This document shows, one piece after another, positions 1 to 64,000 of a DNA stretch of 64,000 nt. Made by a program: the position numbers and the translations under genes. The notes below the pieces were generated by a model that was given only the letters and a program-made list of their open reading frames with translations, ran no database searches and had not been told where the DNA came from. How positions within the stretch are numbered: position 1 is the stretch's first letter; every line of letters starts with the position of its first letter. The DNA is taken from positions 1-64,000 of the forward strand of contig JAPPFM010000053.1 in assembly GCA_028821605.1 (NCBI GenBank), given 5' to 3'. This stretch comes from Candidatus Poribacteria bacterium (lineage in GTDB: Bacteria > Poribacteria > WGA-4E > WGA-3G).

Positions 1-493
1 GGGCTTGCAAGCTGCGCCCTAAAGCCTTCGCGATTTCTACGAGTTGTTGTTGTCCAATGCCGAGTTCGTGGACGGGTTTATGGAGTGGAATTGTCAATCC
101 GAACTGCGAAAGGAGTTCGCCTGCTTCATGATAGAGGCGATGCCTGTCAATAGTCCCGAATTGACACGGTTCCTTGCCGAGATAGATGTTCTCTGCGACC
201 GTCATCTCTGGGATGAGTGCCAATTCCTGATGGATAATGGCGATCCCGGCGCGTTCTGCGTCGCGCACAGTATGGAATTGCTGTTCGTTCCCATTGATGT
301 ATAGTTGTCCTTCGTAGGTTCCGGACGGATAAACACCACCGAGAATCTTAATCAACGTTGATTTACCAGCACCGTTTTCTCCACACAGCGCATGGATTTC
401 ACCCGGACGCACCTCGAAAGAGACATTGTCTAAGGCGCGCACGCCGGGGAAGTCTTTGGTGATTGCTTGCATGTGGAGAAGTGGGATGGGCAT
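1..493 (-). CDS. Sugar ABC transporter ATP-binding protein (5' part, runs off window)
   Basis: Read on the minus strand from an ATG at 493, the frame stays open to the window edge (164 codons). Visible are a Walker A motif (GENGAGKS, about residues 38-45), a Q-loop region (IIHQEL), the AENIYLG segment and a signature-like LGIGQQQ. This is the N-terminal nucleotide-binding domain typical of the RbsA/XylG/MglA family, which has two fused ATPase domains and powers uptake of ribose, xylose or galactose-type sugars at the inner membrane. The second domain and the permease and binding-protein partners lie outside the window, so the substrate cannot be named. Confidence 0.9.
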   Translation of the reverse strand, partial: MPIPLLHMQAITKDFPGVRALDNVSFEVRPGEIHALCGENGAGKSTLIKILGGVYPSGTYEGQLYINGNEQQFHTVRDAERAGIAIIHQELALIPEMTVAENIYLGKEPCQFGTIDRHRLYHEAGELLSQFGLTIPLHKPVHELGIGQQQLVEIAKALGRSLQA

Positions 494-713
494 TGCTCGT
501 TGATACTCCAATACTCAGTTTTTAGTTATTATAGCAGCAGTGGTAATGTAAATCAAGTTTTTCGTAGGGCTGTTTATAGTGAATCATAAAAATGGATAGA
601 CATTTCTGTCGCATGCGTAATTTTGCTTGATAGATACGATGTAAAATGGTATCATACACTATGTATATCCTCATATAAAATGGACTGTTAATTAACGAAA
701 TAGCATTTTTTCT

Positions 714-742
714 TTGATATATATCTAAATATATGTTATACT
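714..742 (+). promoter_or_regulatory. Sigma70-like promoter for the 789 gene
   Basis: TTGATA (714-719), a 17-base spacer and TATACT (737-742) sit about 45 bases before the start codon in a strikingly AT-rich stretch. The rest of 494-776 holds no gene; it separates the divergent ABC-transporter gene from this one. Confidence 0.6.
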
Positions 743-788
743 AATTATATATTTAGAAATTTGGCGTATTTGGAAATTGGAGGGTATT

Positions 789-1634
789 ATGGCTGAAGAA
801 AAAAAGGACGAAATGGTACCGGTTACGGCTGAATACGAAGTCGTTGATCAGGTGGATGATCAGGCGATCATTGAATTGATGACCGGACAGACGATTCAGG
901 ATTATGTCTATTCCTTTAAACAGGGGGGACGCACCGTCGAGGGATTGACCTTAGCGGGCATTAACGAAGCCGCAAACCGCCGCGGCGGTATCCAGATTGA
1001 AGAGATCGAATACGAGGAACGCGAACATTCTTGGATTGCAACTGCCAAAGCTGTTGATACAATCACGGGTTCGTCTCGTTATGGCGCGTATGAACAACTG
1101 AAGATGGCTGGGAACCGTCCCGATCCGTTCGCTTTCACCAAAGCAATTCATAAAGCACAACGTAACGCAATTAAACAGTTAATACCTGTGCCGGTCATCC
1201 GTGAGGTGCTGAATTTCTATCTCCACCGAAAAGCAGGAAGTGGCAATGCGACACAACAACCGCTGCCGCAACAGAGTGATGGAAATATCGCTAACGCACA
1301 GAAGGCTGCCTTCGCGATTGCAAACAATCTGGAAGGGCCTCTTGGAGAGAAGGGCATTACTAAGGCAGATCTCTGGAATTACATCAAGCGTAAATACAGT
1401 GTGGAATCCCGGAACGATATGAGTGAAATGCAATGGACCCAGCTTTCCGCTGAACTAAAAGCAGCGGAAACCGCACCAAAGTTGCTGGATGAATTGTGTG
1501 AGCGAATTAAGCAATTAACGGCAGCTTCGCAGGAGAGCGAGGTCCCTGAATCTGAGGAATCCGCGAATCAAGAGACTGCTTCTTCCGATGGCGCGCCAGC
1601 AGAAAATACACAACCCCAAGAGTCACCTTTTTAG
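789..1634 (+). CDS. Conserved protein, possibly a single-strand-annealing/recombination type
   Basis: The ATG at 789 is preferred over an upstream in-frame TTG (777) because GGAGGG at 779-784 overlaps that TTG and lies just before the ATG. The protein has 281 residues. Its N-terminal two thirds form a compact domain with LTLAGINEAANRRGG, a DPFAFTKA segment and a basic KAQRNAIKQLIP helix. A Gln-rich linker follows, then a small C-terminal helical domain (KADLWNYIKRKYSVESR) and an acidic, Ser/Glu-rich tail ending in PF. The layout resembles RecT/ERF/Rad52-like annealing proteins and some SSB-like proteins with acidic tips, but I do not recognise the family with certainty. A strong promoter precedes it and a terminator follows it, so it is probably monocistronic. 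Confidence 0.75.
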   Translation: MAEEKKDEMVPVTAEYEVVDQVDDQAIIELMTGQTIQDYVYSFKQGGRTVEGLTLAGINEAANRRGGIQIEEIEYEEREHSWIATAKAVDTITGSSRYGAYEQLKMAGNRPDPFAFTKAIHKAQRNAIKQLIPVPVIREVLNFYLHRKAGSGNATQQPLPQQSDGNIANAQKAAFAIANNLEGPLGEKGITKADLWNYIKRKYSVESRNDMSEMQWTQLSAELKAAETAPKLLDELCERIKQLTAASQESEVPESEESANQETASSDGAPAENTQPQESPF

Positions 1635-1662
1635 TTTATACTGCCACACTCATTGATAATAA

Positions 1663-1711
1663 GTTCCGTTGTTGGCACGGTTTCAGACCACGCCAGCAGC
1701 GGAACAATTTT
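1663..1711 (+). terminator. Intrinsic terminator after the 789 gene
   Basis: A 13-pair stem (1663-1675 with 1693-1705, two G-U pairs) is followed by AATTTT. It lies between the convergent genes ending at 1634 and 1782 and may serve one or both. Confidence 0.6.
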
Positions 1712-1781
1712 CACAATAGATAAGGGGATTTAGCGCGTTTCTTCCGTGAGGCGTTCTTATTGAAAAATACTCTCAAACTAT

Positions 1782-2672
1782 TTATGAGATGCCTTGTAGA
1801 TATTCTCGGCTCCGCAAGGCATCTTGTAGCGAATGCGCAGTCGGTGTGTTCTCAAGGAGCAGATCGCCAGTATAGTGCCGTGTTTTCAGATGTTCCGCAA
1901 TTGCACGGAAGTCAACGAATCCATTGTCCACTTCTGAGAGAACCCCGTCCGCCGTTTTTTGCTTGAAGTGTACCGACGTGAGATCCTCCATTTTAACGGC
2001 ACCCCAGAATTCGTCCGGTGAATTCAACGTTGTTCCGTCAACGCGGTAGGTATTTGTCTCGTCGTACGTGAGTTTGGCACCGCCCGCGAGGGCTAACTTC
2101 AAGGTTAGTGTGGCGGTTTGTCGGGCATTTTCTACGGCGAAAATCATCGGATAGTCCGGTAAGAGTGCTTTGTAACGCTTTAGATTCGCAATGGCAGCGG
2201 ATTCGTCAATATCCCCTTCGCTGTCGAGATCGACAAGGCGGAGCCGAGCGCGCGCTGGACAGAGTAGATATGCCAGTTTCTTAGCACAAATAATCTGTTG
2301 CGTGTCTGCTTGCGTGTCGTTTGGCACTGAAAGCCAAGGGTGGGACATTGCATAACTCAAGGTAAGTCCAGATGCTTTTTCGACGAATCGTGCGACCTCT
2401 TCAAAAAGTTGCGGATGTTTTGTTTCATAAGATTGACTATTCCAGACAGCGTCGCAGATGGATCTGAATTCAGCATCGGTATACGCGGACATTGCGGATT
2501 CGAGTTGTTGAACGAGTTCGCCGAATTCGGAGTTGCGGAGGTAATCGCCTTCGCGTACTTCCATATCCTTGAACCTATTTGTGCCGAATTCCACCATCAG
2601 TTCATCGAAGCGTGTCCCTTTTTCTACCTCTTGGGTCCAGATATTGGTTACAATTCCGAGTTTCTCAAACAT
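1782..2672 (-). CDS. Sugar phosphate isomerase/epimerase-like TIM-barrel protein
   Basis: The 296-residue product starts MFEKLGIVTNIWTQEVEKGTRFDEL. It has the general layout of the xylose isomerase-like TIM-barrel (AP endonuclease family 2) superfamily: an N-terminal strand, a long helical region, a segment with metal-ligand-type acidic residues (LRLVDLDSEGD, MIFAVENARQ) and a C-terminal VDFRAIAEHL...GDLLLEN. Related proteins isomerise or epimerise keto-sugars or inositols. The usual EN-G and D-H ligands are only partly obvious, so both the substrate and the enzymatic activity are uncertain. Confidence 0.75.
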   Translation of the reverse strand: MFEKLGIVTNIWTQEVEKGTRFDELMVEFGTNRFKDMEVREGDYLRNSEFGELVQQLESAMSAYTDAEFRSICDAVWNSQSYETKHPQLFEEVARFVEKASGLTLSYAMSHPWLSVPNDTQADTQQIICAKKLAYLLCPARARLRLVDLDSEGDIDESAAIANLKRYKALLPDYPMIFAVENARQTATLTLKLALAGGAKLTYDETNTYRVDGTTLNSPDEFWGAVKMEDLTSVHFKQKTADGVLSEVDNGFVDFRAIAEHLKTRHYTGDLLLENTPTAHSLQDALRSREYLQGIS

Positions 2673-2702
2673 TTTGACATCCTTTACGTTTTAAAGTATT
2701 GG

Positions 2703-2790
2703 GGATTACGCAATTTCTAATAAAAACCTACGGTCTACACGCCGCTGGCGAGGTTTCAAACCTCGCCAGCGAAGGATGCTGCGTAAGTCC
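2703..2790. mobile_element. MITE-like element, family A (copy 1)
   Basis: The right end reads TGCGTAAGTCC and the left end GGATTACGCAA, a degenerate inverted partner lacking one base. In the middle is a perfect palindrome at 2744-2770 (GCTGGCGAGGTTT, one base, then its complement). The same ends and core recur at 17669-17781 and 29429-29517. It has no coding capacity and lies between divergently transcribed genes, just upstream of tenA. Confidence 0.7.
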
Positions 2791-2847
2791 TAAGTATGAT
2801 ATACAACTGAGATTATCATATATTTCTAAGGAGTTTTGATAATACCT

Positions 2848-3525
2848 ATGGCAGAAAATAAAAAATTTACCGATGAACTCAGACTCGCCGCCGCACCGAT
2901 TTGGGAAGCCGATCTTAAACACCCGTTTGTTCGCGGTATTGCTGATGGAAGTCTCCCCACGGAGAAATTCAAATTCTACCTTATTCAGGATTATCTTTTC
3001 CTATTGGACTATAGTCGTGTGTTCGCGCACGGTGCTATCAAGGCTCATGATGAGGCCACGATGGCGATGTTTGCGGATCTTCTCAACGCGACGCTGAATA
3101 CCGAAATGGATTTGCATCGTGGATATTGCGAGAAATTTGGTATCTCTGCCGCTGAAATGGAAGCCGCACCGATTGCACCTACAACGCATGCTTACACCCG
3201 ACATCTGCTCAATGTGGCGGAAGTCGGTACTTTGGCGGATCTCGTTGCGGGTGTTCTGCCGTGTCAGTGGGGCTATGCTGAGATCGGTACAACACTTGCC
3301 GAACAAGGTGGTTCACCGGAACCGCTCTATCAGGAGTGGATTGATATGTATGCCTCGCCTGAGTTCCTCTCACTCGGCGAGTGGTTACGCGGTCTACTTA
3401 ACAATCTCGTAGTGGCGTATAGTCCTGCCGAAAAAGAACGGATTAAAAACTACTTCTTGATGAGTAGCCGTTATGAATACCTTTTTTGGGAGATGGCTTA
3501 CACACAAGAAGCGTGGAAAATTTAG
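2848..3525 (+). CDS. tenA: Thiaminase II / aminopyrimidine aminohydrolase
   Basis: The ATG at 2848 (225 residues) is chosen over a TTG at 2836, which would nearly touch the AAGGAG at 2828-2833; the spacing to the ATG is long (14). Hallmarks of the TenA family are present: FKFYLIQDYLFLLDY, an active-site Cys in LPCQWGYAEIG, and a C-terminal SSRYEYLFWEMAY with the catalytic-type Glu. TenA hydrolyses aminopyrimidine breakdown products of thiamin to HMP for salvage in the cytosol. I see no TPP riboswitch upstream; the leader carries a MITE-like repeat instead. The last bases overlap the convergent kinase gene. Confidence 0.92.
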   Translation: MAENKKFTDELRLAAAPIWEADLKHPFVRGIADGSLPTEKFKFYLIQDYLFLLDYSRVFAHGAIKAHDEATMAMFADLLNATLNTEMDLHRGYCEKFGISAAEMEAAPIAPTTHAYTRHLLNVAEVGTLADLVAGVLPCQWGYAEIGTTLAEQGGSPEPLYQEWIDMYASPEFLSLGEWLRGLLNNLVVAYSPAEKERIKNYFLMSSRYEYLFWEMAYTQEAWKI

Positions 3526-5351
3526 TCTGAGAGCGGCACGGCGACATGGAATACGCTCCCTTGCCCTAAAACGCTGTCCAGCCATATCCTTCCGTTATGA
3601 CGGAGTACAATGTGCTTAGCGATCGCGAGTCCTAAGCCGGTTCCTCCCATTTCTTGCGCGCGTCCTTTGTCCACTCGGTAAAATCGCTCAAACACGCGAG
3701 ACTGGGATTCCATCGGGATACCGATACCCGTATCTTTTACGTGCACGATGACTTCCTCCATGCTCATATCGAGTTCGTCAAATACGTCGCTTATGTCAGT
3801 CTCTGCCGAGACCGTGATGGTGCCGCCGTCTGGTGTATATTTAATTGCGTTGTCAATCAGATTTACAAAAATCTGCATGAAAAGTTGCTGATCTATGTTG
3901 ACCTCTGGAAGGTCGTCAGGAATCTCCCATTTTAAAGCCAATCCCGATTCCTCTAATAACGGTTCAAACACGTCTAAAATTGGCTCATGGAAAGTATTGA
4001 GGTGGTGGGACGAGCGTTTCAATTCCACTTCACCTAACTCCAACCGAGAGAGTTCCAACAGGTCCGAAACCAACCTTGAAAGTCGGGTTGAATGGTTGAG
4101 GATTTTCACAATAAATTGTTCACCCGTCTTCGTCCGAACGGAATCCTCACCGAGTAGCGTTTCGGCGTACCCTCGAATTGTTGTGAGTGGTGTCCGGAGT
4201 TCATGTGAGACATTCGCCACAAAATCGGCGCGAATCCGCTCTAATTGCCGTTCCCTGGTGACATCATGGATAACGATAATGTACTCTTGACCAGCAGAAA
4301 CTGGCACGACCGTGACCTCTACCTCCGGTTCTGTTAGGTTACCGAGACGGATTTCTGCGAACGCGACAGCTTCTGTCTGTTCTGCCTTCTGCAGCAGTGC
4401 TTGGAGTTCAGGGATCCGGTTGATTTCGATCAGTGCTTTGCCAATATAATCGCCAGGTAGGCCCAACATGGAGATAGCTGTTGGATTGGCATAGGTAATC
4501 TCAGACACCCCGTTCACGAGTAGTACACCTTCTCCCATGTTCGTTAAGATGGTTTCCGAGCGTCGGTGTTCTTCTGAAATTTTGTCAATCTGTTCCTGTA
4601 CCCTATCAGCCATTAGGTTGAAATTCTGGGAGAGTTGTCCCAATTCATTCCGAGAATCGACCGGAACACGCGAGTTTATGTTACCAGCAGCAAGCGATTG
4701 GGTCATCTGTGTTAATTTCTCAATCGGCTTTATGATGGCACCGGTGCTAAGGACGCTAAACACAATCGCAAGAATCAATCCGGCTACACTCGCAATTAGG
4801 ACCGTCCGTCGAAGGTCGCTGATCGCTGTATTGACGGCTTCCATCGGAAGCGCGACACGGCAGATACCGATTAGGGTTCCTTTTCCATTTGACGAATCTT
4901 CTGTGTTAGTATTGCGATATATTGGCATCGCGAAGTAACGAAATTCTGTCTGGGTCGTATCGCTGTACCGATCCCGAATCCCAACCCCGTTTTTAAGAGC
5001 GTCTTGTACCTCTGGACGTGCAAGGTGGTTGTCCATCGCCCGTAGTGGTTGTCCATCCCGTTCTGTATCACCCCAGACAGTTCCATCCGTCCCGATGAAG
5101 GTCACCCGTGCCTTTTCGGCCTTTCCGAGTCTATCAACGAGAGGATCTATTGCATCGTAACTAAAGTTAACCTCGGTGGGGAGTTTTTCGATGAAGAATT
5201 CTGTCATGAGTGCTACCTGAATTTCCAATTCACTGGTAATTCGTTTGCTCATGGAGTCTTTGAGCATTGTGCCGAGATAGAAATACATGGCGAGCATCAC
5301 TAAAAGCACAATACCTATGTACCTGAGCGTCTGTTGTGTACGGATGTTCAT
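3522..5351 (-). CDS. Membrane sensor histidine kinase (PhoR/WalK type)
   Basis: A 609-residue kinase with one membrane segment at about 11-29, an extracytoplasmic sensor region, a second membrane segment at about 183-207, then HAMP, PAS (ILTNMGEGVLLVNG), HisKA with the phosphorylated His in SHELRTPLTTIRGYAETLL, and HATPase (NLIDNAIKYTPDGG, DTGIGIP, GGTGLGLAIAKH). All the boxes needed for activity are visible. It autophosphorylates and passes phosphate to a response regulator, but no regulator gene is adjacent, so it is an orphan here. Its stop codon overlaps the tenA stop (convergent). The signal is unknown. Confidence 0.93.
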   Translation of the reverse strand: MNIRTQQTLRYIGIVLLVMLAMYFYLGTMLKDSMSKRITSELEIQVALMTEFFIEKLPTEVNFSYDAIDPLVDRLGKAEKARVTFIGTDGTVWGDTERDGQPLRAMDNHLARPEVQDALKNGVGIRDRYSDTTQTEFRYFAMPIYRNTNTEDSSNGKGTLIGICRVALPMEAVNTAISDLRRTVLIASVAGLILAIVFSVLSTGAIIKPIEKLTQMTQSLAAGNINSRVPVDSRNELGQLSQNFNLMADRVQEQIDKISEEHRRSETILTNMGEGVLLVNGVSEITYANPTAISMLGLPGDYIGKALIEINRIPELQALLQKAEQTEAVAFAEIRLGNLTEPEVEVTVVPVSAGQEYIIVIHDVTRERQLERIRADFVANVSHELRTPLTTIRGYAETLLGEDSVRTKTGEQFIVKILNHSTRLSRLVSDLLELSRLELGEVELKRSSHHLNTFHEPILDVFEPLLEESGLALKWEIPDDLPEVNIDQQLFMQIFVNLIDNAIKYTPDGGTITVSAETDISDVFDELDMSMEEVIVHVKDTGIGIPMESQSRVFERFYRVDKGRAQEMGGTGLGLAIAKHIVLRHNGRIWLDSVLGQGSVFHVAVPLSD

Positions 5352-5543
5352 TTGCGATGCGTCCTTCGGTGCGCGATACTATCTCCTCGTAACCTAAATG
5401 CATAGCAGACAATATAGAAGTCAAATTTTGATATAATCATAGCACGGTTCGGTGTAACTTGCAAGTAGGGATTTGCGACATGCTGTAGGAGGCGGAAATC
5501 CGCAAAAACACTCCGATTCCTGCCTTGGTTTCCTTTTATCTTG

Positions 5544-5572
5544 TTGACATCTAAATCAAATTCTGCTAAACT
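5544..5572 (+). promoter_or_regulatory. Sigma70-like promoter of the aldolase-aroA operon
   Basis: TTGACA (5544-5549), a 17-base spacer and TAAACT (5567-5572) lie about 90 bases before the start at 5660. The 307-base gap from 5352 otherwise shows only an untranslated leader. Confidence 0.7.
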
Positions 5573-5659
5573 AAGGTTTAAAGTCTAACAGATGTGTAAG
5601 GCATTCCTTGCAAGCCATATTAGTGCAAAGATTACAATTACTCCTCATGGGAGGTATGC

Positions 5660-6559
5660 ATGAGTATCCAATTCAAAGGCATTTTTACACCGACAGTAAC
5701 ACCGCTTGACGAAAAAGAGCGCGTCGATGAACGCGGGTTCGTCAATCAACTTAACCGACTGATTAACAGTGGTGTTCACGGTATCTACCTACTCGGGAGT
5801 TCGGGTGAATTTACGACGTTAACAAATACAGAACGCGAACGTGCAATGGACATCGCTCTTAAAGCAATTGGTGGTCGTGTCCCGGTTATCTGTTGTGTAA
5901 TGGATACAAGCACCCAACGCGTTATCCAAAACATTGAAATCGCCGAACAGTTTGGTGTTGATGCAGTCGCTGCGACACCGGGCTACTACTATCCCTCCAC
6001 CGACGATGCGGATCTGATCGAATTTTATCAGACAGTCGCCGCGAGTACGGGACTCCCAGTTTTCATCTATAATATTCCTTCCACCGTTAAAACCTTTATT
6101 AAGCCGCAGATCGTCGTCGAACTCTCGGAAACCTGTGAGAATATCATCGGCGTTAAGGACAGTACCGGTGATTGGACGAACTCCCTCAATCTCATAGCAT
6201 TGCTCGGTGATCGAACAGATTTCTCTATCTTCCTCGGTTCTCATGTTGCACTCGGTGCAGCTGTCCTATTCGGTGCAGACGGTGGTGTTGTCTCGATCGC
6301 AAACGTCGCTCCGAAAGAATCGGTCGCGCTCTACAACGCTGCGAAGGCACGTGATATTGATGAAGTCCATCGGCTACAAAAGTGGATGCTGCGGCTCAGT
6401 AAGATGTATACCTACGGACAGGGGGTCAGCGGTATGAAAGCATGTCTGGAAATTTTGGGAGTCTGCAGCGCACGCACGACAAGCCCACTACTACCCCTCA
6501 CTGATGCCGAGAAAGCGGAACTCCGCGAATTGCTAATGGAATTGGGAGTGCGTGAATGA
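5660..6559 (+). CDS. DHDPS/N-acetylneuraminate lyase family aldolase
   Basis: A 299-residue class I aldolase of the DapA superfamily. The family loop reads GSSGEFTTL, the proton-relay Tyr lies in FIYNIPST and the Schiff-base Lys in IIGVKDSTGDW. GSSGE instead of the GTTGE common in true dihydrodipicolinate synthase leaves open another pyruvate-dependent role, such as a 2-keto-3-deoxy acid or sialic acid aldolase. GGGAGG at 5649-5654 supports the start. Its last four bases (ATGA) overlap aroA, so the two are translationally coupled. Such pairing could fit amino-acid biosynthesis, but it does not prove the substrate. Confidence 0.88.
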   Translation: MSIQFKGIFTPTVTPLDEKERVDERGFVNQLNRLINSGVHGIYLLGSSGEFTTLTNTERERAMDIALKAIGGRVPVICCVMDTSTQRVIQNIEIAEQFGVDAVAATPGYYYPSTDDADLIEFYQTVAASTGLPVFIYNIPSTVKTFIKPQIVVELSETCENIIGVKDSTGDWTNSLNLIALLGDRTDFSIFLGSHVALGAAVLFGADGGVVSIANVAPKESVALYNAAKARDIDEVHRLQKWMLRLSKMYTYGQGVSGMKACLEILGVCSARTTSPLLPLTDAEKAELRELLMELGVRE

Positions 6560-7827
6560 TTGAAATACAACCCCTTCGTAAGCCGCTTGATGCTACGATA
6601 GAGGTACCCGGTTCCAAAAGTTATACGAATCGGGCACTGTTAGTTGCTGCAATGGCACGCGGTGCTTCAACGGTGACGGGTGCTCTCTTTAGCGATGATA
6701 CGCGTTATATGTGCGATGCCTTGCGGAAACTCGGTGTTGAGATTGAGGCTGATGAGAAGCGGGCAACGTTCAATGTACACGGAAATGGTGGCAGTATTCC
6801 AGTTTCGGGTACTGAGCTCTATATCGGGAACTCAGGCACCACCTCGCGTTCTCTTACCGCTTACGTTTCGTTAGGTCATGGAAAATTCGTCATTGATGGC
6901 GATGAACCGATGCGACACGGTCGTCCTATCTCTGACTTACTGGACGCGTTGAGACAAATTGGGGTTTCAGCGCGCTCACAATTTGAGAACGGACATCTTC
7001 CTGTCATCGTCGAAGCAAATGGACTTACGGGTGGAAAAACTCGACTTGATGTCAGTAAGAGCAGTCAATTCTTAACTGCGTTGCTCCTCATCGCGCCGTG
7101 TGCCAAAGACGACATGGAGATTGAGGTTGTCGGTGCCCGAGAAATGCCTTATATTGATATCACACGATCAGTCATGGCGGCGTTTGGTGTGCAGGTCATA
7201 AGCGAAGACTACAAGTTTTTTCGGATTGAAGGTGGTCAGCAGTATCAGCCACGGGTCTATAACATAGAGCCGGATGCCTCCAACGCCTCCTACTTCTTTG
7301 CTGCCGCTGCACTCACCGGTGGACGTGTCACTGTCCAACACCTAAATTTAGATTCTGCACAAGGTGATCTTCAGTTTGTACATATCTTAGAACAGATGGG
7401 CTGTCGGACCACCGTTTCTAACATAGGTATTACCGTTACCGGACCGCGCCAATTAAAAGGGATTGATGTCGATATGCGGACGATTTCGGATACTGCCTTG
7501 ACCCTCGCGGCGATTGCACCCTTCGCCGATAGCAAAGTAACCATCCGCAACATTGAACACACACGCTGGCAAGAGACCGATCGAATCCATGCGATGGTTA
7601 CAGAACTGCGGAAGTTAGGCGTGCCTGTCGTTGAACACCGAGACGGACTCGAAATTTCACCCACCTCTATTAACCCCGCTGCGATTGATACCTACGAAGA
7701 TCACCGCGTAGCAATGGCGTTCTCGCTCGTCGGCTTAAAAACACACGGAATTCGGATTAATAACCCAGACTGTGTCAGCAAAACGTTTCCGAATTATTTT
7801 GAGGTGCTGCGCGAGTTATATTCTTGA
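6556..7827 (+). CDS. aroA: 3-phosphoshikimate 1-carboxyvinyltransferase (EPSP synthase)
   Basis: A 423-residue protein of normal length that joins PEP to shikimate-3-phosphate in chorismate synthesis. Visible signatures are PGSKSYTNRALL at the N terminus, GNSGTTSRS (the usual NAGTA(M)R loop in a variant form), DGDEPMRHGRPI, the SSQFLTALLL substrate loop, ETDRIHAM and DHRVAMAFSLVG near the C terminus. The variant second loop is of interest because that loop touches PEP and the glyphosate site, though I cannot assign class I or II from sequence alone. Second gene of the operon with the 5660 aldolase. Confidence 0.95.
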   Translation: MIEIQPLRKPLDATIEVPGSKSYTNRALLVAAMARGASTVTGALFSDDTRYMCDALRKLGVEIEADEKRATFNVHGNGGSIPVSGTELYIGNSGTTSRSLTAYVSLGHGKFVIDGDEPMRHGRPISDLLDALRQIGVSARSQFENGHLPVIVEANGLTGGKTRLDVSKSSQFLTALLLIAPCAKDDMEIEVVGAREMPYIDITRSVMAAFGVQVISEDYKFFRIEGGQQYQPRVYNIEPDASNASYFFAAAALTGGRVTVQHLNLDSAQGDLQFVHILEQMGCRTTVSNIGITVTGPRQLKGIDVDMRTISDTALTLAAIAPFADSKVTIRNIEHTRWQETDRIHAMVTELRKLGVPVVEHRDGLEISPTSINPAAIDTYEDHRVAMAFSLVGLKTHGIRINNPDCVSKTFPNYFEVLRELYS

Positions 7828-7961
7828 GGGTGTATCTTTATGTAGGGGCTAAAATAGGTAAACTAAAAACCAATACCGCTATTTCGGCTCTTGGCAAAAT
7901 TAGCAATTGATGTGTTTTCATGGTATCCTTGAATTATCACATTTTTGGGGAGAACTGACAC

Positions 7962-8213
7962 ATGAAATATGATAAACAAACAACACAGGCATTTAACAAC
8001 CTCGTTACCTGCAATCCGAGAATTATGAGCGGCACGCCTGTTTTCAAAAACACGCGTGTTCCCATCAAAAACCTCATTGACTATTTAGAAGCAGGTGATA
8101 GTTTAGATGAATTTTTAGAGGATTTTCCTTCTGTCAGTCGTAAACAGGCTAGGCAAGCTTTGGAGTTAGCAAAGGAGATGTTGCTCACGCAAGCCTATGC
8201 ATATTCTGATTGA
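7962..8213 (+). CDS. DUF433 antitoxin-like protein
   Basis: An 83-residue protein with the DUF433 core IMSGTPVFKNTRVPIKNLID and the C-terminal SRKQARQALELAKEML helix. It forms a small winged or homeodomain-like HTH. GGGGAG lies 9 bases before the ATG. DUF433 proteins usually sit just before, and overlap, a DUF5615 PIN-like ribonuclease and are treated as its antitoxin. That partner begins here at 8197, overlapping the end of this gene, but is broken after 22 codons. Confidence 0.85.
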   Translation: MKYDKQTTQAFNNLVTCNPRIMSGTPVFKNTRVPIKNLIDYLEAGDSLDEFLEDFPSVSRKQARQALELAKEMLLTQAYAYSD

Positions 8214-8265
8214 TGAATGTTTACCTAAAAAACTGAAACAAGAGTTACGTAACCATACGGGATGA
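8197..8265 (+). pseudogene. Truncated DUF5615 PIN-like toxin (N-terminal remnant)
   Basis: Overlapping the DUF433 gene by 17 bases in another frame, an ATG opens 22 codons beginning MHILIDECLPKKLKQELRNH. This is the characteristic first strand and helix of DUF5615 PIN-like nucleases, with the first catalytic Asp and Glu (IDE). A TGA then ends it, far short of the usual ~110-120 residues, and no continuation is visible in the other frames. The toxin is therefore inactive and the antitoxin orphaned. Confidence 0.65.
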
Positions 8266-8275
8266 AACAGGCTAA

Positions 8276-8356
8276 CTTGTTTCGGGTGGAGTCTACTTTA
8301 TACGATTCGTTGCGGGAGATTTTGCTGCAACACAACAAGTGGTGATAGTGAAATAG
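8276..8356 (+). pseudogene. Remnant of a secretion-tail (T9SS/FlgD-like) C terminus
   Basis: Straight after the toxin remnant, in a different frame and behind a TAA, 26 codons end in TAG and contain GVYFIRFVAGDFAATQ followed by a valine-rich stretch closing in K. This matches the closing strand pattern of type IX secretion or FlgD-like C-terminal domains (GxYxxRLxAGxFxxTxKxxxxK). It has no start and no upstream domain, so it is a leftover 3' end of a secreted-protein gene. Confidence 0.45.
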
Positions 8357-8361
8357 GACTA

Positions 8362-9795
8362 TTAATCAAACCGAAGTCTTTCCCGGAATTCACCCAGAAT
8401 GGCAACCCCTCCGCCGTAAAACAGTACTGCCAACGGAATCAACACCCAAATAGAAAGAGATCCCTTCAATAGTGTCAAACCAATCCCCATCATACCGGAG
8501 AGAATTCCTGCTTTCAAAAGAGTGCGGAATATGAGAGGCGTTTCTCGGAATCCAACAATGTTTCTTGAGATGTAGCCGATCCCAAAGATGAGTAGAAATG
8601 CCTCACTTATAACCATTGCTATTGCTGCCCCGACGTGGCTGGAACGCGGAATCAAATATAGATTCAGACAGATGTTCAGGAGTGCAGTTGCGCCCATGAG
8701 AACCGAGAAAGCACGACGTTTGTCTGTTGCCCGAAGCACCGACAACACTGCTGTCGTTAGGAAGATGAGTCCGCCTGCCCAACTGAGCCATTGAAGTGCT
8801 TTCGCGACTTTATTGAGTTCGTCCAGTGTATAGGTCCGCGGAAGTAACACTGTCGTGATTTCGGGAGATAATATTGAAAGCCCAACCGCGAGCGGAAGTC
8901 CACTCAGTACCATCCATCGCATACCGAACGTGTATGCTCCCGGAAATCTCCCTTTTTCTCTCTCCCATGCGCGGGACAAGACAGGGAACATCGCACCCAT
9001 CATAAACGCGCCCGGTAGAATTGTGAAGGCGGTGGCAATCGTATACGCTAAGCCGTACCACGCATTGGCATCTACTCCGTCTGGACTCAATTTTGACAGC
9101 AGAATCGCATCGACGCGAAAATAGAGCAGATGAAAGAGATTGCCAATCGCAAATGGCAATGCCTGCTGCATCAGCACCTTTACTGTCTCTTGACTCGGTT
9201 TGAACTGGAGTGGCGTAAATCGGAAACGGGTAAATCCAACGCTTAAAATCAGGTTAATACAACTCGCTATCAACGTTGCTTGACAGACAGCCACCAGTCC
9301 ATAGTCGAACAGAATCGCGCCACCACCGATTAAGAGAAATCCGACGCGCTCGGCTATTACGGTCAAAGCTTCATATTTCATCTCCTCGTGTGCACGAAAG
9401 ACGCATCTGTATAATTGCGCTAAGGAATTCGCAATCTCTGCGAGTCCTAAAAAAACTATCATCTTCACGATGATCGGCGTGTAGAGATATATACCGCTGA
9501 CAATCATGATGCTGTATGCGATAATAGAAAGGATACAGCGCACGATGAGCGCGTTGCCGAGGTAGTGTCGAGTCTGTTGCAGATGCAATGTCATCTCTCG
9601 GATAAGCGGATTTTGTATGCCGAGTTCTGTCAGGCTTGCCACCAGATTGGTAAGCGCGATTGCAACAAAATAACCGCCGAACTCACTTTCTGAGAAATAA
9701 CGCGGCATGAGCCAAACTGTTATCACGAGTGAGCCGAGGCGGCCGATAAGGTGCGCACTAAAAAGAGAGGACGTATTCTTAAAGATACGGTTCAT
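8362..9795 (-). CDS. Polysaccharide flippase, MATE/Wzx-like
   Basis: A 477-residue, highly hydrophobic protein with roughly 12-14 membrane segments and the N-terminal pattern of the polysaccharide-biosynthesis (RfbX/Wzx) family: SLFSAHLIGRLGSLVITVWLM, then FGGYFVAIALTNLVASLTELG and IREMTLHL. Such proteins flip lipid-linked oligosaccharides across the inner membrane for O-antigen or exopolysaccharide assembly. No glycosyltransferase cluster adjoins it, so the substrate is unknown. The start has a weak ribosome site. Confidence 0.85.
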   Translation of the reverse strand: MNRIFKNTSSLFSAHLIGRLGSLVITVWLMPRYFSESEFGGYFVAIALTNLVASLTELGIQNPLIREMTLHLQQTRHYLGNALIVRCILSIIAYSIMIVSGIYLYTPIIVKMIVFLGLAEIANSLAQLYRCVFRAHEEMKYEALTVIAERVGFLLIGGGAILFDYGLVAVCQATLIASCINLILSVGFTRFRFTPLQFKPSQETVKVLMQQALPFAIGNLFHLLYFRVDAILLSKLSPDGVDANAWYGLAYTIATAFTILPGAFMMGAMFPVLSRAWEREKGRFPGAYTFGMRWMVLSGLPLAVGLSILSPEITTVLLPRTYTLDELNKVAKALQWLSWAGGLIFLTTAVLSVLRATDKRRAFSVLMGATALLNICLNLYLIPRSSHVGAAIAMVISEAFLLIFGIGYISRNIVGFRETPLIFRTLLKAGILSGMMGIGLTLLKGSLSIWVLIPLAVLFYGGGVAILGEFRERLRFD

Positions 9796-9901
9796 CTAAT
9801 TGCTATACTTTACCACTCCAGTTGTAGAGAAAACTCTCATGTGTTGGGTTGTTTCAGTTTACTTTCTTTGTTGATTAATGGATTTTCCGAAACGTTTCAG
9901 G

Positions 9902-10582
9902 TTAATATAATCCAACTCTAACGTAGTTCGGTACCAAGGTCCAATAGTCATCAATATCGCCATTCTTTAGGTGTTGTGTCCCAAGGTGGGCAATAGTCGC
10001 GCCGCGCGGGACGTTGAAAATAGCGTCTACAAAATGGACTCTTTCACCAAGCCTTTCTCGGACTGCGTCCCCGTAAGTTGCGAGTCCATCGCCAACGAAG
10101 TTGATAGGAGCATTTGGAGGTGGGTGTGTATCGAGTTGATCGAGGAAGGCATCAATGGATAAGCAGAGGTCTTCGCTGAGACGCTGCCATTTTGTGTTTG
10201 CTTCAAAAATAGCACCGTAGATTTCACTCCGCCGAGCATCCAAAAGTGGACAGATAACACCGTTTGTCCATCGGAGATTATAGGCGATTGCTTCCAGAGT
10301 TGAGATCCCCACAATCGGTTTGTCGAGAGCGTAGCAGAGGGATTTGATCGTCGCAACTCCGATACGGATACCGGTGAACGATCCGGGTCCAATACCGACA
10401 GCACATCCGTCCAAAGCATCTGCCGTGATGTTCCCCCATTTCAAGACACTATCAATAGCGGGCATAAGTCTGGAGGAGTGTGCTTGGACAATATTGAGCG
10501 TATGCTCAGCAACTAAGTTTTCACCATCTATTAAGGCAACACTCCCGATAGGAGTTGAGGTGTCAATGCCTAAAATTTTCAT
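9902..10582 (-). CDS. tsaB: tRNA threonylcarbamoyladenosine biosynthesis protein TsaB
   Basis: A 226-residue protein opening MKILGIDTSTPIGSVAL and carrying the family's VGIGPGSFTGIRIGVATIKSL and VGISTLEAIA. TsaB is the non-catalytic partner of TsaD; with TsaC/TsaE they form t6A37 on ANN-decoding tRNAs in the cytosol. The ASKHA fold and length are normal. The gene is flanked by unrelated genes rather than by tsaD or rimI. Confidence 0.93.
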   Translation of the reverse strand: MKILGIDTSTPIGSVALIDGENLVAEHTLNIVQAHSSRLMPAIDSVLKWGNITADALDGCAVGIGPGSFTGIRIGVATIKSLCYALDKPIVGISTLEAIAYNLRWTNGVICPLLDARRSEIYGAIFEANTKWQRLSEDLCLSIDAFLDQLDTHPPPNAPINFVGDGLATYGDAVRERLGERVHFVDAIFNVPRGATIAHLGTQHLKNGDIDDYWTLVPNYVRVGLY

Positions 10583-10642
10583 CCTTTGATTTTCGTGTTC
10601 CCTAACTTCTGGAATTATAAAGCGTGGTTTTTCTCGTGAAAG

Positions 10643-10670
10643 TCCCGAAGGGTTTTCAAGCCCTTCGGGA
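10643..10670. repeat. Palindromic hairpin
   Basis: A perfect 10-pair stem (TCCCGAAGGG with its complement) and an 8-base loop lie between the end of the LamG gene and the start of tsaB. Without a T-run on either strand it is a weak terminator candidate; it may be a small dispersed palindrome. Confidence 0.5.
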
Positions 10671-10700
10671 ATCTAACACAAAAACGAGCGTTCCAAACAC

Positions 10701-11483
10701 CTACTTCATTTTTACCCTTGCCCAAGTCGTGGCAAGTTTACCGAGTGCCTCCACATCAAGCGTGTTTGGTAGCAATTTTTTAATTTCCGCCTGACTGAGC
10801 ACAGAGGCGTAGATTCGTGAATCTTCAATGTGAGCGTCAAGATCGCCTGGACCGCCGCCTAAACCACCGTGACGCTTGCCCCAAATCGCCTCGGCATCGT
10901 TATTATCAAAGGTGACAAATTGACCAAATGTATAGTCGCCAATTTCGTCCCCGTTACGATATATTCTCACACGCGCCGTTCCACCATCATCTTCATACGA
11001 GATCGCCATCATAATCAACTCACCCGCTTTCTTTTCCTCAAATCCAGGCTCTGGATCCTTGGTGCGGTGAAACCATCCGCTACCTGCCATCCAACGATGA
11101 TGCTGGCGTTCTCCAAAGACAATTGCATCAAATGTGGGATCGGAGAGGCGGTCGATCGTCAATATCGAGCCTTTTTGAACGTCAAGGTCATCCATGATCG
11201 CCCACGACACCAACGTCTTTTCTCCGATATCGGGACCATCATACCCACTGGCGATTGCCCACTTACCGAGATCGACATTCAATTGCCCATCCTTGATCTC
11301 AGCACCCATGAGTGTGATGTCAGCAAAGTTACCCATAAGATCTTCCAGTTCAACGCCTTTCTCAAATGTCCAGTGTCCAACAAGGGTGTCTGCCTTTTCC
11401 GCCTGTCCGAACACCGGTACTGATACGTTGAGCAGAAGCAGCACCGAGCACATCCAGGTGCAATAGTGTTTCAGGTCCTTCAT
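10701..11483 (-). CDS. Secreted LamG/concanavalin-like domain protein
   Basis: The ATG at 11483 (260 residues) is preceded by GGAGGAGATAATC. A signal peptide (MKDLKHYCTWMCSVLLLLNVSVPVFG) leads into a beta-rich domain with the opening LVGHWTFEKGVELEDLMGN, repeated GxW motifs, IYRNGDEIGDY and DSRIYASVLSQAEIKKLL near the end, the LamG/laminin-G-like fold. Such domains bind glycans or matrix on the cell surface or outside. No catalytic domain is present. This is a recurrent architecture in Poribacteria and Planctomycetes (recalled, not searched). Confidence 0.85.
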   Translation of the reverse strand: MKDLKHYCTWMCSVLLLLNVSVPVFGQAEKADTLVGHWTFEKGVELEDLMGNFADITLMGAEIKDGQLNVDLGKWAIASGYDGPDIGEKTLVSWAIMDDLDVQKGSILTIDRLSDPTFDAIVFGERQHHRWMAGSGWFHRTKDPEPGFEEKKAGELIMMAISYEDDGGTARVRIYRNGDEIGDYTFGQFVTFDNNDAEAIWGKRHGGLGGGPGDLDAHIEDSRIYASVLSQAEIKKLLPNTLDVEALGKLATTWARVKMK

Positions 11484-11720
11484 GATTATCTCCTCCACTG
11501 TTAATTTAGGTTGAGATTTTCCAAAGACAGCTGAAATTCAAATACAGTATTTGCCTCTATCCATCTTGCGGACTGCCACAGATTTGGAAGCAGGAATTTG
11601 CCTCACAGCGTGCATCCGCTAACAAATATTCAGACTGAGTGTATCACGTCTGGGAAAAAAGTCGTGTTTTTTTCGCATATCTATTTTTCTGTGGGCGATA
11701 ATGCGTGTGTCGTCCTAATC

Positions 11721-12557
11721 TTAATTCAGACCGGAGAGCAGTTTTTCGAGATGTTGTATATTTCGTTCCACTGCTGTGGCATCCGGGGGTGTTTCTGCAA
11801 GTTGGAGGTACTTCTCAAAGGCAGTGATACCTTCACTATACGCGTGATTTTTATAGTATAGATAACCGAGTAGGCGGTAATCGGCTGCGACGTTCGGCAG
11901 CAACCAAGTGATACGTTCGGTCGCGGTCAGTGCTTTGTCATAGTTCTCAAGGAGTGTATAGGCACGCGTTAGGTTCCGCAGAATGCGTGCTAAAATCTCC
12001 TTGTCCGTTGCTTCGGCTAACATATTCGGTTCCAGCAGTACTACTTCGTCGAAATTTGCTTGGAGTTTTGCCCGAAGTGCATCCTCGGTCATGAATGCCC
12101 CATTTTCAAACACGTCCAGCAGAATATCCAAATGTTCACACTGATATTTCACAAGGAAATGCCCTGGGAAATTGACACCGCCGAGCGGCAAACCCGCGCG
12201 CCTACCTACTTCGATATAGACAACGCCCAGCGTGATCGGAATACCTGTCTTTTTGTCGATGACAAAGTTGAGAAAGTTGTTACCTAAGGCGTAATAGTTA
12301 TCGGTATTTCCTGTGAACCCTTTTTCTTCAAAGAGGTAACGGTTCAATTCAGCGATGTGTTGCTCTGGGAGTGTCATCTCTTGAATCCGTTCCCGAACGA
12401 CATCTGCCATCTCATCCAGTTGGTGAAGGTAGCTCTCAATATTGAGTTCACAATACTCGCTTTGCGCAATAAGCAGAGCACCTGTTGCGAGTTGTATTTC
12501 GCCATTATCAAGGTTCGCGAAGGAGGAAAATGGGTCTGTTTGCGATTTCTTTGTCAT
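11721..12557 (-). CDS. SirB1-family transglutaminase-like/TPR protein
   Basis: 278 residues. The centre carries the SirB1 signature (NFVIDKKTGIPITLGVVYIE, RRAGLPLGGVNFPGHFLVKY) and the C-terminal third has TPR-like helices (YDKALTATERITWLLPN...DYRLLGYLYYKNH). The usual transglutaminase Cys is not obvious, so it may be non-enzymatic. The family is widespread, and its cellular role is poorly defined. It is divergent from the tRNA-Ala gene, whose promoter lies just upstream of this start. Confidence 0.85.
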   Translation of the reverse strand: MTKKSQTDPFSSFANLDNGEIQLATGALLIAQSEYCELNIESYLHQLDEMADVVRERIQEMTLPEQHIAELNRYLFEEKGFTGNTDNYYALGNNFLNFVIDKKTGIPITLGVVYIEVGRRAGLPLGGVNFPGHFLVKYQCEHLDILLDVFENGAFMTEDALRAKLQANFDEVVLLEPNMLAEATDKEILARILRNLTRAYTLLENYDKALTATERITWLLPNVAADYRLLGYLYYKNHAYSEGITAFEKYLQLAETPPDATAVERNIQHLEKLLSGLN

Positions 12558-12580
12558 TTTTCCAAAAAAGTAAATTTTTC

Positions 12581-12609
12581 TTGCATTCCCTGAAAATATG
12601 TTGTATAAT
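12581..12609 (+). promoter_or_regulatory. Promoter of tRNA-Ala
   Basis: TTGCAT (12581-12586), a 17-base spacer and a perfect TATAAT (12604-12609) end 17 bases before the mature tRNA 5' end. Confidence 0.8.
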
Positions 12610-12626
12610 TAAAACAATCTTTGTGT

Positions 12627-12699
<73 letters not shown>

Positions 12700-12704
12700 C
12701 TTTT

Positions 12705-13214
12705 TTATTTCGTCCGCTGCTCCGAAAGTGGCTTGGATGTTTCGTCCGTTTTCTTGTTAGTTTGCGCCTTCGCCGTTCTGCGCGGGATGCCATTATCCAG
12801 CACACCTAAGAGCGTTAAATGGAGTTGTGCTCGTGTCGGCAAGGTCTGAACTAACTCTTCCTCAATCCCCTCAATTTGTTCCTGTATTTCCTTCCGGTTC
12901 GCTCGAAATTTGTCCAAAGTTTCTTGGATCTCTGTGTCTTCAGCAAGTGAATCCTTGGCAAACCGATTTAGGGTTTTCAAATCATCGACTGCTTGAATAT
13001 ACTTTTGCCGTTTTAGATCCCACAGTGCTTTCAGTTGTGTTCGCTGTGCTTCTGTTACGCCGAGGTCCGCAAGGGTCTGCTCCTGTTTGTTTTCACTGCT
13101 GTTCTTTTGCGCCCATGCGATGACACCACAAAGTAAAACACATATTAAGATACCCAAGATGTATTTTATCCGGATATATCGGTCCTGGTTTTGTGTTCCC
13201 TTAACTTCTTGCAT
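12705..13214 (-). CDS. Spy/CpxP-like membrane-anchored periplasmic protein
   Basis: 169 residues. A basic N terminus and one membrane segment (IKYILGILICVLLCGVIAWA) act as signal or anchor. A helical, charged region follows with the LTxxQ-like LGVTEAQRTQLKALWDLKR, then a Lys/Thr/Glu-rich tail. This resembles the Spy/CpxP/heavy-metal-sensor helical family, which acts in the periplasm in envelope-stress or metal responses. AGGGGTGAT precedes the start. It runs convergent with the tRNA. Function is inferred only from fold-like features. Confidence 0.7.
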   Translation of the reverse strand: MQEVKGTQNQDRYIRIKYILGILICVLLCGVIAWAQKNSSENKQEQTLADLGVTEAQRTQLKALWDLKRQKYIQAVDDLKTLNRFAKDSLAEDTEIQETLDKFRANRKEIQEQIEGIEEELVQTLPTRAQLHLTLLGVLDNGIPRRTAKAQTNKKTDETSKPLSEQRTK

Positions 13215-13358
13215 AAATTATCACCCCTAACTTTGGTATGGAACATGGTTAGATGTTCTCATACCATAGTAACATGTAAATCATACAGATGTCAAGTTTA
13301 AACGGCGCGCAGAAGTCGTAACAAACATTGACTACGAGATCTCCATGAAAAAAATCAT

Positions 13359-13387
13359 TTGACAAAAAACAACGCATCTATTACAAT
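13359..13387 (+). promoter_or_regulatory. Promoter of the Ski2-like helicase
   Basis: A consensus TTGACA (13359-13364), a 17-base spacer and TACAAT (13382-13387), about 70 bases before the start codon. Confidence 0.7.
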
Positions 13388-13456
13388 TATTTCTAACGTT
13401 ATGCCTCAGATGACTACACGTTACGCGAAGGAGGTTGGAGTGCAAGGGAGAGTTAA

Positions 13457-15919
13457 ATGCTTTACAAGGGCTTAAAACTAGATCGGTTTCAGGAGGAAGC
13501 GATAGCAGCGATTAACCGGGATACCTCGGTGATCGTCACCGCACCAACAGGCGCAGGTAAAACTGTCATCGCTGAGTACGCTGTCGAAAAGTGCATTCAG
13601 GAAGACCGCCGCGTTATCTATACCGCACCGATCAAAGCCTTGAGTAACCAAAAATATAGGGACTTTTACGCTGAATACGGGGAGAAGATTGGTATTGTTA
13701 CAGGCGATGTCGTACTCAATCCGTATGCTCAAGTGCTATTGATGACGACCGAGATTTTTAGGAATACCATCTTTGACGACATTGAAAAGCTACAAGATGT
13801 CTCTTACGTTATCTTTGACGAAATCCATTATATTAATGATATTGAGCGCGGCACGGTGTGGGAAGAGAGCCTTATCTTCGCACCTCAGCATATCAAATTT
13901 GTTTGTTTGAGTGCCACGATCCCGAACATTAATCCATTCGCGGAGTGGATGCAGAGCGTACGGGATATTGACATTGAGATCGTCGAAGAATTAAAACGTC
14001 CGGTCCCGTTGGAGCATCACCTCTATTTTAAAGATTACGGCATCGGTGGAACCGAGCATATCGCTGCTCTTCGCAATATATCGAAACGTGATGCGCGTAA
14101 ACGAAAATCCGCTCCACCTGATGGTAAGAAGAGCGAAGCACTTCCCGCTGACTTTACAGAGACAAAGCTTATTCCGCATCTTCGCCGAGAAAAGCAGTTA
14201 CCCTGCTTGTACTTCTGTTTTAGCCGCAAAGGTTGTGAAGAGAATGCGACTTCATTGGTATACGGATCGCAGCTACAGTTGCTTGATAAAAAACAAAAAA
14301 CACAGATTTTGAGGCAGTTTGATGAGCTGTGTCACCAATTTGACATCGTTGAAGAAAAGAAGATTACCGAATTTCGTAGGTTAGTTAGCTGCGGGATTGC
14401 CTATCACCACGCTGGCATGCTACCGACGCTTAAAGAGGTCGTTGAAAGGTTGTTTACTTCTGGATTAATTCAACTCCTCTTTACCACGGAAACGTTTGCT
14501 GTTGGTATTAATATGCCAGCCTGCTCAGTGGTTTTTGACAGCCTCGAAAAATTTGATGGCATCGGATTTCGATATCTCAAGGCACGGGAATATCACCAGA
14601 TGGCTGGACGCGCCGGCAGGCGTGGTATTGACACCATCGGTTATGTCTATGCCCAAATTGAACCCACTTATGCCGATTCAGGTGAGATTCGGGGGGTTGT
14701 TTCTGAGAAAATAGAGCCCATAGAAAGTCAATTTAATCTTTCCTATTCGAGTATTCTCAACCTTTATCAGAAATATGGCGATGACATCTACGATGTCTAC
14801 ACGATGAGTTTGAGCAATCATCAAAACCGAATGCGGGTCGCTAACCTCAACAACCAAATTGAGACAAAAACAAAGAGACTTCAGACACTACCTAAACCTG
14901 AGTGTATTCACGATGGTATTGATGGAAGCACGCAAATTCAGACGCATTATCGCCAAAAGCGGAACCATGAAAAAAATCTTCAGCGTCTGCATGTAGAGAG
15001 GGGGCAGATTAAATCGAAGACACGAGGGAAAAAGCGGAAAACAGAACGCGTTAAGAAATTGAACGCTGTTCACAAAAAGATTACGCTTCTTCAAAGGGAG
15101 GCCGAGCAAGGTCTTTGTGTAGGATGTGAGCATTTGCACACATGCACTGGAAGATACAAAGCCATTCGTAAAGAAGAGGAGCGGATTCAAAAACTTAAAA
15201 AGAGAATGACGCTAATTGAGAATGATCCAAGGCGGCAGATAGCAGCGCGTCTTAAGGTACTTGAAGAACTCGGCTACATTGAAGCACGAGCACTTCTGCC
15301 TCGTGGGAGTACAGCCGCTCATATCTATGGGTATGAGGTGCCGTTGACCCAGCTTCTATTTAGCGGTTTTTTTGAGCGGCTCACAGAGGACGAAATTAAT
15401 TGTCTCATGGTAGCGATTGTCTCCGAGCCGCGTAAAGACGGATATTTTAAGCCTCTCAAGGACAACCGATTGTTGGATATCCTCTACGAGGTTAGTTCTG
15501 AAATTTCGTTGATTCAATATTTAGAAGTTCAGCACAATGTGACGGAAGTCACGCCTATGTTAGAACTTCGGCTTTGTACTGCGATGCTCGCGTGGAGTCG
15601 TGGCTGTGACTTTGATAGTCTCGAAAAATATGCCCGTTTAGACGCTGGTGATTTCGTCCGTACCTTTCGACTTGTCATTGATCAACTCCGCCAGATTCGC
15701 CGTGCTATGGCTGGTCACACGACTCTCGTTGATAAACTTAACCGGTGTATTGAAAAGATTAACAGGGACGTTGTGGATGCGGAGCGACAACTACGCATTG
15801 GGCAGGAGGGACTTGATGGGACAACATCAAAAGATAGTATAGATGCCGAACAGCCATCCCCGGTTGCACTTGAGAACTCCAATAACGCTGAAGCGGAGAA
15901 TCGAACATCACTTTCTTAG
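13457..15919 (+). CDS. Ski2/Mtr4-like DExH RNA helicase
   Basis: An 820-residue superfamily 2 helicase: Walker A APTGAGKT, YTAPIKALSNQKYRDF, the DEIH box in VIFDEIHYI, SAT motif, AYHHAGM, FATETF-like TTETFAVGINMP and motif VI QMAGRAGRRGID. A Lys-rich insert with a possible zinc cluster (GLCVGCEHLHTC, C-x2-C-x5-C) follows, then a C-terminal helical domain like DSHCT. Bacterial relatives are thought to unwind RNA for processing or decay in the cytosol; the partner nuclease is not in the window. AGGGAG lies 6 bases before the ATG. Stands alone with its own promoter. Confidence 0.9.
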   Translation: MLYKGLKLDRFQEEAIAAINRDTSVIVTAPTGAGKTVIAEYAVEKCIQEDRRVIYTAPIKALSNQKYRDFYAEYGEKIGIVTGDVVLNPYAQVLLMTTEIFRNTIFDDIEKLQDVSYVIFDEIHYINDIERGTVWEESLIFAPQHIKFVCLSATIPNINPFAEWMQSVRDIDIEIVEELKRPVPLEHHLYFKDYGIGGTEHIAALRNISKRDARKRKSAPPDGKKSEALPADFTETKLIPHLRREKQLPCLYFCFSRKGCEENATSLVYGSQLQLLDKKQKTQILRQFDELCHQFDIVEEKKITEFRRLVSCGIAYHHAGMLPTLKEVVERLFTSGLIQLLFTTETFAVGINMPACSVVFDSLEKFDGIGFRYLKAREYHQMAGRAGRRGIDTIGYVYAQIEPTYADSGEIRGVVSEKIEPIESQFNLSYSSILNLYQKYGDDIYDVYTMSLSNHQNRMRVANLNNQIETKTKRLQTLPKPECIHDGIDGSTQIQTHYRQKRNHEKNLQRLHVERGQIKSKTRGKKRKTERVKKLNAVHKKITLLQREAEQGLCVGCEHLHTCTGRYKAIRKEEERIQKLKKRMTLIENDPRRQIAARLKVLEELGYIEARALLPRGSTAAHIYGYEVPLTQLLFSGFFERLTEDEINCLMVAIVSEPRKDGYFKPLKDNRLLDILYEVSSEISLIQYLEVQHNVTEVTPMLELRLCTAMLAWSRGCDFDSLEKYARLDAGDFVRTFRLVIDQLRQIRRAMAGHTTLVDKLNRCIEKINRDVVDAERQLRIGQEGLDGTTSKDSIDAEQPSPVALENSNNAEAENRTSLS

Positions 15920-16089
15920 TGAGTTGGCTTTCAGATTGTAACGCTCTGAAAATTGCTTGTAATGTGAAATAAATTATATTACAATCGTGTAATAAATGGG
16001 TGTAAATACTGGCTATCCAGACGCAGTGCCATTCAGTGTGCGAAGATACCAGCACCCTCGGTAAGGTAAAAAATAAAGGAGAATCATAT

Positions 16090-16632
16090 ATGGCAAATCA
16101 AGACTTTGACTTAGCCGGTGCCCTCAAGGTACGCCCGGCTGAAGAAGATGATGCGGCACATTTACACGCGTATTGTTTCCCTGAAAAAACCAAAGCGGAA
16201 GTTACAGAAGAACTGCAAGCCGACTTGGAAGCGGACAGTGGAACACACCGACTCGTTGCGGAAGCCAGTGGATACCCGATTGGACAGATTACCGTGAAGC
16301 GGAATGCAGCCGACCCCGACAGCGCAGAAGTCGGAAACCTTGCAGTGTCTGGTCCCTTTCGGCAATTAGGGGTAGCAGATCATCTTATGAAAGCTGCTGA
16401 AGATACCGCTGCTGGAGACGGCGCGAAAACCCTTGAAATTGAACTTCCGTCCTCAGAAACAAATGTCATCCAGCGATATAAAGACTGGGGATTTTCTGAA
16501 AAACCGCTTGTTATCCTCCAGAAAGCACTTGGTGATTCTGAAGAGGAAGAGGAAGAAGTAGAAGAGGCAAGCGCAGAGGAGAATGAATCTGCTGAGACAG
16601 GCGCAGAACAGCAGGAACTCCTTGGCACCTAA
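16090..16632 (+). CDS. GNAT family N-acetyltransferase with acidic tail
   Basis: The ATG at 16090 (180 residues) is set by AAGGAG at 16076-16081; an upstream in-frame ATG at 16036 has no site. Residues 10-150 form a GNAT fold: LKVRPAEEDDAAHLHAY, then the acetyl-CoA loop AVSGPFRQLGVADHLM (RxxGxA type) and RYKDWGFSEKPLV. The last 35 residues are almost pure Glu/Ser/Ala. The acceptor substrate is unknown; the acidic tail might mediate protein contacts. Confidence 0.85.
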   Translation: MANQDFDLAGALKVRPAEEDDAAHLHAYCFPEKTKAEVTEELQADLEADSGTHRLVAEASGYPIGQITVKRNAADPDSAEVGNLAVSGPFRQLGVADHLMKAAEDTAAGDGAKTLEIELPSSETNVIQRYKDWGFSEKPLVILQKALGDSEEEEEEVEEASAEENESAETGAEQQELLGT

Positions 16633-16742
16633 CGGCACGTAGGTCCTGTTCAATCTAATTTTGGGTATGGGAGTGAACCGTCCCAACAATGCTTCTGTGC
16701 AGCGGTTCGTTCCCACCACATGAACGCGTAGGAGAATGGATT

Positions 16743-17627
16743 ATGAAAAAAATCTGGCTTGCCTTTACACTTGTCCTCTTTGTTGTGGGGTGCGGCACCC
16801 AGAACGAAAACCTTGCGAAGGGAAAAGAACTAATAAAATCGGATAAACGGCGCAAGGAGGAACGCGCTGTCCGAGAATTTAAACTCGCACTTCAACAACC
16901 GACGGATAATGCCGAGGCACACTATCTCCTTGGATTTTACAACTCTCAGGAATTTTACGAGCCTGACACCACGGATTGGCAGGAAGCGTCAATTGCTGCA
17001 CGCGGCGAACAGATGTTCCTTGCGTATCAAGCAGAGCAGGGTAAATATCTTGAAAGACTCGTTTTTGAGACACTCCGCGATGACGACTTGGATGTCCAAA
17101 ATGCTGCGCTTGACGCGCTAAAACGGATCTATGAGAAAGGCGACCGGAAACGGCTCCTGAACCAACTCCAAAAGGCGATTAAGTCCAAAGACAATCGTGA
17201 TAGGCATAATGCCCATTGGGTTTTAGGGCACCTCGGTAAGGATGACCCGGGAACAGTTGTTCCTATTTTGGTAAAACTTTTGGATCATGGGAGAATGGAA
17301 ACTCGTTTGAATGCTGTCAAGGCACTCGGAGAAGCTGGAAGCGAAGAGGCTATTCCAGCACTCGCTGCACTGATTGAGTCCGGTTCTGCGAAATGGAAGC
17401 GTGACCGGGAAGAACCTGAGGTTCGGCAACTCGCTGTGGAAGCACTCGGAAAAATTGGAGGTACTGCTGTTCCCGAGTTAGTCAAGATTGTACAGAACAA
17501 GGGTTCATCGCTGCGCGTTGATGCTATCCGCGCTTTGGCTATACTCGGTGACGAAAAAGTTGTGGAACCCCTCTTAGATGCTTTGAAAGAACAGAGCAGT
17601 CGAGAGGTCGTCATTCCTCTTAATTGA
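16743..17627 (+). CDS. HEAT-repeat lipoprotein
   Basis: The ATG at 16743 follows AGGAGAATGGATT. The 294-residue product has a lipoprotein signal (KKIWLAFTLVLFVVGC, lipobox ending at Cys), then a TPR-like helical region (AVREFKLALQQPTDNAEAHYLLG) and at least four HEAT/PBS-lyase-type repeats (NAVKALGEAGSEEAIPALAAL, LAVEALGKIGGTAVPELV, DAIRALAILGDEKVVEPLLDAL). It is likely anchored to the outer or inner membrane as a protein-interaction scaffold. The C terminus ends abruptly inside a repeat, 42 bases before a MITE-like element. Confidence 0.88.
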   Translation: MKKIWLAFTLVLFVVGCGTQNENLAKGKELIKSDKRRKEERAVREFKLALQQPTDNAEAHYLLGFYNSQEFYEPDTTDWQEASIAARGEQMFLAYQAEQGKYLERLVFETLRDDDLDVQNAALDALKRIYEKGDRKRLLNQLQKAIKSKDNRDRHNAHWVLGHLGKDDPGTVVPILVKLLDHGRMETRLNAVKALGEAGSEEAIPALAALIESGSAKWKRDREEPEVRQLAVEALGKIGGTAVPELVKIVQNKGSSLRVDAIRALAILGDEKVVEPLLDALKEQSSREVVIPLN

Positions 17628-17668
17628 ACTGCGATCCGTTCGCGCTGCTTACAAGCCGAAACTTATTC

Positions 17669-17781
17669 AGGATTTACGCACACTCCTTTGCTGGCGAGGT
17701 GTTTTTGCTGGGGTGTTTCCCCTAGTAACCTCGCCAACGGCACATAATGTGTAGGTCTCATGGAAAAATTGCGTAAGTCCT
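17669..17781. mobile_element. MITE-like element, family A (copy 2, with insert)
   Basis: The ends AGGATTTACGCA and TGCGTAAGTCCT are inverted repeats with one mismatch. The central palindrome arm GCTGGCGAGGT is separated from its partner ACCTCGCCA by an insert. Bases 17699-17728 recur almost perfectly (one change, inverted) at 46670-46699. It lies between the two HEAT lipoprotein genes. Confidence 0.75.
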
Positions 17782-17805
17782 ATGATTAAATGAAAAGGAT
17801 TCTGT

Positions 17806-19251
17806 ATGCTAAAAAAAATAACGCTGTTTAGCAGATCTCACTGTTACGTCTCTATTGTGCTGCTTTTTGGACTGATACTCGGACTCGGTTGTGACAATCA
17901 GTATCACGATGACCGCCTGAAGATGCAGGTACAGCAGTTAGACAGCGACCTCAAAGACCGTTGGTCCACGAGTGGTGTTGTTGTTTTAAATACCACACCG
18001 AATGGACCCGCAGATAAAGCACAACTTGAGACTGGCGAACTCATCTCTTATGTCATTGCTGAGTATCCTGTCCGAAGTGCTGCGGACTTTAAAAGCGCGA
18101 TGAAGAAGGCACTTGATGAGGATAATAACTTCATTCTCTATTTGAAAGACAAGCCGCCGCTCCGTATTGCTCTCCGAAGACAAGGAGATAAGGTAGGACT
18201 GAGCGTTGAAGGAAACGGCACCGTGCGCGTAAAAGAGATTCAGCGCGGCACCCCCGCAGCAAATACTGATATTCAGGTAGGGAACATTGTTGAGAAGATT
18301 GTTGATGAGCGCAAAATTTACAGCCTTGATGACTATAAGAAGATACTCGAGAAACTCTCTGAAAAGCAGGTTACCTTCCGAACCTCTGAATTGATAGGCG
18401 TGAAAATTGCCGCTGTGACCGCACTTGGCGATTTAGGCGATATCCGTGCAATTGAGCCACTTGTGGACCTCTTCAAGAATAGCCCGGAGTTCTCGCTCCG
18501 AAAGGCATCAATTAGTAGTCTTCAACGCCTTGTAGAATTGAGTGTCCTAAATGATCTCTTCCAACAGTTTCAAAGTGCTAATGTAGATCAACTTCCAACC
18601 GATAGCCTTCAGGCTCAGCAGTTGGAATCCGCTGCGATTCTCGGTTTGCTGACTGTGGATAGAATTGAGAATACCGCTACTCTCAAAGCCCCTTTCGGGA
18701 CGCAGTTCAGACACAGATCCGAGGCACTCTATCAGAAAATTAACGAAGGGCAACTCGTTGAACTTGCCCAAGAGTATATCCAGATTTCAGTAGAACCGGA
18801 ACAGGAGATTCGACGCGCTTGCCTCTCGATGCTCGGTGTTCTTAAACCGGTTTCTGCTATTGATGCTCTCATCGCTGTCCTTGAAAACCCGACAGAAATT
18901 CCTGGTATTCGCTTCCAAGCAGGGCTGGCACTCAGCCAGATCGGTCAACCTGCTGTTGATGCTCTCATCGCTGCGTTTGAAAAAGGAGATGCAAGCACGA
19001 AAGATATCGCTGCTTCTGCACTCGGTGGCATTGGAGGAGCGAAGGCGCGAGATCGGTTGATTAATGCGCTGGAACGCAGCAGTGAACCCGCGATTCAACT
19101 CACGCTTGTTGATGCGATTGCTAAAATTGGCGATGCACCTTCCATCCAGGCATTGGAACGCCAACGCCAACAATACCAGCAGGATGATGACAGTGGGATA
19201 CGCATCTTTTTAGACGAGGTTTTCAAAAGCTTGGACAACGGATCAATGTAA
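17806..19251 (+). CDS. PDZ- and HEAT-repeat lipoprotein
   Basis: 481 residues. The lipoprotein signal ends in LILGLGC. Two PDZ-like domains follow (about 40-125 with GVVVLNTTPNGPADKAQLETG, and about 130-195 with VRVKEIQRGTPAANTDIQVGN), then HEAT repeats to the end (AAVTALGDLGDIRAIEPLVDL, LALSQIGQPAVDALIAAF, SALGGIGGAKARDRLINAL). There is no protease domain, so it probably acts as an envelope scaffold or sensor. It shares its HEAT type with the 16743 gene and may have arisen with it by duplication. Confidence 0.88.
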   Translation: MLKKITLFSRSHCYVSIVLLFGLILGLGCDNQYHDDRLKMQVQQLDSDLKDRWSTSGVVVLNTTPNGPADKAQLETGELISYVIAEYPVRSAADFKSAMKKALDEDNNFILYLKDKPPLRIALRRQGDKVGLSVEGNGTVRVKEIQRGTPAANTDIQVGNIVEKIVDERKIYSLDDYKKILEKLSEKQVTFRTSELIGVKIAAVTALGDLGDIRAIEPLVDLFKNSPEFSLRKASISSLQRLVELSVLNDLFQQFQSANVDQLPTDSLQAQQLESAAILGLLTVDRIENTATLKAPFGTQFRHRSEALYQKINEGQLVELAQEYIQISVEPEQEIRRACLSMLGVLKPVSAIDALIAVLENPTEIPGIRFQAGLALSQIGQPAVDALIAAFEKGDASTKDIAASALGGIGGAKARDRLINALERSSEPAIQLTLVDAIAKIGDAPSIQALERQRQQYQQDDDSGIRIFLDEVFKSLDNGSM

Positions 19252-19259
19252 GTAGTTGA

Positions 19260-20099
19260 ATGAAAATTGGACTGATTTCAGACCTGCATACAGATGTTAC
19301 GCCCTTGAACAAGCAGCTCGTGCCACATCTCATCGATGCTGTGAGGGCAGCAGAACTTGACGTTTTAGTGATGGCAGGCGATCTCGCACGGCACTTAGTC
19401 CAACTTTCTGAAACGCTCAATGCCTTTCAACTCGCAGATCTGGCGTGTGAGAAATTGTTCGTTCCCGGTAACCATGACATCTGGGCAATTGAGACTCCTA
19501 ATGTCACAAGCGAACAGAAATGCCGTATCATTTCGGAACTCTGCCGTGAGTGCGGTTTTCATCCACTCATGGATGTACCCTTCATCAAGGGGAGGGTAGG
19601 TTTCTGTGGGACTATCGGTTGGTACGATTATAGTTTCGCACCGGAAGGTTATGACTTTTCCGATGCGCAGTATGCCGAAAAAAAGTTGATGGGTGCAGTT
19701 TGGAACGATAAACGATATGCCAAGTGGGCGGACACTGATCGCGCTGTTGCTCGGCGTTTTGAAGCGGAGCTTGAGACGCAGATTGCTTCCGTCCGAAACG
19801 ATGTATCACGTATAATTGTGGTCACACATCATGTTCCGTTTCGAGCGTGTATCCGATACCGCGGCGAATTACCATGGGATTTCTTTCGTGCCTTTATGGG
19901 TAGCAAACGTCTCGGTACACAATGCTTGCAGGAGCCGCTTGTCACACATGCCCTATTTGGACATACACATCAAGCACTTGATATGCAAGTCCGTAGTGTC
20001 CGGGCTATCTCTGCTCCTATCGGTTATCTGCACGAAGAACCTACCATGGGATTGCGGGCGTATGCAGCACAATGTTTGGCTTGTTTTGAAGTTTCTTAA
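19260..20099 (+). CDS. Calcineurin-like metallophosphoesterase
   Basis: 279 residues carrying all the metal-binding blocks of the calcineurin-like fold in order: SDLHTD (D-x-H), MAGDLARH (GD), GNHDIW (GNHD), VTHHVPF (H) and FGHTHQ (GHxH). It starts 8 bases after the preceding gene and is likely cotranscribed with it. Members hydrolyse phosphomonoesters or diesters, often of nucleotides; the substrate cannot be told. No signal peptide, so cytosolic. Confidence 0.9.
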   Translation: MKIGLISDLHTDVTPLNKQLVPHLIDAVRAAELDVLVMAGDLARHLVQLSETLNAFQLADLACEKLFVPGNHDIWAIETPNVTSEQKCRIISELCRECGFHPLMDVPFIKGRVGFCGTIGWYDYSFAPEGYDFSDAQYAEKKLMGAVWNDKRYAKWADTDRAVARRFEAELETQIASVRNDVSRIIVVTHHVPFRACIRYRGELPWDFFRAFMGSKRLGTQCLQEPLVTHALFGHTHQALDMQVRSVRAISAPIGYLHEEPTMGLRAYAAQCLACFEVS

Positions 20100-20170
20100 T
20101 AGGTTGCCAGGCGTTAGTTCAACAAGTATTTTTAACATAACAATGGTCAGCGAAATATCAAGGAAAGGAA

Positions 20171-20536
20171 ATGACTATGGAAGTAACATTAACCAATAGT
20201 AACGATGCCGGTGCGCTTGAATTTCCGTGGGGGGCAATTAAATGGCTCTGTAACGATCAGATTGACCCAGAGGCTGAAATGACATTCGGAGTCGTCTACA
20301 TTAACGCTGGTGAAGGCAATCCTACCCACTACCACCCTAACTGTGAAGAACTTATTTATGTCCTCTCCGGTGAATGCGACCATAAATTGGGTGATGAGGT
20401 TATCCCGCTCAGACCAGGAATGATGTTGCGTATTCCGCGCAATATCAAACATAACGCCGTCAACACCGGCTGGCAACCTGTAACCATGATTATCTGTTAT
20501 TCGGATGCTGACCGACAAACTGTCTTTGAAGAGTAA
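20171..20536 (+). CDS. Single-domain cupin protein
   Basis: 121 residues forming one small beta-barrel. Cupin motif 1 reads THYHPNCEELIYVLSGE (two His, one Glu metal ligands) and motif 2 PGMMLRIPRNIKHNAVN (third His). AAGGAAAGG precedes the ATG. Cupins of this size bind sugars, amino acids or small acids, or act as isomerases or sensors; the substrate is unknown. Confidence 0.88.
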   Translation: MTMEVTLTNSNDAGALEFPWGAIKWLCNDQIDPEAEMTFGVVYINAGEGNPTHYHPNCEELIYVLSGECDHKLGDEVIPLRPGMMLRIPRNIKHNAVNTGWQPVTMIICYSDADRQTVFEE

Positions 20537-20555
20537 AATTCAAACTACGTCATTG

Positions 20556-20688
20556 AACCGCAAGGTATAACTAAAAAATGTCCAAAGCACGTAGCTCGTA
20601 ATCAAATGGAGAGCGGATGCGGGAAAAGAACGTCAAAGTTCCAACCCGCTCCGTTTAACCGCAAGGTATAATTAAAAAATGTCCAAAG
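20556..20688 (+). repeat. Direct repeat duplicating the trpF start region
   Basis: A 32-base unit at 20556-20587 recurs at 20657-20688 with one change. Each contains the leader GCAAGGTATAA and the codons ATG TCC AAA. The second copy is the real trpF start (20679); the first opens a seven-codon frame (MSKARSS, 20578-20601). Confidence 0.8.
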
Positions 20689-21368
20689 AATCCCGCTGCA
20701 GTGTTAAAATCTGTGGCATTACCTCTATTCATGATGCGCAGCTTGCCGCTGATGCAGGGGCAGATTACATCGGCGTATTGGTTGATGTGGCTGTGTCCGA
20801 GCGAACGCGATCCGCTACCCAAGCCGTTGAAATTGCAAGCGCAAGCCCTATCCCTACCGTTCTTCTATTATATAATCGCACGACATCCGATATCAAGGAA
20901 GTGGTATCGCAAACTCACCCATTTGCGGTGCAACTTCTTGGACAAGAATCGCCGCAACAGGTTGAAGCACTTAAACGCACCGTGGCGTGTCAACTCTGGA
21001 AGTCGATCTACTTACCCGCGGGAAGCCCAGAAGGTGTTGATATGCCTGCTGTCCGAAAAGAGATGAAAGCCTACCGAGATGCAGGTGCGGATTTTCTCCT
21101 GTTTGATAGCGTGGATATGAGTCTTGAGAAACCGAGATACGGTGGTACAGGAAAAACCTGCGATTGGAATGTTGCCGCCGAGCTTATCACAGACAGTCCA
21201 TTACCTGTATTCTTTGCGGGCGGAATCCGTCCGGAAAATGTCAAGGCTGCTATTGAGACGATCCGTCCCCACGGTATTGATCTCTGTTCTGGTGTTGAGG
21301 CATCGAAAGGTATCAAAGATCCGAGTAAACTGGAACGCCTTATAGAACAAATTGAGCAAGTTGATTAA
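20679..21368 (+). CDS. trpF: Phosphoribosylanthranilate isomerase
   Basis: A 229-residue TIM barrel with the family's VKICGI near the N terminus (catalytic Cys), DAGADYIGVL, the phosphate-binding FAGGIRPENVKAAI and the final DLCSGVEASKGIKDPSKL. The catalytic Asp is in LLFDSVD. It converts N-(5-phosphoribosyl)anthranilate to CdRP in tryptophan synthesis. It stands apart from other trp genes. A 101-base duplication of its leader precedes it. Confidence 0.93.
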   Translation: MSKESRCSVKICGITSIHDAQLAADAGADYIGVLVDVAVSERTRSATQAVEIASASPIPTVLLLYNRTTSDIKEVVSQTHPFAVQLLGQESPQQVEALKRTVACQLWKSIYLPAGSPEGVDMPAVRKEMKAYRDAGADFLLFDSVDMSLEKPRYGGTGKTCDWNVAAELITDSPLPVFFAGGIRPENVKAAIETIRPHGIDLCSGVEASKGIKDPSKLERLIEQIEQVD

Positions 21369-21373
21369 AAAAT

Positions 21374-21512
21374 AGCTGTCAGCAATCAGTCTATCGGTTA
21401 AGGGGTTTTTCGGTAATACGCCACCGCGCTTTGGAATATTCCACACGGGGATTGATTGTTACCAACTCGCCTCTTAACTCTCACTGCGAAACAAACTGAT
21501 AACCGACAACCA
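21374..21512. repeat. Inverted-arm repeat, family B
   Basis: AGCTGTCAGCAATCAGTC... at 21374-21400 and AACTGATAACCGACAACC at 21494-21511 are imperfect inverted arms around about 90 non-coding bases. Related arms recur at 29349, 30579, 46611, 57998 and 59510. The stretch carries no gene. Confidence 0.5.
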
Positions 21513-21529
21513 TTAACAAGGAGATTAGC

Positions 21530-22282
21530 ATGAATAACCTTCTCGCATGTCCTGCACAGATTTTCAACAACCTTTTTAAATTAACTGTTATCTTAATGAT
21601 TTGTATGATGTCTTTTGTTAGTTTTTCTACTGCCTTCGCCGATGCGCATGAAATGGAAGGTGAAGAGGCAGAAGAGAAACCGATGGAAGAAAAACCAAAG
21701 ATTACCGGATGGTTTCAGATTGATGTCGATAGTTTAGGCACCTATTTTTTAGTTGGTGCAAGTCATCCGCTCAGTGGTGGCATTTCATTTGATTCTAATA
21801 TCTATGTGAACGATCATTTGGGCGAATTTGACATGGGCATTACATTCCCTGTTATCGCGAATGATAGCATGGCATTGCTGCTAACACCGATGCTCGGCGT
21901 TGGGTTCGAGTATACCACTCCAGACGGTCCCTATGCTTTATACCCGCAAATCTTTGCTATCCTACCCGCTGGTAAAATCTTCGGTTTCCACTGGACAATC
22001 AGCACGGTCAAGACCATATTTGATAGTGAAAGTCTGAATGAAGTCTACAACCGAACTTACCTTACGTATGCCTTAAACGAAACTGTCGCGGTGGGTCCAC
22101 AGTTTGAAACAGTGCTGGGTCTTGGTGATGGTGGTGGGTTGTGGGCAATGAATTTCGGAGGGCGTTTGAACCTCGGTTATGGCGAGAACAACACACTCGG
22201 CATATATGTCGGGTACGAAACAAAAAAGGAGGAAGGTGAAACCGGACTTACCGGTAGAATGAATTTTACGCGTAGATGGTAA
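21530..22282 (+). CDS. Predicted outer-membrane beta-barrel protein
   Basis: 250 residues. A long signal peptide ends at ...FADAHE, followed by an acidic, Glu-rich linker, then alternating beta strands: WFQIDVDSLGTYFLVGASH, DMGITFPVI, LGVGFEYTTPDGPYAL, GPQFETVLGLGDGGG, LGYGENNTLGIYVGYETK and a final aromatic residue (Trp) as in outer-membrane barrels. It is a clear paralogue of the protein at 29853, sharing DADAHE-like linker, DSLGT, TPDGP/DPNGP, YGENNTLG and the GxTGRMxFxRxW end. I do not recognise a named family; a porin-like role is inferred. AAGGAG precedes the start and a terminator follows. Confidence 0.75.
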   Translation: MNNLLACPAQIFNNLFKLTVILMICMMSFVSFSTAFADAHEMEGEEAEEKPMEEKPKITGWFQIDVDSLGTYFLVGASHPLSGGISFDSNIYVNDHLGEFDMGITFPVIANDSMALLLTPMLGVGFEYTTPDGPYALYPQIFAILPAGKIFGFHWTISTVKTIFDSESLNEVYNRTYLTYALNETVAVGPQFETVLGLGDGGGLWAMNFGGRLNLGYGENNTLGIYVGYETKKEEGETGLTGRMNFTRRW

Positions 22283-22381
22283 CATATTATTATTTTTCCC
22301 ATCCTCAAGATTCGTGATCAAAGAATTATTTCTGAGAACGTGAATTCAGAGTGGAAAGAGTGGATTTGATGTAAAAAAGAG

Positions 22382-22433
22382 AACTCCTTGTGGCAAAGGT
22401 TCGCTTGCCTTATTATGCTACAAGGAGTTTTTT
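22382..22433 (+). terminator. Intrinsic terminator after the barrel gene
   Basis: AACTCCTTGT (22382-22391) pairs with ACAAGGAGTT (22420-22429), followed by a T-run to 22433. A smaller GGCAA/TTGCC hairpin can form inside. Most of the remaining gap from 22283 to 22742 is AT-rich and non-coding, apart from the epimerase remnant below. Confidence 0.75.
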
Positions 22434-22569
22434 GCTGCTGTAAAATCCGTATCGGAGATCCTTCTACAGTCGTAAATCATTGCCTAATAAAATATTTTTT
22501 TCACGTGATGTAAGGTTTTGGGAAAAAAATGTGTCTTTAATATTAATATTGTCATGATATAATTGTTCG

Positions 22570-22692
22570 GTCGAACATGAAGGCTTTGACGCTTTCTTTA
22601 TTGCAGGAGACCATGAACAGAAAGAAATTAACCTCTCAAAAGCAAAACGACTGCTCGGTTGGGAACCGTTGACGCATACTTTGGTGTTGTAA
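22570..22692 (+). pseudogene. 3' remnant of an NAD-dependent epimerase/dehydratase gene
   Basis: An open stretch without start codon reads GFDAFFIAGDHEQKEINLSK then AKRLLGWEPL and ends in TAA. That is the usual C-terminal sequence of extended short-chain (NAD-dependent epimerase) sugar dehydrogenases, where the LGWxP motif is diagnostic. Nothing upstream encodes the Rossmann domain, so this is a gene fragment left by deletion or insertion. Confidence 0.6.
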
Positions 22693-22742
22693 AAGGTTCC
22701 TATTACAAATACGATTTATAAAACCCCTCCAGGAGATAATTT

Positions 22743-24950
22743 ATGAAGAAAGTTTTTAAGAAAAACCTCCTTTTCAGTAGTTTCGTTGTTCTTATAGGAT
22801 TAGGATTCACAGCAATGAGTTACGGCGCAGCGGTCGTCTCTGTAACGCCCGATCAAATTTCATCGCCAGCAGTCGGAGAACAGCTGGAGTTCAGCATTGA
22901 AATAACAGGGGCAACAGATGTTGTCGGTTATAAAATGATGATTGGTTTCGATCCGACTGCACTCCGCTACATTGATAGTACAAATGGGGATTACCTCCCC
23001 ACGGGGACGTTTGTATCCTCAATAGTTCCCTCCGCGAACGGGGTCTCCGTCGCAGCGACTACCCCGACAGGTGTTGCCTCATTGGAAAACGGCACGCTTA
23101 CGACTGTGAAGTTTGAGGTTGTGGCAGTAAAGTCTTCTACTATTCAGTTAGTCGATGTGACGCTCTTTAATAGTGCAGCGATGCCGCTGCCTGTCATGAC
23201 TGTAGATGGAATGGTCGTGGCAACGCTTTTACTTGCAGTGGATGTCAATCAAGATGGAACGGTAAATATCGTTGATTTGACGCTGGTGGCTCAGAATTTA
23301 GGGACATCCGCGACAGCTAACCCGCGCACTGATGTCAATGGAGACGGAAACGTTAATATTTTAGACATGGTGCTTGTTTCACAAAATTTTGGTGAAGTAA
23401 TACCACCTACTGAGTCTGTTGTTCCTACACTTATTGTGCCACCAAATATTGCGTTAGATGCCGTTGCTACAGCTGAAGAAGCAAGCACTGCTGCCCCTCA
23501 AACCGGCATAGTGCCTCGGGTCCCCAGTCCAGTTGTAGTCAATCCATGGGACGTTGAATTTAATCCTCCCAACAGTGCTGCGTTTGACGATGTTTTCTTT
23601 CAGGCACATGGGACGAACCCGTTTATTGATACGGAAGATGATGCTTTTTCGACGTTTGGCATGGATGTAGATACCGCGTCCTATGCCATCACGCGCCGTT
23701 ATCTCCGAGACGGACACCTGCCGCCTCCAGAGGCAGTACGCGTTGAGGAATTTGTTAACGCGTTTGATTACGATTATACACCCCCGTCTGATGAAACATT
23801 TGCTATCCATCTTGAAGGCGCGCCCTCCAAATTTGGCGAGGGCAAACGGCTGCAATTGTTGCGAATCGGCATTCAAGGGGACATTGTCCCGGACAGAGAC
23901 CGGAAAGACGCGAAGCTGACGTTTGTGATTGATGTCTCTGGTTCAATGAATAGAGAAAACCGATTAGAGTTGGTGAAACGTGCCTTGACACTCCTTGTTG
24001 ACCAACTTCGTCCGACAGACGAGATCGGCATCGTTATTTACGGTTCTACTGCCCAAGTCGTGCTGCCACATACGCGAAATGTTAACCGCGAGCACATCTT
24101 AGCGGCAATCCGTTCGCTTTCGCCCGGCGGCGCAACGAATGCGGAGGAAGGATTACGGATGGGATACGAACTTGCCCTCCAGAATCTCGGACCCGATTAT
24201 ATCAACCGTGTAATTCTCTGCTCGGATGGTGTTGCGAATGTCGGACAGACGGGACCAGATGCGATTCTTACAGAAATTGGGAACTATGTCAAGGATGGCA
24301 TTCTGCTAACGACAGTCGGGTTCGGCATGGGCAATTACAACGATACTCTCATGGAGCAACTTGCAAACAAGGGCAACGGAAGTTACGCCTATGTGGATAC
24401 CCTCAAAGAGGCAGAGCGTATCTTTGTGGAGAATTTGACCGGCACGTTGCAAGTCATCGCAAAAGATTCCAAGGTCCAGGTTGAATTCAATCCGCAGACA
24501 GTCAGTCGATTTCGTCTTCTCGGCTATGAGAACCGCCGCCTTGCACAAGAGGACTTCCGCGATGACGATGTTGATGCAGGCGAAATTGGTTCAGGACACA
24601 GTGTCACCGCGCTCTATGAGATTAAACTTCATGAAGAAGAAGTTGTCGGCAAACTCGCGACCGTCTTCATCCGTCACGAAGACCCGGACACTGGTAATGT
24701 TACGGAAGTCAGTCAGGATATCTTTGCTGACGAACTTAAAGGGACATTTGAAGAAGCATCCACTTCATTTCAACTTGCTGCCACTGTCGCGGAATTCGCA
24801 GAAATCCTTCGCGGCAGCTACTGGGCACTACAAGGCAGCTTGAACACTGTAGAACAGACGCTTGAAGGTATTTTTCCTTCGCTACATCAACGCACAGAGC
24901 AGCAAGATGAACTCATAACGCTTGTGCGTCAGACAATCCGCTTTCAATAG
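22743..24950 (+). CDS. Secreted cohesin-dockerin-von Willebrand factor A (YfbK-like) protein
   Basis: 735 residues. Signal peptide (1-29); cohesin-like domain (about 30-165, VSVTPDQISSPAVGEQLEF); two type I dockerin calcium loops (DVNQDGTVNIVDLTLVAQNL and DVNGDGNVNILDMVLVSQNF, about 166-220); a linker; the YfbK N-terminal region (FGMDVDTASYAITRRYLRDG); a VWA domain with an intact MIDAS (DVSGSMN, then T and D residues in TNAEEGL and LCSDGVANVG); and a DUF3520-like C terminus. Cohesin and dockerin bind one another in cellulosome-like assemblies, and VWA binds protein via a metal. The combination suggests a surface adhesion or assembly protein. AGGAG precedes the start. Confidence 0.88.
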   Translation: MKKVFKKNLLFSSFVVLIGLGFTAMSYGAAVVSVTPDQISSPAVGEQLEFSIEITGATDVVGYKMMIGFDPTALRYIDSTNGDYLPTGTFVSSIVPSANGVSVAATTPTGVASLENGTLTTVKFEVVAVKSSTIQLVDVTLFNSAAMPLPVMTVDGMVVATLLLAVDVNQDGTVNIVDLTLVAQNLGTSATANPRTDVNGDGNVNILDMVLVSQNFGEVIPPTESVVPTLIVPPNIALDAVATAEEASTAAPQTGIVPRVPSPVVVNPWDVEFNPPNSAAFDDVFFQAHGTNPFIDTEDDAFSTFGMDVDTASYAITRRYLRDGHLPPPEAVRVEEFVNAFDYDYTPPSDETFAIHLEGAPSKFGEGKRLQLLRIGIQGDIVPDRDRKDAKLTFVIDVSGSMNRENRLELVKRALTLLVDQLRPTDEIGIVIYGSTAQVVLPHTRNVNREHILAAIRSLSPGGATNAEEGLRMGYELALQNLGPDYINRVILCSDGVANVGQTGPDAILTEIGNYVKDGILLTTVGFGMGNYNDTLMEQLANKGNGSYAYVDTLKEAERIFVENLTGTLQVIAKDSKVQVEFNPQTVSRFRLLGYENRRLAQEDFRDDDVDAGEIGSGHSVTALYEIKLHEEEVVGKLATVFIRHEDPDTGNVTEVSQDIFADELKGTFEEASTSFQLAATVAEFAEILRGSYWALQGSLNTVEQTLEGIFPSLHQRTEQQDELITLVRQTIRFQ

Positions 24951-25067
24951 ATCGAACTCACGTTAAACAATAATTAAACTTTGGACAATTTTTAAGAATT
25001 CTCATGCTTAGGTCGAGACTGATAGAAATACCTGAGTCCTCAAACTTCAAAAAGAGGAAAACCATTT

Positions 25068-27638
25068 ATGAAAACAAAGTTATATGCCGTAATAACACTA
25101 CTCGCGTTTGTTACACTCTTCGCTTTACCGAATAGTTTTGCTCAAGAAGTATCACCTGAGTACGTGGTGCGAGTGATCTATTTTCTTCCGAGCGACCGTC
25201 AGCTACAGCCCGACATAAATGCGAAGTTAGATACACTAATGAAAGACTCGCAGCAATTTTACGCCGATCAGATGGAAAGTCATGGATTTAACAGAAAAAC
25301 TTTCAGACTGGAAACCGATGCAAGCGGTGAGGTTGTAATACATCATGTCAAAGGAAAATTTAACAATATGTATTATAATCAATCCCCGGGGAGTGCCTGG
25401 GAGGAAATTGGTAACGGGTTTGATAGATCAAAGAATATCTATATCATGTTCCTGGATACAAGCATTGCCGGTCATAAAAATTGGAATCCGCACGGGGGAA
25501 GAATAGGTTCCATGGGGGGATTTGCAGTCGTCCCAGCGTCTGGTCTTTTTTTCAATGTTGGCGTTGCTATTCATGAACTCGGACACGCCTTTGGATTGAG
25601 TCATGATTATAACGAAGATGCGAAAATAACCTTGTCTTTGTATACCGTAGATCCAATGGCCAGGTCTTTCTGTGCAGCCGAATGGTTGGATGTCCATCCG
25701 TACTTCAACGATAACCAAGCCCCTTTCAACCAAAATACAACAGTTCAAATGCTCCCACCTCTTGCCTCTTCACCTAATGCGATTCGCCTTCGCTTTGAGG
25801 TAACCGACTCTGATGGACTCCATCAAGCACAGTTGCATGATGATTTTGGCGTGATTGCTTGTCAGTCCATAAACGGTCAAAGCAATACTGTTGAATTTGT
25901 TACGACTAAACTAATTGCAGGTTCTGTAACTGACACATCGCTTCGGATTGTTGATAAGTATGGTAACTACATACAGCGTAGCTTCCCGATTGATGTTACC
26001 TCTGCCCTGCCGCCTCCGGAAGTTGTGTCAATACCTGATCGGAAGTTGGCAGCAGCCATCCGGGGAACCCTTGGCTTGGCAGAGGAAAATGCCATCACAC
26101 AATTGGACATGCTGCGTTTAACACAACTGGATATCGCTGCGTTTTGGAATATCCAGCCTCCTATAAAAGACATTACGGGTCTTGAACACGCGAAGAATCT
26201 GGAATTTTTATTTCTGGATTATAATCAAATTCGGGACATCGCCCCACTCACAGGTTTGAAAAATCTAACGCGTCTAGGTCTTTTATCCAATCAAATCCAG
26301 GACCTCACGCCACTCGCGAGCGCAAACTTGCCAAGGTTATTGACGTTAGGACTGAGTTCTAATCAAATCCAGGACCTCACGCCACTCGCGAGCGCAAACT
26401 TGCCAAGGTTAAAGGACTTAAAGCTTACGAACAATCAAATCCAGGACATCACCCCAATCATAGGAATGACGAGCTTAACGTTATTATATCTTGCAAATAA
26501 TCAAATCCAGGACATTACCCCAATCGCAGAAATGGTTCACTTAATAACGTTAAATATCGCTGATAACCACATCCGCGACATCACCCCCCTCACAGCACTT
26601 GTCAAACTTCGAGCCTTAGACACCGAAGGAAATCCGATTCAGGATACGTCACCGCTCCAACAATTATTTCCGCGATGGCCCGCAGGTCAATTTGCCATTA
26701 GTGAGATTATGTTTACCTCTAAAAGGGGTTCCACTAACCTCCCGCAATGGTTAGAATTATATAACAATTCTAACACAGAAACGGTAATTCCAAACCAGTG
26801 GAAAATCATGATTGAATCCAAATATCCTACCTATCAGGGGCAATTGTTTTTCAGCTTTAGTGGGGACGATTCTTTTGTAGTTGGTCCTAAGCAGACCCTA
26901 CTAATCGTGACCGCGAATGCGCGAAACTCTGGGCATTTTCCTCAACACCGCACCCGTATACTTGATGTTTCTCCTACCATATTAAGTTCAGAAGGATTTG
27001 CAGTGACGATACTCACTGCTGATGGACAAGTTGTTGATAAAGTTGGCAATCTTGACGGTAATACTAAAACGTCAGATTCGCCCTCCTGGTCTTTACTCGA
27101 TAGCAGAACAGAAGATGGTGATCGCATCTCTATTATTCGTAGATACAAAAATGGCGTTCCTTTAGATGGCACCAAATCAACAAGTTGGATTCTTGCCGAT
27201 ACTAAATTACCCAGCACTACTACTTACTACGGACATCCGACCGACCTTAGCAACCCCGGGCAGCGTGTTGGAGGTCCACTGCCTGTTACTTTATCCCATT
27301 TCCGAGCTGAGCGTGTTAAGGCAGGTGTTGTGCTTAAATGGACTACCAAATCAGAGTTGGACAATGCGGGCTTCAACATCCTGCGTAGTAAAACAAAGAA
27401 TGGTGAGTTCAAGGTCGTCAATCCCCAACTAATTCAAGGCGCAGGTACTACAAGTGAACAGCATGACTACACGTGGAAAGATACTACTGCTAAACCCAAC
27501 ATCGCTTATTATTATCAGATAGAGGACATCTCTCATGCTGGCGTTCGCAAAAAGTTAGCCACCGTCCGTATGAAAGGACTTGTGTCGGCGAGCGGCAAAC
27601 TTACCACAAGGTGGGGCGATTTGAAACTGCAAGAGTAA
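25068..27638 (+). CDS. Secreted metalloprotease with LRR, lamin-tail and C-terminal sorting-like domains
   Basis: 856 residues. Signal peptide (1-25); metzincin-like zinc protease domain with H169ELGHAFGLSH (HExxHxxGxxH) followed by Asp and a later Met in DPM (Met-turn candidate); a beta-rich section; 22-24-residue internalin-type leucine-rich repeats (about 360-535, NQIQDITPL pattern); a lamin-tail-like domain (SEIMFTSKRGS...WLELYNNS); and a C-terminal fibronectin-like domain with LPVTLSHFRAE and VLKWTTKSELDNAGF, typical of secreted proteins of this lineage. It is probably an extracellular or surface protease targeting host or particle proteins; targets unknown. Confidence 0.87.
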   Translation: MKTKLYAVITLLAFVTLFALPNSFAQEVSPEYVVRVIYFLPSDRQLQPDINAKLDTLMKDSQQFYADQMESHGFNRKTFRLETDASGEVVIHHVKGKFNNMYYNQSPGSAWEEIGNGFDRSKNIYIMFLDTSIAGHKNWNPHGGRIGSMGGFAVVPASGLFFNVGVAIHELGHAFGLSHDYNEDAKITLSLYTVDPMARSFCAAEWLDVHPYFNDNQAPFNQNTTVQMLPPLASSPNAIRLRFEVTDSDGLHQAQLHDDFGVIACQSINGQSNTVEFVTTKLIAGSVTDTSLRIVDKYGNYIQRSFPIDVTSALPPPEVVSIPDRKLAAAIRGTLGLAEENAITQLDMLRLTQLDIAAFWNIQPPIKDITGLEHAKNLEFLFLDYNQIRDIAPLTGLKNLTRLGLLSNQIQDLTPLASANLPRLLTLGLSSNQIQDLTPLASANLPRLKDLKLTNNQIQDITPIIGMTSLTLLYLANNQIQDITPIAEMVHLITLNIADNHIRDITPLTALVKLRALDTEGNPIQDTSPLQQLFPRWPAGQFAISEIMFTSKRGSTNLPQWLELYNNSNTETVIPNQWKIMIESKYPTYQGQLFFSFSGDDSFVVGPKQTLLIVTANARNSGHFPQHRTRILDVSPTILSSEGFAVTILTADGQVVDKVGNLDGNTKTSDSPSWSLLDSRTEDGDRISIIRRYKNGVPLDGTKSTSWILADTKLPSTTTYYGHPTDLSNPGQRVGGPLPVTLSHFRAERVKAGVVLKWTTKSELDNAGFNILRSKTKNGEFKVVNPQLIQGAGTTSEQHDYTWKDTTAKPNIAYYYQIEDISHAGVRKKLATVRMKGLVSASGKLTTRWGDLKLQE
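26289..26411 (+). repeat. Near-identical LRR-coding tandem repeat
   Basis: A 51-base unit at 26289-26339 is repeated exactly at 26361-26411, a period of 72 bases (24 codons, one LRR). The identity at DNA level points to a recent duplication of one repeat. Confidence 0.85.
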
Positions 27639-27933
27639 TTATACCGAATCCAAGTTGCTATGGACAAGATTTTGGGTATTTCTGCGGATTTCCGCTAGCA
27701 TCCTCGCCTTCCCCTAAAGTGTAAATGATTGCGGGCTTTACCATAAAATGTAAACACAACTTAGTTATTTCGTATTGCAGCCGCAGTTGGTGTCGGCGGT
27801 GCAATCAAGGCGTTTTTGTCTTGAAGGCGATCATGTTCGGGAAGCCGACACGGGCAACTCATCCGTGAGTTTTCGCTTTTGAAGGAAACCCATCCAAGCT
27901 ACTTTTCATTAGGGTACGGTCTATCAAAATGTT
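27639..27933. other. Intergenic region, no gene seen
   Basis: About 295 bases between convergent genes with scattered short inverted pieces but no convincing terminator, RNA or coding frame. Confidence 0.5.
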
Positions 27934-29340
27934 CTATTCCAACAGATAAACATGAATCGTTCTGTCTTTTGCACGTGAGAAGGCAGGGAACGTTTTTATG
28001 AGATGTCCGCGTTGGCGAATCCAATTGCGGACATTTTCATTTGCATCGAAAACGTTAAAACTCGCCACATCGACCAGAAACCATAACCGCTCTCTCCGCG
28101 AAGCCTCCCACTCACTTTCAAACGCTTCCGAGTTGTCTAACAGCCCGCCAATGTAGATTGGTGTCAATTCAGGAAGATAATACCTACCCATCTCAGGTTC
28201 GGAAAGCACCACTTTATCAGTGGGTTGCTTCTCTGTTCGGATGGTTTCAAACGCCTCTCGCCATTTCGGTCTTCCCCCGTTTTCAATATTAAAATAGAGA
28301 TAGTTTTGTGATAGAAGTGTCACCAGAAGCACACACGGCACGAGTACACCAAGCGTCCTTCCGGATTTCATCTCTATTGCTTTCCAGATCCGTTCACATG
28401 CAACACCAGCAAGAATAAAATAGGCAGGTGTTGTCCAGAATAGATAATAGCCAGCGACATTTTGAAGCTGCGATGCGATCAGGAAAAGTACCAATGGGAC
28501 CCCAGCGTAACAAAGCAAAAAACGTGTGGACTTGTTGAAGGGAGTCGCAACGAACCCGAAGAAGGCCGCGACGGCTATCGGCACACTCACTCCCTGGACA
28601 AGCGTTAGCACAATATAGGGTGGACTCCGCTGCCATACGTTGCGTCCCCAACCGGAGAAGAGGTAACTCCGAACATCTGGGAGCGCGAGAGCCAGCACTG
28701 GAATCGCAAACGGGATGAAGAAGATAAGCAAATTCAGCCACCGCTTCTTGTTAGATTCTTCTAACAAGCAGATCACGGTGTATGCAGCTAAAGCCGGAAC
28801 AATTACAACAGAGAGGGTATGCGAGAGAATTAAACAGAAACAGAAAACGAGCGCACCTATCGTCAAAAGCGTTGAATCGCGTTCAAGAGATGTGTAGAAA
28901 AACCACGCTGTCAATACCGCAAAGAGAAAGGTAAAAACAGGATAGCGAGCGTTCTGTGTCCAAAACAGGTGCCAACTTGAGCACGCCACAAATGCCCCAC
29001 CGAGAAACCCGATCTGCCAGTTGAAGAGCGTCCTACCTAACCCGAAGACCGCTGCGATAGAAATGATACCGATGAGACACGGGATCAAACGACTTCCCCA
29101 TTCACTACTGCCAGCAAGCGAGATCGACAACTTAACTGCAATATATGGGATCGGATTCGGAATGTTTCGCCAACTCTCGAATGAGAGGCTTTGTGCATCC
29201 TGAACGGTGAAGACCTCATCAATCCAAAAACTCCACTGCCCCAAGTTCCAAAATCGGAGTGCTGCCCCGAACAGCACGACGACACTCAAAAGCGCGATTT
29301 GCATCTTTTTTGGGCAATGTTTTGTTGAAAATTTCAGCAT
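27934..29340 (-). CDS. Family 39-type membrane glycosyltransferase
   Basis: 468 residues with about 11 membrane segments. The N terminus has LRFWNLGQWSFWIDEVFTVQ: the acidic pair in the first periplasmic loop (here D-E) is the catalytic signature of GT39/ArnT-like (PMT_2) enzymes. A long periplasmic C-terminal part holds ENGGRPKWREAFETI...VVLSEPEMGRYYLPE. Such enzymes transfer a sugar from a polyprenyl-phosphate donor to lipid or protein outside the inner membrane. No donor-synthesis gene is adjacent. Confidence 0.85.
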   Translation of the reverse strand: MLKFSTKHCPKKMQIALLSVVVLFGAALRFWNLGQWSFWIDEVFTVQDAQSLSFESWRNIPNPIPYIAVKLSISLAGSSEWGSRLIPCLIGIISIAAVFGLGRTLFNWQIGFLGGAFVACSSWHLFWTQNARYPVFTFLFAVLTAWFFYTSLERDSTLLTIGALVFCFCLILSHTLSVVIVPALAAYTVICLLEESNKKRWLNLLIFFIPFAIPVLALALPDVRSYLFSGWGRNVWQRSPPYIVLTLVQGVSVPIAVAAFFGFVATPFNKSTRFLLCYAGVPLVLFLIASQLQNVAGYYLFWTTPAYFILAGVACERIWKAIEMKSGRTLGVLVPCVLLVTLLSQNYLYFNIENGGRPKWREAFETIRTEKQPTDKVVLSEPEMGRYYLPELTPIYIGGLLDNSEAFESEWEASRRERLWFLVDVASFNVFDANENVRNWIRQRGHLIKTFPAFSRAKDRTIHVYLLE

Positions 29341-29348
29341 TTTATTTA

Positions 29349-29600
29349 CAGTTGTCGGTTATCAGTTATCAGTTACCAGTTTTAAGAGTTTGCCGCACAG
29401 TAAGAGTTATCCATCATCCATTATTGGTGGACTTACGCAAAACCCTCACTGGCGAGGTTTCAAACCTCGCCAGCTGCATGTAACACGTAAGACTCCGTAG
29501 AAAAATTGCGTAAGTCCTAATTGGTTAAATGATTGTGGTATTTACATTACTGACAACTGAAAGTGAGCGAAGAGAGCGCACTGACAACTGATAATTATTA
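29349..29600. repeat. Inverted-arm repeat, family B, with a nested MITE
   Basis: The left arm at 29349-29383 (repeats of AGTTATCAGT) and the right arms at 29549-29560 and 29580-29592 (CTGACAACTGA) face each other. The MITE-like element at 29429-29517 sits inside, so it inserted after the outer element. The whole stretch 29341-29852 is otherwise gene-free. Confidence 0.6.
29429..29517. mobile_element. MITE-like element, family A (copy 3, best preserved)
   Basis: An 89-base element with perfect 12-base terminal inverted repeats (GGACTTACGCAA at 29429-29440, TTGCGTAAGTCC at 29506-29517) and a central palindrome CTGGCGAGGTTT / AAACCTCGCCAG at 29449-29473. No coding capacity. The matching transposase is not in the window. 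Confidence 0.85.
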
Positions 29601-29852
29601 ATTGGCACGCGTTTTGCTTTAAACGAAAATAGGTGCGCAGACGAAAGTCACTATATCACAGGTTTGTGCCAAAATCAAGTGCTCTGTTTCTCCGTAAAAG
29701 TCGCGAATTGGCACGATCGCACCGTGAGTGTAGATTGCTTAAATTTGTTATAACCATGTAGGCGTGTTTTGGACGCGCATATTAGCAGGGGAATGACCCC
29801 ACATCTGATTTTGAAACAGAAAAATCGGAGTAAAACTCCAAGAGGTAAAATA

Positions 29853-30572
29853 ATGAAAACGCATAAATTTTGGTTGGTTCGATTGTTAATGTTGGTTTGT
29901 ATTTTCGCAGTTGGTAGTGTCCCCATGGTCTACGCGGACGCTCATGAAGCAGATGAAGAGATGGCGGAAGAAGAGTCATCAGGAGCTTCCGGTTGGTTCC
30001 GGACCGATACGGATAGTTTAGGAACGCAGATATGGGTCGGTGCCAGTCATTCTCCGAGTTTCCTCGGCGGTCTCTCATTAGATACCGACATTTACGTCGT
30101 TGGGACGTTCGGTGAGTTGGATCTCGGTATCGGCATTCCGGTCGTTGATAGCGATTCACTGTCCCTCAGTTTTCTCCCCATGGTAGGTATTGGGTTTGAC
30201 TACGCCGACCCAAATGGTCCTTCTTCCTTGATTGCACCGCAGCTTTTTACCTATCTCACCGCTGGCTCCATCTATTTTGAGTCATGGATCCAAGGATTTT
30301 TCAATTCACCATTTGATTACGGCGACGATTCCATCTACACCCGAAATTTTGTGCTACTGTCGCTCAACGATACACTCTCTGTTGGTCCGCAAGTGGAAGT
30401 AACCCTTGGTTTAGGAGATGAAGGTGGTCTCAGCAGTTTAGCTCCTGGTCTCCGTGCCAACGTTGCCTATGGCGAAAATAATACGCTCGGTGTCTTTGTC
30501 GGATTTGAAACCCAAAAGGATGACGATCATACAGGAATTACTGGAAGAATGACTTTCGTCCGCACTTGGTAA
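29853..30572 (+). CDS. Predicted outer-membrane beta-barrel protein (paralogue of 21530)
   Basis: The ATG at 29853 follows AGAGG; an upstream frame from 29769 is rejected since it would put 28 polar residues before the signal peptide. 239 residues: signal peptide ending in VYADAHE, an acidic linker, then strands WFRTDTDSLGTQIWVGASHS, LGIGIPVV, GIGFDYADPNGPSS, LGLGDEGGLS and a C-terminal TGRMTFVRTW with the barrel-type terminal aromatic. It lies just upstream of two ammonium transporter genes, which recalls the TorF-type porin genes that often accompany amt, though homology to TorF is not evident. Probable porin or surface barrel. Confidence 0.75.
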   Translation: MKTHKFWLVRLLMLVCIFAVGSVPMVYADAHEADEEMAEEESSGASGWFRTDTDSLGTQIWVGASHSPSFLGGLSLDTDIYVVGTFGELDLGIGIPVVDSDSLSLSFLPMVGIGFDYADPNGPSSLIAPQLFTYLTAGSIYFESWIQGFFNSPFDYGDDSIYTRNFVLLSLNDTLSVGPQVEVTLGLGDEGGLSSLAPGLRANVAYGENNTLGVFVGFETQKDDDHTGITGRMTFVRTW

Positions 30573-30578
30573 AGATGG

Positions 30579-30674
30579 GAACTATCAGTTGTTAGTTATA
30601 AATTATTGGTAACAAGAGATGTTTGATGTATCAATCGCTCTTCGCTGGTGACTGACAACTGATAACTGACTGCT
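30579..30674. repeat. Inverted-arm repeat, family B
   Basis: ACTATCAGTTGTTAGTTAT (from 30581) and GACTGACAACTGATAACTGA (from 30650) are inverted arms filling the space between the barrel gene and the first ammonium transporter. Confidence 0.6.
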
Positions 30675-30696
30675 GTTCTACAAGGAGATATCCCAA

Positions 30697-32073
30697 ATGA
30701 AAAGAAAGGTTATCATAACAGTTTTTGTGCTCACCTGCTTGCTGAGTTTGAATGCTTTCGCGCTAAATGGATTGGTAGATACCGATGGCAAACTCGAAAA
30801 GGTTGAAACTTCCAAGTATATGGGAGACACATTGTGGGTGCTTGTCGCTGCATTTCTTGTTTTCTTTATGCAGGCAGGGTTCGCTATGGTGGAGTCTGGA
30901 TTCACGCGTGCCAAGAACGCCGTCAACATTCTCATGAAGAACCTAATGGACTTCTCAATGGGTTCAGTCGCTTATTGGGCAATTGGCTTTGCTATTATGT
31001 TTGGTGCCGGTAATGCATTCATGGGAACAAGTGGTTGGTTTGTTCCTTCTGAATCCCTTGCAGAAGGCGCAGCAACTGATACAAGTGTGTTTAGCGCATT
31101 AGAGTGGAGTTCAGTCCCAACTTATGCGGCATGGCTCTTCCAACTTGTGTTTGCTGCGACTGCCGCGACAATCGTTTCCGGTGCGATGGCGGAGCGCACA
31201 CAGTTCAAAAGTTATCTGATTTACAGTATCTTCATCACAGGTATTATCTATCCAGTTGTTGGACACTGGGTTTGGGGCGGTGGTTGGTTGGCAGATGTCG
31301 GTATGTCGGATTTTGCCGGTTCAACAGTCGTCCATTCCACAGGCGGTTGGCTTGCATTAACAGGTGCTATCGTTTTAGGACCACGTATCGGTAAATACGA
31401 TGGTGATGGAAACCCCAGACCAATTGCCGGACATAATCTGCCGCTTGCTGCACTTGGAGTCTTTATCCTGTGGCTCGGTTGGTTCGGATTTAACCCCGGT
31501 AGCCAAATGGGCGCGGATGCAGCAGAGATTTCCAGTATCGCTATAACGACGAACCTCGCAGCTGCCACTGGTGCGATCCTCGCAATGATTACTGCCTGGC
31601 TTATCCTGGGCAAACCCGATGCTGGTATGGCACTCAACGGCGCACTCGGCGGATTAGTCGCCATCACTGCAGGCTGCGCGTCTGTCACTCCAGTATCCGC
31701 TGCGATTATTGGGGCACTCGGTGGTATTGTTGTTGTTCTAAGTGTTCTGCTATTTGAAAAACTCCGCATTGATGATCCGGTTGGTGCTATCTCCGTGCAC
31801 GGTACGTGTGGTGCCTTAGGTACAATCCTCCTCGGATTTTTCGACAGCTCAAGGGGCGTTTTCGCCGGTGGAGGATTCGCACTTCTCGGGGCACAGGTCA
31901 TTGGTGTCCTTGCTGTTCTCGCATGGTGCCTCGTTACTGGCTTTATTCTCTTCTACGGAATCAAAGCCGCTACAGGTTTACGGGTTACGGAAGAGGAAGA
32001 ACAGGCAGGACTTGATTACGAAGAACACGGCGCAAGTGCCTATCCTGACTTTAATGTTTCCGCAATACGTTAG
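30697..32073 (+). CDS. amt: Ammonium transporter (first of two)
   Basis: 458 residues with a cleavable-looking signal (MKRKVIITVFVLTCLLSLNAFA) and 11 membrane segments. Family signatures: FAMVESGFTRAKNAVNILMK, DFAGSTVVHSTGGWLALTGA with the first pore His, GWFGFNPGSQ, and SVHGTCGALGTILLGFF with the second pore His. Amt proteins form inner-membrane trimers conducting NH4+/NH3. AAGGAG precedes the ATG. The final residues are acidic and polar. No glnK is adjacent, and the neighbouring amt at 32424 has its own promoter. Confidence 0.95.
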   Translation: MKRKVIITVFVLTCLLSLNAFALNGLVDTDGKLEKVETSKYMGDTLWVLVAAFLVFFMQAGFAMVESGFTRAKNAVNILMKNLMDFSMGSVAYWAIGFAIMFGAGNAFMGTSGWFVPSESLAEGAATDTSVFSALEWSSVPTYAAWLFQLVFAATAATIVSGAMAERTQFKSYLIYSIFITGIIYPVVGHWVWGGGWLADVGMSDFAGSTVVHSTGGWLALTGAIVLGPRIGKYDGDGNPRPIAGHNLPLAALGVFILWLGWFGFNPGSQMGADAAEISSIAITTNLAAATGAILAMITAWLILGKPDAGMALNGALGGLVAITAGCASVTPVSAAIIGALGGIVVVLSVLLFEKLRIDDPVGAISVHGTCGALGTILLGFFDSSRGVFAGGGFALLGAQVIGVLAVLAWCLVTGFILFYGIKAATGLRVTEEEEQAGLDYEEHGASAYPDFNVSAIR

Positions 32074-32126
32074 GGGTGTTCCATGTAGTCTTTGATTCAA
32101 ACAGAATCGAGACTAAAAACCGAATA

Positions 32127-32197
32127 GGGACCGTCCACACGAAGTTTCACTTAATATCCCTGAGTTTTACTTCACGGCTGTGGGCGATCCCTTTTTT
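32127..32197 (+). terminator. Intrinsic terminator after the first amt
   Basis: A stem of 13 positions with one mismatch and one G-U pair (32127-32139 with 32179-32191) is directly followed by six T. The long loop has partial further pairing. The remainder of 32074-32423 is promoter and leader of the next gene. Confidence 0.75.
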
Positions 32198-32227
32198 CGG
32201 TATCTGTATTTTACTAACTTTTTAAAC

Positions 32228-32256
32228 TTGATACTGTTATGATATTCTGCTAAAAT
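32228..32256 (+). promoter_or_regulatory. Promoter of the second amt
   Basis: TTGATA (32228-32233), a 17-base spacer and TAAAAT (32251-32256). It sits between the terminator of the first transporter and a 160-base leader, suggesting separate regulation of the two. Confidence 0.55.
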
Positions 32257-32423
32257 GCTGAATCAATACTTCTCAGAATTAGGCTCTCTTTTCAGGAAAT
32301 AATCGGTAGGACGAAAGTAGTTGTCCCTACAAAATTGGAATTGGAGAGGTGGACGAAGTTGTCCATCTTTACGGAAACAACAGAACAGGCAGCATCTGCT
32401 TGTAAATATTATGGAGGATTCCG

Positions 32424-33794
32424 ATGCAACAACGATGTGCATCACAGTCTACAAAAAAGCGATCTGGTTATACACGAATTGGAACGCTAATAGTTATTCT
32501 ATTGATGTGTGGCGTACCGAGTTTGGCGATGGCACAAGAGGCAGCAACGGCTGATTCCGGCGATACCGCTTGGATGCTTACCGCAACTGCACTCGTGCTA
32601 TTTATGACAATCCCTGGGCTTGCCCTTTTCTATGGCGGACTCGTGCGCGTCCAAAATGTGCTCTCTGTGCTTATGCAATGTTTTGCATTGACAGGGCTGA
32701 TTACTATTGTATGGGTTGTCTGTGGCTACAGCCTCGCTTTTAACACCGCCGGTATGGAGGCAGGGAAACTCACACTTACTTCTTTCGTTGGTGGTCTTGG
32801 CACGATGTTCCTGCGAGGTATTGGTGTGGATACTGTCTCTGGGACTATCCCTGAAACAGTTTTTCTTACCTTCCAGCTGACATTTGCGATTATTACACCC
32901 GCGCTGATCGCTGGGGCATTTGCTGAACGGATGAAGTTCTCGGCAATGTTAATTTTTTCTGTCCTGTGGTCGATAATCGTGTACGCGCCTCTCTGCCACA
33001 TGGCATGGTCGGGTGACGGTTCGTTATTTGGTGATATTATCGGCGCACTCGATTTCGCGGGCGGAACCGTTGTGCATATTAACGCGGGGATAGCGGCATT
33101 AGTCGCTGCTATATTGGTCGGAAAACGAATCGGTTACCAGACAACAGCGATGCCACCACATAGTTTGACAATAACTGTCATTGGTGCATCAATGCTTTGG
33201 GTCGGCTGGTTCGGTTTCAATGCCGGTAGTGAACTTGCTGCTGATGGTACTGCGGGCATGGCCATGCTCGTCACTCAGATTTCGACGGCGACTGCTGCTA
33301 TTGCGTGGATGTTTGTTGAATGGGTGAAACACGGCAAACCGAGTGTCTTAGGCATTGTAACAGGTGCTGTCGCTGGCTTGGTCGCTATCACGCCTGCTTC
33401 CGGCACGGCTGGTCCAATCGGTGCCCTCGTCATCGGGCTTGTCTCCGGTGTTGTCTGTTTCTGGGGTGCCACCAGTCTGAAAACCCAGCTTGGCTATGAC
33501 GATTCTCTTGATGCGTTCGGTGTTCACGGCATCGGTGGAATTGTCGGTGCTTTGTTGACTGGTATTTTTGCCGCAGAGAGTTTAGGGGGTGCTGGATTGG
33601 CAAAAGCCAGCATTGGAATGCAGGTCTGGGCACAGTTCCTTAGTATCGCTGTTACGATTGTTTGGAGTGGTGTGCTTTCGTTTATCATCCTCAAAATTGT
33701 GGATGCCACAGTTGGCTTACGCGTTGAAGAGGATGACGAGCGGATGGGTCTTGACCTGTCGCAACACAACGAACGTGGATATAACCTCTCATAG
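32424..33794 (+). CDS. amt: Ammonium transporter (second of two)
   Basis: 456 residues. GGAGG at 32413-32417 fixes the ATG. After a basic N terminus and signal-like segment comes the AmtB-type core: FMTIPGLALFYGGLVRVQNVLSVLMQ, DFAGGTVVHINAGIAALVAA (first pore His), GWFGFNAGSEL and GVHGIGGIVGALLTGIFA (second pore His). It is closer to the E. coli AmtB pattern than the first copy, so the two are divergent paralogues rather than a recent duplication. It ends with an acidic cytosolic tail and a strong terminator. Confidence 0.95.
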   Translation: MQQRCASQSTKKRSGYTRIGTLIVILLMCGVPSLAMAQEAATADSGDTAWMLTATALVLFMTIPGLALFYGGLVRVQNVLSVLMQCFALTGLITIVWVVCGYSLAFNTAGMEAGKLTLTSFVGGLGTMFLRGIGVDTVSGTIPETVFLTFQLTFAIITPALIAGAFAERMKFSAMLIFSVLWSIIVYAPLCHMAWSGDGSLFGDIIGALDFAGGTVVHINAGIAALVAAILVGKRIGYQTTAMPPHSLTITVIGASMLWVGWFGFNAGSELAADGTAGMAMLVTQISTATAAIAWMFVEWVKHGKPSVLGIVTGAVAGLVAITPASGTAGPIGALVIGLVSGVVCFWGATSLKTQLGYDDSLDAFGVHGIGGIVGALLTGIFAAESLGGAGLAKASIGMQVWAQFLSIAVTIVWSGVLSFIILKIVDATVGLRVEEDDERMGLDLSQHNERGYNLS

Positions 33795-33844
33795 AGGATT
33801 TTGTAATCTTACGCGGTTGTAAATCGCGTCTACAAATGTAAAAA

Positions 33845-33875
33845 GGGCGGACCGTGGTGTCCGCCCAATTTTTTT
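33845..33875. terminator. Bidirectional intrinsic terminator
   Basis: GGGCGGAC (33845-33852), loop CGTGGT, GTCCGCCC (33859-33866), then AATTTTTTT. A-rich bases on the left give a T-run on the minus strand, so it can end both the amt transcript and the convergent esterase gene. Confidence 0.85.
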
Positions 33876-33915
33876 ACGACGCAGCTTGCAAACCTATATT
33901 GCAAAGTCTACGCAC

Positions 33916-35925
33916 TTACCCTGTTTTTACCTGTGCCGCTACCTCTTCATCAGGCAACCTCTCTTTTTCGACAAGTAGGTGCTGGCTTGCACCGATATTT
34001 CCGTAAACCTCAGCAATCCATTCCGTATCGAATGCATCACCGGTATTATGGATAATCAATGGACGAGGTGCGACGAGTGTCCCAGCTGTCCGAAAATCTC
34101 CCACTCGACGGATACCCGGTATCGGTAAAGTCGCTAAAAAGGCAGTGTCGCTGCTGTTATCAAATTCTGCCGCATCTATAACAATATTTCTGACTTCTGT
34201 AAATCCTGCCGCCAGCAGACTCCATAAACCCGCTTCACCTATCCCGATCAGGTTCACCTCTGATACATCGCCTCTGCCTGTAAAACCGCGCAGCGTCGTT
34301 ACGATGTCTTGCACACGTAAGGCTGCGGTTGTTCGGTTGTAAGTTGTGAAGTAATTGGTATCTTCTGATCTCTCATAGTTACCGTGTTCGCCGGTGCCGA
34401 AGACATCAATGACGAGAACTTTCTGATCAGCACCAAGTAAGGCAGTGATGAGCGATGACGGCTCACCTGTCTCCGGATTAATTAACTTTTCCTTACCTTC
34501 CGGATGAACAATGAGTGTTACCGGATCGTGTCCTACCTGCGGTTCCGGACTGAATAGAACAGCAGGGATAGCGTCACCAACGCCGTTCCTACCGATGACG
34601 AGATGTTTCGCAGACAAATTCGTGTGGTAGGTCGTCGGAAATGCCCCTTCCGGTTCAGCAAGCGTTACATCTGTGCTTTTTGGAACATGTAACCCAAGCG
34701 AATATTGCAACCCATTGCCCATTTCTTGGTTAAATGTCTGGAGTTCCGTTTCGTTCGTCGGTTTCCGTTTTTCGATCTCTTGTTGAGAACGGTTGATCCA
34801 AGCGGGTAGAAACTCTTCCTGTTTCATCGCATGCCCTGGCATCTCGCGTTCCGAGAAGACTAACAGATCCTCGTCTGGCTCAACCTGAAATTCAACCTCT
34901 TTAAACGCCGAAGCATCTTCTGCTCCCAAAAACCATTTTGCGAACCAAGCATAGACTGCCTCGCGGCTTTCTTTGTTGTAGTTGTGCTCAGCGTCTACTT
35001 GCACCTGATGCACCCTGTCTTCTGCATCAAAGTGGGCATAGATGCTTCGGATAGCAGGATATTCAACCGTTGGTGTCTTCACCGTCCAATCGCCTGTCGC
35101 AGAAACGAGTAGGAGCGGGCGTGGTGCCATCAACGCGCCAATTTCAATATTGCTTGCCTCTAAACGGAGGTTTGGGGCGTTCTCACAGATACAGCCGCCT
35201 TGCATCGTCGCAGAGATCATATTGACCGGTGCTGAAACCTTAATGCGTTCATCAACCGCAGTCAATATAAAGGTTTGCGTTCCGCCGCCCGATGCTCCCG
35301 TACATCCGATGCGTTCGTTGTCCACATCCGGTAGGCTCTCTAAAAAGTCGATGGAACTGATACTGTTCTGAAGTTGGAGCCCCATTGCACTGAGTCCCCA
35401 TAGTCCTTCGTGTACACCACCATAGCCGTGTTCTATCTGTTTACCGCTGTCGTTGTAACCGAGCATATCGTAAGCAAAAATGACGTAACCTTGCTTGGCG
35501 AAGTTGATACAGCGACCGGGGATTGAACCGCGTTCGATATTTTCAAGTCTCCCGCGTCCCCAATGCCCATGTGGACTCACGATCCCGGGGAACGGACCTT
35601 GTTTCCCTAACGGATGGTATAAGTTTCCAGTTGTGAAAAAACCGGGCAACGGCTCAAAATAGACCTTTTCGACGCTGTAATCTTCCCGCTCGATTCTTCC
35701 GAAGATTTCGGCGTTCAGTGGTGTTGGTTCGTGGGTCGGCACTAAACCGTTGGCAACACGAATCTGTTGACGTAATGCTGCAGCTTTTTCCGTCCATTCC
35801 GCTTGGGTATAACCCGGAAAAGTATAGGGGGTGTTAAGGTCGCGTGGCGTGCCACCGCGCGCGTCGCTAACGCTTTGTGAAGCATCAGTAAAGACGTGGG
35901 CGAGTTCGTGATGTTGTTCAGCCAT
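33916..35925 (-). CDS. Acetyl-xylan-esterase/dienelactone-hydrolase-like protein with a second, degenerate hydrolase domain
   Basis: 669 residues. The first half is an alpha/beta hydrolase: PGIVSPHGHWGRGR oxyanion region, nucleophile elbow GCTGASGGG (Ser212), an acid in SATGDWTVKTP and the His in DAEHNYN, a complete triad. The second half looks like another hydrolase core (VLVIDVFGTGEHGNYERS, VAPRPLIIHNTGDAFD) but its elbow reads GIGEAG, with no Ser. No signal peptide is visible. It probably deacetylates or cleaves esters of polysaccharides or xenobiotics. Confidence 0.82.
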   Translation of the reverse strand: MAEQHHELAHVFTDASQSVSDARGGTPRDLNTPYTFPGYTQAEWTEKAAALRQQIRVANGLVPTHEPTPLNAEIFGRIEREDYSVEKVYFEPLPGFFTTGNLYHPLGKQGPFPGIVSPHGHWGRGRLENIERGSIPGRCINFAKQGYVIFAYDMLGYNDSGKQIEHGYGGVHEGLWGLSAMGLQLQNSISSIDFLESLPDVDNERIGCTGASGGGTQTFILTAVDERIKVSAPVNMISATMQGGCICENAPNLRLEASNIEIGALMAPRPLLLVSATGDWTVKTPTVEYPAIRSIYAHFDAEDRVHQVQVDAEHNYNKESREAVYAWFAKWFLGAEDASAFKEVEFQVEPDEDLLVFSEREMPGHAMKQEEFLPAWINRSQQEIEKRKPTNETELQTFNQEMGNGLQYSLGLHVPKSTDVTLAEPEGAFPTTYHTNLSAKHLVIGRNGVGDAIPAVLFSPEPQVGHDPVTLIVHPEGKEKLINPETGEPSSLITALLGADQKVLVIDVFGTGEHGNYERSEDTNYFTTYNRTTAALRVQDIVTTLRGFTGRGDVSEVNLIGIGEAGLWSLLAAGFTEVRNIVIDAAEFDNSSDTAFLATLPIPGIRRVGDFRTAGTLVAPRPLIIHNTGDAFDTEWIAEVYGNIGASQHLLVEKERLPDEEVAAQVKTG

Positions 35926-36381
35926 TGTTTATTCCTCCGTTATCAATCTACTGTCAGAATCCGGCGCTTTGGCGAGGGAAGTATGTCAACTATCTGAAGC
36001 GAGTTCCCCATCCACTAACTTCGTCTCTATATTATTGAGACTTTCCGCTATATTGGCAAATACATTAATCTCTTCCACTATGAAGTAGGCAACAATCGGA
36101 CTGCTCCAGAGAGAACAGAGATTACAGACGCTATCACACCTAAGATAAGATTCGCGGTTTCTCCAATGCTTACCTGGTCCGTAAATTATTAAGTCGTCTT
36201 CAGTATAGCAAGGCGCGGAGGCTTTGTCAAATTAAAGTGGTAGGTGGATTTTCTGTTTTTTATCTTGTCTTCGGTTTCGTTGATGAAGAATAAAAAAATA
36301 ATTCCGAAATGCGATAAGTAAAATCTGTAAATCTTGATTCAGAGGGTTAACATCGCACCTTATCGAGAGAATGTCCCGCTC

Positions 36382-36409
36382 TTGACAAAAACTGCTATAT
36401 GTTTATAAT
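36382..36409 (+). promoter_or_regulatory. Promoter of the sulfatase gene
   Basis: TTGACA (36382-36387), a 16-base spacer and a perfect TATAAT (36404-36409). It overlaps a possible upstream start at 36399, which helps rule that start out. The rest of the gap 35926-36446 shows no gene. Confidence 0.7.
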
Positions 36410-36446
36410 GAAAAGAAATCCGCTCAAATGTCAGAAAGGAGTTAAG

Positions 36447-37904
36447 ATGCACACGCCAGGTACCAATCTGCTTTATATTCATTCTGATCAGCACAACCCT
36501 TATGTAACCGGTTGTTATGGCGATCAGTTGGTCCAGACCCCTCATCTCGATAATCTCGCTGCCGAAGGCATTGTGTTTGAAAACGTCTATTGTCCGTCTC
36601 CTATCTGTGTACCGTCTCGGATGTCAATGTTGAGCGGACGCTACCCTTACGAGAACGCTGTGTGGACCAACAGCCATGTGCTTGATTCCGGGATTCCCAC
36701 TTTTGCACATGCGATGGGGGCAGCAGGGTATCAACCTATGCTTATCGGACGGATGCACGCACTGGGACCGGATCAGCTGCACGGGTATACTGACCGCCTC
36801 GTTGGGGACCACGGACCGAATTATCACGGTGGACGAGGGGTTGACCACGGCGAACTGTCTGGCACAGCGGGACCGGCGCGTGTCAGCCTTGAAAAATCTG
36901 GGGCGGGTCAGAGTGCGTATCAGGTTCACGATGAAGACGTGACTGCTGCAACAGTGGATTATCTCAATCGGCTCGGTGTTCAGAAACGGGCGGGACTTTT
37001 AGATACACCCTTTTCAATCTCCGTTGGGTTTATGTTGCCGCATCAACCTTTCGTTGCGAGGCAGGAGGATTATCAACTTTATGACGGGCGGATGACGATG
37101 CCTCAAAATCCTGAACCCTTTTCAGAAGCGTTGCATCCCTACTTCCAGTGGTGGCGTGAGAAGTGTGGGATTATTGAGGTTTCCGATGCGGAGATTATCC
37201 GCGCACGCACGGCGTATTGGGCGTTGGTAACTCGGATGGACGTGATGATTGGGCAGATTTTGGGGGCACTCCGAGAAAACGGGTTGGATGAGAACACCCT
37301 CATCCTCTATAGCTCGGATCACGGCGAGCAGGTCGGTGAGCATGGGCTTTGGTGGAAACAGACATTTTATGAGCATTCGGTGAAGGTCCCCGCGATTTTG
37401 TCGTGGCGCGGCACTTTACCGGAAGGCGTGCGATGCGATCGCGTTGTCAGTTCATTGGATTTGAATGCGACGATGCTCGATGCCCTTGGGGCACTTTCTT
37501 TACCGCATTCTCGTGGACGAAGCACTTTACCGCTTCTCCGTGGTGAGGATACAGATTGGGAGGACATCGCCTTCTCTGAATACTGTACCGATGACGGCTG
37601 CTACCATCGGATGGTTCGAGACAGAGATTGGAAACTTAATTATTATCACGGGCAACCGCCGCAGCTCTTCAACGTTAAAGAAGATCCGAACGAGTTACAT
37701 GACCGCGTAGATGATCCAGTGTGCCGAAACATCTTGGCACAATTGACAGAGAAGGTTTTGGACGGTTGGGACCCAGATTGGGTCGCAGCGCAAATAAAAG
37801 CAAAGCGCGCGGACACACAAATTCTCGGTCGTTGGGGACGAAATACACAACCAGCAGATCAATACCGTTGGAGTCTGCTATCAGAAATGGATTATCTGGA
37901 TTGA
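36447..37904 (+). CDS. Type I sulfatase
   Basis: The ATG at 36447 is set by AAAGGAG at 36435-36441 and by the promoter position. 485 residues, cytosolic by sequence (no signal peptide). The formylglycine motif is C54-V-P-S-R, within SPICVPSRMSMLSGRYP. Metal ligands appear in YIHSDQHNPYVTGCYGD and LILYSSDHGEQVGEHGLWWK. It hydrolyses sulfate esters, possibly of algal or sponge glycans, after Cys conversion by a formylglycine-generating enzyme not in the window. The dioxygenase gene at 37941 follows at 36 bases and is likely cotranscribed. Confidence 0.92.
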   Translation: MHTPGTNLLYIHSDQHNPYVTGCYGDQLVQTPHLDNLAAEGIVFENVYCPSPICVPSRMSMLSGRYPYENAVWTNSHVLDSGIPTFAHAMGAAGYQPMLIGRMHALGPDQLHGYTDRLVGDHGPNYHGGRGVDHGELSGTAGPARVSLEKSGAGQSAYQVHDEDVTAATVDYLNRLGVQKRAGLLDTPFSISVGFMLPHQPFVARQEDYQLYDGRMTMPQNPEPFSEALHPYFQWWREKCGIIEVSDAEIIRARTAYWALVTRMDVMIGQILGALRENGLDENTLILYSSDHGEQVGEHGLWWKQTFYEHSVKVPAILSWRGTLPEGVRCDRVVSSLDLNATMLDALGALSLPHSRGRSTLPLLRGEDTDWEDIAFSEYCTDDGCYHRMVRDRDWKLNYYHGQPPQLFNVKEDPNELHDRVDDPVCRNILAQLTEKVLDGWDPDWVAAQIKAKRADTQILGRWGRNTQPADQYRWSLLSEMDYLD

Positions 37905-37940
37905 GTTAAGAATAAGATAACCTTTAAGAGGAGAGACAAC

Positions 37941-38804
37941 ATGGCAAACAGTCCAATACTCAAAGGTGAGCCTTTTAGCGAAGAGAAAACGAAACAGATT
38001 GCTGAACAATTCTTCCGTGATGGATTCGTACATATTCCGGGGGTGCTGACCGATGGAGAGGTCGCCGCACTACGGGATAAGTCTGACGAATTTTTCGCGG
38101 ATCCGGAACTTATGGAAATAACGAATCCAGAATTGGCGGATGTCAGGTATATCCAAATGGGGGCGCATGCTGAATCCAAGGAAACGCTACCCTTCATTTT
38201 ACGGAACACGATTGAACTCGACCCAATCTTCCGGGATATGCTCCTCCGTGAACCAATTCTAAGTTTGGCAGAGGCGATCGTCGGTGAGAACTGCAAGTTT
38301 TGTGGACAAAACGTGCTTCGGAATCTCCCCGGTCTCTCGATCGACACGTGGCATGTTGACGGTTCAGTACACTTCCCTGTTACCGAAGAGATGCCGCGCC
38401 ACGATCCGCGCCTACGGATGCCTGTGATGTGGTTCACTGTCCAGATGGCGTTGAACGATATCGATACAATCGAGGAGGGACCGACGCAATACGTGCGCGG
38501 CAGCCATTACTCTGGCAGACATCCGAACAATCAGGAGAACCCAGAATTTGAAGGGAATAAACCTGTCTCTATTTTCTGCAAGGCGGGCGACATCTACCTA
38601 CAGGACCCACAGTGTTGGCACCGCGGCGCACCAAACCTTTCCAATAAGACCCGTTACATTATACAATCGCAGTACGCAGCGTACTGGGCATATTGGCGAT
38701 TCAGTCTTTGCAACGGTGTACCTGTGCCTGAAGAGGTGCTGCAAAATGCGGATGATCGGTTAATAAATCTCTTAGGACGACCGCGTGTGAGTGCCTTGAA
38801 TTAG
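37941..38804 (+). CDS. Phytanoyl-CoA dioxygenase (PhyH) family protein
   Basis: 287 residues; a non-haem Fe(II)/2-oxoglutarate oxygenase. The iron-binding H-x-D is in DTWHVDGSVHFP, the distal His in CWHRGAPNLSNKTRY with the 2-oxoglutarate-binding Arg. FFRDGFVHIPGVLTDGEVAALRD opens the domain. AGGAG precedes the ATG. Paired with a sulfatase gene, as at the 58-60 kb locus; the substrate is probably a small molecule or lipid, not necessarily phytanoyl-CoA. Confidence 0.9.
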   Translation: MANSPILKGEPFSEEKTKQIAEQFFRDGFVHIPGVLTDGEVAALRDKSDEFFADPELMEITNPELADVRYIQMGAHAESKETLPFILRNTIELDPIFRDMLLREPILSLAEAIVGENCKFCGQNVLRNLPGLSIDTWHVDGSVHFPVTEEMPRHDPRLRMPVMWFTVQMALNDIDTIEEGPTQYVRGSHYSGRHPNNQENPEFEGNKPVSIFCKAGDIYLQDPQCWHRGAPNLSNKTRYIIQSQYAAYWAYWRFSLCNGVPVPEEVLQNADDRLINLLGRPRVSALN

Positions 38805-38972
38805 TTGCCTAAGTAGATGAAAAATCCCACCGCTGTGTGGTTTGCTCCCTTGAACAGAGTCCTTGGAGCGTCCGTGGTTCGCTTGTAAACTTCTTTGTGG
38901 CGTTAGCTGTTTAAGTTGTCAAGTGAAGTGGTTTTCGTTACTCAAACAACCGTCAAAAAGAGGAGCGGACAG

Positions 38973-40931
38973 ATGATACGAGAAAGGATCTTACCTGTTA
39001 TTTGGATCGTTACAACGGTGCTTTTCATCGGTTTCGTACCGCTGATTGGGGCGGATGTGAACGCTGCGTCTAACGAGAACGACTGGGTACCAACCAACGG
39101 TCCCTATGGTGGGCATATTGACACACTCTATGTCACGCCTGAAGGCGTACTTTTCGCAGGAGTGCGGGGCGCAGGAGTCTTCCGTTCAGCTGATCTTGGT
39201 GATTCTTGGATTCCTGTCAATGTTGGATTGCCCTTTGAACCGGGGGAAGGTTATCTCTCTGCCTCAGTCTTTGCACAGAAGGGTGGGACCCTCTACGCTG
39301 GCAGTGTCGGACTCTATGCGTCAACTGACGGTGGGGACACGTGGAACCACGTTCCGACTCTCCAAACGTATATGTCGGTTAGTGGTGTTGTGATTATTGG
39401 GAACCGCATATACATTAGCACGTTGGAGGACGGTGTTTGGTATTCGGATGACGATGGCGATTCGTGGATCCCGATGAACGATGGGTTGGAAAACATGTCA
39501 ATTCGTGAATTCTCAAGAATCGGGACAACCCTTGTCGCTGGTACAGAGAATGGGGCTTTTCGCAAAAAAGCGCATGAGGACTCGTGGACATCTATCAATG
39601 CCGGTTTTGTTGAGCAACCGATGAATATGGAGCCGATCAATAGTGCGCGGGTTGCATCCGGATTGGATCCGGTACCGATGGGACTTTTGCCGTCTGGATT
39701 ACGAGTCGATTCGTTTGCTGCCATGGAAAACATGCTTTACATCGGCATACTTATCGGTGGGGACAGTGGGGAGAGTGGGTTTTTCCGTTCAGATGACGAA
39801 GGGGATACATGGACGCGCATCACTACTGAAGAAATGACGCATACTGTTGAGGCATTGGCATCATTTGGAACAACACTCTACGCGAGTACGTTTGGTGGTG
39901 GGGTTTTCTGCTCGGAAGATAGCGGTGATTCTTGGACAACAGTCAATGATGGCTTAACAGATCAAACAGTTTCCGCATTGCTGGCAGTGAGTGAGGACAC
40001 TGTCTTCGTTGGGACGTTGGATGGTGGTGTCTTTCGCACAACGGATGGTGGTAATTCTTGGGTGGAAGCCAATACAGGATTGATGGGTACATCCGTCAGT
40101 GAATTAGAGGTTGTTGGAGATAGGATTTACGCAGGCATAGGGCATAGGCTTGTCTACTCAATTGACGGTGGAGAATCGTGGCAGCCTGTCCAAATTCCGC
40201 CGCCACCGATTTCATATCATTTTTCGGCTTTATCTGAGGTCGGTGGAAAACTTTATGTCGCAGCTACCAGATTTGCCCCTGGCGATGTAGTGGGTGGGAT
40301 TTTCCAAGTGGATGAAGTGCGCAACTCGTTGATTGAAGTTAGCACCGATAGGGAGTTGTACGCGATCGAATGCATGGAAATCGTAGGTTTAACCTTTTAT
40401 GTCGGCACCCAGGGCAGCGGCGTTTTCCGTTGGACACCGGGGTTGGATTCGTGGGAAAGTCTCGGTTTGGAAGGGCACTTCATCACGGCGTTATCGGTAA
40501 ATGGGAAGAAGATCCATGCTGGAACTCCGCGGGGCGAGATTTTTCGTTTGGAAAAGACAGGAAAATCTTGGAAGTCTATCAGTTCAGATATGTCGGATAG
40601 TTTCATATCAGATTTAAAATGGGTTGGATCGACACTCTACGCAGCAACTTGGGGTAAAGGAATTTTCCGTTCCACCAACGACGGTAATTCTTGGACTTCA
40701 CTACACTACGGACTGGGTGATTCATCATCGGTTATAACCATGGAAACAGCTGGCACGGAGTCCTACGTAGGCACATATTATAAGGGCGTTTTCCAGTGGA
40801 TAGAGGATAACAAGTGGTGGAAACCCATTGGTTCTCTGCGTCGCCGGGTTGATTCGTTGGCAGTGCTTGATGGTTTTCTCTACGCTGGTACAACCGAAGG
40901 GGGCGTGCTTCGGATTTCAATTAAGGAGTAG
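38973..40931 (+). CDS. Secreted BNR/sortilin-type beta-propeller protein (first of a tandem pair)
   Basis: The ATG at 38973 follows AGAGGAG; the longer frame from 38916 would bury the signal peptide. 652 residues: signal peptide (IWIVTTVLFIGFVPLIGA), then about a dozen repeats of the BNR/Asp-box type (YSDDDGDSWIPMNDG, RTTDGGNSWVEANTG, RSTNDGNSWTSLHYG) with intervening LYAGT strands. These form beta-propellers like those of sialidases and VPS10 proteins. No sialidase catalytic residues are evident, so a binding or structural role at the surface is more likely. Confidence 0.85.
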   Translation: MIRERILPVIWIVTTVLFIGFVPLIGADVNAASNENDWVPTNGPYGGHIDTLYVTPEGVLFAGVRGAGVFRSADLGDSWIPVNVGLPFEPGEGYLSASVFAQKGGTLYAGSVGLYASTDGGDTWNHVPTLQTYMSVSGVVIIGNRIYISTLEDGVWYSDDDGDSWIPMNDGLENMSIREFSRIGTTLVAGTENGAFRKKAHEDSWTSINAGFVEQPMNMEPINSARVASGLDPVPMGLLPSGLRVDSFAAMENMLYIGILIGGDSGESGFFRSDDEGDTWTRITTEEMTHTVEALASFGTTLYASTFGGGVFCSEDSGDSWTTVNDGLTDQTVSALLAVSEDTVFVGTLDGGVFRTTDGGNSWVEANTGLMGTSVSELEVVGDRIYAGIGHRLVYSIDGGESWQPVQIPPPPISYHFSALSEVGGKLYVAATRFAPGDVVGGIFQVDEVRNSLIEVSTDRELYAIECMEIVGLTFYVGTQGSGVFRWTPGLDSWESLGLEGHFITALSVNGKKIHAGTPRGEIFRLEKTGKSWKSISSDMSDSFISDLKWVGSTLYAATWGKGIFRSTNDGNSWTSLHYGLGDSSSVITMETAGTESYVGTYYKGVFQWIEDNKWWKPIGSLRRRVDSLAVLDGFLYAGTTEGGVLRISIKE

Positions 40932-40956
40932 GCTCTTAAGGTAAAGGAAGATATAG

Positions 40957-42936
40957 ATGATACAGTGGAAGAGAGACACATTTTCTGGCCTTTGGATTAT
41001 CACAACGATGCTATTCATGGGTTTAGTGCCGCAACTCAGTGCAGATGATCACACCCAGACTAACGAGAGCGGTTGGGTGCAAACCAATGGTCCCTATGGT
41101 GGAGAGATTCTCGCTCTCCATGCAGCTTCTAAAGACGTGCTTCTCGTTGGAACCGAGGGGGCAGGCATCTTCCGTTCAACAGATCATGGAAATACCTGGG
41201 CACCCGTCAATACTGGATTACCTTTTGAACCCGGAGAGGGTTTTACAGGTGTTACAGCATTCGCGCAAAAGGGCGATATGCTCTATGCTGGTACACGGGA
41301 TGCTTTATACGCCTCAACTGATGGTGGGAACACGTGGCACCAAGTTCCAATTTTTGGAAAAGGGTTTGTGTCAGTCAGTGATATTATGTTCATAGGGGCA
41401 CGCGTATACGTTGGTACCTTAAACAGCGGTGTTTGGTATTCAGATGATGGCGGTGAATCGTGGCAGCCGGTGATGGTCACTATTGGCGATCGCATGTACA
41501 CTGGCTCCTTCACCTTGAATGGGTGGGTTTTGTATTCAGATGACGGTGATTCATGGTGGCGGGTGCCGCCGCACAATCGGTTGGGTGCTATGTGGGTTCT
41601 TGAACTTGCGAGTATAGGAACAACCCTTGTCGCTGCGACCCAAAATAAGGTTTTCCGTCAAAGGACGGATGAGGACGCATTGACCGCTATCAATGATGAT
41701 TTTGTTGAGCAACGGATTAACGCGTTTGCTGCTATGGACGACCTATTCTACGCAGGTGGGGACATGGGTGAAGAAGGGAATGGGGTTTTTCGCTCCGATG
41801 ACGAGGGAAATTCATGGACACACATCGCTACAGAAGAAATGACACATACCGTTGAAGCCATGGCAGTCTACGGAGCAACGTTATATGCTGGCACCTCTGG
41901 CGACGGTGTTTTCCGTTCAGATGATAAAGGTGATTCTTGGACAACTGTCAACGACGGATTAACGCATCGGAATGTTTCTACACTGTTAGCAGTCGATGAA
42001 GATACTGTCTTCGCCGGCACCTCTGGCGGTGGTGTTTTTCGTACGACAGATGGCGGTAATTCTTGGATGGAAATCAATACCGGACTAACAAATACAACAA
42101 TCGGCGAATTGGAAGTTGTTGGGAATAGGCTATACACCAACGTTGGTGGAAAAATTGTTTATACAATTGACCCTGGAGAATCGTGGCAACCTGTAAAGAT
42201 TCCGTCAACGGCAATTAGATACGGATTTCCCACGCTATCCGCTTCGGATGGTGAACTTTACGTTGGTGCTGTTAGATATGCCCCGCGCGACCCAGGTGGA
42301 GAAACCGGTATTTTCAGGGTGGATGTAGAGAACAACACTTTGATCGAGCTTGTTGTTGATAGAAATTGGTTTGGTATTGAATGTATGGAGGCCGTCGGTA
42401 CGACTTTCTATATGGGTACTTTGGATGACGGGGTCATCCAGTGGAAAAAGGGCGCGGATCCATCGATCACCAATCTTGGCTTGGAACATCACTATATCGC
42501 GATGTTGGCCGGAAATGGAGAGAGTATCTGTGCTGGTACTGGGGACGAAGAAATTTATCGTTTTCGAGGGGAACAGTGGGAACCTATTCACCCAACAGGT
42601 ATGACAAATAGCGGGATGTCTGATCTAAAATGGGTTGGGTCAACACTCTACGCGACCTTTTGGAATGGAGGCGTTTTCCGCTCCGTTAACAGTGGTGAGT
42701 CGTGGACACCTATTAATGATGGTTTGGATGAGCCATCCGCTGCGTCAATGGGGACAGATGGTGCTGAGTTGTATATAGGGACCTTTACCGGCGTTTTCCG
42801 ATGGATAGAAACTAAAAAGCAGTGGGAGCCGATCGGTTCGCTACCGCACCAAATTCTGTCGTTGGCAGTGCTTGACGGTTCCCTCTACGCGGGTACTGCC
42901 TATAGCGGGGTGTTTAAGATTCGGATTGCGGAGTAG
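40957..42936 (+). CDS. Secreted BNR-type beta-propeller protein (second of a tandem pair)
   Basis: 659 residues and 25 bases after its paralogue, with the same order of features: signal peptide, WVQTNGPYGGEI opening, repeats such as YSDDGGESWQPV, RSDDEGNSWTHIATEE, RTTDGGNSWMEINTG, and a matching ending (LDGSLYAGTAYSGV). The shared MTHTVEA and LEVVG segments show tandem gene duplication. A distinct insertion around residues 170-195 adds an extra Asp box. Likely one operon and one extracellular function. Confidence 0.85.
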   Translation: MIQWKRDTFSGLWIITTMLFMGLVPQLSADDHTQTNESGWVQTNGPYGGEILALHAASKDVLLVGTEGAGIFRSTDHGNTWAPVNTGLPFEPGEGFTGVTAFAQKGDMLYAGTRDALYASTDGGNTWHQVPIFGKGFVSVSDIMFIGARVYVGTLNSGVWYSDDGGESWQPVMVTIGDRMYTGSFTLNGWVLYSDDGDSWWRVPPHNRLGAMWVLELASIGTTLVAATQNKVFRQRTDEDALTAINDDFVEQRINAFAAMDDLFYAGGDMGEEGNGVFRSDDEGNSWTHIATEEMTHTVEAMAVYGATLYAGTSGDGVFRSDDKGDSWTTVNDGLTHRNVSTLLAVDEDTVFAGTSGGGVFRTTDGGNSWMEINTGLTNTTIGELEVVGNRLYTNVGGKIVYTIDPGESWQPVKIPSTAIRYGFPTLSASDGELYVGAVRYAPRDPGGETGIFRVDVENNTLIELVVDRNWFGIECMEAVGTTFYMGTLDDGVIQWKKGADPSITNLGLEHHYIAMLAGNGESICAGTGDEEIYRFRGEQWEPIHPTGMTNSGMSDLKWVGSTLYATFWNGGVFRSVNSGESWTPINDGLDEPSAASMGTDGAELYIGTFTGVFRWIETKKQWEPIGSLPHQILSLAVLDGSLYAGTAYSGVFKIRIAE

Positions 42937-43065
42937 TCTCTTCTTGTAGGAGCGTCTCTGGTCGTGATGCTGCCTTGTAAGAACAACCGCCCGGTCAGGA
43001 CATCTCGCTAATTGCTCTTTTGCTGACTGCTGAATTACCGACAACTTTTAACAAGGAGAAAGAAC

Positions 43066-44466
43066 GTGCGTGAAAAGCCATTGCACTTCAGAACTATTAC
43101 CGAGATTTCGGAAGAGATTGCGTCTAAGCAGTTATCGCCTGTGGATATTACGACTGCGATGCTGGAGCGTATTGAAGAACTCGACGGTCAATTGAAGAGT
43201 TACGCAACAGTGATAGCGGAGCAAGCGATGGCTGCCGCCCAGGTAACAGAACGGGAGATTAACGCCGGAAAATATCGGGGGCCGCTTCACGGTGTCCCTA
43301 TCGCAGTGAAAGACCTCTGTTTTACAAAAGGTGTCCGTACGATGGGTGGCGTGGAAGTGCTCGCGGGTCATGTGCCTGCGTTTGATAGCACAGTCATCAC
43401 GAAACTCGCGTCTGCGGGGGCGATACTGCTCGGTAAGCTCAACCTGACCGAAGGGGCGATGGGCGGTTACAACCGTAATTTTGATATTCCTCAAAATCCG
43501 TGGAATCCGGATCGGTGGACGGGTTCGTCATCAAGCGGTTCCGGTGTTGCAACGGCGGCAGGGTTGTGTTTCGGTTCACTCGGCAGCGATACGGGTGGCT
43601 CAATCCGATTTCCTTCGGCAGCGTGTGGTGTTGTGGGGATAAAACCGACGTGGGGTAGAGTGAGTCGTTACGGCGTGCTCGCACTTGCTGAATCAATGGA
43701 TCATGTCGGTCCGATGACGCGAAGTGTCGCTGATGCGGGGATTATACTTGAAGCGATCGCTGGGTCTGACCCGAACGATCCGACATCTCTGCCGGATCCT
43801 GTGCCGAATATGCTTGAGCGGATAGAGCAGGATCTACAAGGTATCCGTATCGGATTTGACGAGAACTATGCGACAAGCGATATTGACACCGAACTTGCCG
43901 AGGCGGTGCGCGCGGGTGTGGAAATTCTTGAAAATCAAGGTGCTGAAATCGTTGAAGTCGAATTACCGGATGTGGACGAGTACGTCTCCGCATGGCCCCT
44001 GCTGTGTTCTACCGAGGCAGTGGTGGCACACGCAGCGACCTATCCCTTCCGGCGAGATGCCTACGGTCCTTGGTTTCAAGGGTGGCTTGATATGGGGGCG
44101 AAGGTAACAGGCGCGGAATACGCGAAAGCGAATAATTTGAGAGCTGCCTGTACGGGGCATCTCAGACGAGTGTTTGCGGAGATTGATGTGTTGGTGTGTC
44201 CGTCGATGTCAGCACCACCACACGTTGTCACGCCAGAGGTGTTATACGGACCGTATGAACCCCGAGAGCCAAAGTTCCAACGGTTTACCGTGCCGTTTAA
44301 CTTCAACGGCGCGCCGACGCTATCTGTGCCGTGCGGCATGAATAGCGAAGGGTTACCGTTGAGCATTCAGTTTGTCGGGAAACATTTGACAGAGCCGTTG
44401 TTGTGTCAAGTTGGACACGCCTATGAACGTGAAACGCCGTGGCACAACCTCCATCCAGATGTTTGA
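43066..44466 (+). CDS. Amidase signature family enzyme
   Basis: GTG start at 43066 with AAGGAG 7 bases upstream. 466 residues carrying the Ser-cisSer-Lys triad: Lys82 in GVPIAVKDLCFT, the cis-Ser in WTGSSSSGSG (about 155) and the nucleophile Ser179 in GSDTGGSIRFPSA. The layout resembles GatA, but no gatB or gatC is near and the neighbours are catabolic, so a stand-alone amidase is more likely than the tRNA amidotransferase subunit. Substrate unknown. Confidence 0.88.
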   Translation: MREKPLHFRTITEISEEIASKQLSPVDITTAMLERIEELDGQLKSYATVIAEQAMAAAQVTEREINAGKYRGPLHGVPIAVKDLCFTKGVRTMGGVEVLAGHVPAFDSTVITKLASAGAILLGKLNLTEGAMGGYNRNFDIPQNPWNPDRWTGSSSSGSGVATAAGLCFGSLGSDTGGSIRFPSAACGVVGIKPTWGRVSRYGVLALAESMDHVGPMTRSVADAGIILEAIAGSDPNDPTSLPDPVPNMLERIEQDLQGIRIGFDENYATSDIDTELAEAVRAGVEILENQGAEIVEVELPDVDEYVSAWPLLCSTEAVVAHAATYPFRRDAYGPWFQGWLDMGAKVTGAEYAKANNLRAACTGHLRRVFAEIDVLVCPSMSAPPHVVTPEVLYGPYEPREPKFQRFTVPFNFNGAPTLSVPCGMNSEGLPLSIQFVGKHLTEPLLCQVGHAYERETPWHNLHPDV

Positions 44467-44480
44467 ACGGGATGGTAATA

Positions 44481-45509
44481 TTACTTCTGTGGTAGGTGAT
44501 ACCCTTCTTTCATCGTTTGGATGCTGTAAAGGCAATTTTCTGCTGTTATATAGAGCGTCTTGCTCGTTTCGCCACGTCCGAATGCAACATTGGTGGGTTT
44601 ATCTGGCGTTTTAACGTACGCCAGTTCTTCCCCTTCAGGTGTGTAGACGCGAACCCCGGGTCGTGTCTCATCGCGCACCGCCACAAAGAGATTTCCCTCA
44701 GTATCGACAACCATACCGTCTGGACCATCCTGCGGCGCGTAGTCAACGAGCACTTTTCGGAAAGTTGCACTGCCTTCCGGTGAGAGGTCATAAGCGAGGA
44801 GTGCCATACGTCCGTTACGCAGTGGCACTTCATCAGCGAAACTACCCATCGCACCGTTGTCATGACTGATGACATAAAGGGTTTGTTGATCCGGAGAGAC
44901 CGCAACACCGTTCGGTTTACCGGCATCTGTAACAACGAGATGAACAGAACCATCTGGATCAATTCGATAGACCCCAAAGATGGGTTGTTCAACGGGTTCA
45001 TTTCCAGCATACCGTGGATCCGTAAAATAGATACGTCCCTGCTCATCAATTGACAGATCGTTCGGTGAGTTAAAGGGTTTGCCGTTATACAGACCGGCGA
45101 TAATTTCGCTTTTACCTGTTTTCATGTCCGTTCGCGTAATCCTGCGTCCCCCGAAATCCGCACCCTCTGCAACAACCAAGCGACCGTGTGCATCAAACTT
45201 CGTGCCGTTGGACATCCCACTCGGAGAACGGAAAATAGTCGTTTCTCCAGTCTCTGGATTGTGTTTCCAGATATTCCCTGCCTGCATATCTGTCTGATCT
45301 GTGAAGGTGATGTCGCTGAAATAGACGGTTCCGTCTGGTGCGACAGAGACACCTTCCGTGAAATGCGCACCGTTGAATAGTTCTTTGAGTTCGGCATCTG
45401 GGGCAAAGATGGAGTTGCTGTCTGCAGTGTTGCCAATCAACGTGGGTGCCAACGCGAAACCTGCAGTAACGGCGCATACAAGGGTTTGTGACACATTTAA
45501 ATTCAACAT
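44481..45509 (-). CDS. SMP-30/gluconolactonase-like secreted beta-propeller
   Basis: The ATG at 45509 follows GGAAGGAG. 342 residues: signal peptide (about 1-22) and a six-bladed propeller with family segments HFTEGVSVAPDGTVYFSDI, GKPFNSPNDLSIDEQGRIYF, KPNGVAVSPDQQTLYV and DGPDGMVVDTEGNLFVA, including the acidic and Asn metal ligands. Members hydrolyse aldonolactones or related lactones with a divalent metal. Convergent with the amidase gene; 14 bases separate their ends. Confidence 0.9.
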   Translation of the reverse strand: MLNLNVSQTLVCAVTAGFALAPTLIGNTADSNSIFAPDAELKELFNGAHFTEGVSVAPDGTVYFSDITFTDQTDMQAGNIWKHNPETGETTIFRSPSGMSNGTKFDAHGRLVVAEGADFGGRRITRTDMKTGKSEIIAGLYNGKPFNSPNDLSIDEQGRIYFTDPRYAGNEPVEQPIFGVYRIDPDGSVHLVVTDAGKPNGVAVSPDQQTLYVISHDNGAMGSFADEVPLRNGRMALLAYDLSPEGSATFRKVLVDYAPQDGPDGMVVDTEGNLFVAVRDETRPGVRVYTPEGEELAYVKTPDKPTNVAFGRGETSKTLYITAENCLYSIQTMKEGYHLPQK

Positions 45510-45573
45510 ATACTTCACTCCTTCCAATTCCGTTTCTTGAATGAGACGATTTTAGCACACATCGTACAAGCTG

Positions 45574-46590
45574 TCAACTCATTGGGTGCGGACCGTGGGT
45601 TATTACACCCTGTCGAGCATGTGCATAGACGGCATCCTGAATCTCAAGGATACGCACTGCATCAGCAACCGTCGGTTCAAAAGTACCACCGTCCCGAATG
45701 GCATCAAACGCAGTGCCCATCACGCCTTGTATCCGCGCACCGTGCGAGATGTCTTCACTAAATTGAACACCTTCGGTTGTATGGACCTCGATCAGGGGTT
45801 CGCCGTTGCGACCGTACTGTTCAAATACTGATGCCTTCGTTCCGATAAATCGGAAGAAATGATCGCCGCCACGTTTACCGGATGGATACGTATAACCGGA
45901 TTCAATAATACCTGTGATACCGTCTTCCGTTCGTAACACGCCGATGCCGCTATCCTCTACACCGCGGGTGTGCATTGCGTTGGACATGACCGCGCCAACG
46001 ACTGTGATTTGCTGATCGCCGACGAATTGAAGGAATGTGTCAATGCCGTGTGCCGCTTCGACTGCCCAGCATCCACCACCGGATATACTCGGAGTGTTGT
46101 GCCAATAAGACGGTGTCGGATCGTAACGGGATGGAGGACCGTTATTTAACCTGCTATTGTATAGGGTCAGTTCGCCTAAGCTTCCATCGGTTACCATCTC
46201 TTTCACAACACTCACGATTCGGCTTGCGCGGTTCGGTAGCACGAGCGCGCTAAATACACCGTGCTTTTCGGATGCCTCCGCTGCAGGACGCAGCCTGTCT
46301 GCACAATCCGCAAATGGTTTATCTAAAAGATAAGGAATCCGTCGATCTACGCATGCTTGGACGTGTGCAGGCATCTCAGTATGTTTGCCAGCGACAAGCG
46401 CAGCGTCCGGTTTGCTTGTGTCGAGGCATGCTGCCGCTGTCTCAAATCCGCGACATTGAAAATCGTCCGCTAACTGTTGTCGGGGATCCGCCTCAGCATC
46501 CATCACACCGACAATCTCGTGTCCGAGTTCATGCGCAGTGCGAGCCATACTCCGTCCGTGGTGACTATAGGAAAGAACAACTAATCTCAT
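45574..46590 (-). CDS. Gfo/Idh/MocA family oxidoreductase
   Basis: 338 residues. An N-terminal Rossmann-type domain (LVVLSYSHHGRSMARTAHELG) lacks the classical GxGxxG and has SYSHHG instead. The family's EKP is replaced by LLDKPFAD, and the C-terminal domain includes GGGCWAVEAAHGIDTFLQFVG with the catalytic-type His. Members act on sugars, inositols or sugar acids with NAD(P). The atypical nucleotide loop leaves cofactor binding uncertain. Confidence 0.85.
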   Translation of the reverse strand: MRLVVLSYSHHGRSMARTAHELGHEIVGVMDAEADPRQQLADDFQCRGFETAAACLDTSKPDAALVAGKHTEMPAHVQACVDRRIPYLLDKPFADCADRLRPAAEASEKHGVFSALVLPNRASRIVSVVKEMVTDGSLGELTLYNSRLNNGPPSRYDPTPSYWHNTPSISGGGCWAVEAAHGIDTFLQFVGDQQITVVGAVMSNAMHTRGVEDSGIGVLRTEDGITGIIESGYTYPSGKRGGDHFFRFIGTKASVFEQYGRNGEPLIEVHTTEGVQFSEDISHGARIQGVMGTAFDAIRDGGTFEPTVADAVRILEIQDAVYAHARQGVITHGPHPMS

Positions 46591-46610
46591 ATTATGTCTC
46601 CTTTTTCTAA

Positions 46611-46760
46611 TAGTTGTCAGCCATCAGCAGTCAGAAAGTTTGTAAGTGTATCTAAAGTTGTTAACCACTTTACTAGGGGAAACACCCAAGCAAAAACACT
46701 TTAGCACACTTTACGGACTTTAAAACTTTCCGATAACTGACTGCTGATGGCTGACTGCTA
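46611..46760. repeat. Inverted-arm element, family B, ending in a gene's stop codon
   Basis: A 150-base element. The left arm at 46611-46641 begins TAGTTGTCAGCCATCAGCAG and the right arm at 46723-46760 is its complement with small gaps. The centre holds a 30-base sequence (46670-46699) shared with the MITE at 17669. The right boundary TAG (minus strand) is the stop codon of the membrane-protein gene ending at 46758. Confidence 0.75.
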
Positions 46761-48668
46761 CCTGTAAAATGAATACATCTGCAATCCTGTGAAGAGCCGA
46801 ATCAGTACCCATACGCCACCTACCATGAATTCACCGAGAATCAGTCCTAAAAAGAGTGGATACGCTTTGCGATAGAGGCGAATCCCGCCCACTTTCAATA
46901 GGATTGTTTTGATGCCCCAACTGATGAATATTGAAAACCACAACCTCCCGATCGTCGATCTTTCACCGGCGACCATGTAGCCAGCCGGGTGGAGGGGCCA
47001 GAACGGGAATAAAGTTCGTAGCCACCAAAAGAAACCGGTCAAAACTGCACCGACACCTATAAAGATCACGGCAGGAACATCAGTGTCAGCCGGGTGCTGG
47101 AGCCAACTTTGTAGCAGTTTATAGCCACCGGTACCAAGGTCGCTGACAACACCGATGTCGTACCCAACAACAAAGTATGCCCAAAACGATGCAAGGATGC
47201 CAATCACCGCTGCGAGCATCATCGCGACAATGAGTCTACCCGAGCGCATGCCTGTTTCTTCGGCAAGTTTGAATCCTTCAAGCGTATGGGGCATCGGATG
47301 GGCACGTGAGCCTCGATTGAAGGTCAAATAGAGGCGCATCATCGTTAAACTGCCGCGTGAAATCAATCGGGTCCCGAAAATATCGGTGAGGATATCGTGC
47401 GGCGTTGCATACGTCCGTATCGTCGGCGGTCCAACCTCAGCACGGATACGCGTCAGACTCATTGCTAACAGGTAATAGATTAAAAAATAGAGTCCGATTG
47501 TCCAGAATTCCATTCCACCTTGTCGTGAAAAGGCGAATAAGAAAAACAAGCCACAAACGAGTCCAATCGCTGCCCAGCGATAGCGCATCGGCTCCCTGCT
47601 GTCGTCAATGTCGCCCGGCGACTTGCGGATTCGGAAGACGTACTTGAAGACCGCAAAAAAGTAGCGTCGTCCACCCCACAACGCAAAACAAGCGAGCACG
47701 AGATAGCCCCCCATTACCTGTTGCCAGTCGTACGGGAACCCCGGCATCACATCGAGTCCGAGCGCGCTTCCCAATATCCGTTGTGCTTTCCAGAACCAGT
47801 AGAAAAACCAAATTGAAAACGACATCTCTAACGGCATGAGAAAAGCGAGTCCGACGGCAAACGAGCGGACATAAACGGGTGTCCACCCCATCGATCGCCA
47901 CGGTTTTTGGGTGAAGTATTGCCCGATTTCGGCGTGCCGCACTGGGATTTCAGGAATCTCCGGGAATAGGACATGGAAGCCGTTGACAAGATTGATACCT
48001 CCTGCGATTGCGAATCCCAGCCACATCATCTTTGACTTGAAAAGTCGTCCGTCAAGCCTCGTCATTTCCAACGGTAATTGCACAATAGGATACGTCAACC
48101 GTTCCCGTTCTATCCACTGTCTTCGGAGGAAAACATCTATACAAATCATCACCCAGATGAGAACAGTTAAAAAAATTGTCCACCAGAGGATTGGACGTAG
48201 CCAACCCAGTAGGTGCACTTTCGTGTAAATAGTGCTCTCCCCGTCATAGAATGCCTGTAGACTTGCCACATCGTTGGATGTAAGCCATGGCGGGAGGTAT
48301 CGCCAGAAGAGTTGTTTCCATTCGTTTTCAGGTGTCGCGAACCAGTATCCATCGGATATCGTCGGAATGACCGTCTGCATCATGTCATGCCCCGCGATCG
48401 CAGAAGAGAGCGATAGCATCACAAAGACCGTCAGCAGTTCACCCTGCCTGAGAGCGAATCGTGGTAAAAATCGGTTCAACAGAAGATTGAAAGGGATAAG
48501 CACCATCAACGTGATAATCACGTTATAGATGAGTGACATCGTGGTCGGGAGGGTGCTCCAAAACTTGAGGTGGTTTGCCATGATAAAGTAGGTATTCACC
48601 GGAATCAGTAGCAAACCGAGTATGATGGCACGAAATGTTACGCCAGGATGGAAATTTTGCTTTTTCAA
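46758..48668 (-). CDS. DUF6785-type polytopic membrane protein
   Basis: 636 residues with about 14 hydrophobic segments, beginning HPGVTFRAIILGLLLIPVNTYF and including LRQGELLTVFVMLSLSSAIAGHD, ERERLTYPIVQLPLEMT and SLTRIRAEVGPPTIRTYATP. I recognise this as the DUF6785/DUF6784 membrane protein common in Poribacteria, Planctomycetes and Armatimonadetes, distantly transporter-like (OPT-type). The function is unknown. Its stop codon lies in the terminal arm of a repeat element, so the C terminus may have been trimmed by insertion. Confidence 0.8.
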   Translation of the reverse strand: MKKQNFHPGVTFRAIILGLLLIPVNTYFIMANHLKFWSTLPTTMSLIYNVIITLMVLIPFNLLLNRFLPRFALRQGELLTVFVMLSLSSAIAGHDMMQTVIPTISDGYWFATPENEWKQLFWRYLPPWLTSNDVASLQAFYDGESTIYTKVHLLGWLRPILWWTIFLTVLIWVMICIDVFLRRQWIERERLTYPIVQLPLEMTRLDGRLFKSKMMWLGFAIAGGINLVNGFHVLFPEIPEIPVRHAEIGQYFTQKPWRSMGWTPVYVRSFAVGLAFLMPLEMSFSIWFFYWFWKAQRILGSALGLDVMPGFPYDWQQVMGGYLVLACFALWGGRRYFFAVFKYVFRIRKSPGDIDDSREPMRYRWAAIGLVCGLFFLFAFSRQGGMEFWTIGLYFLIYYLLAMSLTRIRAEVGPPTIRTYATPHDILTDIFGTRLISRGSLTMMRLYLTFNRGSRAHPMPHTLEGFKLAEETGMRSGRLIVAMMLAAVIGILASFWAYFVVGYDIGVVSDLGTGGYKLLQSWLQHPADTDVPAVIFIGVGAVLTGFFWWLRTLFPFWPLHPAGYMVAGERSTIGRLWFSIFISWGIKTILLKVGGIRLYRKAYPLFLGLILGEFMVGGVWVLIRLFTGLQMYSFYR

Positions 48669-48780
48669 AATCGTGTCTGGTATAAAAAAAGTAGCTTCAA
48701 GTGTAATATTCCGTTTTGTGGTAGGAACTTGTAGTATATTTATACTTCTTTGTCTTGTTTTATAACACGGTGTTGAGTAT

Positions 48781-48996
48781 TTATTTCAAAATAGCGACAG
48801 CAACAGAAATAATCATGGCTCCGGGGGCACATACAATCGTTATCCAGTTTCGCATTCCTGCAATCGTGTTTTGCTTACCTTTGCGTTCCGATATACCGTT
48901 CTCAACAGTGCGGAGCCGGGTATCCATCTCATCTAAACGCTGATTGACCTGATCAAAACTGTCTTTCATTAACTGGTAGAGTTCTTCATTTGTCAT
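48781..48996 (-). CDS. Small coiled-coil membrane protein (XhlA-like)
   Basis: 71 residues: an N-terminal charged coiled coil (NEELYQLMKDSFDQVNQRLD, then EMDTRLRTVENGI), a short basic turn and one C-terminal membrane segment (WITIVCAPGAMIISVAVAIL). AAAGGAACAG precedes the ATG. The architecture resembles XhlA-type hemolysin or holin-accessory proteins of phages, though such short sequences give weak evidence. It lies 80 bases downstream of the helicase-nuclease gene on the same strand and may belong to that module. Confidence 0.7.
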   Translation of the reverse strand: MTNEELYQLMKDSFDQVNQRLDEMDTRLRTVENGISERKGKQNTIAGMRNWITIVCAPGAMIISVAVAILK

Positions 48997-49076
48997 TTCT
49001 CTGTTCCTTTGATTTTTTGTTAATTATGCCGGTCCGAATTGAAGATTGACTTGTGACCATAATTGTACCACAAGTT

Positions 49077-50798
49077 TTATTTTCTGTCATCTTCTTTTCT
49101 CAGTTTCCTTCTCGCTCGCCAATACCCAAACTGCCGGAGATAGTAATTAATATTTTTACGGATTCCCTCAAACTCTGGCACGAATGGACACTGTCCACCA
49201 AGCACAACAAGTTCCATCTTGGCACGCGTCATTGCAACATAGAAAACGCGCCGCTCCTCTGTAAGTATACTATCTCGACGGGGAAAGCGATGCGCCAATG
49301 TATTGTGGATAAGGATAACTTTTTCCCATTCTCTACCCTTCACTTTGTGGATCGTCGTTACCTCAGGTGAAGCTGGATGGTTGATAAGCATCTCCTGAAT
49401 CCGTTCTGTTTCGTCGTTGGTACGTGCGAGAATAGCGATTTCTTTCGGGAGTTCTAACTCGCGTAGTAAGGTGGTTTCTACGGTTTCTGGGGTTGTCTCT
49501 ACGATTTTTATGCGCTGCTGCATCGGATTACGTGCGCGGAGATTTTTGCGGATTCGCGGTTCGTTTCGCTCAATCAAAGCCCGTGCGTGTTCAACAATCG
49601 TTGACGTAGAACGGTAATTGCGTGTGATTTCATACTTTTTCACATTCTTCCGATCCGTAAATGCCTGCATAATCTCGGAGTTGCCACCACGAAAACTGTA
49701 GATTGCTTGGTCATCATCACCGACAGCGAAAAGGTTCTCTGATAAGAGCGAAATCAGCCGGAAGTCGGCAGGAGAGATGTCTTGGAATTCGTCAACAAGC
49801 AGATAGGGGTATTTGTCTCGGTAGGTTTGGTGGAGATCGGGATAGGTCTCAAGAAGGTTCGCTGCGTGGATAATCATATCCTCGAAATCGACGGCGTTTG
49901 CTGCAGTTTTGAGCGTCTCATATTTTATGGCAAATGCCTTTGCCACAGGATCGTCGAGTGTAGCTGGGTCGAACACACCTGTAACAACCTGCCGTTTCGC
50001 TCGCGTAACGGTCTCTTCTATGCCGCTGAAACGTTCGAGGAGATTCTCGAAGTCTGGATGTCTATCAAAATGTTTCTCGTAGGTGATGCTGAAATGCTGG
50101 CAGAATATTTCAAGGATGAGTTGGTTGCTGTACCGCACCCGTAACGGATCGGCACGGTTGAACACACTCGCTTGATCTCTATGGAACGCAATCCAGTACG
50201 CTTCGCAACGATTCGCCTCTCGTCCTGTGACCCGTTCAAGTACTTCAAAACGGAATTGTGTTTCTCCTTCAGATCGGATTGCTTGACGGAGTCTATCGTT
50301 TGAGGAGTGGTCGAAGTGTTCCTTACGCCGCCGATCTGGGTTTGTCGTCTGTCCGATATAGCATTTGCCGGTCTTTTTGCTCTCTATTTTATAGATGGCG
50401 ACCGAGGTAGTGGAGGCTTTGCGTTCAATCTGTCTCCGCTCGTTTGTGATGATCTGATCAATCTGTCCCGACCAGATTTCAGGAATATGGTTAAACGCTG
50501 CGCGTTTATAGTTTTCGGTGATAATGTCTTTACCGAAGGCGTGGAGTGTGCGGATGACAGGTTTTTGGGCGGTTTCGGATGCCGTGAGTTCCCGCAAGAT
50601 ACGTGTTTCCATCTCTTCAACGGCTTTTCTATTGAAGGCAATAGCGAGAATATGTGAGGGTGGGATGTTGTGGGTCTGGATAAGGTTTAGAATTCGTGCC
50701 GTTACGACTGTAGTTTTTCCACTACCGGGTCCTGCGATGACGATAGCGGGACCCGCAACATGGTTAGCGGCTTTTTCCTGATTTCTATCGAGTCTCAT
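49077..50798 (-). CDS. UvrD/PcrA-like SF1 helicase with an inserted GIY-YIG nuclease domain
   Basis: 573 residues. Helicase motifs in order: Walker A GPGSGKTT (23-30), AFNRKAVEEM (Ia), TLHAFG (Ic), LLVDEFQD (II, 333-340), VGDDDQAIYSFRGG (III), TRNYRST (IV), TTIHKVKGREW (V) and RRVFYVAMTRAK (VI). Between Ic and II, where domain 1B normally sits, residues about 133-216 form a GIY-YIG domain: AIY, CYIGQTTNPDRRRKEH with the catalytic Arg, and CEAYWI with the metal-binding Glu. Domain 2B is short. It should translocate on DNA and cut it. HNH and RHH-like genes precede it. No clear ribosome site; ATG at 50798 is the only good start. Confidence 0.92.
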   Translation of the reverse strand: MRLDRNQEKAANHVAGPAIVIAGPGSGKTTVVTARILNLIQTHNIPPSHILAIAFNRKAVEEMETRILRELTASETAQKPVIRTLHAFGKDIITENYKRAAFNHIPEIWSGQIDQIITNERRQIERKASTTSVAIYKIESKKTGKCYIGQTTNPDRRRKEHFDHSSNDRLRQAIRSEGETQFRFEVLERVTGREANRCEAYWIAFHRDQASVFNRADPLRVRYSNQLILEIFCQHFSITYEKHFDRHPDFENLLERFSGIEETVTRAKRQVVTGVFDPATLDDPVAKAFAIKYETLKTAANAVDFEDMIIHAANLLETYPDLHQTYRDKYPYLLVDEFQDISPADFRLISLLSENLFAVGDDDQAIYSFRGGNSEIMQAFTDRKNVKKYEITRNYRSTSTIVEHARALIERNEPRIRKNLRARNPMQQRIKIVETTPETVETTLLRELELPKEIAILARTNDETERIQEMLINHPASPEVTTIHKVKGREWEKVILIHNTLAHRFPRRDSILTEERRVFYVAMTRAKMELVVLGGQCPFVPEFEGIRKNINYYLRQFGYWRARRKLRKEDDRK

Positions 50799-50821
50799 AT
50801 TTTTAGCAAATTAAGTGCGAA

Positions 50822-50844
50822 AACCTCCAGAGTTGACGGAGGTT
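50822..50844 (-). terminator. Hairpin between the HNH and helicase genes
   Basis: AACCTCC and GGAGGTT form a 7-pair stem with a 9-base loop, followed on the minus strand by TTTTCG. It may attenuate transcription between the HNH gene and the helicase gene. Confidence 0.4.
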
Positions 50845-50858
50845 GTAAGAAATGATAC

Positions 50859-51293
50859 TCATGAGTCAACAGTGTTTTTGAAATCTTCATAAGCTCCAAT
50901 TTTTATTAGATTCTGGCGTGCTCGAATTGGTCGAGCATCATTCATTCGGAGTGTGTCAACCGTCACCCGACCTATAGGAGTTCGACCTTCTATTTTACCG
51001 GTTTCCCAATTTAAAAGAAAATGAACTGTCCAGTCATCAATTCGAGGGTTGAAAAGTCTAACATCTGCTCCTGTTACTGGGTCAGTTCCTTTTTGATGCG
51101 AGGATTTGTACCTGTTACATTGTGAGCAAGCAAATGCCAAGTTGTCGGGTTCTGTCGGTCCGTCTGCTGCTTGTGGTACAATATGATCAACAGGCAAGGA
51201 GAAAGTGGTGAATTCTTGTGGATATTGGCAGTACTCACACCGTTCATTTGCCCGGCTTGCCACACAAGCTCGCAACGGCTCACTTACACTCAT
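50859..51293 (-). CDS. HNH endonuclease
   Basis: 144 residues. Zinc knuckles C19-x2-C22 and C56-x2-C59 enclose the beta-beta-alpha-metal core: VDHIVPQ (D36, H37), the middle Asn in PDNLAFAC (N51) and the final Asn after the second knuckle (CNRYKSS). This is the common stand-alone HNH nuclease fold that nicks or cuts DNA. GAGG lies 9 bases before the ATG and only 13 bases separate it from the upstream RHH-like gene, so the two are surely one transcript. Its C-terminal 75 residues, with a WETGKIEGRTPIGRVTV beta hairpin, may bind the target or the partner. Confidence 0.9.
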   Translation of the reverse strand: MSVSEPLRACVASRANERCEYCQYPQEFTTFSLPVDHIVPQAADGPTEPDNLAFACSQCNRYKSSHQKGTDPVTGADVRLFNPRIDDWTVHFLLNWETGKIEGRTPIGRVTVDTLRMNDARPIRARQNLIKIGAYEDFKNTVDS

Positions 51294-51306
51294 GTATCAT
51301 GCCTCG

Positions 51307-51825
51307 CTATGACAAAAGCCGTTTCTCCAATGTTTCGAGATTTCGGATCTGGAGTTCCTGCTCTTCAGCAAGGAGTTCATCCATTTCTTGTTTTTCTTTC
51401 GATGCTAATGTTTTTTCACTGTTTAATGCCAAGAGTTCTGCCAAACGTTCCTGTTTTTCTGCAACGAGAGACTCAAACCCAAAACTAACATGTCCTTTCT
51501 CAATCATTTCAGCCACGTCCATTTCTGTGCTTAAAACTTTTCCGGTGTCAGCATCAACACGTATTTCTCCAACTCCAACAGGGGGATCGACATTGGTGAA
51601 AATAGGAACCACCCAGATTGGAGGATCAGAATTTTTAAGGTTAGGTTCCCTTGCTATCAAACATCTACCAGCGCGTTTTTGTAAGAGTGCTAACGCGGCA
51701 TCCCTTGCCTCGTCGCGCTTGAGTTGAAACAACACAAGTTCTTCAAGAGAGGTGTCGGACACTTTTGCTTGTTGCGTCAATTTTTCGTAGAGGTAATCTG
51801 GTAAGGAAATTGTCAGCGGACGCAT
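51307..51825 (-). CDS. Ribbon-helix-helix-like protein with coiled-coil tail
   Basis: 172 residues from the ATG at 51825, which has GGAGAA 7 bases upstream; the longer frame from 51861 lacks a site. The N terminus (RPLTISLPDYLYEKLTQQAK, then VSDTSLEELVLFQL) has the strand-helix-helix form of MetJ/Arc antitoxins. A central segment (PPIWVVPIFTNVDPPVGVGE) looks like a PepSY-type beta hairpin, followed by a Glu-rich coiled coil. Lying 13 bases before an HNH nuclease gene, it may be its regulator or antitoxin. That role is inferred from context. Confidence 0.75.
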   Translation of the reverse strand: MRPLTISLPDYLYEKLTQQAKVSDTSLEELVLFQLKRDEARDAALALLQKRAGRCLIAREPNLKNSDPPIWVVPIFTNVDPPVGVGEIRVDADTGKVLSTEMDVAEMIEKGHVSFGFESLVAEKQERLAELLALNSEKTLASKEKQEMDELLAEEQELQIRNLETLEKRLLS

Positions 51826-51872
51826 AGTGAAGTTCTCCAACGGTAATTCCGAGTCTTTCATTTATACTATAA

Positions 51873-51901
51873 AGTTTACCACATCTGTGACGAGTTTTCA
51901 A
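51873..51901 (-). promoter_or_regulatory. Promoter of the RHH-HNH-helicase module
   Basis: On the minus strand, TTGAAA (51901-51896), a 17-base spacer and TAAACT (51878-51873). Transcription would begin near 51866, consistent with the start at 51825. Confidence 0.55.
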
Positions 51902-51930
51902 TCATGGTACAGAAATTTCTCTTGCTATAT

Positions 51931-52365
51931 TCACTTCGGCATCCGCCGCACCCATAATAGCAGTGCTACGTTCATCGCGCCGATAAAACCGAAAACATAA
52001 GATTGGATACCTGCTAATGTATCAAGTGAGCGGGTGAGGAATGGACAGAGAATCGGTAAACCGAGCGCAACACAGGTATAAAAGGTGAGAAGTTTCGCAC
52101 CTTTCGCTTCCCAGAAGATTATCTGCCGTTTTAAAACCTTTAAATATGACTGCTGCCATAACCGAGATGTCCACTTCCCTTGCATAAACCCTAAAGCGAT
52201 GCCTAAGCCGTAGCCGAAACTTGACCATCGGAGATCGATGCGCACGTCTTGGGAGAGGGTAACCACCCAGAGCAGCTGCCCCAGCACTGAAACCACTATA
52301 AACGCCCAAAAGACAGGCAGTTTCATATAGAATGGAAGGAGGCGACGCGTTAATTTATCCAGCAT
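51931..52365 (-). CDS. Small polytopic membrane protein of unknown function
   Basis: 144 residues with about four hydrophobic segments (LPVFWAFIVVSVLGQLLWVV, FGYGLGIALGFMQ, LLTFYTCVALGLPILCPFL, YVFGFIGAMNVALLLWV) and basic loops. I do not recognise a family. It lies between the purQ gene and the nuclease module on the same strand, with weak ribosome site and no clear link to either. Confidence 0.6.
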   Translation of the reverse strand: MLDKLTRRLLPFYMKLPVFWAFIVVSVLGQLLWVVTLSQDVRIDLRWSSFGYGLGIALGFMQGKWTSRLWQQSYLKVLKRQIIFWEAKGAKLLTFYTCVALGLPILCPFLTRSLDTLAGIQSYVFGFIGAMNVALLLWVRRMPK

Positions 52366-52418
52366 TTTTTATGAGCGTTTTAGAACACAGTGCCTTTATG
52401 ATGTACAGAGTCTACCTG

Positions 52419-53204
52419 TTAAAGATTTGCTTTGACGTAATTAACAGCGTTTTTGAAGATAACCAATCCGTCGCCCTCTTCGGAAAGGGAGTCTTCTGTT
52501 TCTGAAAGCCGGGTCCAGCGCGGGTGATTCCATTTTGTCAGGAACCTTTCTGGATGGGGCATCAAACCGAAGATTCTTCCTGTTGTATCGCATATACCAG
52601 CGATGTCGGCATCGGAACCGTTCGGATTGTTTGGGTATCTGCTTTCGGCATATCGAAACACAACCTGATTGTTTGCTTCCACTTCTGACAGCACATCTTC
52701 GGGAGCAGTAAATCGACCCTCAGCGTGCGCGACGGGGAGATAGACACGAGCTTTGGTGTTTCTTGTAAAGACGCACGGACTTTCCTGCGTTTCCAAATCT
52801 ACCCACCGACACTCGAATTTTGCCGAGGTGTTCATTGCTAACGTCGCGCGTTGTGTCATTTCTAAGGTGTCGTTCCCGGGCAATAAGCCTGTCCGGACGA
52901 GGACTTGGAATCCATTGCATATACCGAGTATCAGTTTACCGTCAGCGACAAACCGGTTGAGCGCGTTTGTCAGTTTGTGTCTCATCTCAATCGCCAGTAA
53001 AATACCGGCAGCAATATCATCACCGTAGGAGAAGCCACCGGGGATAGCGAGGATCTGATAGTCCGCCAGGTTGACTTTGCCGGATATGAGGTGTTGGATG
53101 TGGACTAACGCTGTCTCCGCCCCGGCGAATTGGAATGCTGTGTCTGTTTCTGCATCGCAGTTAGTTCCTGCGGTTCGTAAGATGAGTACGTTTGGCTTAG
53201 TCAT
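52419..53204 (-). CDS. purQ: Phosphoribosylformylglycinamidine synthase, glutaminase subunit
   Basis: 261 residues of the class I glutamine amidotransferase fold: IPGGFSYGDDIAAG, the nucleophile Cys in LGICNGFQVLVRTGLLPG, and the His-Glu pair in LMPHPERFL. PurQ supplies ammonia to PurL for FGAM formation in purine synthesis. It follows purL on the same transcript, 39 bases downstream. GAGGAT precedes the ATG. Confidence 0.95.
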   Translation of the reverse strand: MTKPNVLILRTAGTNCDAETDTAFQFAGAETALVHIQHLISGKVNLADYQILAIPGGFSYGDDIAAGILLAIEMRHKLTNALNRFVADGKLILGICNGFQVLVRTGLLPGNDTLEMTQRATLAMNTSAKFECRWVDLETQESPCVFTRNTKARVYLPVAHAEGRFTAPEDVLSEVEANNQVVFRYAESRYPNNPNGSDADIAGICDTTGRIFGLMPHPERFLTKWNHPRWTRLSETEDSLSEEGDGLVIFKNAVNYVKANL

Positions 53205-53243
53205 TTTATCCTCTATAAGTTTAACACCTGTCTGGCTTAAAAG

Positions 53244-55640
53244 TTACGAATGCAATGGTGTTTGCCACGCAGATTTGAGAATATCAACCGAGGTTTCAAT
53301 AATTGGATTTCCTGCCCTTCCCTTAATGGCGAATTCCAGTGTGTCTGTAACGGTACCGAGACAACCTATCGGTATTTCCGCCATGTGCTTTTCGTAAGCC
53401 TTGCGGTGTTGTGGTTCAATCTCTACAAGAAAACGACTGTTTGACTCCGAGAACAGAAGATAGTCGTCAGCGGTAATCTCATCACCTGTGGGGACATCGT
53501 TGAGATTTAGGGACATTCCGTATCCACCTGAAAACGCCATCTCCGCCGCTGCGACACCGATACCGCCTTCGGAACAGTCATGGCAAGAACGCACCAATCC
53601 GTTATTGATAGCACTGCTGAGGCGTTCCATCGTTAATTTACCTTCATTGGGACGGATGGCAGGTGCGTTGTTTCCGATGAATCCGTGGATACCGAAGTAG
53701 TGCGATCCCCCCAATTCGGCGTAAGTGTTGCCGACGACATAGATGAAATTGCCGGGCGTTTTTACATCCATTGTGACAGCACGCTGAATGTCAGGTATAA
53801 CGCAGATGGCGGAGATAAGCAGTGTTGATGGAATCGCGCGTTGTTCACCTGTTGTGGTGTCGCGGTATTCGTTGTAGAGGCTGTCTTTACCAGAGATAAA
53901 GGGAGTACCATAAGCCGTTGCGATGTCATAGCACGCTTTCGCTGCACGGACTAATTCACCGAGTCGATCGGGTTTATCTGGATTTCCCCAACAGAAGTTA
54001 TCTAACAGTGCTGTTTTTTCTAACGTTCCACCGACAGCAATTATGTTCCGCAGTGCCTCATCGATCGCTGCCGCTGCACTGAGATACGGATCTACGTCGC
54101 TATATTTCGGGTTGATACCGTTCGCGACGATTACGCCCATTCGGCTTCCAATAACAGGGGTAACAACGCATGCATCGCTGGGTCCGTCGTTTTCTGCGCC
54201 GACAAGCGGATTGATCACTATACCACCTTGGACACCATGGTCGTATTGCCGGATGACGGATTCTTTGCTTGCAATGTTTGGACTTGCGAGAAGTCGTTTG
54301 AGATCTTCAGTGTAGTTTTCCGTTTCTTCATCTCGTGATGCCATGTCTGGGTGCTTCGGTAGGGACCAAACTGCCTGCTTGACGGGTTTCGGTAAGCCAT
54401 TGTGCAGAAATTCCATCTCTAAATCAGCGACTATTGCACCTTCATAGAACACTTGTAACCGATGTGTGTCTGTGAAATTTCCGAGGACCGTGGCTTCAAC
54501 GACTTCCGCTTCGCATATCTCCATGAGTTCGTCTATATTTTCAGCCGGGACAGCGATGACCATACGTTCTTGTGCTTCGGATAGCCAGATTTCCCAGGGG
54601 GCGAGTCCTTCATATTTCAGGGAGACCCGTTCCAAATGCACTTCTGCGCCTATATGTTCTCCCATCTCACCCACAGCAGAGGAAAACCCTCCCGCGCCAC
54701 AATCAGTTATGGAGCGATACAGGTTACGATCGCGTGCTTGTAACAGGGCATCGACAATCTTCTTCTCCGTAATTGGATTGCCGATCTGTACGACGCTGCC
54801 AAGATTTTCAGATGTATCGTCGAGTTCTGCGGAGGAGAAGGTGGCACCGTGGATTCCGTCGCGGCCTGTTTGTCCGCCGATTGCGACGACGAGATCACCG
54901 GGTTCAACGGATTTATCGCATCTGTTTCTCGGTATTAAGCCGACATTTCCACAGAAAACAAGTGGGTTTGCAGTATAGCGGGTATCAAAGAGGATAGTAC
55001 CGTTGGCTGTCGGAATGCCCATCCGGTTGCCGTAATCACGCACGCCAGCGACGACCCCTTTAAAGACGCGTTTCGGATGAAGCGTACCTTTCGGCAGCTG
55101 CGCGTAAGGCGTATCCGGCATCCCGAAACAGAAGACATCTGTATTCAGAATCGGTTTTGCACCAAGTCCCGTGCCGAGTGAGTCACGGATGACACCACCG
55201 ATACCAGTACCGGCACCACCGTAGGGTTCAATCGCTGAGGGATGATTGTGTGTCTCCACTTTGAAGACGAGGTTGAATGTATCATCGAATTCGATGATAC
55301 CGGCGTTGTCCGAAAAGACAGAGACACACCACGGTTTTGCTATTTCCTCGGTTGCCCGTTGGATGTAGGTTGGAAACAAACCGTCAATTTGTTCCGGTTC
55401 TTGCTCCCCTTCGGAATAGAGGATGATGCTCTTAAACGTTTTGTGAACGCAATGCTCGGACCACGTTTGGGCGATGGTCTCTATTTCTACATCGGTTGGG
55501 TTGCGTCCTAACGTTCCGAAATGTGTCTGGATCGCCTTCATCTCGTTCAAGTTCAGGGACAGCGTTCCTTCTCGACTGATACGCATCAGTTCAGCATCAT
55601 CTGCGTTTAGAATGTTTATTTCGTTAACCGTATTGGACAT
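53244..55640 (-). CDS. purL: Phosphoribosylformylglycinamidine synthase, synthetase subunit
   Basis: The ATG at 55640 is preferred to the GTG one codon earlier, since GGAGGAA lies 5 bases before the ATG. 798 residues, in the range of small PurL proteins. Signatures: TWSEHCVHKTFKS, VFKVETHNHPSAIEPYGGAG with the catalytic His, GGQTGRDGIHGATFSSAEL, and DGGEGG-type DCSEGGIGVAAAEMAFSGG. It ligates ammonia to FGAR with ATP, in complex with PurQ and normally PurS. No purS is visible next to it. Confidence 0.95.
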   Translation of the reverse strand: MSNTVNEINILNADDAELMRISREGTLSLNLNEMKAIQTHFGTLGRNPTDVEIETIAQTWSEHCVHKTFKSIILYSEGEQEPEQIDGLFPTYIQRATEEIAKPWCVSVFSDNAGIIEFDDTFNLVFKVETHNHPSAIEPYGGAGTGIGGVIRDSLGTGLGAKPILNTDVFCFGMPDTPYAQLPKGTLHPKRVFKGVVAGVRDYGNRMGIPTANGTILFDTRYTANPLVFCGNVGLIPRNRCDKSVEPGDLVVAIGGQTGRDGIHGATFSSAELDDTSENLGSVVQIGNPITEKKIVDALLQARDRNLYRSITDCGAGGFSSAVGEMGEHIGAEVHLERVSLKYEGLAPWEIWLSEAQERMVIAVPAENIDELMEICEAEVVEATVLGNFTDTHRLQVFYEGAIVADLEMEFLHNGLPKPVKQAVWSLPKHPDMASRDEETENYTEDLKRLLASPNIASKESVIRQYDHGVQGGIVINPLVGAENDGPSDACVVTPVIGSRMGVIVANGINPKYSDVDPYLSAAAAIDEALRNIIAVGGTLEKTALLDNFCWGNPDKPDRLGELVRAAKACYDIATAYGTPFISGKDSLYNEYRDTTTGEQRAIPSTLLISAICVIPDIQRAVTMDVKTPGNFIYVVGNTYAELGGSHYFGIHGFIGNNAPAIRPNEGKLTMERLSSAINNGLVRSCHDCSEGGIGVAAAEMAFSGGYGMSLNLNDVPTGDEITADDYLLFSESNSRFLVEIEPQHRKAYEKHMAEIPIGCLGTVTDTLEFAIKGRAGNPIIETSVDILKSAWQTPLHS

Positions 55641-55784
55641 CACTTCCTCCGCAATTTACGCGTCGTCTTCTTGAAGAGATTTTGCTGCAAATATCGTCAA
55701 GCATAATTCTTCGTTAAAGCGTTCATAGACAGGTGTTTTCCCACTCAAAGGTGGCAACTTGGATTATTATGTCCCAATCTTGGT

Positions 55785-56183
55785 TTAGACAGCGGCCCGA
55801 ATTTCCGATAGCACTACACCTTTGAAATCTCTGAAAATATCACGGAGTCTTATCGCTATATCGCTAATTGTTCCTTCAGCACCAAGACTAAGCATCGTCA
55901 TTTTTTCAGCTTCTGTATGGGCGGTTCTGTAGTAAATACAATATGTGAAACGATAAGAACGGAACCACTTGTCTACATCCTGCACTGGAATTTCCCCTTT
56001 GAATCCTAAAACTACCATTTTAACCATATTTTTACCCAACGGAGGTTGTAAGTGAGTTAATAGCAATTCCTCGTAAAGAACCCAGTTAATTTCTACCAAT
56101 GACCAGTCTATAGAAAAATCTTTTGCTTCTTCTTTTAGAATTTGTTCAAATTTTTTGTCGACAACAATATTTGTAGTTTCCAT
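55785..56183 (-). CDS. Hypothetical protein partnered with DUF2971
   Basis: 132 residues, unrecognised. Mixed alpha/beta with no signal or membrane segment: DWSLVEINWVLYEELLLTHL, MVKMVVLGFKGEIPVQDVDKW, and a closing amphipathic stretch TISDIAIRLRDIFRDFKG. It starts on the last base of the upstream DUF2971 gene (stop and start overlap), so the two are translationally coupled. Both are notably AT-rich and Lys-rich relative to the flanking purL and TIM-barrel genes, suggesting joint acquisition. Confidence 0.65.
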   Translation of the reverse strand: METTNIVVDKKFEQILKEEAKDFSIDWSLVEINWVLYEELLLTHLQPPLGKNMVKMVVLGFKGEIPVQDVDKWFRSYRFTYCIYYRTAHTEAEKMTMLSLGAEGTISDIAIRLRDIFRDFKGVVLSEIRAAV

Positions 56184-57022
56184 TATAAACCTCCATCATT
56201 GGTAAGTTCGTCTGAAGTAGGGTCGTCTAAAAGTGTTGATGGACTAACCTGAAAATTAAATCCGAATTTCTGAACTACTGATCTGAGAGTTTCCGTAATC
56301 CAATCCTTCGCGTAGGGTGAGACAATGACTTCATCAATCAACGTACTTACATCAATATTGAAAAGCATACCGATGTCGCATATATCCGGTAATCCAGTCT
56401 CTAAAAAAGAATCTACATTTTCTACAGTCTGATTATTAAGAGCATCCCTAACGAAAGGATCAATATCAACAATTAACCGAACTTCCTGTTCATGTTCGTA
56501 TTCTTTTCTTTTTTGAAAATAAGGAAAATATGTCAATTTTTTAGCCAATGGGATATCGTTTTGTAGAAAGTTTTGCATATATTGGTCGTCATCCGTGTTA
56601 CCGTGGATATACTCTATTTTACCGATATAAATAGAATATTCACTTAACAAGCTATTTTTCATTTTTTCCATGGTTGTTTTGATAGCAACACCACTATTGC
56701 GCATATGATATTTTTCCCACATTGCCATTGACTCTACTACATTCCGATGCCAACAGTTACACATAACATATTTACGTGAAGCTTCATGCCGCTTCATAAT
56801 TGCTTTGACAAACTCTGCTGGGGTGACACGCTTGAGGGATTGCTTGTAAGCATCTATAATACTTTGCGGTATAAATCCTTCGTATGGATCCTCGAATTTA
56901 TCAGCTCTTGTAAAATACAAAGCTTGTGTATCTAACAGATTAACGAATACCTCAAAGTTCGTGTATCGCCACAAAATATCTTTATCGTTTGGAGGGTTAA
57001 TTCCGTCTAATTCTTCATACAT
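56183..57022 (-). CDS. DUF2971 family protein
   Basis: 279 residues with the DUF2971 hallmarks: LWRYTNFEVFVNLLDTQALY near the start, FTRADKFEDPYEGF, CNCWHRNVVESMAMWEKYH and HEQEVRLIVD. It is a cytosolic protein of unknown activity that is frequently found in phage-defence neighbourhoods and mobile regions. Coupled to the 132-residue partner gene at 55785. AT-rich composition sets the pair apart from its neighbours. Confidence 0.85.
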   Translation of the reverse strand: MYEELDGINPPNDKDILWRYTNFEVFVNLLDTQALYFTRADKFEDPYEGFIPQSIIDAYKQSLKRVTPAEFVKAIMKRHEASRKYVMCNCWHRNVVESMAMWEKYHMRNSGVAIKTTMEKMKNSLLSEYSIYIGKIEYIHGNTDDDQYMQNFLQNDIPLAKKLTYFPYFQKRKEYEHEQEVRLIVDIDPFVRDALNNQTVENVDSFLETGLPDICDIGMLFNIDVSTLIDEVIVSPYAKDWITETLRSVVQKFGFNFQVSPSTLLDDPTSDELTNDGGL

Positions 57023-57096
57023 TAAAAATACCTTATACTATACACTGCTAAACTTTGGACAATTTGTCGCGTTTAGTTTGAGAAACTTCATCTCGG

Positions 57097-57129
57097 TAGG
57101 TTGGGTTTTACTGCATTCAACCCAACCTA
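57097..57129. repeat. Palindromic hairpin
   Basis: TAGGTTGGGTT pairs perfectly with AACCCAACCTA (11 pairs, 11-base loop) just downstream of the TIM-barrel gene on the minus strand. No T-run follows; probably a small dispersed palindrome. The preceding AAACTTTGGACAATTT (57050-57065) also occurs at 24976-24991. Confidence 0.55.
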
Positions 57130-57156
57130 TAGACTGTAATTTGCGCGATCGGGCTT

Positions 57157-57978
57157 TCATTCCTTGAATGAAGCCGTAATCCGTGGAATACTCTCCTCAC
57201 AGGCAAACCGTTCAATGCTGGATGCACCTACGAACCCGACGGTGTCGGTATTCTCATTGATATACGCAGCATCTGGTGCCTTTGCGATTGGACCACCGTG
57301 TGACAAGCAGATCACATCAGGATTCTGTGCCTTTGCTGCATCACATATTTCCTGTACACGTACAGCTGCGTCTTCAAGCGTAAAAGCAGTTTCTGCCCCA
57401 ATCGTACCACCGACCGTCGTGTTCATGTGCGCGATGATCACATCCGCACCGACTTTTGCCATACTCTCAGACTCTTCAGGGTTAAAGACATAGACAATGG
57501 TGAAAAGATCCATTTCATGTGCAATACCGATTGTCTCAACTTCTTTATAGAAACCCATTCCCGTCTCTTCAAGCGTTACCCGAAAAGTGCCGTCAATCAC
57601 ACCGACGGTTGGGAAGTTATTCACGCCATCAAAACCAACATCGCGGACCTGCTTGAGGAAGTTGCTCATCCGGCGTGTTGGATCTGTGCCGTTGACACCA
57701 GCGATGACGGGGGTTTCTTTGACAACAGGTAGGACCTCACGTTCTCCCATCTCCATGACGATGGCGTTTGCATCGCCGTAAGCCAACAGACCCGCGCAGG
57801 ATCCGAACCCTGACATCCGGTAGCGACCGGAGTTGTAAATTACTATCAGGTCTGCTCCACCTTGTTCAGCGAATTTTGCTGTAATGCCTGTGCCCGCACC
57901 AACAGCGAGCAAGGATTTACCTCTGTCTAACTCGGACCTAAGTCGTCCTAAAACTTCAGATCTTCTATAATCTGGCAT
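57157..57978 (-). CDS. PEP-hydrolase-like TIM-barrel protein
   Basis: 273 residues. SLLAVGAGTGITAKFAEQGGADL, GSCAGLLAYGDANAIVMEM, PVIAGVNGTDP, GFDGVNNFPTVGVIDG, AHMNTTVGG and CLSHGGPIAKAPD are typical of the phosphoenolpyruvate-hydrolase/TIM-barrel signal-transduction family (PF09370), related to PEP mutase or isocitrate-lyase folds. The exact reaction is uncertain, though C-C or P-C bond hydrolysis of a small acid is likely. AAAGGA precedes the ATG. Downstream of the sulfatase-like gene in the same direction? No: it lies beyond that gene's stop, so possibly the last gene of one unit. Confidence 0.82.
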   Translation of the reverse strand: MPDYRRSEVLGRLRSELDRGKSLLAVGAGTGITAKFAEQGGADLIVIYNSGRYRMSGFGSCAGLLAYGDANAIVMEMGEREVLPVVKETPVIAGVNGTDPTRRMSNFLKQVRDVGFDGVNNFPTVGVIDGTFRVTLEETGMGFYKEVETIGIAHEMDLFTIVYVFNPEESESMAKVGADVIIAHMNTTVGGTIGAETAFTLEDAAVRVQEICDAAKAQNPDVICLSHGGPIAKAPDAAYINENTDTVGFVGASSIERFACEESIPRITASFKE

Positions 57979-57997
57979 TCGATATTCCTTTTTTCGC

Positions 57998-58078
57998 AGC
58001 CAGCCATCGGTAGTGACTGGTCGGTAAAGAGGTATCTGATTAAATCAGACCACTCTTTACTGACAACTGATAACTATT
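57998..58078. repeat. Inverted-arm repeat, family B
   Basis: GGTAAAGAGG (58023-58032) and CTCTTTACTGACAACTGATAA (from 58053) are facing arms around CTGATTAAATCAG. The element fills the gap between the TIM-barrel and the sulfatase-like gene and ends next to the latter's stop codon. Confidence 0.55.
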
Positions 58079-58083
58079 TATGA

Positions 58084-59478
58084 CTACTCATCTCTTGATT
58101 TTGCTTGCAGACGTGCGGCTTCACCTGGATTTCCAATGTGCATTGTGTCGTATGCCTGCTCGGATGACTTGAACGGACCGACACCTTTGTGTCCGTGCCA
58201 ATCGCCTTGCGTCATGATTGGGTTCGTTAAACCTGTTTCCTGTTCTCGTTGGAGGATCCAGTTTTTCATCCGTGTTTCAAGGATGTTGACGATATCCGGA
58301 TGTTCATCGACGAGATTGTTGTTTTCGTCAGGATCATGAATAAGGTTATAGAGTTCAACAGGGAGCTTGAAGTGGAAATCCGGTTCAAGCGCGACGATGA
58401 GTTTCCATTCAGGAGTCCGCCAGCCGTGTTTGCGCATCCATGTGCATTCTGTGATATAGAACTCACTCTCGTAGGAGGTTATCTCGCCATTCATTAAAGG
58501 CGTGAGACTCTCGCCATCGAATGCGATGTCGGTTTGAATATCCGCTAATTCAAGGAGCGTCGGCACGAGGTCTTTGTGCTGATTATAGCCCGCGACCCGT
58601 TTTCCGGCAGGCACGCGACCTGGATAACGGATAATGAGCGGTACATGCAAGGTAACATCGTAGAGTCCATGGTGGTCGAACCAACACTCGTGGTCATAGA
58701 GGGTTTCGCCGTGATCGCCGTTGATAACGACAATTGTTTCGTCCATCACGCCGCGCGTTTCGAGCGCGTTAAAGAGCGTCTGAATGCACGCGTCCATATA
58801 AGCGATTGCGCCGTCGTATTGCGCGATGACGTAATCTTTATCGGTAATTCCTTGTGGCATCCACGAGGCGAAGTAATCGCAGAAAGGTTTGAACGCCATC
58901 ACCGGTTCCATGGATTTGTTGCTCGGATCGCACTCATCGCCGTGGTAGAATGTGCGTTCATAGGGAGCGGGCGGTAGATAAGGGGAATGCGGATCCATGT
59001 GGCGTAGGAAGAGGAAAAATGGTTTCTCGTCGCTCTGATCTATGAGTCGATTCAGTTCTGGGAGGGTGGTTTTGTTGAGATTTTCCGCTTTGGGACTGCG
59101 GCCGGTGTCATCCGGACCCCATCCAGAGTAGTCAAGATAGGTATCAAATCCACGTGCACTCGGTCCACCGAATCCGACACAGGTGGTGTCGTAGCCTGCG
59201 TCCCGAAGGATTTCCGGTAACGTTTTGACCTCTTCACGGAGCGGTCCTTGGTGCCGCAAAGCAACGACTTGTGTGCTGAAGGTGTCTAAGCCGGTGAGCA
59301 TTGAGGCGTAGGCACTTGTTGTTGGAATGTGCGTGCTATAGGTTTTCTCAAAAAGGGTGGCACCCTCCGCGAACCTGTCGATATGCGGTGTCGTCAGTCG
59401 ATGATACCCGTAACAACTCATGTGTGTTGCGAGAAGGGAGTCGACTCCCATCAATACAATATTTGGCTGTTTTGCCAT
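58084..59478 (-). CDS. Sulfatase-fold hydrolase lacking the formylglycine Cys
   Basis: 464 residues of the alkaline-phosphatase/sulfatase fold: IVLMGVDSLLATHMSCYGYH, VVINGDHGETLYDHECWFDH and FLRHMDPHSPYLPP. At the nucleophile position the sequence is IPTTSAYASMLTG, so Thr53 replaces the Cys/Ser of C/S-x-P-x-R. It is therefore probably a phosphatase or phosphodiesterase using Thr, or a catalytically different relative, rather than a typical sulfatase. AAAAGGAG precedes the ATG. The PhyH-like gene at 59594 lies upstream on the same strand, 115 bases away. Confidence 0.85.
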   Translation of the reverse strand: MAKQPNIVLMGVDSLLATHMSCYGYHRLTTPHIDRFAEGATLFEKTYSTHIPTTSAYASMLTGLDTFSTQVVALRHQGPLREEVKTLPEILRDAGYDTTCVGFGGPSARGFDTYLDYSGWGPDDTGRSPKAENLNKTTLPELNRLIDQSDEKPFFLFLRHMDPHSPYLPPAPYERTFYHGDECDPSNKSMEPVMAFKPFCDYFASWMPQGITDKDYVIAQYDGAIAYMDACIQTLFNALETRGVMDETIVVINGDHGETLYDHECWFDHHGLYDVTLHVPLIIRYPGRVPAGKRVAGYNQHKDLVPTLLELADIQTDIAFDGESLTPLMNGEITSYESEFYITECTWMRKHGWRTPEWKLIVALEPDFHFKLPVELYNLIHDPDENNNLVDEHPDIVNILETRMKNWILQREQETGLTNPIMTQGDWHGHKGVGPFKSSEQAYDTMHIGNPGEAARLQAKSRDE

Positions 59479-59509
59479 ATCCCAATTCTCCTTTTTAATA
59501 GTTATCAGT

Positions 59510-59544
59510 TATCGGTTGTCAGTTATCAGTTAAGAGGGACTTAG
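59510..59544. repeat. Repeat arm, family B
   Basis: Three tandem variants of AGTTATCAGTT/GTTGTCAGTT in 35 bases between the PhyH-like and sulfatase-like genes; a facing arm is not clear. Confidence 0.5.
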
Positions 59545-59593
59545 GTTCACAAAGCGTCTTTCGGTGAATCAAAGCCTCTTTCTGACGACTTCT

Positions 59594-60400
59594 TTAAGCA
59601 TCCCACTCCTTGTGCCAAATGAGTGTATTCTGGGTGTCATTGTTAAGCACATCACCAATTTCCAGTGAGTTAAAATAGTCTTCTGGCAGGATATTTCGCT
59701 TTCCATTGAAAGTGCATCCATCGGGCATAAAACCGCAAGTCATTGCTCTGCGGTGGTGGATTGTCATGTTCGCACCGGCACCGTGAGCGACGAGACCGTT
59801 ATGCCATGCGATAGAACCGGCGGGACAGGGGGCGGATTGTGGTTCAATCTGCTTCCATTCTGGGTATACGTTGAACAGTTCACCGATATTTATCCCGATG
59901 CCAACGTTATCAAAACGGGCAGTTTTGTGGGTGCCGGGGAGGTACCACATACATCCGTTCGCGAGTGTCGCGTCGTCCAGCGCAACCCAGAACGAAACAG
60001 CATCACGTGAGTCAAAGGACCAATAGGGTACGTCGAGGTGCCACGCTGTAGGATTGCCGTGAGGCGGTTTAATCAATGCTTGGTCGTGCCATATACGCAT
60101 CCCATCAACGCCAGATAGTTGTGCTGCCATCTTGCCGAGCCTTGGATCGTGAACCAGTTTCCGCATCCCAGTGTGCGTATCTGACAAACGGAGGCATTGC
60201 GTGAAAACGCGCGCATAAAACTGCTTCGCATCCATCTGATTCGTCATAAATTCGACGGAATTGCCGAGTCGTTCCTCAACGGATTCATCGGTACATCGTC
60301 GCCACTCTGTCAATTTATCGGCATCTAAAAAGTTTTCAATAACAAGAAATCCATTTTCTTGATAAAAATTAATTTGTGATTCAGTGAGTTCGTGCTGCAT
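59594..60400 (-). CDS. Phytanoyl-CoA dioxygenase (PhyH) family protein
   Basis: 268 residues. FYQENGFLVIENFLDADKL opens the domain; the iron ligands are the H-x-D in AWHLDVPYWSFD and the distal His in AWHNGLVAHGAGANMTIHHR, followed by a 2-oxoglutarate-binding Arg. AAAGGAGAAGG precedes the ATG. Second PhyH-like protein of the window, again next to a sulfatase-fold gene. The two PhyH proteins differ widely, so this is not a recent duplicate. Confidence 0.9.
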   Translation of the reverse strand: MQHELTESQINFYQENGFLVIENFLDADKLTEWRRCTDESVEERLGNSVEFMTNQMDAKQFYARVFTQCLRLSDTHTGMRKLVHDPRLGKMAAQLSGVDGMRIWHDQALIKPPHGNPTAWHLDVPYWSFDSRDAVSFWVALDDATLANGCMWYLPGTHKTARFDNVGIGINIGELFNVYPEWKQIEPQSAPCPAGSIAWHNGLVAHGAGANMTIHHRRAMTCGFMPDGCTFNGKRNILPEDYFNSLEIGDVLNNDTQNTLIWHKEWDA

Positions 60401-60532
60401 TCTCTACCTTCTCCTTTCAGCCCTTTTACACTCAACTTGGGGTAAGCCTCTACAAAATTGTATCACATAAGCGATAAATAGACAAAAGAAAAATAGCGTA
60501 GCAATCGACTCTCATTAAATTCATTTTAAGTC

Positions 60533-60562
60533 TTGAATTGTAATATACTATTGTGATATAAT
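60533..60562 (+). promoter_or_regulatory. Promoter of the SufR-like regulator operon
   Basis: TTGAAT (60533-60538), an 18-base spacer and a perfect TATAAT (60557-60562) in an AT-rich gap, about 77 bases before the start. Confidence 0.65.
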
Positions 60563-60638
60563 GTTTCATAAAGTTGTAAAAGAATGTAAAACATTGTTGT
60601 TAGCCTCATAGAATTTACCTATATTACGAGGAAATCCC

Positions 60639-61271
60639 GTGAATTGCGAAATGAGTGAAACCCGAATGCGAATCCTGCAGCTGCTGAAAATGCGAGCAGG
60701 TATGACGATCGGTCAACTGACAGATGCCTTGCACATCAGCCAGATGGGGGTCCGACAACACCTCGCGATACTTGAAGAAGAGGGATTGGTTGAACACTAC
60801 AGGGAAAAGCAGGGACGAGGGCGTCCGCCCTACGTTTATCAATTAACCGATGAAGCGAATAGTCTTTTCCCCACTACTTATGCCAACTTTGCGGTTGGTC
60901 TGATGCATGAGGTCGCAAAGTTTAACGGACCCGGTTTTATCAACAAAGTCTTCCGTGGACGGATGAAATCGCAGTTGGAAACTTATCAACTGCGGCTTAA
61001 AGGCAAAGCGTTGTCCGAGCGTGTCAAAGAACTTGCACGTATCCGTGATGAAGAGGGGTACATGGCGCGCTTTGACGAGAATGAAAACGACTACGTCTTA
61101 ACCGAACATAACTGTCCTATCGCGTTGATCGCGCAAGAGTACCCACACGTCTGTGAAATTGAGACGGCACTCTTCCGGCAATCCTTGGGGGCAAAAGTTG
61201 TTCGGGTGGAACATCTCATGCAGGGAAGCCATAAATGTTGCTACCGGATTCCTAAAGCCGACGAAGAGTAA
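60639..61271 (+). CDS. SufR-like (COG2345) iron-sulfur transcriptional regulator
   Basis: GTG start at 60639, with GAGGA about 6 bases upstream. 210 residues: an N-terminal winged HTH (TRMRILQLLKMRAGMTIGQL, then ISQMGVRQHLAILEEEGLV and a basic GRGRPPYVY wing) and a C-terminal domain with cysteines in the pattern C-x12-C-x27-CC (HNCPI...HVC...HKCCYRI). As recalled, SufR has C-x12-C-x13-C-x14-C; here the third position is Lys, but an extra adjacent Cys exists. It likely senses Fe-S status. The ferredoxin gene follows. Confidence 0.82.
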   Translation: MNCEMSETRMRILQLLKMRAGMTIGQLTDALHISQMGVRQHLAILEEEGLVEHYREKQGRGRPPYVYQLTDEANSLFPTTYANFAVGLMHEVAKFNGPGFINKVFRGRMKSQLETYQLRLKGKALSERVKELARIRDEEGYMARFDENENDYVLTEHNCPIALIAQEYPHVCEIETALFRQSLGAKVVRVEHLMQGSHKCCYRIPKADEE

Positions 61272-61329
61272 AGTTCCACGTCCAACGCAAGGCTGCTGGC
61301 TAGTCTGATTCTCAGGGGTGAACATAAGA

Positions 61330-61920
61330 ATGTCTGATGAAACGGGGAGACGTGGCTTTTTCAAGGAAGCCTTGAACCAACTCATTCAACCTGTTGCCGA
61401 ATTTCTGGATGACAGGATAAGTGACCACCTGCCGGTTGAAGATCCGGACAAACGTGCTCTTTTGCGTCCTCCCGGGGCATTGCCCGAAGTAGAATTCTTA
61501 GAGAAATGTCATCGGTGTGGTAACTGCGTCAAGAACTGCCCCGCAAACGCTATTCTCCCTTTACAGAGCAATCAATCCGACATCGCGAATACCCCTTATA
61601 TCGATCCTGATGAGCAACCGTGCGTTATCTGTGATTCGCTGGCGTGCATGTATGTCTGTCCAAGTGGTGCGCTGCAAACCGTTTATGCCGAAGACATTAG
61701 AATGGGATTGGCGGTTTTCAGTGCCGAAACCTGTCTGCGGACGAAAGAGATAGATTGCACTTATTGTGTTGACACATGTCCTATAGGTGATGACGCGATT
61801 CGTCTCACGCCAGATGGTTTTATAGAGGTGCTTGACCCTGGATGCACAGGATGTGGGGTCTGCCAGTACGCCTGCCCGACTTCACCAAAATCGATAGTCG
61901 TTGAACCCTATAGGGTGTAA
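61330..61920 (+). CDS. MauM/NapG-like ferredoxin with four 4Fe-4S motifs
   Basis: The ATG at 61330 (196 residues) is chosen over a GTG at 61318 that sits inside the AGGGG site. Cluster motifs in order: CHRCGNCVKNCP, CVICDSLACMYVCP, a looser C...DCTYCVDTCP, and CTGCGVCQYACP. The N terminus (RRGFFKEALNQL) is not a clear Tat signal. Relatives pass electrons from quinol to periplasmic reductases or dehydrogenases. It follows the SufR-like regulator by 58 bases, suggesting an Fe-S-regulated pair; the redox partner is not visible. Confidence 0.88.
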   Translation: MSDETGRRGFFKEALNQLIQPVAEFLDDRISDHLPVEDPDKRALLRPPGALPEVEFLEKCHRCGNCVKNCPANAILPLQSNQSDIANTPYIDPDEQPCVICDSLACMYVCPSGALQTVYAEDIRMGLAVFSAETCLRTKEIDCTYCVDTCPIGDDAIRLTPDGFIEVLDPGCTGCGVCQYACPTSPKSIVVEPYRV

Positions 61921-61983
61921 GATGTCGCTTGTGGATTTCGGATATATCTATCTGGTTTTGTTTCGCACCTTTCCGCGAGAAAT

Positions 61984-62538
61984 ATGTCTGTACTTATACA
62001 AATTCTGATGCAGGGTGCTGTGGACAGGCAAAGCCTGCGCGATATCAAACCGCCAGTGGAAGTGTCGCAAAGTCTGCTGCCTTATTTCATCGGTGGCGTA
62101 GTGATACTCGGCTTCGTGGCGATCTCGGTGTGGTCCTATATCCGAAAGCAGCGTCAGGTCCAGCCGGTTCCTGCAACAGAAGTGGATAATGCACCGTTGG
62201 CGCATGAGGTAGCATACGAAAAATTGGCAGCGATTGAGGGAGCAGATTGGCTCACGCTCGGTGATATGGAGACGTATCATACCCAAGTGGCTTATGTGCT
62301 CCGCGAATATATTCGAGCGCGCTATAGAATTCCGGCACTGGAGTTGACAACAACCGCTTTGCTTCACGCAATGCTAAGAGCGCAGATAGATGCCCCCTAT
62401 GTGGAACGTGTCCAGCAGTTGCTCGCCAATTGTGATAAGGTGAAGTTTGCGACCTATCAGCCGGAACTCGCGGAAGCGTCCGCACGGGTTGCCGACGCGC
62501 GTTGGATTGTCGATGAAACAAAATCTTCTGTTCTGTAA
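61984..62538 (+). CDS. DUF4381-like membrane-anchored protein
   Basis: 184 residues: a short N-terminal region with DIKPPVEV, one membrane segment (LLPYFIGGVVILGFVAISVW), then a helical cytosolic domain with YVLREYIRARYRIPALELTT and LLANCDKVKFATYQP. This is the DUF4381 pattern, normally found among MoxR-VWA (Bat-type) gene clusters. No MoxR or Bat gene is in the window, so it is isolated here or the cluster is split. Weak ribosome site. Confidence 0.75.
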   Translation: MSVLIQILMQGAVDRQSLRDIKPPVEVSQSLLPYFIGGVVILGFVAISVWSYIRKQRQVQPVPATEVDNAPLAHEVAYEKLAAIEGADWLTLGDMETYHTQVAYVLREYIRARYRIPALELTTTALLHAMLRAQIDAPYVERVQQLLANCDKVKFATYQPELAEASARVADARWIVDETKSSVL

Positions 62539-62599
62539 ACCGGCTTTCGTACGACGATTGTACTATTAGGAGAGGCTGAGGAATGAATCGGATAAAATT

Positions 62600-62629
62600 C
62601 TTGACATAATTTGAAAAAATATAGTATCA
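62600..62629 (+). promoter_or_regulatory. Promoter of the partner-switching genes
   Basis: TTGACA (62600-62605), an 18-base spacer and TATCAT (62624-62629), about 115 bases before the kinase start. Confidence 0.6.
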
Positions 62630-62744
62630 TGTTTAATCAGGTTTTTCGTGAACCTTATAATTTACGGAAAGTGCCAACTTAGGTAAACGGATTTTATAGG
62701 CTTCCTAAAATAAATATAAGCCATAGCAAGGAGGGAAAAATAGC

Positions 62745-63176
62745 GTGTCATCTGAACACAAAGTACTCCTCACTATACCGATGTATCCTGATATGGAACT
62801 TGCCGCAGCAAAAACTGGCTCTGTCCTTGCTGAATTGAAGGATTTCAATGAAGAAGCGATTGAAGAGATTCAACTCGCAATCATCGAAACTTGTATCAAC
62901 GCTTCTGAACACAGTCAAAGCGATGATAAAGAAGTACATATTCAATTCTTAGTTACGGACGATGAGTTGCAGGTCAAAATCACCGACCGAGGGGTTGGTA
63001 TAACTGCGGATACATTGGACGGCAGTCGCTTACTCGGTCGCCCAGGGGTATTCCCCGATCTGCGTAAGCGCGGAAGGGGCTTGCAAATTATTAAAGCACT
63101 AATGGATGAAGTGGTTATAGAGAGCAGCCCTGACGGCACAACTGTTAGTTTTACAAAGAAGAAGACAGCCGAATAG
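62745..63176 (+). CDS. RsbW/SpoIIAB-like anti-sigma serine kinase
   Basis: GTG start with GGAGGG upstream. 143 residues of the GHKL ATPase fold: N-box LAIIETCINASEHSQ, G1 box DRGVGI, G2 box KRGRGLQIIKALMDEV. Such proteins bind a sigma factor or other target and phosphorylate a STAS antagonist. The likely antagonist is encoded at 63372. The sigma factor is not visible. Confidence 0.9.
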   Translation: MSSEHKVLLTIPMYPDMELAAAKTGSVLAELKDFNEEAIEEIQLAIIETCINASEHSQSDDKEVHIQFLVTDDELQVKITDRGVGITADTLDGSRLLGRPGVFPDLRKRGRGLQIIKALMDEVVIESSPDGTTVSFTKKKTAE

Positions 63177-63371
63177 GTTTTGTGTCGTTATTGCGCAAGC
63201 CTATAGAAGCTTGCGGGACAAGATGTCGGCAACACAATTTTGAATCCGTTGTGGTTTATTCACAAACTTAGGTTCAAACGTGCTGTTAAATGACACCTTT
63301 TTCTGATAAATCACTTTTCTGTTTTAAAGCATCTCGCAAGTCCATTTTGAGAATTTAAGGAGGTAAGCGAC

Positions 63372-63716
63372 TTGTTAGACAAATTCGATATTCAAATCCG
63401 CGAAGAACAGGAACACGCGGTAATTGAAACAGAGGGATACCTGAATGATGCTCTCGGAGAACAACTTGCCGAGAAGGCACAAGCACTCATTCAGAATGGT
63501 TGTACGCGGTTGGTGATTAACCTTGACAAAACATCACTCATTAACAGCATTGGTATATCGATACTTATTGAGATCATAGAAGCACTTACGGAGCACGAGG
63601 GCACCCTGAATTTCTGTGGGCTATCCGCTACACAAGAGCGAACATTCCGCATGATGGCAATTGCCAAATACGCGGGTATCTTTCCAGATGAAGAGTCCGC
63701 TATTGCCAACCTATAG
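63372..63716 (+). CDS. STAS-domain anti-sigma factor antagonist
   Basis: TTG start with GGAGG 8 bases upstream. 114 residues forming one STAS domain: AVIETEGYLND at the start, LVINLDKTSLINSIGISILIEII with the candidate phosphorylated Ser (INS), and LNFCGLSATQERTFRMMAIA. When unphosphorylated it would release the target from the RsbW-like kinase. Together with the next, truncated gene this suggests a partner-switching stress or signalling module. Between the two genes a small hairpin (63194-63215) is seen, without a T-run. Confidence 0.9.
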   Translation: MLDKFDIQIREEQEHAVIETEGYLNDALGEQLAEKAQALIQNGCTRLVINLDKTSLINSIGISILIEIIEALTEHEGTLNFCGLSATQERTFRMMAIAKYAGIFPDEESAIANL

Positions 63717-63879
63717 CCTTTTCTTAAGCGCGAATCTCGGTCTAACAAGAGATTGAGATTTATTTCCCTTTACCTTTACGGATGCTTTTTGAGCAAATCG
63801 TACGCCACTGTCTTAAGGTATATGCGGTAGCGGCGGATAAAACAGAAAATTGGAACCAACAACACCTGGATGCAATATT

Positions 63880-64000
63880 ATGAAAGATCCGAGCAAGCCG
63901 ACTTCCGGAGACAGGTTGCAAGCCGATAAGACACAAAACACTGCAGAGCAGACTATGGAGCGGCTCATCTTCAGTTTGTCTGAGTTGGAGCATTTAGGTC
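63880..64000 (+). CDS. 5' end of a further gene, function unreadable
   Basis: An ATG at 63880 opens 40 codons to the window edge (KDPSKPTSGDRLQADKTQNT, then AEQTMERLIFSLSELEHLG). The polar N terminus fits a cytosolic signalling protein, and a PP2C/SpoIIE-type phosphatase or GAF sensor would be expected in such a locus, but nothing here proves that. The ribosome site is weak. Confidence 0.5.
   Translation, partial: MKDPSKPTSGDRLQADKTQNTAEQTMERLIFSLSELEHLG

Follow-up and report, generated by a model that had tools for sequence, protein, structure and literature searches.

A GIY-YIG nuclease domain within subdomain 1B of a UvrD-type helicase lacking subdomain 2B in a family of Candidatus Poribacteria

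Can a single protein chain unwind DNA and cut it at the same point? This question is raised by an open reading frame in a 64,000-nt stretch of DNA (the window) from Candidatus Poribacteria, in which a UvrD/PcrA/Rep-type SF1A helicase encloses a GIY-YIG nuclease and subdomain 2B is absent (Table 1). The family of Poribacteria that carries the gene consists of uncultured, mostly sponge-associated bacteria. The architecture seen in structural models suggests that one chain may indeed perform both activities.

The evidence for a helicase motor is extensive. Pfam assigns residues 4-383 to UvrD-helicase (5e-59), a span that encloses the insert, and residues 479-532 to UvrD_C (5e-20), while the complete set of SF1A motifs (Q, I, Ia, Ib, II, III, IV, V and VI) is present in the 573-residue protein, with motifs I to VI lying within a 1A/2A core as in other SF1A UvrD/Rep/PcrA helicases. 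An AlphaFold model from a 56-sequence alignment has a mean pLDDT of 91.5 and a pTM of 0.86, with every residue at 50 or above, and the top solved-structure matches of the whole chain in Foldseek are UvrD, PcrA and Rep. The protein shares with these enzymes all motifs, the 1A/2A fold and part of 1B, but differs in having no 2B and approximately 120 extra 1B residues that form the nuclease. Moreover, it lacks full-length similarity to the curated PcrA, Rep and UvrD families, scoring about 200 bits against cut-offs of at least 911.

Table 1. Features of the helicase-nuclease gene and its surroundings (residues of the protein; positions in the window).
Feature	Residues	Position	Strand	Basis or remark
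Helicase-nuclease open reading frame, 573 aa		49077..50798	-	ATG start, no internal stop; Pfam, structure model, Foldseek
1A N-terminal half and start of 1B	1-117	50448..50798	-	
Motif Q	3			
Walker A, AGPGSGKT	22-29	50712-50735	-	
Motif Ia	51			
Motif Ib, TLHAFG	84-89	50532-50549	-	
GIY-YIG nuclease domain	132-216	50151..50405	-	Pfam, PHROG, I-TevI structure match, invariant residues
C-terminal part of insert	217-249	50052..50150	-	About 30 residues beyond UvrD relatives
Remainder of 1B and second 1A half	250-383	49650..50051	-	
Motif II, VDEFQD	335-340	49779-49796	-	
Motif III, VGDDDQAIYSFRGG	359-372	49683-49724	-	
Domain 2A, motifs IV-VI	384-540	49179..49649	-	
Motif IV, NYRST	within 391-398			
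Motif V, TTIHKVKGREW	481-491			
Motif VI, VAMTRAK	within 519-527			
71-aa protein		48784-48996	-	Directly downstream
HNH nuclease gene, 144 aa		50859..51293	-	60 bp upstream of helicase; Pfam HNH, 2.6e-12
Conserved upstream context: 144-aa protein, purQ, purL		51931..55643	-	Synteny
AT-rich patch, two genes		55785-57022	-	Between purL and a 273-aa gene

Several independent comparisons identify the insert. A Pfam GIY-YIG match lies inside UvrD-helicase (residues 134-207, 7.8e-9 with the full protein and 5.3e-10 with the domain alone), and the same match was obtained for 28 of 28 diverse orthologs. Phage homing-endonuclease families of PHROG match the insert at 1.8e-17, and a profile alignment with the I-TevI catalytic domain (2.7e-5) spans that whole domain. 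Foldseek aligned the insert with I-TevI (1ln0; TM 0.80, rmsd 2.4), the closest among the matches listed, using an earlier, shallower AlphaFold model that was made from near-identical orthologs only and had a pLDDT of 61 overall, with its highest confidence in the GIY part. Residues Y136, Y147, R157, H161, E199 and N214 are essentially invariant among 59 aligned sequences, paralogs included, the exception being one row that is gapped at E199 and N214. The five signature residues of the fold (Tyr, Tyr, Arg, Glu and Asn) are thus among those retained, and the insert is a genuine GIY-YIG domain with an apparently intact active site. A preliminary description of this DNA, made from the letters alone, had reported intact SF1 motifs around a complete, internally embedded GIY-YIG domain; Pfam, the motif positions, profiles, structure prediction of the 573-residue chain and the conservation of Arg, Glu and Tyr in homologues all bear this out. 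Beyond the nuclease itself, the C-terminal part of the insert forms a helix at residues 225-235 (YSNQLILEIFCQHF) in the structure model, has a dN/dS of 0.06, and accounts for the excess over UvrD relatives that lies between the GIY columns and the remaining 1B.

Alignment with PcrA locates both the insertion and the missing subdomain. Query residues 2-110 correspond to PcrA 11-115 and residues 283-483 to PcrA 168-381, so that PcrA 116-167, a stretch of 52 residues inside subdomain 1B, is matched by 172 residues in the query (111-282), an excess of 120. Hence, the nuclease has been inserted into 1B rather than in place of it, with 1B sequence retained on either side and a helix (residues 112-130) continuing directly into the first GIY strand in the structure model. 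The insertion is clean, since UvrD relatives from viral contigs align across both flanks but leave the GIY columns empty, apart from four residues in one case. The nuclease had previously been placed at the 1B position, which agrees with structure, profiles and alignments as to the region, but 1B itself has not been replaced.

Subdomain 2B comprises about 175 residues in PcrA and is normally inserted between motifs IV and V. PcrA 382-556, which constitutes 2B, has no counterpart in the query, and the stretch between motifs IV and V (residues 399-480) is 82 residues long as compared to 179-269 in relatives. The comparison with viral UvrD proteins agrees with that with PcrA on both the 1B excess and the missing 2B, leaving the four-subdomain layout 1A-1B-2A-2B without its last member. 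The preliminary description had made no mention of this absence, which is important given that 2B exerts autoinhibition in Rep and UvrD (PMC13238157, PMC6158625).

Among the 85 Poribacteria genomes searched, 59 belong to the family of the window and 26 lie outside it. The gene is present in 55 of the 59, of which 54 were found by the search and one (G068) was counted because the first 55 residues of the gene lie at a contig end, and it is absent from all 26 genomes outside the family. Close relatives at 47 loci are all from Candidatus Poribacteria, in a scan that relies on exact short peptides and could let distant relatives elsewhere escape. The gene is usually single-copy; one genome (RHO2_bin_17, G080) has two equally scoring copies on different contigs (L180 and L181), probably a bin or assembly duplication. 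The host genomes are metagenome-assembled, and a chimeric contig or annotation error could in principle have created the fusion, but the identical architecture recurs across projects in more than 50 assemblies, single-contig genomes included, which refutes such an artefact and leaves it a negligible probability.

The four exceptions are informative to different degrees. In G021, a single-contig genome of 5.06 Mb, no match was found genome-wide, and purL-purQ and the adjoining 144-aa gene are intact with the helicase missing beside them. The gene is therefore dispensable, being absent both from this locus and from elsewhere in a near-complete genome. G034 (83% complete) likewise has the purL-purQ locus without the helicase, and the gene was not detected in the incomplete genomes G003 (81% complete) and G014 (78% complete). 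The host also encodes an ordinary UvrC and other UvrD-type helicases, and thus the 573-aa protein is an additional enzyme. Its use as a substitute for UvrC in nucleotide excision repair was ruled out, since UvrC is present where the gene is present; the UvrC RNase H domain occurs in 79 of 83 Poribacteria genomes, G000 included.

Because the nuclease is of the phage homing-endonuclease type, a selfish domain might have invaded the helicase gene in frame and persisted there without functional coupling. There is a precedent in HsdR, where Dunin-Horkawicz et al. described an inserted GIY-YIG domain and an 80%-identical homolog that is insert-free, and suggested mobility rather than function (PMC1564403). 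However, no insert-free ortholog was found at any recovered family locus, and a search of the rest of the host genome at E<=0.001 turned up no second copy of the GIY domain. The GIY domain has a median dN/dS of 0.10 and the motor one of 0.06-0.10, figures that are approximate because dS is near 1, and selection on the insert is thus as strong as on the motor. I-TevI-type homing endonucleases are the closest relatives of the insert by both sequence and structure, sharing the fold, the catalytic Tyr, Tyr, Arg and Glu, and the C-terminal Asn. In contrast to these mobile enzymes, the query has no NUMOD (Pfam) or other targeting domain, is embedded in a motor, appears to be vertically inherited, and is associated with no intron, intein or empty site; the C-terminal DNA-binding modules usual in homing endonucleases are also absent from the protein. 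Absent empty alleles and strong selection disfavor a recent selfish insertion, and we regard a selfish insert that persists uncoupled from the motor as distinctly improbable. Descent of the entire protein from a phage or plasmid was also rejected, as no match in 72,556 plasmid and 50,697 phage records extends over 80% of its length; among 45 GIY-YIG open reading frames from viral contigs, none carries helicase sequence. The architecture is stable and under selection and is not a recent invasion, as is evident from retention in 55 of 59 genomes, the mostly stable locus, the essentially invariant residues and a dN/dS of about 0.1 in both parts.

Combinations of GIY-YIG domains with nucleic-acid motors are rare but already known. 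The HsdR of Methylococcus (MCA0838) carries its GIY-YIG domain as an insert and Tlr8p of Tetrahymena as a fusion to an SF1 helicase, which likens both to the present protein; HsdR differs in belonging to SF2, having its own PD-(D/E)XK nuclease and possessing an insert-free homolog, and Tlr8p in that its GIY-YIG domain is C-terminal rather than internal (PMC1564403). Searches of the open-access literature found only these precedents and no report of a GIY-YIG domain either within UvrD 1B or in a UvrD that lacks 2B, and the 1B-embedded version in a 2B-less UvrD appears, judging from these searches, to be new.

The gene resides in a recurring neighborhood: of 48 loci, 32 have purQ upstream and 30 have purL. 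The neighbors comprise the HNH protein, a weak ribbon-helix-helix match, a 144-aa protein without a confident domain, purQ, purL and DUF6785. The HNH gene is interposed in 11 of the 48 loci and is an accessory neighbor outside the core finding. Its product matches PtuB models of Septu (2.7e-11), and PtuA was not found; G021 has a possible HNH remnant of 45 residues with 69% identity. The 71-aa protein on the other side of the helicase apparently has a coiled coil and one transmembrane segment, and about 20 of the 48 loci have a homolog of it in the downstream position. Farther upstream, the AT-rich patch (GC 0.35 versus approximately 0.48) encodes a 132-aa protein without a Pfam match and a DUF2971 protein similar to the PADLOC candidate defence family PDC-S31 (3e-25). 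This patch is probably a recent insertion, because purL directly follows the 273-aa gene in G021.

A tandem paralog comes after the gene in roughly a dozen genomes of the family (L021:8394-10820, L022:2930-6670, L023:2550-5165, L024:2893-6837, L025:1544-5431, L290:4111-9204, L291:4738-8196, L292:5094-9386, L293:4045-8076 and L294:6304-9681). The open frames that were read whole range from 809 to 1698 aa, and in most paralogs the GIY-YIG insert is duplicated, with the first copy retaining Tyr, Tyr, Arg, His and Glu and the second lacking the catalytic Arg. Many end in a GrpE domain and S1 repeats. The single GrpE domain examined shares 42-44% identity with host GrpEs, and the S1 part is about 67% identical to a host protein that is probably ribosomal protein S1. 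Loss of the catalytic Arg from second copies implies that non-catalytic use of the fold occurs in this protein family, and the domain in the 573-aa protein might likewise serve only to bind DNA or to regulate the motor. This is very unlikely, however, given that the single copy in all orthologs retains every signature residue.

The paralogs also bear on an anti-phage or anti-plasmid role, in which the motor would find tailed or replicating foreign DNA for the GIY-YIG domain to cut. That they have duplicated the insert and acquired GrpE and S1 domains resembling those of the host is a pattern suggestive of conflict; the loss of the gene in G021 and the HNH gene upstream in a minority of loci also speak for a defensive role. 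GIY-YIG domains are found in the reported defence proteins PD-T4-3 and PD-lambda-1 (PMC10952713), and the top PADLOC matches of the protein are GajB models (3.9e-63), although the generic UvrD core accounts for most of that score. GajB resembles the query in being a compact UvrD-like helicase, but it has no GIY-YIG domain and is partnered with GajA (OLD/TOPRIM), whereas neither GajA nor any other conserved partner adjoins the poribacterial gene. Retention in nearly all family genomes, usually as one copy and often beside purLQ, is not island-like, and phages and plasmids lack homologs that reach 80% coverage. The likeness to defence helicase-nucleases proposed in the preliminary description is thus unsupported by context. 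Defence is nevertheless the main alternative to a role in DNA processing; it is possible, but we consider it unlikely. Quite unlikely is a more elaborate proposal, in which the 2B-less proteins are a Poribacteria-specific class whose GIY-YIG nickase occupies the duplex-facing position and turns the motor into a processive unwinding nickase, and the paralogs, with their duplicated and partly degenerate inserts and their GrpE and S1 domains, a diversifying conflict branch that carries integrated decoys of host factors exploited by phages.

On balance, the protein is probably a chromosomal, vertically inherited SF1A motor-nuclease, predicted to act as an ATP-driven 3'-5' translocase-nickase at junctions of single- and double-stranded DNA. 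AddA, RecB, AdnAB and other SF1A helicase-nucleases similarly combine motor and nuclease in one chain that acts at DNA ends or junctions. These proteins are among the structural matches (Foldseek), but theirs is a C-terminal PD-(D/E)XK nuclease, whereas the query has its GIY-YIG domain inside 1B and no 2B. The 1A/2A core would be expected to move along single-stranded DNA in the 3'-5' direction, powered by ATP. In structures of PcrA and UvrD, 1B faces duplex DNA, and for this reason a GIY-YIG domain rooted in 1B would be expected to nick at or near the junction. Forked, flapped or tailed DNA would then be cut in an ATP-dependent manner. That unwinding and cutting are coupled, as previously proposed, is a reasonable reading, and the equal purifying selection on both parts strengthens it.

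The absence of 2B may shape what this motor can do. Deletion of the autoinhibitory 2B turns the Rep monomer into an active helicase (PMC13238157, PMC6158625), and by this reasoning the poribacterial protein would be expected to unwind as a monomer. Alternatively, loss of 2B could mean a weak motor. Rep without 2B also loses protein displacement and its accessory-helicase function (PMC6158625), which disfavors a role as a replication accessory and better fits one in processing. More tentatively, the enzyme may contribute to genome maintenance in an accessory, non-essential way by processing DNA that is branched or damaged.

If active, this protein would be a natural counterpart to the removal of 2B from Rep, with a nuclease added where 1B faces the duplex. 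It would then offer a compact nickase driven by ATP as well as a direct test of the functions that 1B and 2B have in SF1A helicases. Its stable, lineage-wide architecture joins the few known cases of a GIY-YIG domain in a motor, in bacteria that are not yet culturable.

Follow-up and report, generated by a model that had tools for sequence, protein, structure and literature searches.

Among the described systems closest to the locus examined here, DarTG defends against phage by DNA ADP-ribosylation, according to the available text of PMC11543638 and PMC9503650, and CmdTAC, in the available text of PMC11618068, combines an mRNA ADP-ribosyltransferase, CmdT, with an antitoxin, CmdA, and a chaperone, CmdC, the ADP-ribosyltransferase (ART) being held and then released on infection. 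The locus is a pair of genes within a 64,000-nucleotide stretch of DNA from a sponge-symbiotic Candidatus Poribacteria bacterium, the whole of which we call the window. One gene (56183..57022, minus strand) encodes a 279-aa DUF2971 protein with a predicted ART fold, and the other (55785..56183, minus strand) encodes a 132-aa alpha/beta protein of no known family that may neutralise the DUF2971 protein, as an antitoxin, or regulate it. The pair resembles DarTG in its two-gene effector-plus-partner layout and in the DarT-like predicted fold of DUF2971. It differs from DarTG in that DUF2971 is longer and has no sequence-profile match to 14 poribacterial DarTs, the partner matches no macrodomain (DarG) or NADAR, and the flanking genes are purL and a TIM-barrel gene. 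From CmdTAC, which has three genes rather than two, we borrow by description only the working model of an ART effector restrained by a cognate partner. DUF2971 also matches PDC-S31 (PDLC04993, E 3.1e-25), a PADLOC candidate family without a tested mechanism, whose "S" we take to stand for single gene, whereas the DUF2971 of the window has a dedicated partner.

We tentatively read the pair as a horizontally moving ART effector and its cognate neutraliser acting in anti-phage defence, an account that we consider quite possible, if still short of probable. In the open literature searched, DUF2971 is named only in a genome reannotation and PF11185 nowhere, PDC-S31 does not occur in the listed papers checked for it, and DUF2971 is missing from the main text of PMC9503650, a survey of viral NAD+/ADPr proteins; an earlier statement in the subscription literature is possible.

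Layout and composition of the gene pair

Both open reading frames run on the minus strand, and base 56183 is common to the DUF2971 stop and the partner start (TAATG), confirming the single shared base reported in the first-pass annotation. The junction (56181..56194, minus) reads GGAGG-TTTATAATG, with a ribosome-binding-like GGAGG (56194-56190) within the last DUF2971 codons, the stop TAA at 56185-56183 and the start ATG at 56183-56181. The same junction is found in G065 and G040, and the one-base overlap is kept in 3/3 intact close-clade pairs, from two genera. This coupled two-gene operon with a small partner has the layout of a type II-like toxin-antitoxin system, in which translation of the partner would be coupled from the DUF2971 stop codon. 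Downstream lies purL (53244..55643, minus), recognised by homology, with PurL domains found on the G065 copy; upstream lies a conserved TIM-barrel gene (57157..57978, minus) that is present in 57/57 family genomes searched and presumably encodes a "PEP hydrolase-like" protein. The earlier description of the flanks as core metabolic genes stands by homology for purL.

A composition scan bore out the AT-richness ascribed to the pair and placed it far from the genome mean: its GC content is 0.361, against a mean of 0.477 (sd 0.025) across 464 kb of the same genome, where 2/369 non-overlapping 1238-bp windows and only 2/344 other ORFs, the latter compared with either gene of the pair, have GC as low. 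Lysine, also said to be enriched, is indeed raised in both genes (6.5% and 7.6% vs a mean of 4.4%) but only modestly, with 42 and 16 of the 344 other ORFs as high or higher. A simple Nei-Gojobori count of dN/dS gave 0.18-0.29 for DUF2971 (3 pairs) and 0.31-0.43 for the partner in 13/15 pairs, indicating purifying selection on both; in the remaining two pairs, the window against G065 and G069, the partner gave 0.69 and 0.96, values that we count against our main reading.

Predicted fold and conserved residues of DUF2971

The assignment to DUF2971 was upheld by a Pfam match (PF11185) over residues 101-183 that exceeds the gathering score (25.2 vs 22 bits, E 4e-5), and the protein also matches phrog_34615 in PHROGs. 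Its AlphaFold2 model (pLDDT 86.4, pTM 0.85) suggests that DUF2971 likely has an ART fold. Foldseek against the PDB returned DarT at all of ranks 1-8, with E from 8.5e-4 (7omw, probability 1.00) to 0.07 and modest TM-scores of 0.36/0.48. VIA-align gave DarT a Z of 8.2 (140 residues aligned, rmsd 3.2, 8-9% identity), which for this predicted model lies near the level of chance bests, a Z of about 8 being also typical of the best match for models without a clear Foldseek match. The VIA matches that follow DarT are Tpt1 tRNA 2'-phosphotransferase, SopF, CteC and pierisin, all of which we take to be ARTs. Tpt1/KptA (PF01885) is the next best fold group, with Z from 6.6 to 3.2, lower than for DarT and over a shorter alignment; PF01885 has matches in 0/57 family genomes. 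The best viral structure matches of the model are uncharacterised or unnamed proteins, several of them from phages.

By sequence, membership of the DarT family was dropped: a profile-profile comparison (hhalign) of 31 DUF2971s with the 14 poribacterial DarTs gave a probability of 0.2%, and PF14487 (DarT) is not among the Pfam matches of the window DUF2971 at E<=1. Solved structures matched its sequence profile at the level of chance (E 0.45-0.54). DarT itself (PF14487) occurs separately in 34/57 family genomes, sometimes with several matches, and not in G000.

An alignment of ten diverse DUF2971s, including two haloarchaeal, one phage and two gammaproteobacterial plasmid sequences, is invariant in 10/10 at W18 R19 Y20, D45, E48, G49, C90, W91, E97, S98, M101, W102, Y105, K171, E178, E180 and R182. 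R19 falls on a predicted strand (16-22) and E180 opens another (180-185), which makes R19 and E178-x-E180-x-R182 candidates for the active site. According to PMC9967889, the residues used by ARTC enzymes are R-S-E, and DarT depends on R51 and E160; by inference, R19 and E178/E180 could be the counterparts of these catalytic residues.

Partner proteins, inheritance and chromosomal site

Searches of Pfam, PADLOC, NCBIfam and PHROGs gave no match to the partner at E<=1, in agreement with the earlier statement that its family was not recognised, and no likeness to antitoxins, macrodomains or NADAR was seen. Among the structure matches listed, its low-depth model (pLDDT 78.7) led to no named fold (the highest VIA Z was 4.9, the lowest Foldseek E 0.43), and solved structures matched its sequence profile only at chance level (E 0.26). 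No similarity was found between the partner and DarT or the small neighbours c2 and c9 described below. On viral contigs 17 stretches matched the partner pattern, none of them a relative; at the thresholds used, no partner was found on plasmids, and the one match among phages was weak (31%, E about 1) and came from a single phage represented by two records.

The partner is present in 24/84 genomes of the phylum Poribacteria, all in genera g1 and g3 of family f1, and a profile search returns the same 24 genomes; DUF2971 matches occur in 41/84. GTDB contigs hold 21 partner loci, of which 20 are titled Candidatus or uncultured Poribacteria and one, on a short contig of 3275 b, bears the label Ekhidna and may be mis-binned. 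Vertical conservation across the phylum, against which the first-pass annotation had set its proposal of horizontal acquisition, is not seen: the pair is not vertically inherited across the phylum. The partners form a close clade (65-83% identity), in which DUF2971 comes first and the partner second, and a far clade (about 35-49%), in which this gene order is reversed.

Partner and DUF2971 are not always found together. Among 27 partner places, 13 have a full-length adjacent DUF2971, three a fragment (L007, L015, L019) and eight none (L002, L005, L009, L013, L020, L021, L026, L027, with a truncated N-terminal start in L013), and three lie at contig ends (L011, L017, L022). In 10/11 of the cases with a fragment or none, the partner ORF is open; the exception is L002, whose partner carries a stop. 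G058 has lost DUF2971, and there the partner ATG now overlaps the stop of the flanking gene. That the partner often outlasts the loss of DUF2971 is consistent with an antitoxin-like role. Two points count against this reading: DUF2971 is twice the length of the partner and thus a larger target for decay, and type II antitoxins are mostly not encoded downstream of their effector, as the close-clade partner is. We also note that L002 is a second partner copy in the window's own genome, and that no stop is listed within the shorter profile match to this copy.

When 31 DUF2971s are placed on a tree, each of five types of small neighbouring protein marks one group: the window partner, c2, an SNase-like protein (PF00565), c9 and c11. 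The neighbour labels require 4 changes, the minimum, and 0/200 shuffles gave a number as low, in a tree that takes in 31 of roughly 100 match rows and in which near-copies and shared sites add to the pattern. Support is weak for the window-partner group (64/61) and strong for the other four. All 11/11 tree rows of the window subfamily have the partner, or a partner fragment at a contig end (G064), and many DUF2971 rows lie outside this set. Flanks vary for both the c2 and the SNase-like type. Like the window partner, c2 can outlast DUF2971: it is intact without a DUF2971 match in G041 and stands beside a DUF2971 fragment in G037. Small neighbours of the other subclades were seen at L102, L104-L106 and L116 (c2) and at L118-L128 (SNase-like, c9). 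Because the tree rows L103, L108, L109, L121 and L127 have no shared small partner, and DUF2971s on plasmids, in haloarchaea and in one phage look like single genes, DUF2971 does not always need a partner. The earlier suggestion of a two-component system fits the subfamily of the window and not these single-gene relatives.

Relatives of the pair lie at several unlinked chromosomal sites, counted by reading neighbour tables. In the window the pair occupies a 1.5-kb gap between purL and the TIM-barrel gene. The corresponding gap measures ~30 to 370 bases in 8/29 other short loci, this close spacing marking sites without the pair, and in the remaining short loci there is other cargo between the flanks, or purL lies beyond the stretch read; gap sizes came from 30 short and 18 longer loci, out of 57 genomes. 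The partner also lies between these flanking genes in G058 and G069, on contigs near purL in G051 and G065, and at another site in G040 and G042. Because relatives occupy several unlinked sites, the overlap is kept in all intact close pairs and the site beside purL is variable, joint movement of the two genes is supported, as had been proposed. The purL/TIM-barrel interval (55643-57157; counterparts L080, L081, L084-L099) is in itself a variable cargo site in Poribacteria, holding WD40 proteins, SLFN_AlbA_2 proteins, a type ISP-like enzyme, an Eco57I-type enzyme, transposase-like ORFs or nothing.

Restriction neighbours and competing explanations

Genes of restriction-modification (RM) systems recur near partner and DUF2971 genes, and Pfam confirmed enzymes of type I-like, Eco57I/IIG-like, type III and type ISP systems among them. 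Far-clade pairs adjoin a 1000-aa Eco57I/N6-methylase protein (IIG-like), found by clustering at 10/20 wide loci, or an HSDR_N+N6_Mtase protein accompanied by its specificity subunit (type I-like). Near close-clade partners we found an Eco57I-type enzyme in G069 (L080) and a type III Mod and Res, with two TIR proteins, in G042 (L083). Other DUF2971s lie near type ISP enzymes, confirmed by Pfam at L153 and L159 and identified by homology at L154, L155, L158, L160, L161 and L166, and one lies near a type III system and a TIR protein (L162). Eight restriction probes matched 26/44 test loci vs 2/36 controls, a comparison in which the probes were drawn from the test loci, favouring them, and in which many test loci share one chromosomal site, leaving far fewer independent cases. 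An unbiased yardstick is the density of PF07669, with 1005 matches in 300.8 Mb of family genomes (3.3 per Mb, 57 genomes), from which ~5% of 16-kb stretches would be expected to hold a match. The window pair itself has no RM gene next door.

The genome of the window does hold a decayed RM-plus-partner locus, L044 (9046-9494 on contig C46), where a partner with an in-frame stop lies beside what is left of a type I-like methylase, a short stretch of about 36 codons at 86% identity. The TIR-domain proteins that accompany type III restriction genes (DUF1883-TIR; ThsB-like TIR) are encoded at L162 8781-9560 and L083 2386-4178.

The defence role suggested for the pair gains support from the PDC-S31 match and the repeated proximity to RM genes, although proximity is not function. 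We model the pair on a restrained ART because in CmdTAC and DarTG a partner-held ART is freed on infection and modifies nucleic acid. In such a model DUF2971 would be an ART-fold enzyme, most likely catalysing NAD+-dependent modification of nucleic acid or protein, and this modification would stop growth or phage replication. The partner would most likely bind and restrain DUF2971, in the manner of an antitoxin or immunity protein, and release it on infection. Carried in a chromosomal cargo site, the module could back up the RM systems that its relatives adjoin.

An alternative is that DUF2971 is a stand-alone, self-controlled defence effector, with the partner serving as sensor or substrate adaptor to widen its range of triggers. 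The match to PDC-S31 and the single-gene DUF2971s of plasmids, haloarchaea and one phage would fit this account, as would the change of partner family between subclades, as trigger modules might change. We nonetheless consider it somewhat unlikely: a partner that stays open without a full DUF2971 in 10/11 cases is odd for an adaptor, and the conservation of the coupled overlap also speaks against it. The closeness to RM genes invites a different explanation, in which the pair is an ordinary passenger of a variable site, with a housekeeping or other unknown role, and merely shares cargo sites with RM systems in RM-rich sponge symbionts; such symbionts are described as enriched in RM and toxin-antitoxin genes in the available text of PMC5649159. 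The mixed cargo of the purL site, the abundance of PF07669 and the lack of an RM neighbour in the window agree with a passenger. The passenger explanation seems unlikely to us given that PF07669 is expected in so small a share of 16-kb stretches, that four different RM types adjoin the partner or DUF2971, and that PADLOC lists the family as a defence candidate.

DUF2971 also appears in 218 plasmid records and in one phage record, which raises instead the idea that the pair serves mobile elements in counter-defence or maintenance, either as an addiction module or as an ART directed against a rival's restriction system; an ART that acts for phage is known in AcrIF11. In Poribacteria, however, the pairs lie on chromosomes and none of their neighbours was recognised as a phage or plasmid gene, and viral contigs and plasmids lack the partner, phages giving just the weak match noted above; we judge this explanation very improbable. 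Returning to the preferred reading of an ART effector with a cognate neutraliser, a wider form of it would make DUF2971, which is found in bacteria and archaea as well as on plasmids and in at least one phage, an unrecognised class of ART effector whose active site is built on R...E-x-E. Its poribacterial members would have acquired different small cognate partners more than once, and, carried beside restriction systems of types I, II, III and ISP, they would act as a fallback once restriction has failed. We offer this generalisation as a possibility, and a rather doubtful one. If true, it would place a new NAD+-using effector family beside DarTG and CmdTAC and point to restriction systems as travelling companions of such effectors. 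The family is a common orphan, and its predicted ART fold and named candidate residues make its chemistry testable, as the subclade-specific partners provide testable neutralisers.

Elsewhere in the window, a 573-aa UvrD-family helicase (49077-50798, minus) has a GIY-YIG nuclease domain (residues 134-207) inside its helicase N-terminal domain, and is adjoined by a 144-aa HNH endonuclease-like ORF (50859-51293, minus).
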